Source: Halapricum sp. CBA1109 (lineage in GTDB: Archaea > Halobacteriota > Halobacteria > Halobacteriales > Haloarculaceae). Taken from it: a stretch of 49,065 bases of DNA. The notes beneath the pieces were generated by a model. It ran no database searches and was not told the origin of the DNA. It saw only the letters and a list, made by a program, of their open reading frames with translations. Within the stretch, counting starts at the first letter, position 1. The number at the start of each line of letters is the position of its first letter. Location of the stretch: assembly GCF_009741825.1 (NCBI RefSeq), contig NZ_WPCA01000004.1, positions 1-49,065 on the forward strand, given 5' to 3'. Below are positions 1-49,065 of this stretch, in pieces. The translations under genes were made by a program, and so were the position numbers.

Positions 1-915
<915 letters not shown>

Positions 916-970
916 GATCTCCTGATATCAATCAGGGGGCTGGCGGAGACATTTCTATGTGTCCGTCATC

Positions 971-1008
971 CAGTGACAGCGCTCTGAATCGCTCAGAGAA
1001 CGTCACTG
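971..1008 (-). other. Hairpin in the 16S 5' external leader
   Basis: A two-step inverted repeat lies 56 bases upstream of mature 16S: outer arms CAGTGAC (971-977) and GTCACTG (1002-1008), inner arms CTCTGA (982-987) and TCAGAG (993-998). It lies in the transcribed leader between the promoter and 16S. Such stems are usual in archaeal pre-rRNA leaders, but the main processing stem, which pairs with sequence 3' of 16S, cannot be tested here. Confidence 0.6.
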
Positions 1009-1216
1009 AACTGTCGAGGCTACCATCAGATCCCATCTGTACGGCGGACCGCAGGGGTGGAATCCTCATATCTCGCAATCGCCGCGTCCTACCGCGGCGA
1101 ACCGGAACTCGCTGTCCCGGCCACGTTTCGTCATCGACGGGCGAGGCCCGCCGAGAGTGGATGTGACGTAGCGGCCGAAGGCCGCCATCCGCCACCTGTC
1201 GTGTGCATTCCATCGG

Positions 1217-1370
1217 AAGGGGGTGATATGTAAAAACCCGTCGAAGCGAAGGCGGTATGCGACGCGAAACCACGACACGGAAACCGCCGAAAATCGGGCT
1301 ATCCGCTGGGTCGATAGTGAACGATACCGCCGAATCGGGCGGTCGAATCGGGATTTCGGCCCGCTGTTGT
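1217..1370 (-). promoter_or_regulatory. rRNA operon promoter region with tandem promoter-like units
   Basis: On the minus strand, CTTCGACGGGTTTTTACATA (1250 down to about 1231) resembles the haloarchaeal rrn promoter: a TTCGAC upstream element directly followed by a T-rich TATA-like box. Three weaker units repeat the upstream element further 5': TTTTCGGCGGTTTCC, TTCGGCGGTATCG and TTCGACCGCC. Multiple tandem promoters are established for haloarchaeal rRNA operons. The whole 916-1386 gap is this leader and promoter region; I see no gene in it. Confidence 0.65.
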
Positions 1371-1386
1371 CGACCATCCAACCGGT

Positions 1387-2709
1387 TCAGTCGCTGTCGT
1401 CGTCACGGCGCGGGCTGTCACCGAGCGTACGCAGGTCCTCCGAGAGGTCCGCGCCCGAGCTCTCGCCCGGGAGGATGTCGCCGAGCGCGGCCCCGAAGGA
1501 CGCGACAGTCCAGACGACGCTAATGCGCGCCAGCGCGACGACGGGGTCCTGCCAGCCGTCGACGCGCCCCCACATCGTCATCAGCGCAGCGGCCGTCAGG
1601 AAAGAAACGAGCGCGATACCGACCATCCGCCGGGGGACGATGCCCAGTATCGGCCGATAGACCTGTACCTCCTGTGGGCCCGCCCAGTAGACCAGCGCGA
1701 GAATCATCAGGAGGACGAACGCGGCGTTGACGATGAAGTACACCGGGAAGACGCCGAGGCGAAACGAGAGGAAGAAGGTCGCTATCTCGAAGACGCCGTC
1801 CTCGACGAGGAAGGGGATGGCGAAGAAGATGCTGCCGACGAACGACTCCGCCACGTCGCGGGTGGTGTACTTCTGGATACGGCCGCCCAGCAGGTCGTCG
1901 AACGGCGCCGCCGTGGCTTCGGTCCTGATCCGGTCGACTTCCCGCCGGTCCGCGGACCCCGAGACGGCCGATTCGAGGTCGTCGAACTCCCGGTGGAGGG
2001 CGTCGAGCAACTCGGCGTCAGTCAGTTCCCGGACGGCATCGGGCCGAGCGTCGGACGTGGGGGCGTCGGACTCGGACAGGTCGGTCCCCGAGAGCTGTTC
2101 CGGTACTAGGAGCGTCGGCGGGGGGTTGTTCTCCGAGAGGATATCACCGAGGGCCGCCCCCAGCGAGCCGACAGTCCAGATGACGTTGATGCGCGCCAGC
2201 GCTTCGACCGGCGAAGTCCACCCGTCGACGCGGCCCCAGACGGTCATCAACACCGCCGCGACGACGAAGGAGACGACGAGCGTCATCATCACACGCGCGG
2301 GAACGACGCCGAGGAGGTTCGTCAGTTCGTCCCTGTCGCGGCCGGTCCACTCGACCAGCGCATAAGTCATCAGGAAGACGAAGCAGGTGTTCGCGAGGAG
2401 GAACACCGGGACGCCCGCGGGCGTGAACTCCAAGAGGTACTGCCCGATGTCGAAGATGCCGTCCTCGACGAGCAGCGGCGACGCGAAGATGACGCTGCCG
2501 ACGAACGCCTCTGCGACGTCCCGGACGTCGAGGCGACGGACACCGGAGTCGATCAGGCCGCGGTCGGCGGCCTCAACGAGGAGGTGTTTCACGTCCCGCG
2601 CCTCTCGCCGAGCGGTCTCGTCGTCGCCGGTCACCTCGACCAGGTCGGCGAAGAGCTCCTCGACCGTCGCGGGGTCGTCCTCCGGCGGCGTCCGGGGTTC
2701 GTCGTTCAT
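1387..2709 (-). CDS. DUF2391-type integral membrane protein with internal duplication
   Basis: A 440-residue protein made of two homologous membrane modules. Each starts with RDVAE(A/S)FVGS and ends with a WGRVDGW...ALARI..(I/V)WTV.(S/F)GAALGDIL block, separated by an acidic linker of roughly 85 residues. Each module has about four hydrophobic segments, and the repeated LVEDG(I/V)F and GIVPRR/GVVPAR stretches show they arose by duplication. The family (DUF2391, from memory) has no known function and its members usually carry one module. I chose the ATG at 2709 because the longer upstream extension is low-complexity arginine-rich sequence overlapping ureF. The gene ends 470 bases upstream of 16S on the same strand and lies downstream of the urease operon, 47 bases after ureF, so it may be co-transcribed. 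No role can be assigned. Confidence 0.8.
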   Translation of the reverse strand: MNDEPRTPPEDDPATVEELFADLVEVTGDDETARREARDVKHLLVEAADRGLIDSGVRRLDVRDVAEAFVGSVIFASPLLVEDGIFDIGQYLLEFTPAGVPVFLLANTCFVFLMTYALVEWTGRDRDELTNLLGVVPARVMMTLVVSFVVAAVLMTVWGRVDGWTSPVEALARINVIWTVGSLGAALGDILSENNPPPTLLVPEQLSGTDLSESDAPTSDARPDAVRELTDAELLDALHREFDDLESAVSGSADRREVDRIRTEATAAPFDDLLGGRIQKYTTRDVAESFVGSIFFAIPFLVEDGVFEIATFFLSFRLGVFPVYFIVNAAFVLLMILALVYWAGPQEVQVYRPILGIVPRRMVGIALVSFLTAAALMTMWGRVDGWQDPVVALARISVVWTVASFGAALGDILPGESSGADLSEDLRTLGDSPRRDDDSD

Positions 2710-2756
2710 CGTCGAGAGGGAAGTTCCGCCAGCGGCGACAAAAATGTGCCCACCGG

Positions 2757-3446
2757 CTAGCTCACGAAGAGCCGTCGGTCGGCGGTTTCGTGGTCGGCCG
2801 CGAGCACGTCGACCAGGGGCGCGAACGGCGTCATCGCCGCGAGCGACCGGTCGGCGCTCTCGTCGACGGCCGCGGTCATCGCTGCCTGTGAGTCCCGGAG
2901 GATCCGCTGGGCGTCGGTGTGACCGAGCGAGAGCAACCGTTGGGCCGCCCCGACAAGCGTCGTAGCGAACTCCTGACAGGCGATCAGACACGCCCGGCGC
3001 TCGGCGACGCCGGCGCGGGCCGCCACGACGCCGAGGACGACCGGATGGGAAGCGACGGCGTCGCCGGCCTCGACCGCGTCGGCGTACGATTCGAGGAACG
3101 AGTCCTCACGAAGCTCCCGGTGGAGATCGAGCAGTCGACCGCCGGTCCGGGTCGCGCTCTCGCGGAACTCCGCCGGGAGCGTCGCCGCCTCGAACCGGGC
3201 GTCGGCGGCCACGACAGCGTCGATATCCCCGTCCCGGGCACCCCGATGTGCGGCCCGGAGCGCGACCAAGTCACACGGCCCCAGTTGCCGGCGGAGGTAC
3301 GTCTCGATCAGCGCTCTGAGGTCCGCGGCGTCGGTGACGCGGTCGGTCGCGACGAACTGTTCGAGCCCGTAGGAGACGCTGTCGGTCCCGACCGGCAGCG
3401 CCGAGTCCGACAGCCTGAGCGCTTCCAGATCCGCGGCGTCCGTCAC
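2757..3446 (-). CDS. ureF: Urease accessory protein UreF
   Basis: A 229-residue all-helical protein with the family signature LRLSDSALPVGTDSVSYGLE at residues 10-29 (bacterial UreF: SDSALPVGxFxxSxGLE). UreF is the GTPase-gating protein of the UreD-F-G complex that delivers nickel to the urease active site. The GTG start overlaps the stop of ureE (GTGA, 3443-3446), as expected for translational coupling. It is the last gene of the ureBCAGDEF operon. No frame problem is seen, unlike most genes upstream in this operon. Confidence 0.93.
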   Translation of the reverse strand: MTDAADLEALRLSDSALPVGTDSVSYGLEQFVATDRVTDAADLRALIETYLRRQLGPCDLVALRAAHRGARDGDIDAVVAADARFEAATLPAEFRESATRTGGRLLDLHRELREDSFLESYADAVEAGDAVASHPVVLGVVAARAGVAERRACLIACQEFATTLVGAAQRLLSLGHTDAQRILRDSQAAMTAAVDESADRSLAAMTPFAPLVDVLAADHETADRRLFVS

Positions 3447-4072
3447 TGCTTCTCACCGCCCGAGTCGAGCGACCGCACGCCGTGAGAGTGGTCGTGTCCG
3501 TGGTCGTCGTGGGCGTGGCTGTGACCGTCCGCACCGTGAGCGTCGTCGTGACTGCTGGCGTTGCCGTGACCGTCCGCGTCACCGTGCCCGCCGACCTGTC
3601 CGTCGTCGAACAGCGCCGGCGACACCGCGTCGTACCCCACGGTCGCGCCCTCCGGACAGTGGGGAGTGACTTCCCGTTCCACCCGTTCGGGGTCGTCGGT
3701 GACCGGGAAGTACGCCGTCGTCCCCTTGAGTGCGAGGTCCCAGTGGCGGTTACCGACGGCGTGCCCGAGTTCGAGAGCGGTCGCGGCGACTGTCGAGGGC
3801 GACCCCGAGACGCCACTCAGGTCGACAGCGAGGACGTCGACGGGTTCGAGGCTGACGACGACCGGGCGGCCGTCGGCGTCCAGGACGTCGCCGTCCCGGA
3901 GCTTTCGGCCCACCACGATGCCGACGTCGGTGCCGTCGTCGGCAGTCGTCCGGACCCGCGAGCGCCGGCGGTCGGTGTCGTCGACGGTGACCGTCAGCGC
4001 GTCCGCCGTGTCGACCCGTGCGGCCAGTTCGTCGTCAGCCAGCGTCCCGAGGAACTCGTGTGCGACCAACAT
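3443..4072 (-). CDS. ureE: Urease nickel metallochaperone UreE
   Basis: A 209-residue protein. The N-terminal half is the UreE peptide-binding-like domain and the middle carries the metal-binding region (ELGHAVGNRHWDLALKG, with the conserved GNRH). The C-terminal 40 residues are an extreme His/Asp-rich tail with over ten histidines, a nickel store typical of many UreE proteins. The start ATG overlaps the ureD stop (TGATG, 4070-4074). As sequenced, the ureD frame reads straight into this gene, which would suggest a UreD-UreE fusion. The TGATG junction and the recoverable UreD C-terminus in another frame show that is an artefact of a frameshift in ureD. Confidence 0.93.
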   Translation of the reverse strand: MLVAHEFLGTLADDELAARVDTADALTVTVDDTDRRRSRVRTTADDGTDVGIVVGRKLRDGDVLDADGRPVVVSLEPVDVLAVDLSGVSGSPSTVAATALELGHAVGNRHWDLALKGTTAYFPVTDDPERVEREVTPHCPEGATVGYDAVSPALFDDGQVGGHGDADGHGNASSHDDAHGADGHSHAHDDHGHDHSHGVRSLDSGGEKQ

Positions 4073-5083
4073 CACTGCCTCCTGTCGGCGGGCGCGCCGA
4101 CGCCCAGCAGTTCGGTTCTGGCACTGTCCCACGCGTCGTGCAGCGTCCCCGTCACCGGGTCGGCCCCGGTGACCGAGGGCGCGGACGACCGCACCCGCGT
4201 CGTTCGGGAGCGCCGTCACGCCCGCTCGCACGGCAGTCTCCGCCGCGGCGTCGGGGCCACGGTCGGCGGCGACGACGGAGTCACGGACTGCCTCGACCAG
4301 CGTGGTCGTCTCGTCGCCCGGCGCGAGGACGTACAGCGTCCCGAGGACGGCGAACTCGCCCATCACGCCCGGGGCCGTCGGGTCGGACTCGCCGGGAGCC
4401 AGATGGGTCGCGTCGGCCACGAGGAGGTCGCCGTCGGCGCGGGCCTCGAAGGCGGCCGCGTAGCGGTCAAAGTCGAAGCGCTCACCGCGGGCGAGGCGGC
4501 CCGGAACGACCACCGACCCGACGACGGCGGTGGCGTCAGGCGCGAGGCCGACGGTGACGTCCTCGCCGAAGCGGGCGTCGGCGTGGAGTATCGTCGGCGC
4601 CGGGACGTAGTCGAGGTGGCCGCCCGCGCCGACCGACAGCGAGACGTCCGCGGCGGCGTAGTTGCGCTCCATCGAGAGGACCTTCGTGGCGCTGGCAGTG
4701 GTGACCGAGGCCAGCGCGTCCGGCCCGACCGAGACGGCGATGTCGTGACGGTCGCCCTGGACGACGCCGCCGCTCGGCGACTGGACGTACACCGACTCGG
4801 CCCGCGGGGCGGGGTCGTGGCCCAGCGTCCCGCTGACGTGGAAGGGAGTCCGGGCGAGGTCACGGGTCAGGTGCGTGTCGCCCTCGGCGTCGACGGCGAA
4901 GGTCAGGTCCAGACGGCCGTCTTTCCCGGGCGATCCGACGGCCGCCGCGGGGAGGGATTCGGCGGCGTACGGTTCGAACGCCGGGTGCGGGAGGGCGTCG
5001 GTGTTCGTCACGCCGGCGTCGGCGTCGGTAGATGGAGCCGCGGAGCGTTCCTCCTCGGAGGGGTCGGGCGAGTCCGTCGCCAT
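4072..5083 (-). CDS. ureD: Urease accessory protein UreD (frameshift as sequenced)
   Basis: About 336 residues. UreD (UreH) is the scaffold that binds apo-urease and channels nickel from UreG. The conserved block YVQSPSGGVVQGDRHDI and the stretch ATKVLSMERNYA identify it. Near 4164-4167 a run of four C (plus strand) breaks the frame; removing one base restores the family C-terminus GTLHDAWDSARTELLGVGAP, ending at a TGA that overlaps the ureE start. The ATG at 5081-5083 directly abuts the ureG stop codon. The long N-terminal acidic extension (residues 1-35) is unusual for the bacterial family but fits haloarchaeal proteins. Confidence 0.88.
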
Positions 5084-5706
5084 CTACGCGAACAGCACTC
5101 CCTCGCGGACGTGGTCGAGGACGGCCGCGACACCCTCGCCGTCCTTGCAGTTGGTGAACTCCCACGGGCCGTCCCGGACCGCGTCGGCGTCCGCTTCGAG
5201 GACATCGAGGTCGACATCGACGTGGGGCGCGAGGTCCGTCTTGTTGATCACGAGGAGGTCACAGTCGACGACCCCGGGGCCGCGCTTTCGTGGGATGTCC
5301 TCGCCCTCGGCGACGCTGATGACGTACAGCGAGTAGTCCGCGAGTTCGGGGTTGAACGTCGCCGCGAGATTGTCCCCGCCGCTCTCGACGACGACGAGGT
5401 CCAGATCCGGCTCCGCCTCGAGGAACGAATCGATCTGTGTGAGGTTCATCGACGGGTCCTCCCGGATACCGGTGTGGGGACAGGCCCCCGTCTCGACACC
5501 GGCGACGAGGTGTTCGGGGACGACGCCGGAAAAGCGTCCCGGAGTGCGTCGGCGTCCTCCTGTGTCAGGATGTCGTTTGCGATGACGCCGACGTCGAGGC
5601 CCGCCTCGCGGAGTCGGGGGACGAGGCGGGTCACCAGCGCCGTCTTCCCGGACCCCACCGGCCCGCCGATGCCGACGGTCGCCACGTCACGGTGGGTCAG
5701 GCGCAT
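5084..5706 (-). CDS. ureG: Urease accessory GTPase UreG (frameshift as sequenced)
   Basis: About 207 residues. UreG is the SIMIBI-class GTPase that loads nickel for urease. Visible motifs are the P-loop [14 protein letters not shown] (residues 12-25), the nickel-binding [15 protein letters not shown] with its Cys-Pro-His, [17 protein letters not shown], and the guanine-specificity motif NKTDLAPHV. The N- and C-terminal parts lie in different frames; one missing base near 5527 (TTCCGG for TTCCGGG) restores a continuous protein. The ATG overlaps the ureA stop (TGATG, 5704-5708), and the stop abuts ureD. Confidence 0.92.
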
Positions 5707-6053
5707 CAGTCGGCCTCCTCGCCCGCCGTGTCGGCGGTCGTCCCGGCCGACCGGATCGGATCGTGGACGGTGACGAGTTTCGTCCCGTCGGGAAAGACCG
5801 GTTCGACCTGTATCATATCGACCATCGAGGGGGACGCCGGGCATCACGCTCCGTCGGGTCGAGCAAGCTGGGAGGCCTCGGCGCGTATCTCGGCGACGTC
5901 CCAGCCGTCCCGGGCGCGTTCGACGCACCAGTCGGAGATGTACGCGACCGCCTCGGGGTGGTTCAGCCTGACGCCGCGATCCTTGCGCCGTCGGGCGAGC
6001 TCCGCAGCCATGAAGACCGTCAGCCGCTCCTGCTCTTTGGGTGTGAGTTTCAT
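5706..6053 (-). CDS. ureA: Urease gamma subunit UreA (two compensating indels as sequenced)
   Basis: About 115 residues once corrected. The start [20 protein letters not shown] and [12 protein letters not shown] are diagnostic of the urease gamma subunit, as is [20 protein letters not shown] near the C-terminus. As read, a stop falls after residue 69. A missing base near 5848 and an extra C in the run at 5829-5833 compensate each other, so the frame before and after is the same and only about six residues between are garbled. The protein is slightly longer than the roughly 100-residue bacterial gamma subunit because of an acidic C-terminal tail. Two bases separate it from ureC. Confidence 0.9.
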
Positions 6054-6055
6054 CG

Positions 6056-7761
6056 TTAGAGCATGTACCGCTGGGCGAGGGGGACCTCCTCGCTCGGTTC
6101 GCAAGCGATTACCTCGCCGTCGACTTCGACCTCGAACGTCTCGGGGTCGATGTCGATGTCGTCGGGGCAGTAGTCGTTGTAGTGCATATCGTCCTTGCCG
6201 GGGGACCGGGTCCCGGAAACGGGGACGACGGGCGTATCGAGGCCGTACTCCTCGTCGATGCCGGCGTCGACGGCCGCCTGACTGACGAACGATAGCGAGA
6301 GGCCGTGTTTGGCCTTGCCGGCGGCGCCCGCCCGCGGTCGCTGGAGGATGGGTTCGCAGGTCATCAGCGAGCCGTTGGCCTCGCCCATCTCCGAGTGGAC
6401 CGGGAACCCGCCCTTGAACGTCATCGCGGGCTTGATGCCGAAGAACGCGGGGTCCCACAGCACCACGTCGGCGAGTTTGCCGGGTTCGAGCGTCCCGACC
6501 CACTCGTCGATGCCGGCCGAGATGGCCGGGTTGATGGTGTACTTCGAGAGGTAGCGTTTGACCCGGAAGTTGTCGGCGCCGGTGCCCTCGTCCTCGGGGA
6601 GGGGACCGCGCTGGGACTTCATCTTCGAGGCGGTCTGCCACGTGCGACTGACGACTTCCGCCATCCGGCCCATCGCCATCGAGTCCGAGGTCATCATCGA
6701 GATGGCCCCCTCGTCGTGGAGGACGTCCTCGGCGCCGATGGTCTCAGCCCGGACGCGGGACTCGGCGAAGCCACGTCCTCGGGCACGTCGGGGTTGAGGT
6801 GGTGACAGACCATCACCATATCGAGGTGTTCGTCGAAGGTGTTGACGGTGTAAGGCATCGAGGGGTTCGTCGAGGAGGGGAGCATGTTCGGGACGCCGAC
6901 CATCTCCATGATGTCCGGGGCGTGGCCCCCGCCGGCGCCCTCGATGTGGAACAGGTGCATCGTCCGACCGTCGACGGCCGCGAAGGTGTTCTCGACGAAT
7001 CCGGCTTCGTTGAGGGTGTCCGTGTGCATACACACCTGGACGTCCTCCTCCTCGGCCACGTCGAGGCAGTTGTCGATGGCGGCGGGCATCGACCCCCAGT
7101 CCTCGTGGAGTTTCAGCCCGCAGGCTCCGGCTTCGACCTGTTCGTAGAGGGGTTCGGGTTTCGAGGCGTTGCCCTTGCCGTAGAAGCCGACGTTGACCGG
7201 CCACTCCTCGGCGGCCTGCAGGAAGCGCTTGATGTTCTCGGGGCCGGTGGTGGTCGTCGTCGCGCCGCCGCCGTAGCCGCCGCCGAGCATCGTCGTGATA
7301 CCCGACGCCAGCGCGTGTTCGTGCAACTGTGCGGAGTTGAAGTGGATGTGGATGTCCAGACCGCCGGCGGTCGCTATCTTCCCCTCGGCGGGGTAGACGT
7401 CCGTCGAGGGGCCGACGACCATATCGACGCCGTCCATCGTGTCGGGGTTGCCGGCCTTGCCGATGCCGGCGATAACGCCGTCGCGGATACCGATGTCCGC
7501 CGCGACGACGCCGAGGACGGGGTCGAGGACGGTCGCGTTCGTGAGCACCCAGTCAAGCGCCCCGGACTCCTGTGTGGTCCCCGGGGACATCCCGAGGCCG
7601 TCCCGGAGGGTCTTCCCGCCGCCGAAGACCGCCTCGTCGCCGGGCGTGCGGCGGTCTTCCTCGACCTCGACGACCAGTTCGGTGTCGCCCAGTCGGACCG
7701 TGTCGCCCACGGTCGGGCCGTACAGTTCGGCGTAGGTCTCGCGGTCTATGTCCCGGGTCAC
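6056..7761 (-). CDS. ureC: Urease alpha subunit UreC (frameshift as sequenced)
   Basis: About 568 residues; the catalytic subunit, hydrolysing urea to ammonia and carbamate at a di-nickel site. Ligands are all visible: HIH at 138/140, carbamylated Lys217 in GLKLHEDWG, His246 (CMHTDT), His272 ([11 protein letters not shown]), Cys319-His320 of the active-site flap ([13 protein letters not shown]), and the Asp of [11 protein letters not shown]. Most counts match the Klebsiella numbering exactly. A missing base near 6770, right after the flap sequence, splits the gene into two frames. Translation starts at a GTG overlapping the ureB stop (GTGA, 7758-7761). If the shift were real the flap helix and second half would be lost. 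Confidence 0.95.
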
Positions 7762-8185
7762 TCCTCTTCCCCCTCCTCGTCCGTCTCGGGGTCGGGGACG
7801 CCGGCCTGTGCGGGAATGCCGCCGAAGCCTTGCGAGTGGGCGCGTTCGACCGCCGCCTCGGCGTCGCCGTCGACGCTCCCGTCGACGAGGCCGTTCATCC
7901 CGTGGGCGACCCGCTTGCCGCCGATAGCGACGAGGTCGACGGCCCGTTCGTCGCCCGGTTCGAACCGGACGGCCGTGCCGGCCGGGATGTTCAGTCGCAT
8001 CCCGAACGCCGCCGCGCGGTCGAACTCCAGGGCGGCGTTTGCCTCGAAGAAGTGAAAGTGCGACCCGACCTGCACCGGGCGTCGCCGGTGTTGGCGACGG
8101 TCACCTCGGCCGTCTCCCGGCCCTCGTTGATCGTGATGACGCCGTCTTCGGGTGTGATCTCTCCGGGGACTATCCCGTCGCTCAT
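7758..8185 (-). CDS. ureB: Urease beta subunit UreB (frameshift as sequenced)
   Basis: About 142 residues, first gene of the operon. The family signature is clear: PGEI near the start, then [45 protein letters not shown] and ACGGKR-type [19 protein letters not shown] missing base near 8078 separates [15 protein letters not shown]...NTGDA from the rest. I chose ATG 8185 because it is the last start before conserved sequence and is preceded by GGGTGGGTGG. The C-terminal 25 residues are an acidic haloarchaeal extension. Confidence 0.9.
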
Positions 8186-8331
8186 CGCCACCCACCCTTT
8201 TTCGACGTACAATAGGGTATCGGTGGAATACCGTCGTGTTCGTACATCCTGTTGGACCGTTTCCGGGTGTCCGGTGTAAAAGAACGGTGTTAGATCAATA
8301 TTTGCCCGGCTCGGTTGCGGAGAGCGAAACC
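8186..8331. promoter_or_regulatory. Divergent promoter region between urease operon and JAMM gene
   Basis: This 146-base gap separates two divergently transcribed units. On the plus strand CAATATTT (about 8297-8304) is a TATA-like box some 25-30 bases before the GTG at 8332. On the minus strand the ureB side has no box as clear; CCTATTGTACG around 8205-8215 is the best candidate. Confidence 0.35.
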
Positions 8332-8816
8332 GTGGTAAGTCCCGGCGACGAATACGGATATCACGTGGTTTCGTTCCTCCCGGTCCGGCGGGTGGTGATC
8401 CCGCGGCGGATCACCGACGCGTCGCGACCCACGTCGAGTCCGAACACCCTCACGAGGCCGGCGGCTTCCTCGCGTGTGAGCGCCGCGGCGGGCACCTCCA
8501 CGCGACCGACCACGTCCCGCTATCGAACGACGCCGACCGGCCGCGACGGCGGTTCGTCACGACCGTCGACGAACGGGTCCCGCCCGAACCGCGGATCTGT
8601 TATCACTCCCATACCTCGCCCGCGACAGTGTCCGGGATGACCAAGATAGACCGACAGAAGATTCCCGAGCGGTACGCTCTCGTCGTGTTTGCCCCCCACG
8701 GGGAGCCCTACAGCTATCGGGTGTTCCAGCGCACGCTCCTCCGCTGGCGGGAACTCCCCGTCGGGAGGCGCTCGACCGAGAGCGACCGCTGGATCCCGCT
8801 CCCGCGTCTCTCCTAA
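8332..8816 (+). CDS. JAMM/MPN-domain metalloprotease-like protein (frameshift as sequenced)
   Basis: About 161 residues, easily missed because a missing base near 8420 hides it in two frames. The joined protein reads RRVVIPRRITDA then VATHVESEHPHEAGGFLACE, the JAMM N-terminal strand with its catalytic Glu, and continues to YHSHTSPATVSGMTKID, a His-x-His followed by Thr-x-x-Asp. The last element is two residues further than in the canonical JAMM motif (HxH-x7-S-x2-D), so activity is uncertain. JAMM proteins remove ubiquitin-like SAMP tags in haloarchaea, but this one is short and divergent. The start is uncertain: GTG 8332 fits a leaderless transcript from the TATA at about 8300; GTG 8365 is possible. 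Confidence 0.6.
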
Positions 8817-8942
8817 AATTCCTAGTATAGTTGTACCTACGACAGGACGGACAGGAGTTATACGAGTGTCCACCTATTACTGATAGGTAGGCGTATTCGT
8901 TGTATCTATCCGGCACACGGTATACAATCATATGAGAATGCC

Positions 8943-8965
8943 TTTTAGGGAGAACTGTTCCCTAA
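8943..8965 (+). promoter_or_regulatory. TATA-like box within an inverted repeat ahead of the symporter unit
   Basis: TTTTAG at 8943-8948 lies about 32 bases before the ATG at 8980, right for a leaderless transcript. It overlaps the left arm of an inverted repeat, TTAGGGA (8945-8951) and TCCCTAA (8959-8965). A protein binding here would cover the promoter. The rest of 8817-8979 is AT-richer non-coding DNA. Confidence 0.4.
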
Positions 8966-8979
8966 CTTCTGTAGCCAAA

Positions 8980-9081
8980 ATGAGCCTGAACGTGTGCTGT
9001 TCAGCGGACCGGACTGCAGATTCGAAATCAGTATCGGGGGTAAGTAGACAGATGGTCACCGATGGGGGAGCGTCGAAATGA
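8980..9081 (+). CDS. 33-residue upstream ORF coupled to the symporter
   Basis: Begins MSLNVCCSADRTADSKS and ends at TGA 9079-9081, overlapping the symporter ATG (ATGA, 9078-9081). Its ATG is at the expected leaderless start relative to the TTTTAG box at 8943. The peptide has no recognisable family or membrane segment, and has two adjacent cysteines. The stop-start overlap suggests a leader peptide that sets translation of the transporter, but a chance ORF is possible. Confidence 0.35.
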   Translation: MSLNVCCSADRTADSKSVSGVSRQMVTDGGASK

Positions 9082-10649
9082 GTATCATCCTCTACGGTGT
9101 GGCGGCCTCTATCATCGTGATGCTCGCGGTGGGGTTCTACGTCTCAAAGAAGATCAACGGGGACAGCATCAACTACATCGTGGCCGGACGGGGGTTGATC
9201 CTGCCCCTCGCCGCCGCGACGTTGATGGCCCAGTCACTGGACGCGAACGCGACGCTGGGGAACACCGACCTCACGGCGTCGTTCGGTTTCTGGGCCGGCG
9301 CGGCGCTGCCGATCGGGTTGGCGACGTGTCTGTTCATCACGGGCGCCTTCTTCGCCAAGCCGATGAACCGGATGAACCTCACGACCCTGCCGGACTTCTA
9401 CCGGCGCAAGTACGGCCACACGACCGAGATTCTGGCGAGCGTCATCATGGCCACCGCCTACGCCTTCCTGCTGGCCGGGAACCTCGTCGCCGGCGGATAC
9501 CTCTTCCAGACGTTCGTCGGGACGAGTTACACCGTGGGCGTCCTCTTCATCACGGTCATCGTGTTCGCCTATACCATCGCGGGCGGGTTGTTCGCGGTGG
9601 CGTACACCGACGTCATCCAAGCGGCCGTCGCCTTCGTCGGGTCCATCGCGCTGATCATCTTCGTGGCGACGAACTACGGCATCACCATCCCCAGCGGGAT
9701 GGGGCCGGCCAACCTCGGGCAGTTGACCGACCCGAGCCAAGGGGCGTACATCAACCTCGCGACCATCGTGGCGCTGGGGCTCGGTGACATCGTCGCCATC
9801 GACTTCATGGAGCGGGTGTTCGCGGCAGACAGCCCCGAGACGGCCCAGCGGGCCTGCTTCATCGGCGGTATCGGGACGCTCGTCATCGGGATTCCGTTCT
9901 CCATCGTCGCGCTCTCGTCCGGATCGATCCTGAGTTCGCTGGGCGTCGCCGCGGGCGATCAGGCGGTCCTGTACGTCCTCCTGCAAAACGCCGTCCCGCC
10001 GTGGCTCGCGGCGTTGGTCATCGCCGGCATCGTCGCCGCGTCGTTCTCGACCAGCGACGGTGCGATCCTCGGCACCTCGGCGGTTATGGCGCGGAACGTC
10101 CTCGGCGTCCGCGTCGACGAGGAGAAAGCCGCCGACTCGCAGGTCGCCGCCGACGGCGGCACCGAGAGCAAAGGCTGGTTCGGCAGCGGCAGCGACAAAC
10201 TCCTCAAGACCACGCGCCTGATGGCGATTCCGTTCACGCTGCTGGGCGTGTTCTTCGCGCTGCGGGTCTCGGCGACCGGGATGTTGCTCGTGTTGGCGTT
10301 CGACATCATGCTCGCCGGCGCGCTGGTGCCGCTGGTCTTTGGCCTCTACTGGCCGAGCCTCGCAAACACGCCCGCGGCCATCACCTCGATGGTCGCCGGG
10401 TCGCTGACCCGACTCGTGTTTTTCGTCCTCGTGCCGACGACCTACGCCTACGAGAACACGCTGCTGTACATCGAGAACGGTATCTTCACGGCGTCGTTCG
10501 ACGGCCTGCCGACGTTCATCGCCGCCGCGGTGAGCCTCGTCGTCTTCGTCGTCGTCGGCTTCGCCACCCGGAGTAGCTACGGGCCGCGCGCCCTCGACGA
10601 GGAGGGCCACCGGACTGTCGTCGCGGGCGGCGACGACGGCGACGACTAG
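9078..10649 (+). CDS. Sodium:solute symporter (SSS family)
   Basis: A 523-residue membrane protein with about 13 hydrophobic segments and the SSS fold: N-terminal ILYGVAASIIVMLAVGFYVSKK, the FVAGRG-like INYIVAGRGLILPLAAATLMAQSLDANATLG, the family pattern around GGLFAVAYTDVIQAAV, and GIVAASFSTSDGAILGTSAVMARNVLG. These transporters use the sodium gradient to import organic solutes, including urea-related compounds, amino acids and sugars. The substrate cannot be read from sequence; its position between the urease operon and an agmatinase-type gene suggests a guanidino compound or urea. A 33-residue ORF overlaps its start codon. The frame is intact and the C-terminus is an acidic cytoplasmic tail. 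Confidence 0.85.
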   Translation: MSIILYGVAASIIVMLAVGFYVSKKINGDSINYIVAGRGLILPLAAATLMAQSLDANATLGNTDLTASFGFWAGAALPIGLATCLFITGAFFAKPMNRMNLTTLPDFYRRKYGHTTEILASVIMATAYAFLLAGNLVAGGYLFQTFVGTSYTVGVLFITVIVFAYTIAGGLFAVAYTDVIQAAVAFVGSIALIIFVATNYGITIPSGMGPANLGQLTDPSQGAYINLATIVALGLGDIVAIDFMERVFAADSPETAQRACFIGGIGTLVIGIPFSIVALSSGSILSSLGVAAGDQAVLYVLLQNAVPPWLAALVIAGIVAASFSTSDGAILGTSAVMARNVLGVRVDEEKAADSQVAADGGTESKGWFGSGSDKLLKTTRLMAIPFTLLGVFFALRVSATGMLLVLAFDIMLAGALVPLVFGLYWPSLANTPAAITSMVAGSLTRLVFFVLVPTTYAYENTLLYIENGIFTASFDGLPTFIAAAVSLVVFVVVGFATRSSYGPRALDEEGHRTVVAGGDDGDD

Positions 10650-10780
10650 GCGAACCACACAACGATAACGAGAATAAATTGATTTTCGGAACCAAAGTCG
10701 CTTAAGACGTGAACGGAAACACCGTGACGATACGAGATGGACGGCGACGTACAACTCCCGAAGGGGAGGGGTGATCGAGC

Positions 10781-11824
10781 GTGAACCCCGATCCGATCAG
10801 GATGAAACGGAAGGTCCAGCAACTGGGGTCTTCGACGCTCGGCGTCACGGTCCCGGCGAGTTGGGCCCGTCACCACGGCATCGAGAAGGGTGACGACCTC
10901 ATCATGCAGCGAGACGAGAGCGGCGGGTCGTTGCTGTTGGTGCCCGAGGACCCGACGACCACCGACGAGGAGGCCACCGTCGACGTGGATTCGTTCGACG
11001 CCGACGCCATCGAGCGAGCGGTCGTCTCCCAGTACGTGCTGGGCCGACAGCTCATCCACATCAGCGCCTCCGAGTCGCTGACCCGCGAGGAGCGCGACGC
11101 CGTGTTCAGCGCCGAGCGGCGGCTGATGGGGCTGGGCATCGTCGAGGAACAGGACACCGAAATCACCGTCCGGTGTTCCATCGCCCCGACGGACTTCGAG
11201 TTGGGGACGCTGCTTGGACGGCTCTGCCGGACCGAGGGCGCGATGCGGCGGGACGCGATCACGGCGCTGCGAAACGGCGACGCCGCGGCCGCAGAGCGGG
11301 TGCTGGATCGGGAGTCACAGGTCCAGAAGCTGTTCTATCTGTTCTTGCGCATCGTCTTCGCTACCTACCGGAACCCGCGGCTGAACCGCGCGGTTGGGCT
11401 GGACACCGGCTTTCCGCTCATCGGCTACCGCTCGGTCGCACAGGACATCGTCCTGATGGCCGACGTGGCCGCCGACATCGCGTTGCTCGTTACCGACAAC
11501 GACGTCGGCGCCCTCGATGAGGCGACGAGCGCCCATATCGGCGCCCTCGCCGACGCACTCGACACAGCGTCCAGTGCCACGCGGGACGCCATCCTCACCC
11601 CGGACTACGAGCGCACCCGCGACGCCCGGCAGGCGCTCGACGCCGTCGAGGCCCACGTCGAGAAGGTTAACGACTACCTGCTGGAGGAGCGGCCCGAACC
11701 GCTGTTGATCCTCCAGCGCGCCGTCGACACCCTCGGTCGCAGCACCCGACACATCCACGACACCCTCGAAGTCGCCACGCACCTCGCGTTCCGCGAGCAT
11801 CCCGACCTCGTCATCAGCGAGTGA
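10781..11824 (+). CDS. AbrB-PhoU family regulator
   Basis: A 347-residue protein starting at GTG 10781. Residues 8-50 form a SpoVT/AbrB-type DNA-binding domain (MKRKVQQLGSSTLGVTVPASWARHHGIEKGDDL). The remainder is two PhoU-like helical bundles, each about 90-100 residues. Haloarchaeal proteins of this architecture are annotated as PhoU-type uptake regulators. No phosphate genes are nearby; the neighbours are a symporter upstream and an agmatinase downstream, so it more likely controls the flanking nitrogen genes. TCGCTTAAGACG around 10700 may contain its TATA box. Confidence 0.8.
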   Translation: MNPDPIRMKRKVQQLGSSTLGVTVPASWARHHGIEKGDDLIMQRDESGGSLLLVPEDPTTTDEEATVDVDSFDADAIERAVVSQYVLGRQLIHISASESLTREERDAVFSAERRLMGLGIVEEQDTEITVRCSIAPTDFELGTLLGRLCRTEGAMRRDAITALRNGDAAAAERVLDRESQVQKLFYLFLRIVFATYRNPRLNRAVGLDTGFPLIGYRSVAQDIVLMADVAADIALLVTDNDVGALDEATSAHIGALADALDTASSATRDAILTPDYERTRDARQALDAVEAHVEKVNDYLLEERPEPLLILQRAVDTLGRSTRHIHDTLEVATHLAFREHPDLVISE

Positions 11825-11990
11825 GTCGGGACCTCATTCTCTCGACCGTCCGACCACCACCGAAGAGTGACCACGCCGAAGCCGGGGTTCGAACCCCCAC
11901 ACCACGGGAGTATATTAGGTGTTTTATTGTCCAGTGGTACTCCAGTCTCGCCCCCATACATACGAGTCCGTATTACATATTTCAGGGAAC

Positions 11991-12003
11991 GCTTTTGAAT
12001 AGT
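11991..12003 (+). promoter_or_regulatory. TATA-like box for the agmatinase-family gene
   Basis: GCTTTTGAATAG lies 27 bases before an in-frame ATG at 12020, which would make a leaderless start there. If translation begins instead at 12074, the leader is about 54 bases. The rest of the 249-base gap has no gene; a tRNA T-arm-like stretch near 11885 is discussed under rejected items. Confidence 0.4.
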
Positions 12004-12073
12004 GGCACCATCAACAGAAATGTCGTCAATAACGGGACGAACGGGTTCCGTGAGACAAAAAAGGAACACAAAT

Positions 12074-13180
12074 ATGACAGACGAACGATCCGGACGTGAC
12101 ATCTACGGCGAAGAGTACGACGAGGCCAACGAACCCATCTTCTCGGGTATCCCTTCGTTCCTGAAGCTCCCCGAGGTAGACCGCGACGAACTCGATGAGG
12201 AGGACGTCGACATCGGCATCATCGGCGCGCCGCTGGACACGGCGACGACCATCCGACCCGGGACCCGCTACGGTCCGCGGGCCATCCGCGCGGCCTCGAC
12301 GGTCCCCTCCCCGCCGTACCGTCACTTCAACATCGAGACGGGCGTCGACCCCTTCGACCACTACAGCGTGGCCGACACCGGCGACGCGACGGTCTCGCCC
12401 GGTGACACCCGCAAGAGCCAGCTCAACATCGAGGAGGCCGTCGCGGAGGTCTCGGAGCAGGCGACGCCCATCGTCCTCGGTGGCGACCACTCCATCTCCT
12501 ACCCGGACATCAAGGGCTGGGCCGAGGCCAACGACTACGACAGCGTCGGCCTCATCCACTTCGACTGCCACGCCGACACCGGCGAGGACGGCCTCACCGG
12601 CTTCGAGTACGACCACGGCGCGTGGGTCAAGCGCTGCTACGACGACGACCTCTTCGAGGGCGAGAACTACACCCTGATCGGCCCGCGCGGCTTCTGGCCC
12701 GGTCCCGACATCTACGAGGATATGCGCGACGCCGGGATGAAGTGGTACACGGCCTTCGAAGTCTCGGAGATGGACCTGACGGACATCGTCGTCGACGCCG
12801 TCCAGCGCGCGACCGACGGCACCGACGCGGTCTGGATCTCCTTCGACGTCGACGTGATGGAACCGGCCTACGCCCCCGGGACGGGCGAGCCCGAGCCGGG
12901 CGGACTGATCCCGCGCGAGGCCATCTACATGGTCCGAGAGGCCGTCAAGCGACTCGACCCCGAGAACTTCGGGTTCGACGTCGTCGAGGTCGCCCCCCAG
13001 TACGACGTCAGCGACACCAACTCCTACAACGGCGGCATCACCTCCGGATTCGCCAACCGCCTCGTCCTCGAAGTGATGGGCAGTATGGCACTGGCTGAGG
13101 AGGGGAAGATGTCCGGCGAGCCGATCAAACCGAAGGAACCGCTCGGCCCGACGGAGTCCGAAGCGCCCGCCGACGACTGA
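12074..13180 (+). CDS. Agmatinase/ureohydrolase family protein
   Basis: A 368-residue binuclear-metal ureohydrolase. All six ligands are present: His139 (GGDHS), Asp164-His166-Asp168 in FDCHADTG, and Asp258-Asp260 in SFDVDVMEPAYAPGTGEPEPGG. The family splits a guanidino group to give urea: agmatine to putrescine, guanidinobutyrate to aminobutyrate, or guanidine to ammonia and urea. The substrate is not certain. The DCHAD variant of the usual DAHxD, the longer N-terminus and the urease operon close by make agmatinase, guanidinobutyrase or the nickel-dependent guanidine hydrolase all possible. An in-frame ATG at 12020 would add 18 residues (MSSITGRTGSVRQKRNTN); I prefer 12074 because conserved sequence starts there, but promoter spacing favours 12020. 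Confidence 0.85.
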   Translation: MTDERSGRDIYGEEYDEANEPIFSGIPSFLKLPEVDRDELDEEDVDIGIIGAPLDTATTIRPGTRYGPRAIRAASTVPSPPYRHFNIETGVDPFDHYSVADTGDATVSPGDTRKSQLNIEEAVAEVSEQATPIVLGGDHSISYPDIKGWAEANDYDSVGLIHFDCHADTGEDGLTGFEYDHGAWVKRCYDDDLFEGENYTLIGPRGFWPGPDIYEDMRDAGMKWYTAFEVSEMDLTDIVVDAVQRATDGTDAVWISFDVDVMEPAYAPGTGEPEPGGLIPREAIYMVREAVKRLDPENFGFDVVEVAPQYDVSDTNSYNGGITSGFANRLVLEVMGSMALAEEGKMSGEPIKPKEPLGPTESEAPADD

Positions 13181-13254
13181 ACCGCGACCACGCCTTCTTT
13201 CGCCGCGACGTATCGTCGACACCACGCTGACTCCCGAGTCATAGCTGTTTGTTT

Positions 13255-13274
13255 TCTCGCGTGCGCGCGCGAGA
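13255..13274 (+). terminator. GC-rich hairpin after the agmatinase gene
   Basis: TCTCGCG (13255-13261) pairs with CGCGAGA (13268-13274) around a six-base loop, 75 bases after the stop codon and preceded by a short T stretch. It may end the transcript or stabilise its 3' end. Archaeal termination depends mainly on T tracts, so this is tentative. Confidence 0.3.
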
Positions 13275-13301
13275 GAGAGTGCTATCTCCAGCGTACCCGT
13301 C

Positions 13302-13342
13302 TTAACCAACAAACTGACGGTACTGGCGCACTTGTTGGTTAA
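13302..13342. repeat. Long inverted repeat LIR-1 (TTAACCAACAA arms)
   Basis: TTAACCAACAA (13302-13312) and its exact reverse complement TTGTTGGTTAA (13332-13342) are separated by 19 bases. The element ends 7 bases before the start of the small gene at 13350. Two more copies occur at 16428 and 17835. The arms are AT-rich in a GC-rich genome and the spacers are unrelated, which points to a protein-binding site rather than a duplicated sequence. Confidence 0.8.
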
Positions 13343-13349
13343 CAACGCG

Positions 13350-13673
13350 ATGACCGACGAACGCCCGGAACCACCCGATTCGGTGGCCGACGGCCTGGCC
13401 GAACGACTCGCCGACTACTCCCCGGAGACGTTACGCGATATCGCCACCTACGCCGACGAACTGGCCGCGTACCGAGAGGGGGCGACAGAAAAAGAGGGCG
13501 AGAGGCCCGACGAAGCCGAACGCGACAGGCCCGAGAGTCGGCCGGAGGGCGTGCCCGGGAAGGCGACACTCACGGTCAAGGAGATAAACGGCAACCGCTA
13601 CTACTACTGGCAGTGGCGGGAGGGCGACACAGTCACCTCACAGTACAAGGAACCCGTGAACGACGGGGAGTAG
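13350..13673 (+). CDS. Small acidic origin-associated protein (YYYWQW family)
   Basis: A 107-residue protein. The N-terminal half is helical and acidic (GLAERLADYSPETLRDIATY...), the centre is a charged low-complexity linker, and the C-terminus is a compact beta region, ATLTVKEINGNRYYYWQWREG. I believe such proteins are catalogued as DUF6788, from memory only. No function is known to me. A second copy follows at 16478, also directly downstream of an inverted repeat, and the two flank the orc1/cdc6 gene. A role in origin control or DNA binding is inference from position only. Confidence 0.75.
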   Translation: MTDERPEPPDSVADGLAERLADYSPETLRDIATYADELAAYREGATEKEGERPDEAERDRPESRPEGVPGKATLTVKEINGNRYYYWQWREGDTVTSQYKEPVNDGE

Positions 13674-13705
13674 GGACCGCCTACCGGGCGGGACAGCGTG
13701 ACCCA

Positions 13706-14135
13706 CCCCCCACTGTTTCATCCCAATCCGGGGAGCGACTGAGTCACACCCCACTGTTTCATCCCACGAGCGATACCGTGGCCTCGACGACCGGTAGTGC
13801 CGTGGGTCCCATCGGATGCAACCGTCCCGAGGTAGCGACGCACACACCCCCACTTTTTCATATCAAGCAGTGTCACCCGGAAGGTCCTCACACACCCCAC
13901 CGTTTCATCCCAGACACTTCCTCTCAATGGACACCCACCCCCACTTTTTCATATCAGTCCTTCTTCTCAGGGGACCCCCGTCCCTCGCTCTGTCGTCGCA
14001 GCTACGCTCTTTCGAGCGTCCACCACCCCCACTTTTTCATATCAGACAGTCACTCACAGGGTATCCTTCCCCACCCCCACTTTTTCATCCCAGATGACGT
14101 GTCCCGGGGCATCCCACCCCCACTGTTTCGTCCCA
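13706..14135 (+). repeat. Array of eight ORB-like repeats (family A) downstream of orc1/cdc6
   Basis: Eight copies of CCCCACTNTTTCATNYCA, all in the same orientation, start at about 13708, 13749, 13848, 13895, 13939, 14027, 14075 and 14118. Spacing is 40-48 bases with two gaps near twice that, so the array looks phased. Variants are CTGTTTCATCCCA, CTTTTTCATATCA and CTTTTTCATCCCA. The last copy ends 1-2 bases from the orc1/cdc6 stop codon. Two well-matched copies in opposite orientation flank the AT-rich region upstream of that gene, so these are best read as origin recognition boxes for its product. No gene lies in 13674-14136. Confidence 0.8.
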
Positions 14136-14136
14136 A

Positions 14137-15636
14137 TCAGAAGGAGTCGACGCTCGTCTGGGTGTCGCCGTCGTCGTCGGTGAGTGTACTGAACGTGTCG
14201 ATCAGTTCCTCGGGGAGGAGATTCTCCCCGGGGCCCGTCGGGTCGGAGTCCCGGAGCGTCTGGATCACCATCTGGTAGTCGGCCTTGTCGAGGTCGTACT
14301 CGAAGCCGGACTCCCCCGGTCCCTTGTAGGCGTCGTGGCGTTCGAGTAGACCGAGTTGGGACATCTCCTTGAGGTAGTCGGCGACCCGCCGGGGGACGTT
14401 GGAGTTGTCGAGCAACGCCCCGGAGAACCGCTTGTAAGTCGGGTAGAGGTCGCTCCGGGAGATGGGCGTCTCCTCGCGCAGGTCGTGGAACATCACCGCC
14501 GCGAGGACGAGTTGTTCCTGTGAGCTGAGGTCGTTGGTCACCTCGTAGACCCTGTCGCGCTCTTTCTCCTCGTGGGCCTGCCGGACGTGTTGCTCACCGA
14601 CCACGTCGTCCTCGTTTTTCTTCGCTTTCATCCCGGCCTTCTGGAGAAGATCGATGGCGTAGCGCGCGTCACCGCCCTGTTTTCTGGCGTAGGCAGACGC
14701 GAGCGGAACGATGTCCTCGGAGTAAGCCTCGGGTTTGAACGCCAGTTCCGCGCGCTGATAGAGAATCTCGCGCAACTGATCCACGTCGTATTTTTTGAAC
14801 GTGATCTCCTTGAGACGCAGCGAGGAGTCGGTCTTGGACTGGATACTCTCCTTGTAGCCGATGTCGTTGCTGATCCCGATGATCGACGGGAGGACGTCCT
14901 CGACGCGGTTGTTCGTCCTGCTCCGGGGAATCTCGTAGAGGAGTTCGTCCCGGGTGCCGATGCGGTCCACCTCGTCGAGGATCACGGTGACGTAGTCCGT
15001 CACCTCCTCGGGTGGCAGGATGTCGTGAGCTGACTCGAAGTGTTCGCGGACGGAATCGGGATCGACGTCCACGCCCTCCGGGAGCGGTTCGTCCCCGAGG
15101 AGGTGAGCCGCCGTCAGATCGGCGTCGTAGTCGCTCTCCGCCAGGGCCCCCTCCATCTCCTGGCGATAGGCCGTGTTTTCGTACGTGAGTGCGTCGAGAA
15201 TCTCGAAGAGGATGTCGTAGACGCGCTCTTTCGGGAGTCCGGAACTCGGGAGGACGTCCCGTTCGATGCTGATCTCCTCGCGCAAAAAGGAGTAGTCCGG
15301 GTCCTCCAGAAACCGGTTCGCGATGGCGATAGCGGCCTGATAGGAACTGCTCAGCGATTCGCAGTTCTGGTAGACGAACGTGGCGTGGACGTCGTCGTAT
15401 CGTTCGAGTGCGTTCTCCAGTTCCCTGCGTTTGAACCGGATCGAGACGGTCTTGCCCGTGCCGCTGATGCCGTAGATGAAGGCGTTGACCGGTTGCTCGT
15501 TGTCGACTATCTGCTGGAACACCTCGCTGATCTCGTCGAGTTCGTGGTCCCGGCCGAGAACCTCCTCGGGGACGTAGTCTTCGGCCAAGACCTGTGTGTC
15601 CTCGAACGGCGAGTTCTCGGTCCGGGTGAAGGTCAT
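14137..15636 (-). CDS. Orc1/Cdc6 family replication initiator
   Basis: A 499-residue AAA+ initiator that binds ORB repeats and opens the origin. Walker A is GISGTGKT (56-63), Walker B VILDEVD (218-224) and sensor 1 the Asn of GISNDI (about 257); the last 130 residues are the winged-helix domain. Between Walker A and B it has about 60 more residues than usual, an acidic insertion at roughly 150-213 just before Walker B. The N-terminus TENSPFEDTQVLAEDYVPEEVLGRD is the normal family start, so ATG 15636 is favoured over the much longer open frame upstream, which runs through the repeat and AT-rich DNA. The sequence is unlike the main Orc1-1 type, suggesting one of the divergent paralogues with its own cognate boxes. 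Confidence 0.93.
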   Translation of the reverse strand: MTFTRTENSPFEDTQVLAEDYVPEEVLGRDHELDEISEVFQQIVDNEQPVNAFIYGISGTGKTVSIRFKRRELENALERYDDVHATFVYQNCESLSSSYQAAIAIANRFLEDPDYSFLREEISIERDVLPSSGLPKERVYDILFEILDALTYENTAYRQEMEGALAESDYDADLTAAHLLGDEPLPEGVDVDPDSVREHFESAHDILPPEEVTDYVTVILDEVDRIGTRDELLYEIPRSRTNNRVEDVLPSIIGISNDIGYKESIQSKTDSSLRLKEITFKKYDVDQLREILYQRAELAFKPEAYSEDIVPLASAYARKQGGDARYAIDLLQKAGMKAKKNEDDVVGEQHVRQAHEEKERDRVYEVTNDLSSQEQLVLAAVMFHDLREETPISRSDLYPTYKRFSGALLDNSNVPRRVADYLKEMSQLGLLERHDAYKGPGESGFEYDLDKADYQMVIQTLRDSDPTGPGENLLPEELIDTFSTLTDDDGDTQTSVDSF

Positions 15637-15660
15637 ACGACCCACGTTCCGGTCGAGCGT

Positions 15661-15671
15661 ACTTAATATCC
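15661..15671 (-). promoter_or_regulatory. orc1/cdc6 promoter
   Basis: On the minus strand GATATTAAGT (15670-15661) is a good TATA box about 26-34 bases before the start codon at 15636, giving a leaderless or nearly leaderless mRNA. Degenerate ORB-like repeats lie just upstream, so the initiator could regulate its own gene. Confidence 0.65.
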
Positions 15672-15696
15672 ACCCTTTCATTCCTTTCATACCACC

Positions 15697-15757
15697 CACC
15701 GGAGTTTCATACCAGAGATTCTTTAAGTCCCCCCTGTCCCCCCACTTTTTCATCCCA
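15697..15757 (+). repeat. ORB-like repeats (family A), left edge of the origin
   Basis: A degenerate copy, CCACCGGAGTTTCATACCA (about 15697-15714), and a near-consensus copy, CCCCACTTTTTCATCCCA (15740-15757), preceded by a C-rich string. The second forms an inverted pair with the copy at 16333-16350, with C/G strings pointing away from the AT-rich DNA between them. That is the arrangement known from archaeal origins. Confidence 0.75.
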
Positions 15758-15760
15758 GAT

Positions 15761-15794
15761 GGGGAAAAAGAGGGGGTGGGGGGAGGGGGTGGGG
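15761..15794 (+). other. G-run tract with G-quadruplex potential
   Basis: Five runs of four to six G separated by one to six bases lie immediately beside the left ORB-like box. A shorter G tract follows the right box at 16346-16360. They could be extended G-strings of the recognition boxes or form quadruplexes on the unwound strand. Confidence 0.5.
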
Positions 15795-15926
15795 AAAGAT
15801 ATATAAGAGAGGTTGGGGTCAGAGGGCTATTTTCGGACGACCGGTACGTCGGTACGGCGGTACGGCGGTACAGCCGGAGGTTGGTGCGACCCAGGAACCA
15901 CCCGTACCCTATCCGATTGGTGTTAT

Positions 15927-16202
15927 CTAGGAAGCACGCCTCCGTTCTAGTGGCTCTAGATTGAGCGCGGTTCACTCTACTTCACCTAGACTATCACAAC
16001 AAGCTGTATATTCTACTCTAGCTATGTGCTAGCATACTAGTTCGTGTCTAGTCTGGAATAGATTGATTTTGACCCTATATTTATATTTTATGGTATATGC
16101 AATATATACATATACATTACTAAAGAGAATAGAATGAAGAGAAATTATAACTACCACCACACTACTTATACTTGTTCCTTATGAAACAGACACCCGTCCT
16201 AG
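15927..16202. other. Cluster of CTAG tetranucleotides in the origin
   Basis: CTAG occurs nine times in 276 bases, starting at 15927, 15947, 15956, 15986, 16018, 16029, 16037, 16048 and 16199. By eye I find only about twenty others in the rest of the 49 kb. CTAG is generally scarce in haloarchaeal genomes and is a methylation target of a widespread orphan methyltransferase there, so this concentration in the origin is unlikely to be chance. Confidence 0.75.
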
Positions 16203-16332
16203 AACACGCTTTCAGCACTTCTACTCTTGGTATAGGTCCTATTCCCATTCTCCCACCGATCTAAACACCTCTCTTTATATGTCCCAATTCTCATCCCCGG
16301 GGGCCCCTCCCCCTCCCCTCTCTCACGCCATC

Positions 16333-16350
16333 TGGTATGAAAAAGTGGGG
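16333..16350 (-). repeat. ORB-like repeat (family A), right edge of the origin
   Basis: TGGTATGAAAAAGTGGGG followed by a further G-rich string is the reverse complement of the family A consensus. It is the only family A copy in this orientation and forms the inverted pair with 15740-15757. Confidence 0.75.
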
Positions 16351-16427
16351 GGAGGGGGTGTCCGAACAGTCCCATCAGTTCCTCGATCTCCCGGGAGTCG
16401 GCCGGAATATCGAACCACTCCCGAATC

Positions 16428-16467
16428 TTAACCAACAAACACTCCCGCTCCGGCCGTTGTTGGTTAA
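16428..16467. repeat. Long inverted repeat LIR-2 (TTAACCAACAA arms)
   Basis: TTAACCAACAA (16428-16438) and TTGTTGGTTAA (16457-16467), 18 bases apart, with arms identical to LIR-1. It ends 10 bases before the ATG of the second small YYYWQW gene, the same arrangement as LIR-1. Confidence 0.8.
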
Positions 16468-16477
16468 CACGACGCCG

Positions 16478-16797
16478 ATGTCCTACTAGCCCCCGCACGC
16501 CGGCGGAACTCCCGACAGATCTCATCAACACACTCAACGGCTACTCGCCGGACCAGCTCCAGCACGTCGCGCGCTACGCCGAGGATCTGGCCGAGCACAA
16601 ATCTCGTGAAGCCCGCCTCGAGGAGGAGTCGGAGGACGACGAGATCGACGAGCGGCCGGACGACCTTCCGGACGACGTCCCGTCGAAGGCCACGATCACG
16701 ATCAAGGAGATCAACGACAACCGCTACTACTACTGGCAGTGGCAGGAAGGTGACAAAGTGAAGTCAAAGAGGGGATCGTCGGCGGGATCCCCGTAGC
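16478..16797 (+). pseudogene. Second small YYYWQW-family gene, frame-disrupted near its start
   Basis: The frame ending at TAG 16795-16797 encodes TPAELPTDLINTLNGYSPDQ, an acidic linker, then ATITIKEINDNRYYYWQWQEGDKVKSK, clearly homologous to the protein at 13350. The only ATG after LIR-2 (16478) is out of frame and meets a TAG three codons later. Deleting one base just after it would give MPTSPRTPAELPTDL, a good start. The last eight residues also diverge from the paralogue. Either a sequencing error or a recently broken copy; the intact, conserved body favours an error. Confidence 0.6.
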
Positions 16798-17012
16798 GGC
16801 CGTCAAAGTCAGAGAGTTGGGACGGTTCCTCAGCCATCAATATCAGACATCGCGGATGGGACCTACTTAATGATTTGGCTACCTCGACAAGAGTGTAAAT
16901 CGGGCTATGGTCGTCTTCTGATGTTTTGTCGCTGGCGTATCATCCTCACGAAAGGTCGAGTCGGTCCCGAGTGAAATCGGATTCGGAGCGAGAGTTACCG
17001 ACGCAAACCGGT

Positions 17013-17165
17013 ACCCCCAATCCAGAGTGAAAGCGCCGGACCGGAGCGGGTTTGACACACCCCTCGTCCAGAGTGAAAGCGTCGGTGTGACGAGCTGGAG
17101 TGGATTGGGATCCTCGAGTGATGCTGACGAGCGTTCGTCGGCACCCCCAATCAAGAGTGAAGACG
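17013..17165 (+). repeat. Three ORB-like repeats of a second type (family B)
   Basis: Three direct copies of a C-string followed by CAGAGTGAAAGCG: ACCCCCAATCCAGAGTGAAA at 17013, ACACCCCTCGTCCAGAGTGA at 17057, and a weaker ACCCCCAATCAAGAGTGAAG at 17143. The core differs completely from family A, but the layout (core plus C/G string) is the same. The surrounding 16798-17990 region has no convincing gene. Confidence 0.7.
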
Positions 17166-17364
17166 CAGGGCAGATCTCCAGCCGAAGCAAAGCAGGGTAC
17201 AATCGGAACTGTCGGGATCGGGTATCTTGATTTCGATTGACGAAGGAGATCGGGAGATACCAATCCCGATTTCGGCTTTGATGCCGGTTCGCTGGTTAGC
17301 GAATAGTTAGAATAGCGATTGTTAATTCAATATGTCATAATACGTGGACGATAGAATCGAACCC

Positions 17365-17390
17365 CACACCCCTCGTCCAGAGTGAAACGC
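17365..17390 (+). repeat. ORB-like repeat family B, left member of an inverted pair
   Basis: CACCCCTCGTCCAGAGTGAA, near-identical to the copy at 17057. Together with the reversed copy at 17766 it flanks an AT-rich gene-free stretch, C/G strings outward, like the family A pair. Confidence 0.72.
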
Positions 17391-17765
17391 TACGAGAGTA
17401 CCTCGGTTGACCCGGTGGAAACCACACGACGAGTCGGCTAGGAAATACCAAAATCACAAGACGTGAGACGAGTATGCCCCGAACAGCAGTCGGCACACAG
17501 TCGAAGCCTCTCTAAAAATACCAATCTTCATAGTATTATCTAGAAGTTTTATTACTACCTACCTCCTACCGTTCCTCAAGTGCATTTAGCACGAGGAAGA
17601 GGACGAAGGCGGCATTCGTCCGGGTGGTTTCGAACCGCTGCTCGTGTTCGCTGTTCCATTCTCTCCGTGTTCTCCCGTCTCAGGCTGTCCTTCCGTGGTT
17701 CTTGCTGAGCTTCTCCCACAAGAACCCCCGTTTCCTGTGGACCTCTCCCCACGCTCTTGATTGAT
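17391..17765. other. Second origin-like module: gene-free AT-rich DNA between family B boxes
   Basis: These 375 bases include an AT-rich stretch at about 17500-17570 (AAAAATACCAATCTTCATAG, TTATCTAGAAGTTTTATTAC). The rest is ordinary composition and the open frames in it look like noise. With inverted boxes on both sides it looks like a second, smaller unwinding region whose initiator is not encoded here. Confidence 0.5.
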
Positions 17766-17790
17766 TTTCACTCTGGACGAGGGGTGTGTG
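17766..17790 (-). repeat. ORB-like repeat family B, right member of an inverted pair
   Basis: TTTCACTCTGGACGAGGGGT followed by GTGTG is the exact reverse complement of the family B consensus at 17057 and 17365. Confidence 0.72.
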
Positions 17791-17834
17791 GGCGAAGTAT
17801 TCTCTCCAGCTCCCTTCCGTGTCTCTACCCAGTA

Positions 17835-17875
17835 TTAACCAACAACTCTCCCGATACCTCGATGGTGTTGGTTAA
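17835..17875. repeat. Long inverted repeat LIR-3 (TTAACCAACA arms)
   Basis: TTAACCAACA (17835-17844) and TGTTGGTTAA (17866-17875), 21 bases apart. Same arms as LIR-1 and LIR-2 over ten bases. No small YYYWQW gene follows it; the next gene is the DsbA-like protein 115 bases on. Confidence 0.75.
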
Positions 17876-17990
17876 CATAAGAGCGAACCGGCCGACGTGC
17901 CGGTCTCCCTCTCACTCCCTCTCTCGTCAGTGTCCACACTCCACCCGACCGAACTGGGGATTATCCGTCTCGACCTCCTACCGACCGCTG

Positions 17991-18626
17991 ATGAGTCACG
18001 ACGACGAGACGATCACGATATACTCCGATTACGTCTGTCCGTTCTGTTATCTCGGTCGGAAGTCACTCGCGCAGTATCAAGAGACACGCGACCAACCGCT
18101 CGACATCGAGTGGCACCCATTCGACCTTCGGCGGCACAAGCGGGGTCCCGACGGCGAGATCGACCACGCCGTCGAGGACGGGAAAGACGAGTCCTACTTC
18201 GAGCAAGCGCGGGAGAACGTCCGCAAACTCCAGTCGAAGTACGGCGTCGAGGAGATGCACAACCTCGACGACATCCCCGAGGATATCGACTCCTTCGACG
18301 CGCAGGTCGCGTCGCTGTACGTCCGGACGGAGTCCCCCGACTCGTGGCTCGCCTTCGACGAGGCGCTGTTCGAGGCGCTGTGGGTCGACGGTCGGGACAT
18401 CGGCGACGCGGACGTCATCGCCGACGTGGCGACGAGTGTCGGTCTCGACGGCGAGGAGATCCGACTGTCCCTAGACGACGAGATTCTCCGGGGGCAACTC
18501 GACGACGCGTTCGAAAACGCCCAGCAAGCGGGGATCACCGGCGTCCCGACGTTCGTGTACGGCGGGCACGCGGCCCGCGGGGCGGTCCCGCCGGAACACC
18601 TCAAACGACTCGTGGACGGTAGTTGA
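17991..18626 (+). CDS. DsbA family oxidoreductase (FrnE-like)
   Basis: A 211-residue thioredoxin-fold protein with a helical insertion. The active site is CPFC (Cys16, Cys19) in YSDYVCPFCYLG, and the cis-Pro is in GITGVPTFVYGGHAARGAVP near the C-terminus. No signal peptide is visible, so it probably works in the cytoplasm, like FrnE/2-hydroxychromene-isomerase-related DsbA proteins. ATG 17991 directly precedes conserved sequence; longer in-frame starts run through the LIR-3 region and are rejected. It converges on the tetR gene, 27 bases between stops. Confidence 0.85.
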   Translation: MSHDDETITIYSDYVCPFCYLGRKSLAQYQETRDQPLDIEWHPFDLRRHKRGPDGEIDHAVEDGKDESYFEQARENVRKLQSKYGVEEMHNLDDIPEDIDSFDAQVASLYVRTESPDSWLAFDEALFEALWVDGRDIGDADVIADVATSVGLDGEEIRLSLDDEILRGQLDDAFENAQQAGITGVPTFVYGGHAARGAVPPEHLKRLVDGS

Positions 18627-18653
18627 ACCGGGTCCGACACAGGAGAAAGCGGG

Positions 18654-19253
18654 TCAGTTCTCTTTCAACAGCGTTGCGGTGACGTACTCCTCTGCGGTCC
18701 GGCGGGCGGTCGCGAGCGCCTCGTCGTCGTCGAGGACGACCGCTCTCGTCCGCGCGCCGTCGACGATGGTCATCAACGCTTTTGCCACGTGGTCGGCGTC
18801 GGCCTCCCGAAACACACCCTGATCGATGCCGTGGTCGACGACGGTTTTGAGCATGAATCGGATGTACTCGTCGTTGGCTTCGAACCGCTCGGCGAACGCC
18901 GGGGTGTGGGGGGCCTGACTCCGCATCTCCAGCACTGCGACCAGCAGGTCCTGGTGGTCCTGCGGGTCGACGAGCAACTTGTCCAACAGGAGGTCGAGTC
19001 GCTGTTCGGGGTCGGTGGTCTCCACCTCGTGTATCGTCTCGACGAAGCGGTCGAGCAGATAGTCCAGAAACGCCGCCAGCAGGTCGTCTTTGGTGTCGTA
19101 GTGGTAGTGGATGGCCGCCGTCGACTTGCCGTACTCCTCGGCGATACGTTTGATCGTCAGGTCGGCGTACCCGTCGTCCCCGAGCGCCCGGTAGGTGGCG
19201 CGCATAATCTTCTCGTCGGGGTCCGAGACGGTCCCGTCCGGCAAGTCGGCCAT
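18654..19253 (-). CDS. TetR family transcriptional repressor
   Basis: A 199-residue protein. Residues 12-58 are the TetR DNA-binding domain, with recognition region LTIKRIAEEYGKSTAAIHYHYDTKDDL; the rest is the helical ligand and dimer domain. It diverges from the MATE efflux gene, and the space between has two related palindromes placed on each promoter. The natural reading is that it represses both itself and the efflux pump until a drug or metabolite binds. ATG 19253 is preferred over a GTG nine bases upstream because it fits the TATA spacing. Confidence 0.85.
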   Translation of the reverse strand: MADLPDGTVSDPDEKIMRATYRALGDDGYADLTIKRIAEEYGKSTAAIHYHYDTKDDLLAAFLDYLLDRFVETIHEVETTDPEQRLDLLLDKLLVDPQDHQDLLVAVLEMRSQAPHTPAFAERFEANDEYIRFMLKTVVDHGIDQGVFREADADHVAKALMTIVDGARTRAVVLDDDEALATARRTAEEYVTATLLKEN

Positions 19254-19271
19254 TACCGGCACAAACGCCCG

Positions 19272-19302
19272 TCGGGATATAACCGTTTTGACCCACTAGT
19301 CA
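19272..19302 (-). promoter_or_regulatory. tetR promoter with operator O1
   Basis: On the minus strand GGTTATATCC (about 19281-19272) is a TATA box 20-28 bases before the start at 19253. Directly upstream lies TGACCCACTAGTCA (19289-19302), an imperfect copy of the TGAC...GTCA palindrome seen at O2. Confidence 0.6.
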
Positions 19303-19389
19303 GTCCTGACCCTCCTCTCCACCGTCGTACCCCGACCCAAAGCGCCTGCGTGCCACTCACACCCGCTGTAACCGCTTTCCAAACGTTTT

Positions 19390-19403
19390 TGACTAATTAG
19401 TCA
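19390..19403 (+). promoter_or_regulatory. Operator O2 on the MATE promoter
   Basis: TGACTAATTAGTCA is a perfect 14-base palindrome. Its AT centre is about 28 bases before the ATG at 19425, where a TATA box would be, so a bound repressor would block the promoter. Confidence 0.65.
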
Positions 19404-19424
19404 GTAAGTACGATACTCGCCGAT

Positions 19425-19547
19425 ATGGATGCCGCCACCGCAGTACGTCCTCACGGTTCCCGTTCGATCACCCCTCTTGAGCGCCAGCTATCTTCCCGTC
19501 TCACCACCCGTTTCGCCCGATACAGTCTCCCGGAGGGGGCACAGTGA
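19425..19547 (+). CDS. 40-residue upstream ORF coupled to the MATE gene
   Basis: Starts MDAATAVRPHGSRSITPLER and ends at TGA 19545-19547, which overlaps the MATE GTG start (GTGA, 19544-19547). Its ATG lies at the expected leaderless position relative to operator O2. It is basic and has no recognisable domain. This is a candidate leader peptide; chance is not excluded. Confidence 0.35.
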   Translation: MDAATAVRPHGSRSITPLERQLSSRLTTRFARYSLPEGAQ

Positions 19548-20997
19548 CGGGACTCCGCGAGCGCGTGGGCGACCTCTTCAAAGGGCCTGAAGAGTTCGAT
19601 CTGACCTCGGGTGGCATCGGGAAGCCGCTGTTTTTCCTCTCGATGCCCATCGTCGTCACGAACCTCTTCCAGACGGCGTACAACCTCGCCGATACGTTCT
19701 GGCTCGGTCAGTACAGCACTGACGCGCTGGCGGCGATCAGTTTCGCCTTCCCGATGGTGTTCCTGCTCATCTCGTTGGGGATGGGCATCTCCGTGGCCGG
19801 GAGCGTCCTCGTCGCCCAGTACACGGGCGCGGACAAGGAACGAGAAGCCGAGTACGCGGCCTCCCAGACGGTCACGTTCGCGGTACTCGTCTCGGCCGTG
19901 CTGGGCGCTGTCGGCTACGTGATGGTCGATGACTTCCTCGCGCTGATGGGTGCCTCCCCGGACGTGTTGCCCCTTGCGACCCGATATATGGAGGTCATCT
20001 CGCTCGGCCTGCCCTTTATGTTCGGCTTCTTCGTGTTCATCGCGCTGATGCGGGGGTACGGCGACACCATCACGCCGATGTTGGTGATGTTCGGGTCCGT
20101 CGTCCTCAACATCGCTATCGACCCGTTCATCATCTTCGGGTGGGGCCCGTTCCCCGAACTCGGCATCCAGGGCGCAGCCCTCGCGACGGTGTTCTCCCGC
20201 GGCCTCGCACTGGCTGTCGGCCTCGTCATCATGTTCCGCGGCACTCGCGGCGTCGAGATACACCTCCGAGATATGCGCCCGACCTCGCGTATCTCCGCCG
20301 TCTCGCCCGTATCGGTCTCCCTGCTTCGATCGAGGGGACCGGCCGAGCGCTGTCGATGAACCTCCTGTTGTTCATCGTGGCGCTGTTCCCCGACACCGTC
20401 GTCGCCGCCTACGGCATCGGGACGCGGGTGTTCTCGGTCGTCTTCCTGCCGGCTATCGCCGTCGCCCGCGGCGTCGAGACGATGACCGGCCAGAACATCG
20501 GCGCGGACAAACCGGCCCGCGCCGAGCAAGCGGCGGGGCTGGCGGCGAAGACGCTGTTCGTCATCCTCACCGCTGCCGGCGTCCTCACGTGGTTCGTCGC
20601 CGCGCCCATCGCGGACGTGTTCACGACCGACCCGGAAGTCGTGGAGATCACGACGACGTTCCTCCGATACGTCGCGCTCACGTTCGGGTTCATCGGCGTG
20701 ATGCGGGCCTACACCGGGAGTTTCCGCGGGGCCGGCAAGACGCTGACCGCGGCCGCCATCTCGGTGTTCATGCTCGGCGTCGTCCGGTTCCCCATCGCGT
20801 GGTTCGCCGCCGCCGAAATCGGGTCGCCCGGCATCTGGGTCGCCTTCGCCGTCTCCAACGTCGTCGGTGCCGTCGTCGCCTACGCGTGGTACGCCCGCGG
20901 GACGTGGCGCGACGGCGACCTCACGGGCGAGGCCGTCGCGACCGACGAGTCGGCCGTCGACACCGCTTCGACCGACCCCACGACTACCGACGACTAA
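19544..20997 (+). CDS. MATE family efflux transporter (frameshift as sequenced)
   Basis: About 484 residues with 12 predicted membrane segments in two halves (IGKPLFFLSMPIVVTNLFQTAYN...; IGLPASIEGTGRALSMNLLLF...), the pseudo-symmetric MATE fold. These pumps export drugs or organic cations against sodium or protons. A missing C near 20280 (ATGCGCCC for ATGCGCCCC) splits the two halves; correcting it gives RDMRPDLAYLRRLARIGLPA. The GTG start overlaps a 40-residue ORF. The control by the divergent TetR is inferred from O1 and O2. The C-terminal 40 residues are an acidic tail. Confidence 0.88.
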
Positions 20998-21091
20998 ACC
21001 GTGCTTCCCCTTCGGCGTCGATTCAGTTCCGGCGTGTGAGCACACCACGCGAAGGGGAAACAGTTTTGCTTGCCCTGTACACAGACGGGGT

Positions 21092-21578
21092 ATGGACATC
21101 GACGCCGAGATTCTGGAGTTGCTCCGGGAGACGCCCGGTACAGCACCGAGGACCTGGCCCGTCTCACGGACGCCGACCCCGAGACGGTCGAGGCGACCAT
21201 CGAGGACCTCGAAGACCGCGGCGTCATCCGCGGCTATCAGGCCGTCGTCGACTTCGAGGAGACCGACAGCGAACGCGTCCGGGCCATCGTCGAACTCAAC
21301 GTCACCCTCGACCGCGAGACGAGTTACGGCGACATCGCGACCGCATCGTCCAGTTCCCGCAGGTCACGGAACTCAGACTCGTCAGCGGCGACTACGACTT
21401 CGATATGGAGGTCGAGGGTGACTCGATGCGGGAGGTCAGCCACTTCATCAGCGACAAGGTCGCGCCCATCCCCGAGATAACTCAGACAGTGACCCACTAC
21501 CTGATGGACACTTACAAAACACGGGGTATCGTGATGGGCGACGGCGACGACGACGACCGACTCTCGGTCTCGCCATGA
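21092..21578 (+). CDS. Lrp/AsnC family regulator (two frameshifts as sequenced)
   Basis: About 162 residues once two missing bases are restored, near 21131 and 21341. The N-terminal winged helix is MDIDAEILELLRE...ARYSTEDLARLTDADPETVEATIEDLEDRGVIRGYQAVVDF. The C-terminal RAM domain includes RIVQFPQVTELRLVSGDYDFDMEVEG. It overlaps the following aminotransferase start (ATGA, 21575-21578). In Halobacterium an Lrp protein next to an aspartate aminotransferase gene (lrpA1 and aspB3) regulates that gene, so the same local control is likely here. Confidence 0.87.
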
Positions 21579-22719
21579 CGATCGAACCCTCCCAGCGCGT
21601 CCAAGCCGTCCCGCCGTCGGGGATCCGCCGCTTTTTCGAACTCGCCGAGGAGATGGACGACATCATCTCGCTGGGCGTCGGCGAACCGGACTTCTCCGCG
21701 CCGTGGGCCGCCCGGGAGGCCGCCATCACCTCCCTCGAGTTGGGCAAGACCTCCTACACCGCAAACCGCGGCCGCAGCGACCTCCGGGAGTTGATCGCCA
21801 GCGACGCCGACAGCCGCTACGGCCTCGACTACGATCCAGACGACGAGGTGCTCGTCACCACCGGCGCCAGCGAGGGACTGGACCTCGCACTGCGGGCCGT
21901 CGTCGACCCAGGCGACACCGTGGCCGTCGTCCAGCCATCCTACGTCTCCTACGTCCCGGGCGTCATCTTCGCCGGCGGCGACCCCCTGCCCGTCGAGACG
22001 ACGCAGGCGACGGAGTTCAAACTGACCACCGAGGCGCTGTACGACGCGGGGGCCGACGAGGCAGACGTGCTCGTTATGTGCTACCCGAACAACCCAACGG
22101 GGGCGACGATGACCGCCGACGAACTCGAACCCATCGCCGAGTTCTCCCGCGAACACGACCTGGTGGTCCTCTCCGACGAGATATACTCCGAACTCTCCTA
22201 CGAACACGACCACACCTCCATCGCGACGTTCCCGGGGATGCGCGAGCGGACTATCGTCTTCAACGGCTTCTCGAGGCCTACGCGATGACGGGCCTCCGAC
22301 TGGGATACGCGCTCGGGCCGCCCGAGGCCATCCGCGCGATGAACCGCATCCACCAGTATACGATGCTCTCGGCCCCGACGACTGCCCAGTACGCCGCGAT
22401 GGAGGCCTTAGAGTCCTGTGGGGACGCGGTCGTCGAGATGCGAAACCAGTACAACCGCCGCCGGCGCTTGGTCCTCTCGCGGTTCGAGGAGATGGGCATC
22501 GAGTGCTTCCGGGCCAGCGGCGCCTTTTATGCCTTCCCCGAGTGCCCGGGCGAGGACGCCGCCGAGTTCGCTGAGTCCCTCCTGCAGGAGCAACGGGTCG
22601 CCGTCGTCCCGGGCACCGCCTTCGGCGAGGGCGGCGAGGGCCACCTCCGGGTGTCCTACGCGACGGGACTGGAGGACCTCAAGGAAGCGATGGACCGCAT
22701 CGAGGCCTTCGTGACGTGA
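21575..22719 (+). CDS. PLP-dependent aminotransferase, class I/II (frameshift as sequenced)
   Basis: About 381 residues of the aspartate aminotransferase fold-type I family: SLGVGEPDF, TTGASEGLDLALRAV, CYPNNPTGA, VLSDEIYSELSYEH, and the C-terminal GEGHLRVSYATGLEDL with the substrate-carboxylate Arg. The PLP-binding lysine is expected in GFS-K-AYAMTGLRLGYALG. The one missing base, near 22275, falls exactly in that lysine codon (TCGAGGCC for TCGAAGGCC). If the shift were real the enzyme would be dead; the intact downstream half argues for a sequencing error. Pairing with an Lrp regulator supports a role in aspartate or related amino-acid metabolism. Confidence 0.88.
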
Positions 22720-22756
22720 GGCCCGCGTTCGCGCTCCCGAATCTAGCCTGCCGGAG

Positions 22757-24627
22757 TCAGAAGATCTCGTTGTACAACTTCAGTGCGTCGAAGAGTGTTC
22801 CCGTCTCTCCCTCGCCGTCGAAATTGAACAGGGCTGGATTGTCCTGTACCGCCGGGCTATCCCGGGCGTTGTAGTACTCCAGTACGTCGAAGAGGCCCTG
22901 TTCCCCGTCGCCGTCGATGTCCTCGTAGAGCCCGTCTCGGTCGGGGTCGCGCGCGGGCTGACCGCCCCCGACGGCGGGACCCTCCGCTGCATCGAACAGT
23001 GCGTCACCGACGGTGAACAGTGGCACGGTCGCGGGTTCGTCCTCGGTGTAGTCGAGCGCGTCGTACTGGTCGAGGACGCCTTCGGGGTCGAGCATATCGA
23101 AGGCTTTGGGACTGTTCGGGACGGGGTTGTCCCCCAGTCCGATCTGGTAGGCATCGGCCTCGGGACCGGCGTAGTTCCGGATATCGCCGGTACCGAAGCG
23201 TCCTGGGAGAACACGAACAGTCCGATCTTCTTCGCTTCGATATCGCCACCACCGAGGGCGTGCTTGGAGACGGTGAAAGAAATCGTGCTATCCTCCGCAC
23301 TGGCACTCGCTGAGATTCCGCCCTCTTCCCTGCTGGCGAGGACTTCGGGGTCGCCCAGTTCGTCGTCGAACGCGCCGGCATCCGAAGAGGCGTCCTCGAC
23401 GACTTGGTCGTAGCCTGTGACGTGGACGAGGTAGTGCCACGGTTCCGCGAATGTGAGGCCCGACCCCGGACGCCCCTGCGTCGAGGTGGGGACCTCGTCG
23501 CCGGCGCTCGGGTCGTGCACGTACAGTTGCAGGGTCTGGACGGCGAACCCATCGTCGAACTGGTAGATGTTCTCGACGGGGCCGGCGATGCCGACCTCGA
23601 ACGTCCAGACGTCGTCCTCCTCGTAGACACGGACCCTCGTGATGTCGTAGGCGCCGTCTGTAAATTCCTCAGCCGTCGGATACTGGTACCCGCCCGGCCC
23701 GTCGTCGTCACCGACCGAATCGGGTATCATCCCGACGGAGGTCACCAAGCTCTCACCGATGGTAAACAGTGGCACGGTCGCGGGTTCGTCCTCGGTGTAG
23801 TCGAGTGCCTCGGACTGGCTGACGGTGCCCTCGGGGTCGAGCATATCGAACGCCTTGGGGCTGTTCCGGGCGGGGTTGTCCCCCAGTCCGGTCCGGTACA
23901 GATCGGCCTCTTCACCGACGTTGGTTCGGATTTCGCTGGGGGTGAAACCGTCCAAAGAGAACACGAACAGCCCGGCCTCCTTCTCTCGAATGTCGCCGCC
24001 ACCGAGGGCGTCTTTGGAGACAGTGAACGAGATCGTACTACCCTCCGAACTAGCACTCGCGGAGATGCCGCCGTCCTCGTCGCTGGCGAGGACTTCGGGG
24101 TCGCCCAGTTCGTCGTCGAACGCACCGGCATCCGAAGAGGCGTCCTCAACGACCTGGCCGGTGCCCGTGACGTGGGCGACGTAGTGCCACGGTTGCGCGA
24201 AGGTGAGGCCCGACCCGGGACGGCCCTGGGTCGATGCGGGGACCTCGTCGCCGGCGTCCGGGTCCCGGATATACAGCTCGATGACTTGGACGCCGAATCC
24301 GGTCTCGAAAAGGTAGGTGTTCTCGACGGGACCGGCGATGCCAACCTCGAACGTCCAGGCGTCGCCCTCGTCGTAGATGGTGGCCTCGGTCATATCGTAG
24401 ACGCCGTCTTTGAACTCCTCAGCCGTTGGATACTGGTACCCGCCCGGTCCGTCGTCGTCACCGACCGGATCGGGCACGGTCCCGAGACGCCGTCTGTCGG
24501 TACTCCGTGCCGACCCCGACCGGTCACGCTGTGTCGTCGCTGTTCCACTGTGTGACCCCATCCCGGCCACAGCAGCGACGGGCATCGCCCTGAGGATGTC
24601 ACGCCGCTGTACCCCCCATTCTGTCAT
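22757..24627 (-). CDS. Secreted protein: two glucodextranase-C-like modules plus dockerin-like tail (frameshift)
   Basis: About 623 residues. The N-terminus has a twin-arginine signal (QRRDILRAMPVAAVAGMG), fitting Tat export. Two homologous modules of about 240 residues follow, each with DDDGPGGYQYPTAEEF, WTFEVGIAGPVEN, QGRPGSGLTFA.PWHY and SDAGAFDDELGDPEVLAS; they resemble the C-terminal module of glucodextranase and archaeal amylopullulanases. Each module ends in a FDMLDPEG...YTEDEPATVPLFT block. The tail RDPDRDGLYEDIDGDGEQGLFDVLEYYN is a dockerin-like calcium-loop repeat. A missing base near 23200 is corrected by QDGFGTGDIRNY, matching the first module. No catalytic domain is present, so it is probably a cell-surface sugar-binding or scaffold protein. 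ATG 24627 precedes the signal peptide directly. Confidence 0.75.
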
Positions 24628-24733
24628 ATATTGGGCCACAGTCACGACCCAAAAAAAGATGCTGGTCCTGACTATCACACTCATTGACTCCTCAGCGAGG
24701 ACTGATCGGTGATGGATCAAATTAGGGGCCTCG

Positions 24734-24838
24734 TTGCCTGAAACTGGGTCTGTTTCACCAATTCGAGGCGGAGGCCCCACCCTCAAGGAGCGCAGGGCTT
24801 CCGATGCTCAATCGCAAGCACAAGCGAGTAGGGTGGGG
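24734..24838 (+). pseudogene. C-terminal remnant of another TnpB
   Basis: The frame reads PETGSVSPIRGGGPTLKERR ... SQAQASRVG and has no upstream body. PETGSVSPIRGG.PTLKER is, from memory, a common C-terminal tail of haloarchaeal TnpB proteins, and SRVG matches the very end of the intact copy nearby. As sequenced it reads on past its proper stop. This is the decayed end of an older element, with its right-end RNA sequence retained. Confidence 0.6.
24775..24838 (+). repeat. Orphan tnpB right end / omega-RNA-like sequence
   Basis: CCCCACCCTCAA (24775) to AGTAGGGTGGGG (ends 24838), with the outer nine bases able to pair, CCCCACCCT with AGGGTGGGG. This is the same frame-and-stem arrangement as at 26248. 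Whatever follows (AGGAAGCCGACACC) would be the guide if it is still transcribed. Confidence 0.5.
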
Positions 24839-24933
24839 AGGAAGCCGACACCTCGCCGAAAAAACCACAGTTCATATCTAGTCCTGACACCCCCACCACA
24901 GCCTTTACAATCTATCTAACCGACATACTGTGT

Positions 24934-26304
24934 ATGGTGGAAGCGAATCGAACTGTAGTGATTCCCCTCAAGATTCCAGAAGGATCACGCTCCGACTTCC
25001 ACCAAACTATCCTGCCGTATGCCTACTGCCAGCAGGAAGCTGTCGACCACTGCTGGCCAGACACACCGACACGGCCCGACGATCTGCAAACCAGCAAGCG
25101 GGATGCCGAAAGCGCACTCTATGACCGTCTTCGAGAGGACACCGACGAACTGCTGAATGCGAACCTCGTCCAGAAAGCCATCAAAGACGCCACCGCTGCT
25201 ATCGGTTCGTGCAAGACCAGTTGGGAAAACGGCGACCGTATCAGTAAACCCGACTTCTACGACCGAGAGCTACCCGGCTACACGATGACCTACGACAAAA
25301 GGGCTGCCACATATAGCCGGTACGAGGCGACGTTCTCGACACTCACCGGCACTGTAACCTGCCGGTACGAACTGCCAGCAGAGATCGAAGGAACGCCGTA
25401 TGGCGAGTACGTGCTCGACAGGCGGTGGTCGTTCTCCACGAGCAAACTGGTCTTCGATGGAGAGCAGTTCTGGCTCCATGCGGTGATGCAACGCCGGTTC
25501 GGAGACGACCCTGTGTACGCACCTACGTCGGACGATTCAGGCTCAGACACGCACGAGGACACTCATCGTGTTCTTGGCGTGGACTTGAATGTCGATGGGG
25601 CAACTGCGGTGACTTCGACTGGCCAGTTCTACGGCAACGCCGATGCACTCAACGCCTACCGCACTGAGCAAGAACAGCTGCGCGGCGAACTTCAGCAAAC
25701 AGGGACGCGAAGTGCCCACCTCCGGTTCCAACAGCGTCGTGGCGTCGAGTGGCGATACTACGACCAGTACGCCCACCACGTCGCCAACTCCATCAAACAA
25801 GAAGCACTCCGTGTTCGCGCCACTCACGTCGCCTTCGAAGAGTTGACGCGGATTCGCAAGCGCATCTCGAATCTACCCAAGTTCCAGCACTGGCTGTTCA
25901 ACAAAGTCCAGATGTACACCGCGTACAAGCTGGAGCGGTACGGTGTGACTGTCGAGACGATCAACCCAGCCGACACGAGTCGGGCATGTAGCCGCACAGA
26001 TTGTGACTGTGTGGACGAAGACAACCGTGACGGCAAGCACTTCGAGTGTCTGGCGTGTGGCTACACGGTCAATGCAGACTACAATGCAGCCAAAAACATC
26101 GGATTCCGGTATCTCAGTGACAACCTTTCCAACCCGGCGGGCCGCACGCGTTCGTCCGGGCAGGCCACGAGTCAACTGGCCTTGGTGTCGGGGACACTCT
26201 CACCAATCGGCGATTTTGCCGAGCATGAGTGGGTGTCCACCGACAAGCCCCACCCTCAACAAGCGAGTGAGTCGTCAGACTCCGAGCGCAGTAGGGTGGG
26301 GTAG
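24934..26304 (+). CDS. tnpB: TnpB RNA-guided nuclease
   Basis: A 456-residue protein that appears intact. RuvC catalytic residues are Asp217 (VLGVDLNVDG), Glu302 or Glu303 (AFEELTRIRKR) and Asp382 (VNADYNAAKNIG); the zinc finger is CSRTDC...CLACG (352-375). TnpB is guided by an RNA from the element's right end and cuts empty donor sites, which keeps the element in place. ATG 24934 begins the expected N-terminal strand (NRTVVIPLKI). The last codons overlap the right-end RNA motif. Its GC content and codon use are lower than those of the neighbouring genes, consistent with recent arrival. Confidence 0.93.
   Translation: MVEANRTVVIPLKIPEGSRSDFHQTILPYAYCQQEAVDHCWPDTPTRPDDLQTSKRDAESALYDRLREDTDELLNANLVQKAIKDATAAIGSCKTSWENGDRISKPDFYDRELPGYTMTYDKRAATYSRYEATFSTLTGTVTCRYELPAEIEGTPYGEYVLDRRWSFSTSKLVFDGEQFWLHAVMQRRFGDDPVYAPTSDDSGSDTHEDTHRVLGVDLNVDGATAVTSTGQFYGNADALNAYRTEQEQLRGELQQTGTRSAHLRFQQRRGVEWRYYDQYAHHVANSIKQEALRVRATHVAFEELTRIRKRISNLPKFQHWLFNKVQMYTAYKLERYGVTVETINPADTSRACSRTDCDCVDEDNRDGKHFECLACGYTVNADYNAAKNIGFRYLSDNLSNPAGRTRSSGQATSQLALVSGTLSPIGDFAEHEWVSTDKPHPQQASESSDSERSRVG
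26248..26301 (+). ncRNA. Predicted omega-RNA 3' scaffold at the tnpB right end
   Basis: CCCCACCCTCAA (26248-26259) and GTAGGGTGGGG (26291-26301) can form a nine-base stem around a 36-base interior, overlapping the tnpB 3' end. Haloarchaeal tnpB genes are known to give sense-overlapping 3' RNAs. The guide would be the flanking bases from 26302 (TAGTTGACTCGTTTG). Confidence 0.6.
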
Positions 26305-26419
26305 TTGACTCGTTTGCGTTTGGCGCAGTTTGGTCTCGTATCGCAGTTTTCCTTCACTATCGCGTGATCAGTTCCTCGTGCGAAGGCTTATTGCAATTTG
26401 CACGTAATCAGCAAGTACG

Positions 26420-26935
26420 ATGGCTACCAGCGACGCAAACAGCGCTACACCACTCGATACCGGTGGTGAGGCGTTCGAACTCCTCAGGAATGCCCGCAAA
26501 GCGTGGATCTACACGTATATCCGCCACCACCCGTCGTCGACGATAAAAGAGGTCGTCGAGACGTTGGAGGTGCCACAGCGGACGGTCTACGAATACGTGG
26601 ACGATCTTGAGGCCGCTGGGTTCATCGAACAGTCCAACGATGGCCGGCCCGCGGCGTATCGGGCTCACCACATCGACCTACAGTTGATAGACGGGAACAC
26701 CGAACGCCGAATAACGCCGGAGTTGGTCGAAGCTATCGCCCGCCGTACGCACGATGGGGACATCGACACCTACGTCGACCGGCACGGACTGGACGGGTTA
26801 GCGGTCGCCCTCGACTACGCCCGGGAGTATGTCGACGGGTCTGTCACTCACCGCATTATGGCCCGCGAGCAAGACGTTTCGCCGCTCGAAGCGGGAATCG
26901 TCTTGGACGCACTTCGGCCCGTCGTCGAGGACTGA
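26420..26935 (+). CDS. Winged-HTH protein, probable antitoxin partner of the PIN gene
   Basis: A 171-residue protein. Residues 20-70 are a winged helix (NARKAWIYTYIRHHPSSTIKEVVETLEVPQRTVYEYVDDLEAAGFI), and the C-terminal half (RRITPELVEAIARRTHDGDIDTYVDRHG...) is a helical dimer or partner-binding region. Seven bases separate it from the PIN gene. Haloarchaea carry many such HTH-PIN pairs that behave like VapBC toxin-antitoxin modules. CTTATTGC at 26388 is a TATA box 30 bases before the ATG, so the mRNA is probably leaderless. The gene is just right of the tnpB element. Confidence 0.8.
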   Translation: MATSDANSATPLDTGGEAFELLRNARKAWIYTYIRHHPSSTIKEVVETLEVPQRTVYEYVDDLEAAGFIEQSNDGRPAAYRAHHIDLQLIDGNTERRITPELVEAIARRTHDGDIDTYVDRHGLDGLAVALDYAREYVDGSVTHRIMAREQDVSPLEAGIVLDALRPVVED

Positions 26936-26941
26936 TCGGCG

Positions 26942-27487
26942 ATGGACCGTGACAGCGTCGTCGTCTTTCTCGATTCGTCGGTCCTGATTAGCTGTGGGCG
27001 GCGGGAGAGTACGCGTTTCCGGGCACTCGCCCGTGAGGCTCGACAGCGGGACAGTGTCTTTCGCATCTCGCCACAGGTGTACGCCGAAGTGACTGGGGAC
27101 TCGGATACTGATGCATATTCGACGGGTAATGCCCCTGTCGAGGAGGCGATTCAGGAGGGGTGGCTGAAAGTTACAGAGAGCCCGTCCTATTCTGACCCAT
27201 CCATCTCGAATGTGATGGATCAAGCGCGGAACTTCATCGCGAGTGCTACCGACCGCTCGGTGGATATCGTCGAAAAGGCCGACACTGAGACGGTCGGTCT
27301 CGCACTCGAAACGCTGGTCGACGGTACAGCCGACCGGGTCGTCGTCGTCACGAACGACGTTCCGCTCGGCGAAGCGGCGGTATCACTGCTTGCACAACAC
27401 GGGGTCGACGACGACCAAATCAGGTGGCTGACGGGCGGGGAACTCGCCGACGAACTCGCTGAGGATTTTGTCCCCGAGTTCGACTGA
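26942..27487 (+). CDS. PIN-domain ribonuclease (toxin-like)
   Basis: A 181-residue PIN protein. The acidic residues expected for a metal-dependent RNase are Asp11 (VFLDSSVLI), Glu49 (QVYAEVTGD), Asp114 and Asp139 (VVVTNDVPLGEAA). Such proteins cleave RNA and are neutralised by the protein encoded next door. About 40 residues longer than minimal VapC toxins, with the extra part at the C-terminus (LTGGELADELAEDFV). Operon with the HTH gene, gap of six bases. Confidence 0.82.
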   Translation: MDRDSVVVFLDSSVLISCGRRESTRFRALAREARQRDSVFRISPQVYAEVTGDSDTDAYSTGNAPVEEAIQEGWLKVTESPSYSDPSISNVMDQARNFIASATDRSVDIVEKADTETVGLALETLVDGTADRVVVVTNDVPLGEAAVSLLAQHGVDDDQIRWLTGGELADELAEDFVPEFD

Positions 27488-27507
27488 AACCGTCTCCCGA
27501 GTTCGAT

Positions 27508-28491
27508 TCACTCCCCACGAACCAGCGGTTCGTACCACTCTTGATTTTCGCGGTACCACTCGACGAACTCCGCGACGCCTTCCTCGATAGTCCGGGTGGG
27601 TTCGTAACCGAGCAGTTCGCCCGCCTTCTCGACGCTGGCGTGGGTGTGCTCGGCGTCGATGTCGTACCCCGTCGTGTAGATCAGATCCAGTTCCGGTGCC
27701 ATCGCGTCCCGGACCGTCTCGGCCAGTTCCTCGATGGAGATGGTGCCGCCGCTCCCGACGTTCATCGTCTCGCCGTCGGCGGCGTCGCTCTCTAGCAGCG
27801 TTCGGTTGACCGAGACGATGTCCTCGACGAAGGTGAAATCGCGCGTCTTCGAGCCGTCGCCGTAGATTTCCGGTGGCTCGCCGTTGGCACACCGGGAGAC
27901 GAAGTTCGAGATGGCCATCCCGGGGCGCATCCGCGGGCCGTAGACGGTGAAGTACCGCAGGGCGACGATGGGCAGGTTGTAGCGGTCGGCGTAGACCATC
28001 CCGTAGCGCTCGGCGGCCAGTTTCGACGCGCCGTAGGGGCTGACGGGTTTGGTCGGATGGGCCTCGTCGTAGGGCAGGTACTGGGCCGTGCCGTAGACCG
28101 ACGAGGAACTGGCCAGCACGACCCGCCGGAGGTCGGTCCCGCGGGCGGCGTCGAGGACGTTCAACGTCCCGTCGACGTTCACCTCGTGGTACTTCCGCGG
28201 GTCGATGTCGGCCCGGACGCCCGCCTGGGCGGCGTGGTGGGAGACGACGTCGGTACTCGTGACCAACTCGGCCACCAACTCAGCGTCCCGGACGTCACCC
28301 TCGACCAACCGGTACGAACCGTCGCCGTCGGCCGCGGCCGCACGGCCCGCCTCGACGTTGTGTTCTTTCAGGCGTACGTCGTAGTAGGGGTCGAAGTTGT
28401 CCAACACGACCACGTCGTGGCCGTCCCGGACGAACCGTTCGGCGAGGTGACCGCCGATGAACCCCGCGCCGCCAGTGACGAGCACGTCCAT
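27508..28491 (-). CDS. NAD-dependent nucleotide-sugar epimerase/dehydratase (extended SDR)
   Basis: A 327-residue extended short-chain dehydrogenase. The cofactor loop is GGAGFIGG (8-15), the catalytic triad is SSSVYG with YGASK, and RYFTVYGPRMRPGMAISNF is the sugar-binding region of UDP-glucose or UDP-glucuronate 4-epimerase-type enzymes. It probably makes a sugar nucleotide for glycosylation of surface proteins. A UDP-glucose dehydrogenase-type gene is 0.9 kb away on the other strand, so a glucuronate epimerase is plausible. ATG 28491 starts the Rossmann strand (MDVLVTGGAGF); longer starts are rejected. Confidence 0.87.
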   Translation of the reverse strand: MDVLVTGGAGFIGGHLAERFVRDGHDVVVLDNFDPYYDVRLKEHNVEAGRAAAADGDGSYRLVEGDVRDAELVAELVTSTDVVSHHAAQAGVRADIDPRKYHEVNVDGTLNVLDAARGTDLRRVVLASSSSVYGTAQYLPYDEAHPTKPVSPYGASKLAAERYGMVYADRYNLPIVALRYFTVYGPRMRPGMAISNFVSRCANGEPPEIYGDGSKTRDFTFVEDIVSVNRTLLESDAADGETMNVGSGGTISIEELAETVRDAMAPELDLIYTTGYDIDAEHTHASVEKAGELLGYEPTRTIEEGVAEFVEWYRENQEWYEPLVRGE

Positions 28492-28512
28492 ATCTCCACG
28501 CAGACGACACCA

Positions 28513-28522
28513 GTATAAATAT
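28513..28522 (-). promoter_or_regulatory. Epimerase promoter
   Basis: ATATTTATAC on the minus strand is a strong TATA box 22-31 bases before the start at 28491. The rest of the 28492-28797 gap has no gene; it holds an AT-rich patch at 28702-28740 with a small inverted repeat GCATA-TATT-TATGC. Confidence 0.7.
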
Positions 28523-28797
28523 CGTGGTGGCTCCGGACGCCGCCATCCCGTCGACACTGTCGGTGCGAGCCGACCGCAAAAACTGTCGAAAGTGGGTGGT
28601 GTGGGTGCAGGAGCATACCACCGGTTGTGTGTGAATGTCGGGTGGGGGGTGTGCTGGTGCAACCAGGCGACTGGCTGCACGCTATCGGAGTGCCGCCGAT
28701 GGCATATATTTATGCAAATACTCTGTGTATTGTAGTACGTTTCTACACGAAATCCTTCCCCCCGCTGCCGACACGTTCGACGCCCGACTGCGGCCCC

Positions 28798-29268
28798 TCA
28801 GGCCTCGACTTCCGTGCCGCACTCGGGGCAGACCATCCCCGGTTCGCCGTCGATCAGCGTGAACTCCAGATAGTCGCTGTCGCCACAGTTCCGACACGGG
28901 GCCGCGACCCGGACGTCGGTCGACCCCTGTGGCGCACCCAGCGCCAGCGCCCGGAGTCGCTCGTCGGACTCGTTTCGGCCCTGTTGGTACTCGCCCGCTC
29001 CGAAGCGGACCAACTCTCCTTCGCTGACGGTGACCGTCTCGCTCTCGGCGTCCAACGCCGGCTTTGTCTCGAAGGTCGCCTCGCCCTCGAGTATCAGGAA
29101 CGCTTCCTCCTGGTCGAGGTGGGCGTGCAATCCGTCGGTGAACGCCTCGCCGGGGTCGAGGACGTAGTAGTTCATTGCGAACTCCGAGGCCTCAAGCGGC
29201 CCTGAGACGCTCTGTCGCTCCTGTTCGGCGGCGTCCGCGGTCATCCCGTCGAGATCGACTGTCTCCAT
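28798..29268 (-). CDS. Cupin-domain protein with C-terminal zinc ribbon
   Basis: A 156-residue protein. Residues 25-105 form a single cupin barrel ([34 protein letters not shown]...[16 protein letters not shown]), with the His-x-His and Glu of the metal site. The C-terminus has CRNCG...CPECG, a zinc ribbon. The function of this architecture is not known to me. It starts at ATG 29268, 78 bases from the divergent dehydrogenase gene. Confidence 0.8.
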
Positions 29269-29346
29269 ACGTCCCCTCTCGGCGCTCGTGGACAAAAGGG
29301 CACTGCCGACCCCAATATTCAAGCCCGAACCCGGCTACCCCCGCAT

Positions 29347-30643
29347 ATGGAGATCAGCGTACTCGGGAGCGGCTACGTCGGGACGACGCTGTCGGCCTGT
29401 CTCGCGGATCTGGGCCACGACGTAACGGCGGTCGATGTCGACCCCGACGTCGTAGACGCCATCAACGCCGGCGAGTCGCCGATACACGAACCCGGACTGG
29501 ACGAGTTGATCGAAGCCCACGCCGGGGACGCCCTGATCGCGACGACGGAGTACGCCGCCGTCCCCGAGACGGACGTGACATTTCTGGCGCTTGCGACTCC
29601 CTCGAAGTCGGACGGCTCCATCGACACCTCCATCGTCGAGTCGGCGGCAGCGGACCTCGGCGCGGCCCTCGGCGACGCCGACGGGGCACAGCCACACCCG
29701 GTCGTCGTCAAGAGCACGGTGATTCCGGGGACGACGGAGGACGTCATCGCCCCGGAGATAGCGGCGGCCGCCGACCGTCCGGTCGAGGCAATCGTCGAGA
29801 TGGGGATGAACCCCGAGTTCCTCCGGGAGGGGACGGCCGTCGAGGACTTCACCGACCCCGACAAGGTGGTTCTCGGAGCCGAGGGCGAGCGCGTCCACGC
29901 GACCTCCGGGAGGTGTACGCGCCGCTGTTCGAGCGCGTCGACACCGACGTCGTCGAGACGGGAATCCGGGAGGCCGAAGCGATCAAGTACGCCAACAACG
30001 CCCTGTTGGCGACGAAGATCAGCGCGATGAACGACATCGGGAACGTCTGCAAGGAGTACGGTGTCGACGCCTACGAGGTAGCCGACGCCGTCGGCCTCGA
30101 CCACCGGATTCAGCGGGCGTTTCTCGACAGCGGGGTCGGCTTCGGTGGTTCGTGTTTCCCGAAAGATGTCGCCGCCCTCGCCGCGGCGGGCCGGGCCGCC
30201 GACTACGACCCGTCGCTCCTCGACGCGGTGCTCGAAGTCAACGACAAACAGCCCCGGCGGTTGCTCGAACTGCTGGACGATCACACCGATGTCACCGGTG
30301 AACGCGTGGCGGTCCTCGGCCTCGCGTTCAAACCCGGGACCGACGACGTCCGCAACTCCCGGGCCATCCCCGTCGTCGAGGGCCTGCAGGACCGCGGTGC
30401 GGACGTGGTGGGCTACGACCCCGTCGCGGCCGACGAGATGCGCGAGCGCTTCCCCGATATCGAGTACGCCGACTCGGCGGCGGGCGCCTCGAAGACGCAG
30501 CCGCGGCGTTGGTCGTCACCGACTGGGACGAGTTCGCGGCCCTCGATTCGGCGTTCGACCGAATGGCCGACCCAATCGTCCTCGACGGCCGTCACATCGT
30601 CGAGCGTCGGGAGGGTATCGTCTACGAAGGGCTGACGTGGTAG
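29347..30643 (+). CDS. UDP-glucose/GDP-mannose dehydrogenase family protein (two frameshifts as sequenced)
   Basis: About 432 residues. It oxidises a nucleotide sugar to the uronic acid with two NAD. Visible: N-terminal Rossmann [68 protein letters not shown], the catalytic Cys in [13 protein letters not shown], and [16 protein letters not shown]. Missing bases near 29901 and 30488 break the frame; restoring them gives [17 protein letters not shown] and [16 protein letters not shown], ending with a normal C-terminal domain at 30643. Probably supplies hexuronic acid for S-layer or archaellin glycans together with the epimerase gene. Confidence 0.9.
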
Positions 30644-30701
30644 GCAGCACGGCCCCGCCGAGCGGTGTTCGTCCGTAACCGGGTGACCGCACGCTCCGCG
30701 A

Positions 30702-30736
30702 ACGACCAAGTGTCCGGCGGCCGGACGTTCGGTCGT
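30702..30736 (+). terminator. Two-step hairpin after the dehydrogenase gene
   Basis: ACGACC (30702-30707) pairs with GGTCGT (30731-30736), and inside it GTCCGG (30712-30717) with CCGGAC (30721-30726). It lies 58 bases after the stop. Could mark the transcript end or be an operator for the next gene; no T tract follows. Confidence 0.35.
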
Positions 30737-30812
30737 CTATGCCCCGCCGCTCTCGCCCTGTCCCTCGGCCCATCGCTCTCCCGACCGCACCGCCCCTGAA
30801 CCGAGGTGTGCG

Positions 30813-32090
30813 ATGACCGACGAGGCGTTCCGCTATCCCAACCGCGGCGAGGACGCCGACGACCGGGTCTCCCGTCGCCTCCTCCTCGCGGGGTCGGCCG
30901 CCGCGGGCGTGACCGCGACGGCGGGGTGTTCCGGCGACGGAAGCGGAGTCACGACCGACGGTCCGCCGGCCGAAGTCACCGACCGCGACACCGTCTTCGT
31001 GTTCAACACCGGCGAGGGGACGGTGAGCATCGTCGACACCGGCGACGGGGCGGTCGTCGACACTGTCGACCTCGGGGCCTCCTCGTCGTTCCCCTCGAAC
31101 CAGTATCTCCCGGGGCTGACCGACTCCGCGCGGGACCCGCTGTGGCTGAACGTCGGCCGGGGCGTCCGGGCGCTTGCGGTCGGGACTCTCTCGGAGGTCG
31201 CCGCCGTCGACACTGGGTCCGGCGCGAACTGGCAGGAACTCACGCCCGACGGCGAGTCGCTGGTCGTCTCCGCCCGGGAACCGGCACACACCCAGTACCT
31301 GATCGACGCCGACCGCGACTCGGACTCCTTCGGCAGCGTCACGGCCGAGCTAGACCGGACGGACGAGGGCGGCCGCGGCGATATCGACGGCCCCGGTCCC
31401 TGTGACGTGACGGTCCACCCCGACGGCCGGTTCGCGTACGTTCCGGACCTCTACGGCGACACCCTGACCGTCCTCGACCTCGAGGAGTTCGGCGCCCACG
31501 AACAGGTCGACGTGCCGCCGGTCGTCGCCGACGCCGCCGCGCCGTGGATGGGCACCGTCGCGCCGGACGGCGACACGCTGCTGGTCGAACACGACGAGGG
31601 CGCTGACGGGACCGAGAGCGTCTGGGACACGAGCGATCCGGGCGCTCCCGAAGAGGTCGTCCGTCTGACGGCCGAGGACGGGATGGGCCGGCGACCGCTG
31701 ACCAGCGAGGTCGGCCCGGACTCGGCGACGGGGTACGTCTTCACGCCCGGGAGCGAGGACGTGACGGTACTCGACCTCGCGGCCGGCGAGGTCAGCGGCC
31801 GAATCGACCTCGGCGGGGAAGCCTTCGTCGGGACGTGGGACCCCGACCACGAACGGCTCTACGTCCCGGTTCAGACCGCCGACGAGGTGGCCGTCATCGA
31901 CCACGACGAAGGCGCCGTCGTCGACCGTATCCCGGTCGGGAGCGCGCCCTACGGCGCGACGGCGGCGACGGTCCGGCCGGCCGAAGGCTCCGTGGGAGAC
32001 CGGTCGGCGGACCGGCGCCTCTACCGGGAGCTATCGGGCGAGGGGACGACCTACTGCATCGGCAACTGCGCCTGCGGCCACCAACTGTGA
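30813..32090 (+). CDS. Tat-exported lipoprotein with YVTN/YncE-like beta-propeller
   Basis: A 425-residue secreted protein. The signal peptide has twin arginines (SRRLLLAGSAAAGVTATAGC) and ends in a lipobox, TAGC, so it is lipid-anchored outside the cell. The rest is a seven-bladed-type propeller with recurring blades such as VFVFNTGEGTVSIVDTGDGAVVDTVDLG and VTVHPDGRFAYVPDLYGDTLTVLDL. The C-terminus YCIGNCACGHQL has three clustered cysteines. Binding partner unknown. Not obviously linked to its neighbours. Confidence 0.82.
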   Translation: MTDEAFRYPNRGEDADDRVSRRLLLAGSAAAGVTATAGCSGDGSGVTTDGPPAEVTDRDTVFVFNTGEGTVSIVDTGDGAVVDTVDLGASSSFPSNQYLPGLTDSARDPLWLNVGRGVRALAVGTLSEVAAVDTGSGANWQELTPDGESLVVSAREPAHTQYLIDADRDSDSFGSVTAELDRTDEGGRGDIDGPGPCDVTVHPDGRFAYVPDLYGDTLTVLDLEEFGAHEQVDVPPVVADAAAPWMGTVAPDGDTLLVEHDEGADGTESVWDTSDPGAPEEVVRLTAEDGMGRRPLTSEVGPDSATGYVFTPGSEDVTVLDLAAGEVSGRIDLGGEAFVGTWDPDHERLYVPVQTADEVAVIDHDEGAVVDRIPVGSAPYGATAATVRPAEGSVGDRSADRRLYRELSGEGTTYCIGNCACGHQL

Positions 32091-32168
32091 TTTCGGCGGC
32101 ATATGACAACGGAACGTCTGTATACGGCAACTAAAAGCTAATTCACTACGTATAATCACACGAACGGT

Positions 32169-33172
32169 ATGGACTCGGACCGAACGCTACTAGATCGGTC
32201 ACTCGACGCCCTCGACGACATCTTCTACGTGTACGACGACCGCGCGCGTCTCGTCTACTGGAACCAGCGCCTGAACGACCTGTTCGCCCTCGACGACGCG
32301 GACCTGTACGGAATGGCCGCCGACGAGTTCTTCGTCGAGGCCGACCGGCCGGTAGTCGCGGCCGCTGTCGCGGAGTTGTTCGACGAGGGCGAGACGGTCG
32401 TCGAGGTCCGCGCGGAGACGACCGAGGGCCGGCGGCGCCTCCAGTTGACCGGCCGTCGGTTGACCGACGACGACGGGGCTATCCTCGGGTTCGCGGGAAT
32501 CGGTCGTGACGTCACCGAGGCGCGCGCCGCCGAGCAGCGCCTCGAACGGCAGAACGAGCGCCTCGACGAGTTCGTCGGCGTCGTCTCCCACGACCTCCGA
32601 AGCCCGCTGGGCGTCCTCGACGGCGCGCTGGCGCTGGCCGAGGAGACCGGCGACCCGGCCGCCTTCGAGCGCGCCCGCCACGCCGCCGAACGGATGGAGG
32701 CGCTTATCGACGACCTGCTGGCGTTGGCCCGCAAGGGCGAGTGGGTCGAGAACGTCCGTCCGGTCGCGCTCGACACGCTCGCTCGCTCCTGCTGGACCGC
32801 TCTCGACACCGAAGACGGGCGCCTCGTCGTCGACACCGACCGGGCGATTATGGCCGACGCGAACCGCCTCTACCAACTGTTCGAGAACCTCTACCGCAAC
32901 GCCGTCGTCCACGGCCGCGGCGAGGACCGGCCACTGACTGTCACGGTCGGGACAGTCGACGACGGCTTCTTCGTCGCCGACACCGGCCCCGGCATCCCCG
33001 ATTCCGCTCGCACCCGGGTGTTCGAGACGGGGTACACCACCGACGACGCCGGCACCGGGTTCGGCCTGACCATCGTCGACCAGATAGCCAAAGCCCACGG
33101 CTGGGAAGTCAGCGTCACCGACCCCGCGGGCGGCGGTGCTCGATTCGCGTCCGCGGCGTCGAGTTCGTCTGA
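32169..33172 (+). CDS. PAS-domain sensor histidine kinase (C-terminal frameshift as sequenced)
   Basis: About 334 residues. Residues 8-118 are a PAS domain, followed by a coiled linker, the HisKA dimerisation helix with phospho-acceptor His141 (GVVSHDLRSPLG), and an HATPase domain with NLYRNAVVHG, DTGPGIPDS and GTGFGLTIV. No membrane segment, so it is a cytoplasmic sensor. As sequenced the frame runs on to 33203 with an odd tail; restoring one base near 33147 gives ARFRVRGVEFV and a stop at 33172, the usual end of this haloarchaeal family. No response regulator is adjacent. Confidence 0.85.
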
Positions 33173-33217
33173 GGCCATCCCGACGGCTCACACCGTCCGG
33201 TAGCGCCGTCTCGGTAG

Positions 33218-33238
33218 TCTTGTATAATATTGTGCGTT
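33218..33238. promoter_or_regulatory. Sulfur-regulon operator-like site 1 (degenerate)
   Basis: TCTTGT-N9-TGCGTT overlapping TATAATATTG, 42 bases before the ATG of the first HTH gene. The left half fits the series (TCTTGT also occurs at sites 2 and 4 as TCTTGG and TCTTGT); the right half is poor. Confidence 0.4.
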
Positions 33239-33280
33239 TCAAGAACACTCTTATGGCGCTGGGCGTCGTAGACGGGACGT

Positions 33281-33664
33281 ATGGTCGCTCCAGTGAGCGA
33301 GTCCCTGCGACGCGACGTCCGGAGCATCGACCTGCTGGAGTACGTCTACGGCGTCGGGGACCGCGGCAGGGCGGTCTTCTCTCTCGTCGCGGCGTCACCG
33401 GAGGCAGTGACGGTGGACGAGGTGGCCGCCAGCCTCGACTGTGACCGCTCGACGGCGTACCGGTCGATACGCCGACTGGTCGAGGCGGACCTACTCGTCC
33501 AGACGAAAGTCGACGACGACGGGGGGTACCACTACGTCTACGCGACACGTCCGGCCGAGGAGATAGCGGACGATATGCAGCGCCACCTCAACGACTGGTA
33601 CGCCCGTGTGCAGGGGCTAGTGCAGTCCTTCGAGGAGTCCTGTGGAGGGACCAGCAGTGCCTGA
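33281..33664 (+). CDS. Winged-HTH regulator, paralogue of the 47078 protein
   Basis: A 127-residue regulator. Residues 20-85 are a winged helix (AVFSLVAASPEAVTVDEVAASLDCDRSTAYRSIRRLVEADLL), followed by GGYHYVYATRPAEEIADDMQRHLNDWYARVQGLVQSFEE, a C-terminal helix likely for dimerisation. The wing and IADDMQR.LNDWYA segment are almost identical to the protein at 47078, and the two bracket the sulfur genes. Cys in the recognition region (LDCDRSTAY) is a possible thiol sensor. It probably binds the recurrent TATTGT-N9-ACAATA site. The end overlaps the M20 peptidase gene. Confidence 0.83.
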   Translation: MVAPVSESLRRDVRSIDLLEYVYGVGDRGRAVFSLVAASPEAVTVDEVAASLDCDRSTAYRSIRRLVEADLLVQTKVDDDGGYHYVYATRPAEEIADDMQRHLNDWYARVQGLVQSFEESCGGTSSA

Positions 33665-34903
33665 GGGCCCCGCGGCGTACGTCGCCACCCGCCGCGCGGA
33701 ACTGGTCGACCGGACACTCGACCTGTTGGCCATCGACACGTCGAACCCGCCCGGTTCGACCGTCGAGATGGCCGACCACGTCGCGGCGTCGCTCTCCTCG
33801 CTCGGCGTCGACGTCGAACGCGTCGCGGCCGACCCGGAGAAGCCAAACCTCGTGGCGACGCTCCCGGGCGAGGCCGACCGCACGCTGTTGTTCAACGGCC
33901 ACTTCGACACGGTGCCCTTCGACGCGGCGGCGTGGTCCCGGGAGCCCTTGGGCGAACGGGTCGACGACCGTATCTACGGCCGGGGCGCGACAGACATGAA
34001 GGGGAGTCTCGCCGCGATGCTCCACGCCGTCCGGGCGTTCGTCGAGACGGACACACGGCCGCCGGTCGACCTCGTCGTCGCGTTCGTCAGCGACGAGGAA
34101 GTCGGCGGCGACGCCGGCCTCCCGACGCTTCTGGACCGCGGCTATCTCGACGCCGACGCCTGCGTCATCGGCGAACCGACCTGTCGGGAGGGCCGCCACT
34201 CGGTCACCGTCGCGACCGGGGGAGCATCTGGCTGACCCTCGCCGCCGAGGGCGTCGCCGCCCACGGGTCGCGGCCGGCCCTCGGCGAGAACGCGATAGAC
34301 CGACTCTACGGTGCAATACAGACGCTCCGCGAGCGGTTCGGTTCGATCGAACTCGACCTCGACCCCGCGGTCGCCCCCGTCATCGAGGAGTCGGTCGCCT
34401 TCTACGAACCGGTGATGGGTGCCGACACCGCCCGCGAACTGTTTCGGTACCCCTCGATCAACCTCGGTACCATCGAGGGCGGCGACGCCATCAACAGCGT
34501 CCCCCAGTCCGCGCAGGCAGGAATCGACATCAGACTGACCGCCGGCGTCGAGACGGCGACGGTCCTCAGGGACATCCGGTCCTGCGTCGCTGACTGCCCC
34601 GGCATCACCATCACGGACGTCTCCTGGAGCACCGGCACCGCCGAAGCGCCCGACAGTCCGCTGGTCGAGGCCGTCGCGTCGACCGCAGAGAGCGTCTCCG
34701 GCGAACGTGTCTACCGCCGGAGCGCGACCGGCGGCGGGGACGCGAAGACGCTCCGAAACGCCGGCGTCCCGACCGTCGAGTTCGCCTTCGGGACCGACAC
34801 CGTCCACGCCGTCGACGAGTTCACCACGGTCGACGCGCTGGTCGACAACGCCAGTGTGTACGCCGCCCTCCCGGCCGCGTGGGCGGCGACGACCGACGAA
34901 TAG
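33657..34903 (+). CDS. M20 family metallopeptidase/deacylase (frameshift as sequenced)
   Basis: About 415 residues, ArgE/DapE/ACY1 type, removing acyl groups or cleaving peptides at a two-metal site. Visible: NGHFDTVPFD with the His ligand, GRGATDMKGSLAAML with the bridging Asp, SDEEVGGDAG with the general base and ligand Glu, and the C-terminal HAVDEF. A missing C near 34217 splits the gene; corrected it reads VATRGSIWLTLAAEG. GTG 33657 is preferred over GTG 33642 because GGAGG sits at the right distance; it overlaps the HTH gene by 8 bases, so the two are co-transcribed. Its substrate is unknown. Confidence 0.84.
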
Positions 34904-34918
34904 TCTGTTTTTTCATAA

Positions 34919-34939
34919 TCTTGGAACTGACACACAATA
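34919..34939. promoter_or_regulatory. Sulfur-regulon operator-like site 2
   Basis: TCTTGG-N9-ACAATA, directly continuing into TTAG (ACAATATTAG), 46 bases before the sulfide:quinone oxidoreductase start. The right half overlaps the likely TATA box. Confidence 0.55.
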
Positions 34940-34985
34940 TTAGTACCGCGGAGCCGTACGCTTCTATACAGGATGTCGAGAAACT

Positions 34986-36128
34986 ATGACTGAGCACGTC
35001 GCTATCGTCGGCGGTGGCACCGGTGGCGTCGTCCTCGCGAACGACCTCGCGGACAGATTGGCGACGGAGATAGACGCCGGTGACGTACGGGTGACGCTGA
35101 TCAACGACGACCCCGACCACGTCTACAAACCCGTCTGGCTGTACGTTCCCTTCGGACAGCGCGAACCGGCGGACGGCCGACGGCCGCTGTCGGAACTCGT
35201 CGACGACCGCGTCGACCTCCGTATCGACCGCGTCACCGGTATCGACACGGACGACCAGCGACTGACTTATCGGGACGAGGTGCGCTCGGAGAGCTACGAC
35301 ACCCTCGTGCTGGCGACGGGGTCGACGCTCGACCCCGAGGGAATCCCCGGACTGGCGGCGGGCGGCCACGACTACTACAGCGAGTCGGGCGCGACGGCGC
35401 TCCGGGAGGAACTGCTCTCGTTCACCGAGGGACGGATCGTCCTGAGCGTCGCCGGGATGCCGCATATGTGCCCGGCGGCCCCGCTCGAGTTCGTCTTCAT
35501 GGTCGACGACTGGTTCCGCGAGCGCGGGTTGCGCTCTGACGTCGACATCGCCTACACATACCCGGTCCCGCGGGTCCACAAGAACCCCCACATCGCCGAG
35601 TGGGCGCGCCCGCGGATGGACGACCGCGACATAGAGGTAGTGACGGACTTCGAGGTGGCGTCCGTCGATCCGGACGCACAGACGGTCACCTCGGCGTCGG
35701 GGGACGAACAGGCGTACGACCTCCTCGTCGGCGTCCCGCCCCACAGCGGCGTCGACCTGATAGCGGAGGCCGGCCTCGGTGACGGCTGGGTCGACGTGGA
35801 CAAACACACGCTCGAAGCCACGGCCGCCGACGACGTCTACGCCATCGGCGACACGGCCGCGACGGGCGTCCCCAACGCCGGCAGCGTCGCCCACTATCAG
35901 GCCGGCGTCGTCGGCCAGCGGATAGCAAGCGACCTCAGGGACAGACCCGCGACGGCGACCTACGACGGGAAGACGCTGTGTTTCATCGAGACTGGGATGG
36001 ACGCCGCCTCCTACGTCGAGTTCGACTACGAACGGCCGCCGTCGCCGGCCGCCCCCTCCCAGAAGCTCCACTGGTCGAAACTGGGGTACAACGAGTCCTA
36101 CTGGCTCACCGCACGGGGGTTGCTCTGA
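34986..36128 (+). CDS. Sulfide:quinone oxidoreductase-like flavoprotein
   Basis: A 380-residue FAD protein of the SQR/FCSD family, which oxidises sulfide to sulfane sulfur and passes electrons to the quinone pool. The FAD fold is HVAIVGGGTGGVVLANDLA (4-22); the second dinucleotide-binding stretch and DDVYAIGDTAATGVPNAGSVAHYQAG follow. Cys162 (PHMCPAAPLEF) and Cys332 (KTLCFIETG) fit the two essential SQR cysteines that form the sulfur bridge. The C-terminal LHWSKLGYNESYWL is an amphipathic membrane-binding helix. The DUF1641 gene starts three bases after its stop, a pairing seen in other archaea. The upstream site 2 suggests sulfur-responsive control. Confidence 0.85.
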   Translation: MTEHVAIVGGGTGGVVLANDLADRLATEIDAGDVRVTLINDDPDHVYKPVWLYVPFGQREPADGRRPLSELVDDRVDLRIDRVTGIDTDDQRLTYRDEVRSESYDTLVLATGSTLDPEGIPGLAAGGHDYYSESGATALREELLSFTEGRIVLSVAGMPHMCPAAPLEFVFMVDDWFRERGLRSDVDIAYTYPVPRVHKNPHIAEWARPRMDDRDIEVVTDFEVASVDPDAQTVTSASGDEQAYDLLVGVPPHSGVDLIAEAGLGDGWVDVDKHTLEATAADDVYAIGDTAATGVPNAGSVAHYQAGVVGQRIASDLRDRPATATYDGKTLCFIETGMDAASYVEFDYERPPSPAAPSQKLHWSKLGYNESYWLTARGLL

Positions 36129-36130
36129 CG

Positions 36131-36792
36131 ATGGCCGCCGACGCAGAGAGCGAACTGTCCGCGGCGATAGCGAGAACCCCGAGGCCGTCGCGTCGTTCGT
36201 CCGCCGCCTCGACGGGGTCAACGAGTTGCTGGACGTCCTCGAACTCGGAGAGGACGCGATGACCGACGAGATGGCGCGGGACGTGGCGGGGACCACGGCC
36301 ACGCTGGCGGAGTCGGCCGACGGCCTCGCGACCGACGAGACCGCGGCCCTCGCCGAAACCGTCGGCCAGAACGGCGCGGAACTGGAAAACGCACTTGAGT
36401 CGCTGCTGGCGCTCCAGCGGTCGGGAGCGCTGACCGACCTTGTCGAGATAGCCGAGGTTGTGTCCTTGCTCACCGCTGCGCTCGACGACGAGATGGTCCG
36501 GTCGCTTGCCGGCACCGGGTCTGGACTCGGTGAACTCGCACAGACCGCCGCCGACGACGATGTCCGGAACGGGCTGGAGACGCTGCTTTCCGGCGTCGGC
36601 GCTGTCGACGAGGACACCGGCGACGGCATCGAGACGGTACTGGCCGGCGTCGGGGCCGCCGAGGGCGAACAGGTGGAATCCGCCGGTCTCCTCGACTTGC
36701 TCAGGCAGTCCCGCGACCCAGAGGTCAAACGCGGCCTCGGCTACCTGCTGGCCGTCGCGGCCGGTATCGGACAACACACTGCCGAGAACTGA
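36131..36792 (+). CDS. DUF1641 domain protein (frameshift as sequenced)
   Basis: About 220 residues, mostly helical and acidic. It has repeated LLDVLELG and LASALDDEMVRSLAGTG-type stretches (ALDDEMVRSLAGTGSGLGELA, RDPEVKRGLGYLLAVAAGIG). DUF1641 proteins are often encoded beside SQR or formate-dehydrogenase-like enzymes and may be membrane-associated partners. A missing base near 36171 puts the first 13 residues (MAADAESELSAAI) out of frame with ENPEAVASFVRRLDGVNELLDVLEL. Confidence 0.78.
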
Positions 36793-36880
36793 CTCGCTCG
36801 TGCGTGGCGCCGCACGGGTCGGGGATTCGCGTCGTCGCGACAGCGACCACCCCGAGGCGGTTCACTGCCTCGTTTTCTAT

Positions 36881-36901
36881 ACTTGTGGGAAAACTACACA
36901 A
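36881..36901. promoter_or_regulatory. Sulfur-regulon operator-like site 3
   Basis: ACTTGT-N9-ACACAA, 32 bases before the CoA-disulfide reductase start. The box CTAATATTC follows it at once. Both halves are one or two bases off consensus. Confidence 0.45.
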
Positions 36902-36933
36902 CTAATATTCGTCGCCGAGCCGGTCCACCACGT

Positions 36934-38602
36934 ATGCAACGCCAGTACGTGATCGTGGGCGGCAACGCCGCCGGGATGAGCGCGGCGACGCGGCTCCGAC
37001 GACTCGACGAGACGGCGACTATCGTCGTCTTCGAACAGGGCGAGCACGTCTCGTACGCGAGCTGTGGGCTCCCCTACCACCTGAGCGGGACGGTCCCGGA
37101 GTCGGAGCTCGCGGTGATGGGTGCCGAGCAGCTATCGTCGGCGTTCGATCTCGACATCCGAACCGGAACGGCAGTGACGGACATCGACACGGAGGCACAG
37201 GCAGTCGAGGCCGTCTCTTCTGACGGCGACTCGGCCATAGTCGCCTACGACGACCTCGTGCTCGCGACCGGCGCTGCGCCGCTCGTCCCCTCGGCGTTCG
37301 ACGTCGACGGGCTCGACCACTGTCACACTCTCCGGACAGTTTCCGACGCGACGACGATACGGGACCGCGTCGACGACGACGGACGGGCCCTCGTGGTCGG
37401 CGGTGGATACATCGGTCTCGAGGCCGCGGAGAACCTCTCCGAGGCCGGACAGGACGTCGTCGTCGCCGAACTCCGCGACCAGGTGATGCCCGAGACGCTC
37501 GGGCCGGAGATGGCCGCTATCGTCGAGTCTCACCTCCGGGAACAGGGCGTGACGCTCCGGCTGGACACGGGAGTCGACTCCCTGTCCGAACCCCGGCGAC
37601 GGCACCGTCGTCGCGGCGATGGACGACGGCGAGCAGCCGTTCGATACGGTCGTCGTCGCGACCGGCGTCTCGCCCCGGACCGAACTGGCCGAAGCGGCCG
37701 GGATCGAGCGCCACGAGAGCGGGGCCGTCGCTGTCGACAGCCGGATGCGAACGTCCGTGCCGTCGATTCACGCTGTCGGGGACGTCGCTGCCCCGCCCGC
37801 CGCCTGCGCGGACGGCCGGGCGTGGGTGCCCCTCGGCGGTCCGGCCAATCGGATGGGACGTGTCGCTGCTAACGACGTGGCCGGTCACGACGACGCGCTC
37901 GACCCGGTGTTGGACACCGCTATCGCGAAGGTGTTCGACCTCGACGTCGGGACCGTCGGGTACACCGAACACGAACTGCGGACGGAGGGCCGACCCCACG
38001 AAGTGGTCTTCACGAGCGAACCCGACCACGCCGGCTACTACCCCGGCGCGACTGACATCCACTTCAAACTCCTGTTCGACCCGGAAGACGGCACCGTTCT
38101 CGGCGCTCAGGCCATCGGCAGCGACGGGGTCGACAAGCGTATCGACGTCCTCGCGACGGCAATCGCCCACGACGACACCGTCTTCGACATCCGGGACTTC
38201 GATCTGGCGTACGCGCCGCCGTACTCCGCAGCCAAGGATCCGGTCAACGTCCTCGGGATGATCGGCGCGAACGTCGTCGAGGGCGTCGCCGACGTGGTCC
38301 ACCTCGAGGAGTTCCTCGACCGGTACGCGGAGGCGACCGTCATCGACACGCGGCCGCCGGAGATGCGCGACGCACAGGGCTGGATTCCGGGCGACGAGAA
38401 CGTCCCTCTGGGGAAACTCCGGGAGTGGGCCGCCGAGACCGACCCCGACGGGGAGGTTCTGACCTACTGTAAGATCGGCAAGAGTTCGTATATGGCCACC
38501 CGGATCCTCGCGGAGTACGGCATCGACGCCAAGAGCCTGACCGGCGGTTACTACCGGTACCGCCGGACTGAACGCGAGGCGAACGCGCCGCCGGCCCAGT
38601 GA
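36934..38602 (+). CDS. CoA-disulfide/persulfide reductase with C-terminal rhodanese (frameshift as sequenced)
   Basis: About 555 residues. The first 450 are a two-dinucleotide flavoprotein: YVIVGGNAAGMSAATRLRRL, the single active Cys44 in SYASCGLPYH characteristic of CoA-disulfide reductase rather than a CxxxxC pair, LVVGGGYIGLEAAENL for NAD(P)H, and the dimerisation domain AYAPPYSAAKDPVNVLGMIGAN. The last 100 residues are a rhodanese with active loop TYCKIGKSSYMA. This fusion is known to reduce CoA persulfide or polysulfide (Npsr/CoADR-RHD). An extra C in the run at 37591-37594 breaks the frame; corrected it reads LSEPGDGTVVAAMDDGE. Fits persulfide reduction downstream of SQR. Confidence 0.88.
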
Positions 38603-38639
38603 CCGGCCCGCCGGGGCCGCGCCGAGACAACGCCGATAG

Positions 38640-38660
38640 TCTTGTAATAACTACCCAATA
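38640..38660. promoter_or_regulatory. Sulfur-regulon operator-like site 4
   Basis: TCTTGT-N9-CCAATA continuing as TTATTG, 30 bases before the aminotransferase start; the right half overlaps the probable TATA box (AATATTATT). Confidence 0.5.
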
Positions 38661-38690
38661 TTATTGTCCTTCCGCACCGTAGCCAACGGT

Positions 38691-39806
38691 ATGGATTCCC
38701 GAGACCTCCGGGCAGACGTCCCGGCGCTACACGACGGCACGTACCTGAACTTCGGCGCGCACGGCCCGAGTCCGAGTACCGTCGTCGGTGCCGCCTACGA
38801 GTTCCTCCGACGGCACGAGTACGAGACGCCGGTCGACGGGGGCCCGTACGGCGCCGCCTTCGACGCGTTCGAGGCGACGCGCGAGCGAGTGGCGTCGTTC
38901 GTCGGCGCCGACACCGACGAGATAGCCCTCACCGAGAGCACGACGGCGGGCATCAACGCGGTGGCCGGCGCTCTCGACTTCGAATCCGGCGACGTGGTCG
39001 TCCGCACGGACCTCGAACACCCGGCGGGGACCCTCCCGTGGCAACGCCTCCGCCAGGAAGGCGTCGAGGTCCGAGTACTCGAGACCGACGGCGGGCGTGT
39101 CGACCGCGAGGCGTTCAAATCGGCCGTCGCGGACGCCCGACTCGTCTGTTTCAGCGCGCTCACGTGGACCCACGGAACCGTCCTTCCCGTCGCCGAACTC
39201 GTCGATATCGCTCACGAAGCCGGCGCGTTCGCCCTCGTCGACGCCGTCCAAGTCCCCGGTCAGCGCCCGCTCGACGTGACCGACTGGGGGGCCGACGCCG
39301 TCGCCGCCGCGGGCCACAAGTGGCTGCTCGGCCTCTGGGGCGGCGGCTTCCTCTACGTCGACGCTGACGCCGCCGCCCGGATGGAACCTCGCACGGTCGG
39401 CTACCGGAGCGTCGAGACGCCGACCGCCGACCCCTACACCTTCTCGCCCGGCGCGCGCCGCTTCGAAGTCGGGTCGGCCTCCCCCGCGCCACACGTCGCC
39501 CTCCGCGAGGCCATCGACGTCATCGAGTCGGTCGGCGTCGACACTATCCGGGACCGCATCCACACGCTCGCCGGCCGCTTCGCCGACGGCGTCCCCGACG
39601 ACCGCATCTACGGCCCGGCGACGCCCGAGTCGGGACTGGTCACCGTCGACGTCCCCGACCCCGAGGCGACGGTCGAGCGACTGGCCGATTCGAACGTGAT
39701 CGTCAGGTCACTGCCCCACCCCGACGGCGTCCGGGCGTCTATCCACGCGGTCAACACGGCCGAGGAGATAGACGAACTGACCGAACTGCTCGCAAAAGAG
39801 TGGTGA
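38691..39806 (+). CDS. Class V aminotransferase family protein
   Basis: A 371-residue PLP enzyme. Lys210 (AAGHKWLLGLWGG) is the PLP lysine; TESTTAGINAVAGALD, FSALTWTHGTVLP and LVDAVQVPGQRPLDV are typical of the cysteine desulfurase/isopenicillin-epimerase superfamily. It lacks the active-site Cys of desulfurases near the C-terminus (the only Cys is 153, in CFSAL), so it is not a canonical cysteine desulfurase. Lyase or epimerase activity on a sulfur amino acid is possible. ATG 38691 fits the TATA spacing from site 4 and the conserved start LRADVPALHDGTYLNFG. Confidence 0.82.
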   Translation: MDSRDLRADVPALHDGTYLNFGAHGPSPSTVVGAAYEFLRRHEYETPVDGGPYGAAFDAFEATRERVASFVGADTDEIALTESTTAGINAVAGALDFESGDVVVRTDLEHPAGTLPWQRLRQEGVEVRVLETDGGRVDREAFKSAVADARLVCFSALTWTHGTVLPVAELVDIAHEAGAFALVDAVQVPGQRPLDVTDWGADAVAAAGHKWLLGLWGGGFLYVDADAAARMEPRTVGYRSVETPTADPYTFSPGARRFEVGSASPAPHVALREAIDVIESVGVDTIRDRIHTLAGRFADGVPDDRIYGPATPESGLVTVDVPDPEATVERLADSNVIVRSLPHPDGVRASIHAVNTAEEIDELTELLAKEW

Positions 39807-39865
39807 GCGGGACGGTCACACGGTCGGCGTGACCGCTCCGTACGGTGCGTATCGCTGTCCGTCGA

Positions 39866-40096
39866 CTACCGCGGCCGTTCGTCCATCGAGCAGGTGTCGA
39901 CTCCCAGCACCGAGTACAGTCCACAGGTCCCCGTCGCCGCCGTCCCGAGCATAATTATCGCGACGACGCCAGCCACCGGGGAGAGCACCATCGGCGCCGG
40001 AAGCGCCTCGGCGAGGATGGCCAGCGACACGATTCCCGCGAGCGCACCGACGACCGTTCGGACCTGCTTGTCCGTCGTACCGACGTTCGTTTCCAT
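39866..40096 (-). CDS. DUF2892 membrane protein (YgaP-like)
   Basis: A 76-residue protein with two membrane helices (TVVGALAGIVSLAILAEALPA and LSPVAGVVAIIMLGTAATGTCGLYSVLG) and the signature Cys-x-LYS-LG-x-x-TC. DUF2892 is the membrane part of rhodanese protein YgaP, where it is thought to help move thiocyanate or sulfide across the membrane. Site 5 lies 36 bases upstream. Confidence 0.83.
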   Translation of the reverse strand: METNVGTTDKQVRTVVGALAGIVSLAILAEALPAPMVLSPVAGVVAIIMLGTAATGTCGLYSVLGVDTCSMDERPR

Positions 40097-40132
40097 ACTT
40101 GACAGTACGGCCCACTCCCATATATTTCTTTG

Positions 40133-40153
40133 TATTGTAACTACTGTGCAATA
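40133..40153. promoter_or_regulatory. Sulfur-regulon operator-like site 5
   Basis: TATTGT-N9-GCAATA (plus strand), one base off a perfect site. In the minus orientation the site reads TATTGC-N9-ACAATA and leads into AAATATATG, a TATA-like box for the DUF2892 gene. Confidence 0.65.
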
Positions 40154-40259
40154 CGTACGGCCACCGCCACACTCGGTCGTTCTCTGGCCTCTCGGTTTCG
40201 GGGCCCCGGGTGAGTCGCGGCCGTCGGAGGGTAGTACTCGTGGCCGGTGGCGGGCGGGC

Positions 40260-40835
40260 TCAGACGAGCAACTGGATGTCGGCTTCGGCCATGTCTTCCA
40301 GCGCCGTCGCGGCCCCGACGCCCGTCTCGACGCCGTCGTAGAAGTTCTCTTCGTCGTAGTCCATCAGGTCGATGGTCATCTGACAGGCCTGAAACTCCAC
40401 GCCCATATCGAGGCTCGTCTCGATCAGTTCCTCGATGGTCGCGGTGTCGTTGTCCTCGATGCGCCGTTCCATCATCTTCGTCGTCACGCGGTCCATTCCG
40501 GGGATGGCCCCGACGACGTTCGGCAGGGGCATGTTGGGGTTGCCCACCGCACTGAGTTTGAGATTTTTCGAGTGTTCCTCGTGGAGGATATCCAGTCCCC
40601 AGAAAGTGTGAAACACCGTCACCTCGTAGCCGAACGCGGCCGCCGTGCTGGCGAGAATCAGCGGCGGGTAGGCCATGTCCAGCGTCCCCTTCGTCGCGAT
40701 GATGCTCATCTTCTTCGTGCCGTCGTCCTCGGTGGCCGCCGCGAGGGACTCCTCGAGTTCCTCGACTCGCGCGGCCAGTTCGGCGCGCGAGGGGGCGTCC
40801 CCGGCCGCCGACTCCGCCGGTGTGTCCGTGCTCAT
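40260..40835 (-). CDS. DsrE family (DsrE2-like) sulfur-relay protein
   Basis: A 191-residue protein. Residues 17-36 are a coiled-coil helix and the rest is a DsrE fold (MSIIATKGTLDMAYPPLILASTAAAFGYEVTVFHTFWGL). Cys151 in EFQACQMTIDLM is the conserved sulfur-carrying residue. DsrE2 proteins hand persulfide sulfur to or from TusA; the tusA gene is directly upstream, two bases between, so the two are an operon. Confidence 0.86.
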   Translation of the reverse strand: MSTDTPAESAAGDAPSRAELAARVEELEESLAAATEDDGTKKMSIIATKGTLDMAYPPLILASTAAAFGYEVTVFHTFWGLDILHEEHSKNLKLSAVGNPNMPLPNVVGAIPGMDRVTTKMMERRIEDNDTATIEELIETSLDMGVEFQACQMTIDLMDYDEENFYDGVETGVGAATALEDMAEADIQLLV

Positions 40836-40837
40836 CG

Positions 40838-41083
40838 TCACTCCGTCCTGCGCACGTAGTGTCTGTACACGTCCCCTTCTTCGGCCTGTTCGAGGAGTTC
40901 CACGCCGTCCGTGCCGGAGGCCCAGCCCTCGATGTCGCTCATGCTGCCGCTGTCGGTCGCGAGGACCTCCAGCACGTCGCCGACGCCGACGCCGTCTACC
41001 GCCTGTTTGGTCTTGACGACCGGCATCGGGCACGATTCACCTTTCACGTCAAGCGTCTCCGTGATGTCGAATGCGTCACTCAT
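40838..41083 (-). CDS. tusA: TusA family sulfur carrier
   Basis: An 81-residue protein with the TusA motif GESCPMPVVKTKQAV; Cys18 carries sulfane sulfur as a persulfide. It accepts sulfur from rhodanese or a desulfurase and passes it on to DsrE-type proteins. First gene of the tusA-dsrE unit; site 6 lies 22 bases upstream of its ATG. Confidence 0.92.
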   Translation of the reverse strand: MSDAFDITETLDVKGESCPMPVVKTKQAVDGVGVGDVLEVLATDSGSMSDIEGWASGTDGVELLEQAEEGDVYRHYVRRTE

Positions 41084-41105
41084 GGGTTGTCCGCTCCCTC
41101 GTCTG

Positions 41106-41126
41106 TATTGGAGCTAATGCACAATA
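41106..41126. promoter_or_regulatory. Sulfur-regulon operator-like site 6
   Basis: TATTGG-N9-ACAATA (plus strand). Seen from tusA it reads TATTGT-N9-CCAATA. It lies in the 248-base divergent region between tusA and the rhodanese-lactamase gene. Confidence 0.65.
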
Positions 41127-41170
41127 CCGGGCCCACCGGTAAAAGAATGTTGGTTCGTGTGGTCACTACA

Positions 41171-41218
41171 AACTACTCTCAACTCCATCCCAACAGCTCG
41201 GGCTGTTTAAGAGTAGTT
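41171..41218. other. Two-step hairpin between sites 6 and 7
   Basis: AACTACTCT (41171-41179) pairs with AGAGTAGTT (41210-41218), and AACAGC (41192-41197) pairs with GCTGTT (41202-41207) around a four-base loop. It lies between the two divergent promoters. No function known; a small RNA, terminator or protein site. Confidence 0.5.
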
Positions 41219-41262
41219 CTGGAGCCGTTGCACCGCTATTACCTCTCTACTCTTGCCGTCTG

Positions 41263-41283
41263 TATTGTGGATAAATTGAATTT
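41263..41283. promoter_or_regulatory. Sulfur-regulon operator-like site 7 (half site)
   Basis: TATTGT-N9-GAATTT, 48 bases before the ATG at 41332. Left half perfect, right half poor. TTTAG at 41296 could be the TATA box. Confidence 0.4.
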
Positions 41284-41331
41284 CTATGCAAACCCTTTAG
41301 TGTCTCTACCCGGTACGGGTGAGTGAACCAG

Positions 41332-42525
41332 ATGAACCCCGAAGACTTCCCGACTCCCGACGTCGAAGTGGAGTCGACCGAACCGGCACAGCTGAAAGAC
41401 AGCATCGACGAGGGCGAGGCGGTCACGCTGCTCGACGTCCGGATGGAATCGGAGTACGAGACGTGGCACATCGACGGCGACGGCGTCGAATCGATCAACG
41501 TCCCGTACTTCCACTTCCTCGACGAGGAGGTCGAGTCGGACGTGCTGGAACAGATTCCCGAGGACCGCGAGATCACCGTCGTCTGTGCGAAAGGCGGCGC
41601 CAGCGACTTCGTTGGCGGCACCCTCGCCGAGTTGGGCTACGACGTGGACCACCTCGAAGACGGGATGAACGGCTGGGCGAGCATCTACGAGGCCGTCGAG
41701 GTCACCGGCTACGACGGTGCCGGCACCCTGCTGCAGTACCAGCGCCCCTCTTCAGGGTGTCTCGGATACCTCCTGTACGACGACGGCGAGGCCGCCGTGA
41801 TCGACCCGCTCCGGGCGTTCACCGACCGCTATCTCGACGACGCGGCCGACCTCGGCGTCGACCTGCAGTACGCCATCGACACGCACGTCCACGCCGACCA
41901 CATCTCGGGGGTCCGAGAGCTCCACGACGCCGGCGTCGAGGGCGTCGTCCCCGCCGCCGCCGTCGACCGCGGGCTGACCTACGCCGACGAACTGACGACC
42001 GCCGCCGACGGCGATACGTTCGACGTCGGCGACGCCACCATCGAAGCCGTCCACACGCCCGGGCACACGACCGGGATGACGTCGTACCTCCTGGACGGGA
42101 GCCTGCTGGCGACCGGCGACGGACTGTTTGTCGAGAGCGTCGCGCGGCCGGATTTAGAGGAGGGCGACGAGGGCGCGCCCGACGCCGCCCGGATGCTCTA
42201 CGAGACCCTCCAAGAGCGCATCCTCACCTTCGACGACGACGTCCTGATCGGCGGAGCCCACTACAGCGACGCGGCCGTCCCGGCGGCCGACGGCACCTAC
42301 ACCGCGCCGCTGGGGGACCTCCGCGAGGAGATGGACGCGCTGGGAATGGACGAGGACGACTTCGTCGAGGAGATCCTCGCGGATATGCCGCCCCGGCCGG
42401 CCAACTACGAGGAGATAATCGAGACGAACCTCGGCCAACACAGCGTCGACGACGAGGAAGCCTTCACACTCGAACTCGGCCCGAACAACTGCGCCGCGAG
42501 TCAGGACTCGCTCGCGGGTGACTGA
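41332..42525 (+). CDS. Rhodanese-metallo-beta-lactamase fusion, persulfide dioxygenase-like
   Basis: A 397-residue protein. Residues 10-122 are a rhodanese with active Cys85 (VVCAKGGASDFVGG). Residues 130-360 are a metallo-beta-lactamase fold: HVHADH (185-190), HTPGHTTGM, ATGDGLFVESVARPDLEE and GAHYSD, close to ETHE1-type persulfide dioxygenases that oxidise glutathione or thiol persulfide to sulfite. It would act on sulfane sulfur made by SQR. Start ATG 41332 is preferred over GTG 41323. YeeE follows after 8 bases. Confidence 0.86.
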   Translation: MNPEDFPTPDVEVESTEPAQLKDSIDEGEAVTLLDVRMESEYETWHIDGDGVESINVPYFHFLDEEVESDVLEQIPEDREITVVCAKGGASDFVGGTLAELGYDVDHLEDGMNGWASIYEAVEVTGYDGAGTLLQYQRPSSGCLGYLLYDDGEAAVIDPLRAFTDRYLDDAADLGVDLQYAIDTHVHADHISGVRELHDAGVEGVVPAAAVDRGLTYADELTTAADGDTFDVGDATIEAVHTPGHTTGMTSYLLDGSLLATGDGLFVESVARPDLEEGDEGAPDAARMLYETLQERILTFDDDVLIGGAHYSDAAVPAADGTYTAPLGDLREEMDALGMDEDDFVEEILADMPPRPANYEEIIETNLGQHSVDDEEAFTLELGPNNCAASQDSLAGD

Positions 42526-42533
42526 TCGGACCG

Positions 42534-43025
42534 ATGGTCGCTGATCCACTCCCGCTGACACTGGCCGCCGATCTCTTCCCCAACGGGATCAGTCGCTACG
42601 CCGTCGGCGGCCTGTTCGTCGGCCTCGGGGCCGCGGTCATCTTCCTCGGGACGGCGATAAACGCCGGCGCGAGCACGTTCTTAGAGTCGACGCTGACGTA
42701 CGTCTCGGGGGTGTCCCACTTCCAGCAGTACATCACGTCCCGGGACTGGCGTATCGTGTTCACGCTCGGTATCGTCCTCGGGGCGGCCGTCTACGCCGTG
42801 GTCTTTCAGGGCGGCGCGTGGACGACCGACGTACAGCCGTGGCGGCTCCTCGTCGGCGGCGTCCTCGTCGGCGTCGGGACCCGCGTCGGGAAGGGCTGTA
42901 CCTCCGGCCACGGGGTCTGTGGCGTCGGCTCGGCCTCGAAGACGTCGCTGGTCGGTGTCGCCACCTTCCTCGCGGTGGCCATCGGGACGGCCCAACTGGT
43001 CGCGGCGCTGGGGGTGAGCCCCTGA
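42534..43025 (+). CDS. YeeE/YedE family transporter, N-terminal-half protein
   Basis: A 163-residue membrane protein with about four helices and the thiosulfate-transporter signature GKGCTSGHGVCG (Cys122, Cys129). In bacterial YeeE a single polypeptide has two such halves; here each is a separate gene. The start is 8 bases after the lactamase gene and its stop overlaps the next ATG (TGATG, 43023-43027). Confidence 0.88.
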   Translation: MVADPLPLTLAADLFPNGISRYAVGGLFVGLGAAVIFLGTAINAGASTFLESTLTYVSGVSHFQQYITSRDWRIVFTLGIVLGAAVYAVVFQGGAWTTDVQPWRLLVGGVLVGVGTRVGKGCTSGHGVCGVGSASKTSLVGVATFLAVAIGTAQLVAALGVSP

Positions 43026-43488
43026 TGGCCTCCACGGAGCGCCACCCGCTGTTCGTCCCGCTAGTCCTCTTCGGCGGTCTGCTGTTCGGTTTCGGACTGG
43101 CTTACAGCGGGATGGCCCGGCCGGAAGTCGTGCTCGATTTCCTCCAGTTCGAGGACTTCGGGCTGGTGTTCGTGATGTTCGGCGGCGCGGCCGTCACGGG
43201 ACTGACGTACCTCCTCGCGCCGCGGCTGTTCGGGCGCGCGCCGCTGACCGGCGACCGGTTCCAGCGCCGCCTGAAGTCCTTCGACCGGAACGTCCTCCTC
43301 GGCGGGGCAATATTCGGTGGCGGCTGGGGTCTCTCGGGCATCTGTCCCGGGGCCGCCTACGCCAGTTTCGGCGTCGGCAACGTCGCCGTCCTCTGGGCCA
43401 TCGCCGGGATGTTCCTCGGCGCGTACCTCCAGGGCTACTGGCGGAGCCAGAGTGCCGACGCGACCCCGTCGCCGCCGGTGCCGACTGA
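43025..43488 (+). CDS. YeeE/YedE family transporter, C-terminal-half protein (frameshift near end)
   Basis: About 154 residues, four helices, with SGMARPEVVLDFLQF and GGWGLSGICPGAAYASFG (Cys107), the second thiosulfate-gate motif. As sequenced it reads on to 43675, inside the next gene. One missing base near 43482 would end it at TGA 43486-43488, six bases before the next ATG, and that is my preferred end. Confidence 0.84.
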
Positions 43489-43494
43489 CCACAG

Positions 43495-44666
43495 ATGGAA
43501 CTCACACTCCTCGGACTCTTCGTCGTCGCCGGAGCCGCCAGTCTATTTATGGCGTGGGTCATCGGTGCCGGGTCAAGCGGTGCGACGCCGTTCGCGCCGG
43601 CCGTCGGTGCCAACGCCGTCTCGACGATGCGGGCGGCGCTCGTCGTCGGCGTCCTCGGCTTCGCGGGCGCGGTGACACAGGGCGGGAACGTCTCCGAAGC
43701 CGTCGGCAGCGGCCTGATCGGCGGTGTCTCCCTCCCCGCGACCGGCGTGATAACCGTCCTGCTCATCGGCGCGGGGCTGATGGCGGTCGGTATCAAGACC
43801 GGCTACCCCATCGCGACGGCGTTCACCGTCACCGGTGCCGTCGTCGGCGTCGGCCTCGCGCTGGGCGGGACGCCCGTCTGGTCGAAGTACGCGCAGGTCG
43901 GCACCGTCTGGGTCCTCACGCCGTTCGTCGGCGGTGGTATCGCCTACGGTATCGCCAGCGTCCTCCCGCGGTCAACGGTCCCTGAACACCGTAGCGTCCC
44001 GGTTCTCGCCGCTCTCGTCGGGGCCGTCCTCGCCAACGTGGCGTTCGTCGGCCTCGGCCCGGGCGGTGCGCCGGGGTCGCTCGCCGGGTTTGCCGGCCGT
44101 CTCGTCGGCGTTCCGGGCTTCCTCGTCCCGGCCGCGAGTACGCTGTTGGTTGCCACGGCCGTCGCTGCGCTCGTCTCGTGGGACATCCGGCGGGACGAGG
44201 CCGGTGGCTCCGGCGTGTCCTGCTGGCGATGGGATCGCTCGTGGCCTTCTCCGCCGGCGGGAGTCAGGTCGGCCTCGCCGTCGGCCCCCTGCTCCCGTTG
44301 GTCGAGGGAATCCTGCCTGTCGTCGCCGTCCTCGCCGGCGGTGGCGTCGGTATCCTCGTCGGCTCTTGGACCGGGGCCCCGCGGATGATCAAGTCCCTGT
44401 CACAGGACTACTCCTCGCTTGGCCCACGGCGCTCCATCGCGGCGCTAGTCCCCTCGTTTCTCATCGCGCAACTCGCCGTCTTTTGGGGCGTGCCGGTCTC
44501 GTTCAACGAGATCGTCGTCAGCGCCATCATCGGCAGCGGCGTGGCCGTCGGCGGGAGCGACGCCGTCAGCGCCCGGAAGATAGGCCTCACCGTCGGCGCG
44601 TGGGCGGGGTCGCTCGTCCTCGCGCTCGCGCTCGGGTACGTCCTCGCGTGCTGTCTCCCGATGTGA
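43495..44666 (+). CDS. PiT family anion permease, CysP-like in context (frameshift as sequenced)
   Basis: About 390 residues, some ten membrane helices. The family repeat appears as MAWVIGAGSSGATPFAPAVGANAVSTMRAALV and again as SFNEIVVSAIIGSGVAVGGSDAVSARKIG. PiT transporters usually carry phosphate, but Bacillus CysP of the same family carries sulfate and thiosulfate. Its place after the thiosulfate transporter genes favours a sulfur oxyanion. A missing base near 44209 breaks the frame; corrected it reads GGSRRVLLAMGSLVAFSAGGSQVG. Confidence 0.84.
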
Positions 44667-44673
44667 CGGGGAT

Positions 44674-45513
44674 TCAGGCGCTCCGGGGCGGCGGCACGAG
44701 GAAGACGTTCCCGCGAGCCTCCGCGACGACTTCCTCGGAGACGCTCCCGAGCAACAGCCGCCTGAGACGGCTCCGTCCGCGGGACCCGACCAGCGTCGTC
44801 GTCGGCTGGAACTCCGCCTCGGCGTCGAGGATACTCGCGGCCGGGTCGCCTCGGCGCACCTCGACCGAGGCGTCGACGTCCCACTGTGCCAGCGTGTCGG
44901 CCAGCTCCCGGAGCCGCGACTCGGGGTCGCCGTCGACGTCTGGCTCCTTGGGCGAGCGGACGTGGACGAGCCTGGCCGTCTGGGTCGCGTGTCTGAGATA
45001 CGAGAACGCGTCGAACGCACGCTCGGCGTTCTCCGAGAAGTCCGTGGCGAACAGGACACGCTGAAACAGGTGCTCGGCCAGTACGTCCGGCTGTTCGGCC
45101 TCGCGCTCGACGCGGTTGACCAACAGCGGGACGACCGTCGTCCGGGCGAGGTTCCGCGCCGTCGACCCGATGACCCTGTTTGCCAGCGGGCTCTGCCCGC
45201 GGGACCCGACGATAGTCATATCGGCCGTGACCGCGTCGGCGATGCCGTTGATCCGTCGGTAGGGCGTCCCCCGGACGACGTGTGTCTCGACGCCGAACCC
45301 GGCCGACTCCATCACGCCGCGGTAGCGGTCCAACGCCCGTCTGCGACGCCCCTCGAAGTCCATCCCCGGCATCCCCGAGTGGACGTTCGACGGGACGACA
45401 GTCACCAGATGGATCTCCTCGACACCGATGCGGTCGAGACACTCCAGACAGGTCTCGTTCTCGATGGCCGCCTCGCTCGCCGCCGAGAGGTCGGTCGCGT
45501 ACACTGCTCGCAT
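44674..45513 (-). CDS. Tandem universal stress protein
   Basis: A 279-residue protein of two UspA domains. The first is MRAVYATDLSAASEAAIEN...MTIVGSRGQSPLANRVIGSTARNLARTTVVPLLVN, the second RVLFATDFSENAERAFDAF...TLVGSRGRSRLRRLLLGSVSEEVVAEARGNVFLVP. The G-x2-G-x9-G(S/T) nucleotide motif is present in both. Site 8, a perfect operator-like repeat, lies 27 bases upstream, so it looks like part of the same regulon. It converges on the PiT gene. Confidence 0.86.
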   Translation of the reverse strand: MRAVYATDLSAASEAAIENETCLECLDRIGVEEIHLVTVVPSNVHSGMPGMDFEGRRRRALDRYRGVMESAGFGVETHVVRGTPYRRINGIADAVTADMTIVGSRGQSPLANRVIGSTARNLARTTVVPLLVNRVEREAEQPDVLAEHLFQRVLFATDFSENAERAFDAFSYLRHATQTARLVHVRSPKEPDVDGDPESRLRELADTLAQWDVDASVEVRRGDPAASILDAEAEFQPTTTLVGSRGRSRLRRLLLGSVSEEVVAEARGNVFLVPPPRSA

Positions 45514-45540
45514 ACCAGTCTGTTCGCACCCAGTATATAA

Positions 45541-45561
45541 TATTGTTTTGATTGGACAATA
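45541..45561. promoter_or_regulatory. Sulfur-regulon operator-like site 8 (perfect)
   Basis: TATTGT-N9-ACAATA, all twelve arm bases matching. On the minus strand it runs straight into TTATATAC, the TATA box of the stress-protein gene. Confidence 0.75.
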
Positions 45562-45784
45562 TAATTGGCTTCGAGCCGCCACGGCCCCCGACACTGAGTG
45601 CGTCCTCGCCCTCGTCGACCGCCCTTCTGAACGGGAGAATATCGCCGATAAGGGCGCTATATTTGCATACGTTACGAGTGTATCCGGGTGGGATAGCTCG
45701 TGTATACGGCTCTGTAATATTGCTCGCTACGTTCAAAACCGTTATTACCCTCTGTCGACTACAGTGAGCCGAGATCGAAAAAGT

Positions 45785-45829
45785 ATGATCGAGACATTGC
45801 TGCCCAAGACTCGAGGTGTATCGCGATGA
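45785..45829 (+). CDS. 14-residue upstream ORF before the small membrane protein
   Basis: MIETLLPKTRGVSR, ending in TGA that overlaps the next ATG (ATGA, 45826-45829). CCGTTATTACC around 45739-45749 could be its TATA box, about 40 bases upstream. Too short for a family; possible coupling leader. The rest of 45562-45784 holds no gene. Confidence 0.3.
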   Translation: MIETLLPKTRGVSR

Positions 45830-45975
45830 TCGGCGGTGAGGCTGTTCCGCCGACGGTCGAGGCGGCGCTTCTGATCGGCGTCGTACTGCTCGAAGCAATC
45901 GTCCTCTACGTCGGGTACGGGCTGGCAGAACGCCTGTTCGGCGACCGTATCGTCGACCGCATCACGAACGCCTGA
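45826..45975 (+). CDS. 49-residue single-helix membrane protein
   Basis: One membrane helix (ALLIGVVLLEAIVLYVGYGLAE) and a short basic-acidic tail. It resembles a small haloarchaeal family found beside TauE/SafE genes that I recall as DUF7512. It ends one base before the TauE/SafE ATG, so it is probably co-transcribed and may be a small subunit of that transporter. Confidence 0.72.
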   Translation: MIGGEAVPPTVEAALLIGVVLLEAIVLYVGYGLAERLFGDRIVDRITNA

Positions 45976-45976
45976 T

Positions 45977-47011
45977 ATGGACGTCTTTGGTCTCAGCCTC
46001 GGACTGCTCGTGCTGTTCGTCGGGTTCGGGTTGCTCATCGGTGTCCTGTTCGGCTTCTTCGGGATGGGCGGGTCCTTCCTCGTCACGCCCGCGCTCATCG
46101 TGATGGGCTACCCGACCCGCGTCGCCGTCGGGAGCGGTCTGGCGTTCGTCTTCGGCACGTCCGTCATCGCCACGCTGAAACACCGCGACCTGGGACAGGT
46201 CGACTACAAACTCGGGCTGTTGATGATCGTCGGGACGACACTCGGCATCGAAGTCGGCAAGGAGATGGTCATCTATTTGGAGGAACTCGGCCTCGCCGGG
46301 AGCGTCATCAGCGTCACCTACGTCTTCCTGCTGGGCGGTATCGGGCTGTTCGTCACCTACAATGCCGTCACCGGTAGCTCCGGCGGTGGCGTCGACCACG
46401 ACGCCGCGGCCGCCGACGGAGACGAGGACATCCCCGACATCGCCAAGACCATCCAGTCTTACCGCGTCCCGCCGATGATGTCCCTGCGGGGCGGTATCAC
46501 GGTTTCGCTGTGGATGATCCTCTCCGTCGCGTTCGCGACCGGCCTCCTCTCGGGGCTGCTCGGCGTGGGCGGCGGCTTCATCAGGATGCCCGCACTGTTC
46601 TATCTCATCGGCGTCCCCGTCCCCGTCGCGGTCGGGACGGACCTCTTCGAGATCGTCTTCTCCGGCGGTATCGGGAGCTTCCTCTACGCGATGGACGGCG
46701 GCGTCAACCTCGGAATCGTCCTCCCGTTGCTCGCCGGGAGCGCCTTCGGTGCACGCTTGGGCTCTGCCGCGACGAGCATCGTCGACGAGGACGAGATCAA
46801 GGTGTACTTCGGGCTGATGTTGCTGGGCGGGTCGCTGGCGGTCGCCATCCGTGAGATCGGTTCCGTCTACGATATCCCGGTCTTCGACACAGTCAGCCTC
46901 CTGTTGATCCTCGGGTCGGCGCTGCTGGTCAGCGGGGCCGTCGTCTACAGCAGTGTCACCGCTCTCCGAGCGGAGGCGTCCGCGTCGACCCCCTCTGTCG
47001 AGCACAGATAG
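45977..47011 (+). CDS. TauE/SafE family sulfite/sulfur-compound exporter
   Basis: A 344-residue membrane protein with eight or so helices in two repeats, each with the family signature: GFFGMGGSFLVTPALIVMGYP and GLLGVGGGFIRMPALFYLIGVP. Family members move sulfite, sulfoacetate or other C1-C2 sulfonates out of the cell. In this cluster sulfite export, to remove the product of the persulfide dioxygenase, is the obvious role. A 40-residue acidic loop joins the halves. Confidence 0.9.
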   Translation: MDVFGLSLGLLVLFVGFGLLIGVLFGFFGMGGSFLVTPALIVMGYPTRVAVGSGLAFVFGTSVIATLKHRDLGQVDYKLGLLMIVGTTLGIEVGKEMVIYLEELGLAGSVISVTYVFLLGGIGLFVTYNAVTGSSGGGVDHDAAAADGDEDIPDIAKTIQSYRVPPMMSLRGGITVSLWMILSVAFATGLLSGLLGVGGGFIRMPALFYLIGVPVPVAVGTDLFEIVFSGGIGSFLYAMDGGVNLGIVLPLLAGSAFGARLGSAATSIVDEDEIKVYFGLMLLGGSLAVAIREIGSVYDIPVFDTVSLLLILGSALLVSGAVVYSSVTALRAEASASTPSVEHR

Positions 47012-47077
47012 CGCGGGATTGTGTCATCCATACACGAATCTTTTTGTCCGTCGGGCGCGTACGTGTCCCCGATACCA

Positions 47078-47479
47078 ATGCCGGACTCGATGACCGAACA
47101 ACTCCAGCAGGATATGGTCTGTGAGGGGTTGCTGGAGTGTTTCCACGGCCTCAAACAGCTCGACAAGGAGATATTCAAGACACTCGTAGACGCCGAGGAC
47201 CCGCTCACCGTCGACGAGATAGCGGCGGCCGTCGACCGCGAACGCTCGACGGCCTACCGGGCGGTCCAGCGCCTCCTGCAGGCCGGGTTCATCCAGAAAG
47301 AACAGGTCAACTACGATCAGGGCGGCTACTACCACGTCTACAAACCGACCGACCCTTCGAAGATAGCCGACGATATGCAGCGGCTTCTCAACGACTGGTA
47401 CGCCAAGATGGGGCAACTCATCCAGGAGTTCGAGCGCAAGTACGAGGAGACCGAGGCCGCCCCCTCCGCCGAGAGCTGA
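47078..47479 (+). CDS. Winged-HTH regulator with N-terminal CxxxxxC
   Basis: A 133-residue regulator. The winged helix is LTVDEIAAAVDRERSTAYRAVQRLLQAGFIQKEQ, with GGYYHVYKPTDPSKIADDMQRLLNDWYAKMGQLIQEFE at the C-terminus. It is paralogous to the 33281 protein. Two cysteines, Cys15 and Cys21 (MVCEGLLECFHGL), lie in the N-terminal helix and could form a disulfide or polysulfide bridge. This is an attractive sulfane-sulfur sensor. ATG 47078 is preferred; ATG 47090 is possible. Confidence 0.85.
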   Translation: MPDSMTEQLQQDMVCEGLLECFHGLKQLDKEIFKTLVDAEDPLTVDEIAAAVDRERSTAYRAVQRLLQAGFIQKEQVNYDQGGYYHVYKPTDPSKIADDMQRLLNDWYAKMGQLIQEFERKYEETEAAPSAES

Positions 47480-47496
47480 CCCCCCGTCTCTCGCTG

Positions 47497-47517
47497 TATT
47501 GTAATCAATATACAATA
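47497..47517. promoter_or_regulatory. Sulfur-regulon operator-like site 9 (perfect), between convergent genes
   Basis: TATTGT-N9-ACAATA with perfect arms, 17 bases after the HTH stop and 73 before the stop of the convergent PQQ gene. There is no annotated start next to it. Confidence 0.7.
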
Positions 47518-47589
47518 TGGTCGGCCTCACTGGCGTCTCCTGCCGGAGCGTCGCCGGATCTGTTCGTTTCCGAGTGACGAGAGCCGCCG

Positions 47590-49065
47590 CTAGCCGCCCG
47601 TCAACGCCCGGAAGCGTCCGTCCATAAACCCGTAGAAGACGTAGCCGTCGACGGCGACTGGTGACGCGGCCACGTCGTCGCCGAACTCCGACCCGAGCCG
47701 GAAGTACTCCGTCCCGTCCGCGGCGTCCAGCGCGTAGATGTTGTTGTCGTAGCTCCCGACGTACACCGTCCCGCCGGCGACGGTGGGGGAGCCGGTCACG
47801 TCGTTTTGCATCCCGTCCTCGTTGAGGTGTCTGCGCCACTCTCTGGTCCCGTCGGCGGCCGAGATGGCGTGGAGCCCGTTGTTGTACGACCCGACGTAGA
47901 CGGTGCCGTTCGCCACCGCCGTCGAGGAGTAGACGTCGTCGGAGACACCCTCGCTGATGAACGGGTCCTGACCCGTGCTGTAGGTCCACTCCTCCTCGCC
48001 GCTTGCGGCGTCGACGGCGTACACTTGGTTGCCGCTGGTCGCGACGTAGACAGTGCCGTTGAGGACAGACGGCGCGGCGACCCAGTCGTCGCCGGTGTCG
48101 TACGTCCACTGCTCGGCCCCGCCGTCGGTCGACAGGGCGTGGAGCGTGCCCACCTTCGTCGGGACGTACAGCGTCCCGTCGACCAGCGCCGGGGCCGCCG
48201 GCACCCCGTTCTCGTGCTGTTCGCCGTCGACCGGGGCCTCCCACACCTTCTCGCCGCTGGCGGCGTCCAGCGCGATCAGCTTGTTGTCCGGCGTCCCGAC
48301 GTAGGTGACGCCGTCTGCGACGACCGGCGGACACCGCAGGTCGGGGTAGGTCTCGACCTCGTACTGCCACCGTTCGGTGCCCGACTCGGCGTCGACGGCG
48401 TAGACGCGCCCGCCCTGTGTGGAGGCGTACACCGTGCCGTCCACGACGGTCGGGGTGGTGTCGACGCGCCCGACGGTGTCGAACCCCCAGTCCGAGGACG
48501 CCGTGGCGACGTCGATAGCCCGGAGGCGACCCCCGCCGACGTAGACGGTCCCGTCGACGACGGCCGGTCCCGCGGGGAGTTCCTCGCCCAGTGTCCGCCC
48601 CCAATCGATACGGATTCCGGACTCCGGGTGGGGGTCGTCGGTCCCTCTGAGCGGGTCCTCATCGGGAGCGTGCCCGGTGTTGGCGAGGTCGTACTGAAAC
48701 ATCGGCGCGCCGCCGACGTCCGTCCCGTCCGCGGACCCGCCGTCGGGATCCCCCGATCCGCCGTCGTCCGGCGTCGACGCCGTCGGCTCGTCCGTCTCCG
48801 TGTCCGACCCGGAGTTCCCGGAGATGTCGTTGACAGAGTGGTCGGGCGGTTCGAACCCGTCGTCGCCTGCTAACTGCTCGCGGAGGTACCACCCGCCGGT
48901 ACCGAGGCCGCCCAGAAGTCCCACCGCGAGCACCGCCCGGCGGGTGCGGTGGGATCCGTCGGCTGCATCGCCTTTGTCGTCGCCGGAATCCGCGGCACCA
49001 CTCTCGCCACCGCTGTCGTCCGGTTCCGTGGAAAAGCTCTCGTTACCGTCGCCCGACAGCGCCCC
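47590..49065 (-). CDS. Secreted PQQ-repeat beta-propeller protein (partial, N-terminus outside window)
   Basis: At least 491 residues; the frame is open to the window edge, so the start is outside. A membrane or Tat-type signal appears as TRRAVLAVGLLGGLGTGGWYL after an acidic N-terminal stretch. Then come seven or eight PQQ-like blades (VVDGTVYVGGGRLRAIDVAT, VADGVTYVGTPDNKLIALDAASGEKVWEAP, VLNGTVYVATSGNQVYAVDAASGEEEWTYS). Like BamB or quinoprotein propellers, but haloarchaeal ones have no known function. It ends at the TAG 47590-47592, convergent with the HTH gene. Confidence 0.86.
   Translation of the reverse strand, partial: GALSGDGNESFSTEPDDSGGESGAADSGDDKGDAADGSHRTRRAVLAVGLLGGLGTGGWYLREQLAGDDGFEPPDHSVNDISGNSGSDTETDEPTASTPDDGGSGDPDGGSADGTDVGGAPMFQYDLANTGHAPDEDPLRGTDDPHPESGIRIDWGRTLGEELPAGPAVVDGTVYVGGGRLRAIDVATASSDWGFDTVGRVDTTPTVVDGTVYASTQGGRVYAVDAESGTERWQYEVETYPDLRCPPVVADGVTYVGTPDNKLIALDAASGEKVWEAPVDGEQHENGVPAAPALVDGTLYVPTKVGTLHALSTDGGAEQWTYDTGDDWVAAPSVLNGTVYVATSGNQVYAVDAASGEEEWTYSTGQDPFISEGVSDDVYSSTAVANGTVYVGSYNNGLHAISAADGTREWRRHLNEDGMQNDVTGSPTVAGGTVYVGSYDNNIYALDAADGTEYFRLGSEFGDDVAASPVAVDGYVFYGFMDGRFRALTGG

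Follow-up and report, generated by a model that had tools for sequence, protein, structure and literature searches.

Clustered CTAG sites between inverted ORBs at a putative secondary replication origin of Halapricum sp. CBA1109 and their association with an orphan-type methyltransferase in haloarchaea

CTAG clusters near orc1/cdc6 genes and the anatomy of the window locus

Clusters of CTAG sites upstream of haloarchaeal orc1/cdc6 genes were reported by Blow et al. 2016 (PLoS Genet, PMC4752239, Fig. 6D), who found them to be correlated with an orphan m4C methyltransferase and proposed that they have a role in replication. The motif is printed as CATG in the running text of that article and as CTAG in the figure legend (PMC4752239). 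In Haloarcula marismortui and Haloferax mediterranei, the motif has been described as methylated to m4CTAG (PMC6606915), and the enzyme family produces m4CTAG in related species (PMC6606915, PMC5867850). In Haloferax volcanii, where only oriC2 is CTAG-dense, deletion of the methyltransferase gene HVO_0794 caused no growth defect (Ouellette et al. 2018, PMC5867850).

The locus described here lies in a 49,065-nucleotide stretch of Halapricum sp. CBA1109 DNA (hereafter, the window) and has the following features. In the list, ORB stands for Orc1/Cdc6-binding box.

13707..14139, + strand: array of 8 additional ORB copies (repeat family D1), 3′ of orc1
14137..15636, − strand: orc1/cdc6 initiator gene, 499 aa (TIGR02928, E=1.7e-90; Cdc6_lid, AAA, and Cdc6_C domains)
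15685..15714, + strand: two half-ORBs, TTTCATACCA, close upstream of the orc1 start
15732..15786, + strand: left ORB with G-string, forming the left inverted-repeat arm (CCCCCACTTTTTCATCCCAGATG at 15739-15761)
15927..16202, unstranded: CTAG cluster of 9 sites, all but one of which fall within 15927-16051
16060..16190, unstranded: AT-rich stretch (26% GC) without CTAG, by its composition a probable duplex-unwinding element
16304..16358, − strand: right ORB with G-string, forming the right inverted-repeat arm (inverted repeat I1)

The two arms of inverted repeat I1 are 55 nt long and 80% complementary, and each contains an ORB of the form CCCCCACTTTTTCATNCCA plus G-strings; the left ORB is also a member of repeat family D1. 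Upstream of orc1/cdc6, the inverted ORBs enclose both the CTAG cluster and the AT-rich stretch. An ORB/G-string pair around an AT-rich stretch, adjoining an orc1/cdc6 gene, is the arrangement by which orc1/cdc6-adjacent haloarchaeal origins are recognized, and we infer from these three elements (orc1, ORBs, AT-rich stretch) that the locus is a secondary origin of this type. The first-pass annotation of the window had placed the CTAG sites inside the origin, a placement to which the anatomy lends substance.

By sequence match, the window Orc is a member of a rare and patchy lineage, distinct from the Orc1 of oriC1. Matches at E<=1e-140 were found in only 3 of the 243 genomes of the order and in none of the Haloarcula-type genomes searched; therefore, the locus would be a patchy secondary origin and not oriC1. 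At the closest orthologous locus (L035), a similar ORB array is located at positions 9803-10131, and the left and right boxes are also present. In Haloarcula hispanica (PMC3936714), the AT-rich cores of oriC1 and oriC2 are likewise flanked by inverted ORBs that have G-strings, and the Cdc6-titrating oriC2D resembles the window's array in being ORB-rich and downstream of an orc gene. The passages of that account consulted make no mention of CTAG, in which the window origin differs.

Other repeats were observed around the window orc1 gene. An interrupted palindrome of about 41 nt, TTAACCAACAA-N-TTGTTGGTTAA, is present in three copies (13302-13342, 16428-16467, and 17835-17875), two of which are just upstream of paired small open reading frames (ORFs); it is possibly an operator or a replicon-boundary element. 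Two paralogous small acidic ORFs flank orc1 (13350-13673 and about 16490-16796; 76% DNA identity over 121 nt), both ending in a KEINxNRYYYWQWxEGD-type motif. Neither the ORF at 13332-13673 nor the C-terminal 99 aa of its paralogue has a Pfam match. A second repeat family, CACACCCCTCGTCCAGAGTGAAA, with four direct copies and one inverted copy around another AT-rich stretch (17010-17387 and 17766-17791), is possibly a second set of initiator boxes; that region has only 2 CTAG sites.

CTAG sites in the window and in the Halapricum genome

The nine CTAG sites of the cluster start at positions 15927, 15947, 15956, 15986, 16018, 16029, 16037, 16048, and 16199. Their number and bounds are exactly those given by the first-pass annotation, and its by-eye estimate of around twenty further copies in the window corresponds to 21 counted. 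CTAG is indeed rare, with 30 sites observed in the whole window (9 in the cluster and 21 elsewhere) versus 157 expected from window composition. In the cluster region (15927-16202; 37% GC), 0.91 sites are expected from local composition. Nine sites were matched in none of 20,000 mono-nucleotide shuffles of this 276-bp region and were reached in 0.075% of first-order Markov simulations, the latter being a conservative test because a model trained on the region itself learns its CT, TA, and AG steps. Since these bounds were picked by eye after the sites had been seen, the count was repeated between limits set by the ORBs on either side (15762-16331). Within them, CTAG occurs 9 times versus 2.2 expected (Poisson P = 5e-4), while each of the seven other A/C/G/T palindromes, which are matched in composition, occurs 0 to 5 times.

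Eight of the nine sites are packed into 125 bp that adjoin the most AT-rich stretch, which itself has none; the cluster is beside the putative unwinding region, as had been claimed, and not within it. The first-pass annotation had also named similar clusters in many AT-rich non-origin regions as an outcome that would count against its interpretation. CTAG density climbs with AT content. In the window, AT-rich segments outside the origin have at most 2 sites per 276 bp. The orc1 gene (1.5 kb) has no CTAG versus 5 expected.

To extend the analysis to whole genomes, we used as the statistic not every CTAG but triplets, defined as three CTAG with gaps of <=25 bases. The 2.97-Mb Halapricum assembly has five triplet loci, four of which are upstream of orc1/cdc6 genes (C211, C213, C216, which is the window, and C245), a coincidence with P of about 4e-9 under random placement. 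The clusters are a mark of origins and not of just any AT-rich DNA, and in this single genome origins that are not orthologous to one another have CTAG clustering in common. C213 has 5 CTAG and C245 has 8; C245 is identified as oriC1 from its conserved Orc1, found in 169 of 170 haloarchaea, and from signal-peptidase and PolD small-subunit neighbors read from translations. C211 has 11 CTAG in 300 bp, and its neighbors are a ParA-like gene and an orc gene that is broken; in this region (L028, 13582-16849), an orc gene with an internal stop or frameshift is followed by a second, intact orc gene, and the 11-CTAG intergenic region is upstream. The fifth triplet locus (C133) is away from any orc gene, in a place where long open reading frames overlap it.

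In the relative G060, oriC1 is the sole triplet locus of the 3.1-Mb genome; in the same-genus genome G184, six of the eight triplet matches are at oriC1. Three triplet loci away from orc genes were found in G148. On a secondary replicon of G139, a genome without the CTAG methyltransferase, triplets (C3:254797-254819 and C3:378879-378909) precede plasmid orc genes by about 0.5-0.8 kb; perhaps this replicon recently moved from an enzyme-positive host.

The CTAG methyltransferase and oriC1 in other haloarchaea

The Halapricum genome has an intact gene for a beta-class N4/N6 methyltransferase (G000:C259:10735-11751; PF01555), which we infer from family membership to be a putative orphan-type CTAG methyltransferase of the zim/HVO_0794 family. 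Its assignment to the family draws on the beta-class motif order (TSPPY before DPFxGxG) and on the known pattern of presence and absence, and its TSPPYP and DPFWGTGTT motifs are invariant or almost so within the family. Methylation of CTAG in Halapricum sp. CBA1109 is likely, because the gene is present and m4CTAG is made in related species. Relatives of the enzyme were found in 156 of 170 haloarchaea, in agreement with the conservation in many haloarchaea that the first-pass annotation had stated. Among the named relatives are those of Halobacterium salinarum and several Haloferax. The pattern also agrees with the published absences of the HVO_0794-family enzyme (PMC5867850), which is lacking in Hqr. 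walsbyi and Hrr. lacusprofundi. All 100 sampled members of the window's family have the enzyme, and a search among them for enzyme-free members as a natural experiment returned none. The 14 enzyme-negative genomes all belong to one Haloferacaceae-type family (f2), and therefore the correlation between enzyme and cluster is phylogenetically confounded.

We examined the regions upstream of the oriC1 orc1 gene in 100 genomes besides our own. Among 26 genomes of the window's family (f1, our own included), CTAG density is highest between 500 and 1,200 bp upstream of this gene, where it reaches 1.7 sites per 100 bp over a background near zero, and no comparable peak exists there for CATG, GTAC, or GATC. 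Using the oriC1 box GAAACGAAGGGGTG with two mismatches allowed, we detected an ORB pair in 94 haloarchaea, and across these CTAG is concentrated inside the pair, the comparison with other haloarchaeal origins that the first-pass annotation had put forward as a check. In the window's family (22 genomes), CTAG density is 17.7 per kb inside the ORB pair versus 0.89 outside (131 sites observed inside, 27.8 expected), and in other enzyme-positive families (42 genomes) it is 12.5 versus 1.19 (113 observed, 33.8 expected), which amounts to 4.7-fold and 3.3-fold enrichment over composition, respectively. Enzyme-positive Haloferacaceae-type genomes (16 genomes) have 6.5 per kb inside versus 0.78 outside (21 observed, 11.7 expected). 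CTAG ranks first among the eight A/C/G/T palindromes inside the ORB pair in all three enzyme-positive groups.

In the 14 enzyme-negative genomes, CTAG density is 1.3 per kb inside the ORB pair versus 0.50 outside, and the difference from the enzyme-positive genomes of the same family is significant inside the pair (P = 6e-4). The presence of CTAG inside the oriC1 ORB pair tracks the presence of the enzyme, a conclusion that these data support. A plain count in 300 bp upstream of orc1 within this family gives a weaker correlation with the enzyme (P = 0.007; genus means, P = 0.04). In the enzyme-negative oriC1 regions (e.g., L050, L052, and L058), CTAG is below expectation inside the ORB pair (4 versus 11.2), and without the enzyme it looks avoided there and not neutral. 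GATC was considered as a substitute in CTAG-enzyme-negative genomes that have a Dam-like (PF02086) gene and was rejected: 14 sites were counted inside the ORB pair versus 9.1 expected, with equal or greater enrichment outside.

In a Haloarcula-type oriC1 (G138), the cluster lies inside an ORB-AT-ORB interval that resembles the mapped minimal oriC1 of H. hispanica (PMC3936714), and the oriC1 regions of Haloarcula and Halorhabdus mostly have 5-8 CTAG. In G184, CTAG immediately abuts ORB-like units. Positions of CTAG sites are conserved within genera, and in aligned oriC1 regions, CTAG is kept in 60% of cases versus 35% for other tetramers, the highest value of the 24 A/C/G/T permutations, although the genome pairs are non-independent. 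Conservation of CTAG at the orthologous position is strong for oriC1, while orthologues of the window origin have only 3 (G240) and 1 (G120) CTAG between the boxes.

No motif extending past CTAG was found around the sites, only a weak A/T preference; a tetramer-specific enzyme would require none. Helical phasing of the site spacing was unconvincing after three tries (best nominal P 0.017 at period 10; 0.33 at 10.5). Many enzyme-positive genomes, mainly of the Haloferacaceae type, have 0-2 oriC1 sites, and some (e.g., G153, G125, and G068) have no oriC1 cluster.

Alternative explanations, proposed role, and comparison with known systems

The main rival explanation, which we consider unlikely, is that CTAG serves the origin as an element of DNA structure, through its kinkable TA step, or of protein binding, with a nucleoid or initiator protein as its partner. 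Methylation would then be incidental, or would follow simply from the enzyme's encounter with its sites. Such a role would fit the separability of enzyme and cluster, seen both in the enzyme-positive genomes without a cluster and in the enzyme-negative genome with triplets near plasmid orc genes, as well as the conserved positions within genera and the contact with ORB-like units in G184. However, the flanks carry no motif past the weak A/T preference, and GTAC, which has the same composition and TA step, is only modestly enriched (38 observed, 27.8 expected in the window's family). Moreover, the CTAG excess is gone from enzyme-negative oriC1 regions even though the ORBs and the AT-rich core persist.

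Variation in CTAG density could also be due to relaxed avoidance, with CTAG selected against genome-wide, mainly in genes, and merely reaching the level set by composition in non-coding AT-rich DNA. The strong depletion in coding DNA, as in the window and its orc1 gene, and the rise of CTAG density with AT content agree with this explanation, which is already disfavored and in our estimate improbable: inside the ORB pair, counts exceed composition 4.7-fold in the window's family and 3.3-fold in other enzyme-positive families, no rebound is seen there for CATG, TGCA, and similar palindromes that are also avoided, and enzyme-negative origins of similar composition remain below expectation. A still less probable proposal is that the sites govern transcription of orc1, and hence initiator supply, and not origin firing. 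The cluster is upstream of orc1, and a Haloferax methylome study found CTAG enriched just upstream of genes (PMC11001535), but about 290-410 bp, with ORB and G-string elements in between, separate the cluster from the orc1 start, and CTAG in oriC1 follows the ORB-ORB interval. Import of the origin cassette from a donor with different CTAG content, raised by Ouellette et al. for H. volcanii oriC2 (PMC5867850) and compatible with the rare and patchy window Orc lineage, is highly improbable, as the cassette is not uniformly CTAG-rich (none in the adjoining orc1 gene) and the vertically inherited oriC1 has the same cluster at the same place in our genome and in family members with an ORB pair.

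That the origin core holds, in this cluster, a selected set of targets for the methyltransferase is well supported. We further hypothesize that initiator loading or opening depends on how these targets are methylated. The sites between the ORBs would be methylated and would turn hemimethylated behind the replication fork, and this change in the DNA that the ORBs flank would alter Orc1/Cdc6 loading or strand opening, directly or via a reader protein. The outcome could be a refractory period, or a mark that tells the cell "this is my origin". Taken as a whole, the proposal of a secondary orc1/cdc6-adjacent origin whose core between inverted ORBs has selectively maintained targets of an orphan m4C CTAG methyltransferase, with methylation state altering initiation, is in our assessment evenly balanced between right and wrong. 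The stronger proposal, that m4C at CTAG between inverted ORBs is a once-per-cycle or self-recognition switch on firing in the window's family and several others, common to non-orthologous origins, is tentative and rather doubtful.

The first-pass annotation had suggested, by analogy with GATC clusters at bacterial oriC, that hemimethylation could time initiation. Its general interpretation gains from the origin anatomy, the intact enzyme gene, the association of clusters with origins, and the tracking of the enzyme by CTAG, but three observations speak against a simple Dam/SeqA analogue: the HVO_0794 deletion has no growth defect (PMC5867850), several enzyme-positive genomes are without an oriC1 cluster, and an enzyme-negative genome has triplets next to orc genes of a plasmid. 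H. volcanii is a poor place to look for an origin effect, because Haloferacaceae-type genomes have few oriC1 sites.

The idea is a rediscovery of that of Blow et al. 2016, with which our observations agree in motif, position relative to orc1/cdc6, enzyme family, and correlation with enzyme presence; the Halapricum genome combines non-coding enrichment upstream of orc1/cdc6 with the enzyme, as do the CTAG-clustered origins of that study. In contrast to that study, we placed the cluster between inverted ORBs, compared it with composition-matched palindromes, measured site conservation, found it both at oriC1 and at a secondary origin of a rare kind, and recorded CTAG triplets close to plasmid orc genes in one genome that lacks the enzyme. 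New here are the ORB-ORB confinement, which opens the way to a precise and cheap test, the composition-matched controls, the site-conservation test, the lack of a GATC substitute in Dam-positive genomes, and the clustering common to non-orthologous origins of one genome.

We know of no SeqA-like reader of hemimethylated origins in archaea. Similar to the Dam/SeqA system at E. coli oriC, the window origin has clustered palindromic methylation targets beside a probable unwinding element, and the genome has an orphan methyltransferase gene. The two systems differ in that the mark would be m4C at CTAG here and is m6A at GATC there, in that CTAG is rare outside origins while Dam sites are common in E. 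coli, and in that the CTAG enzyme is dispensable in H. volcanii. If the switch on firing exists, it would be an archaeal counterpart of Dam/SeqA that evolved with a different base, a different motif, and a different initiator.
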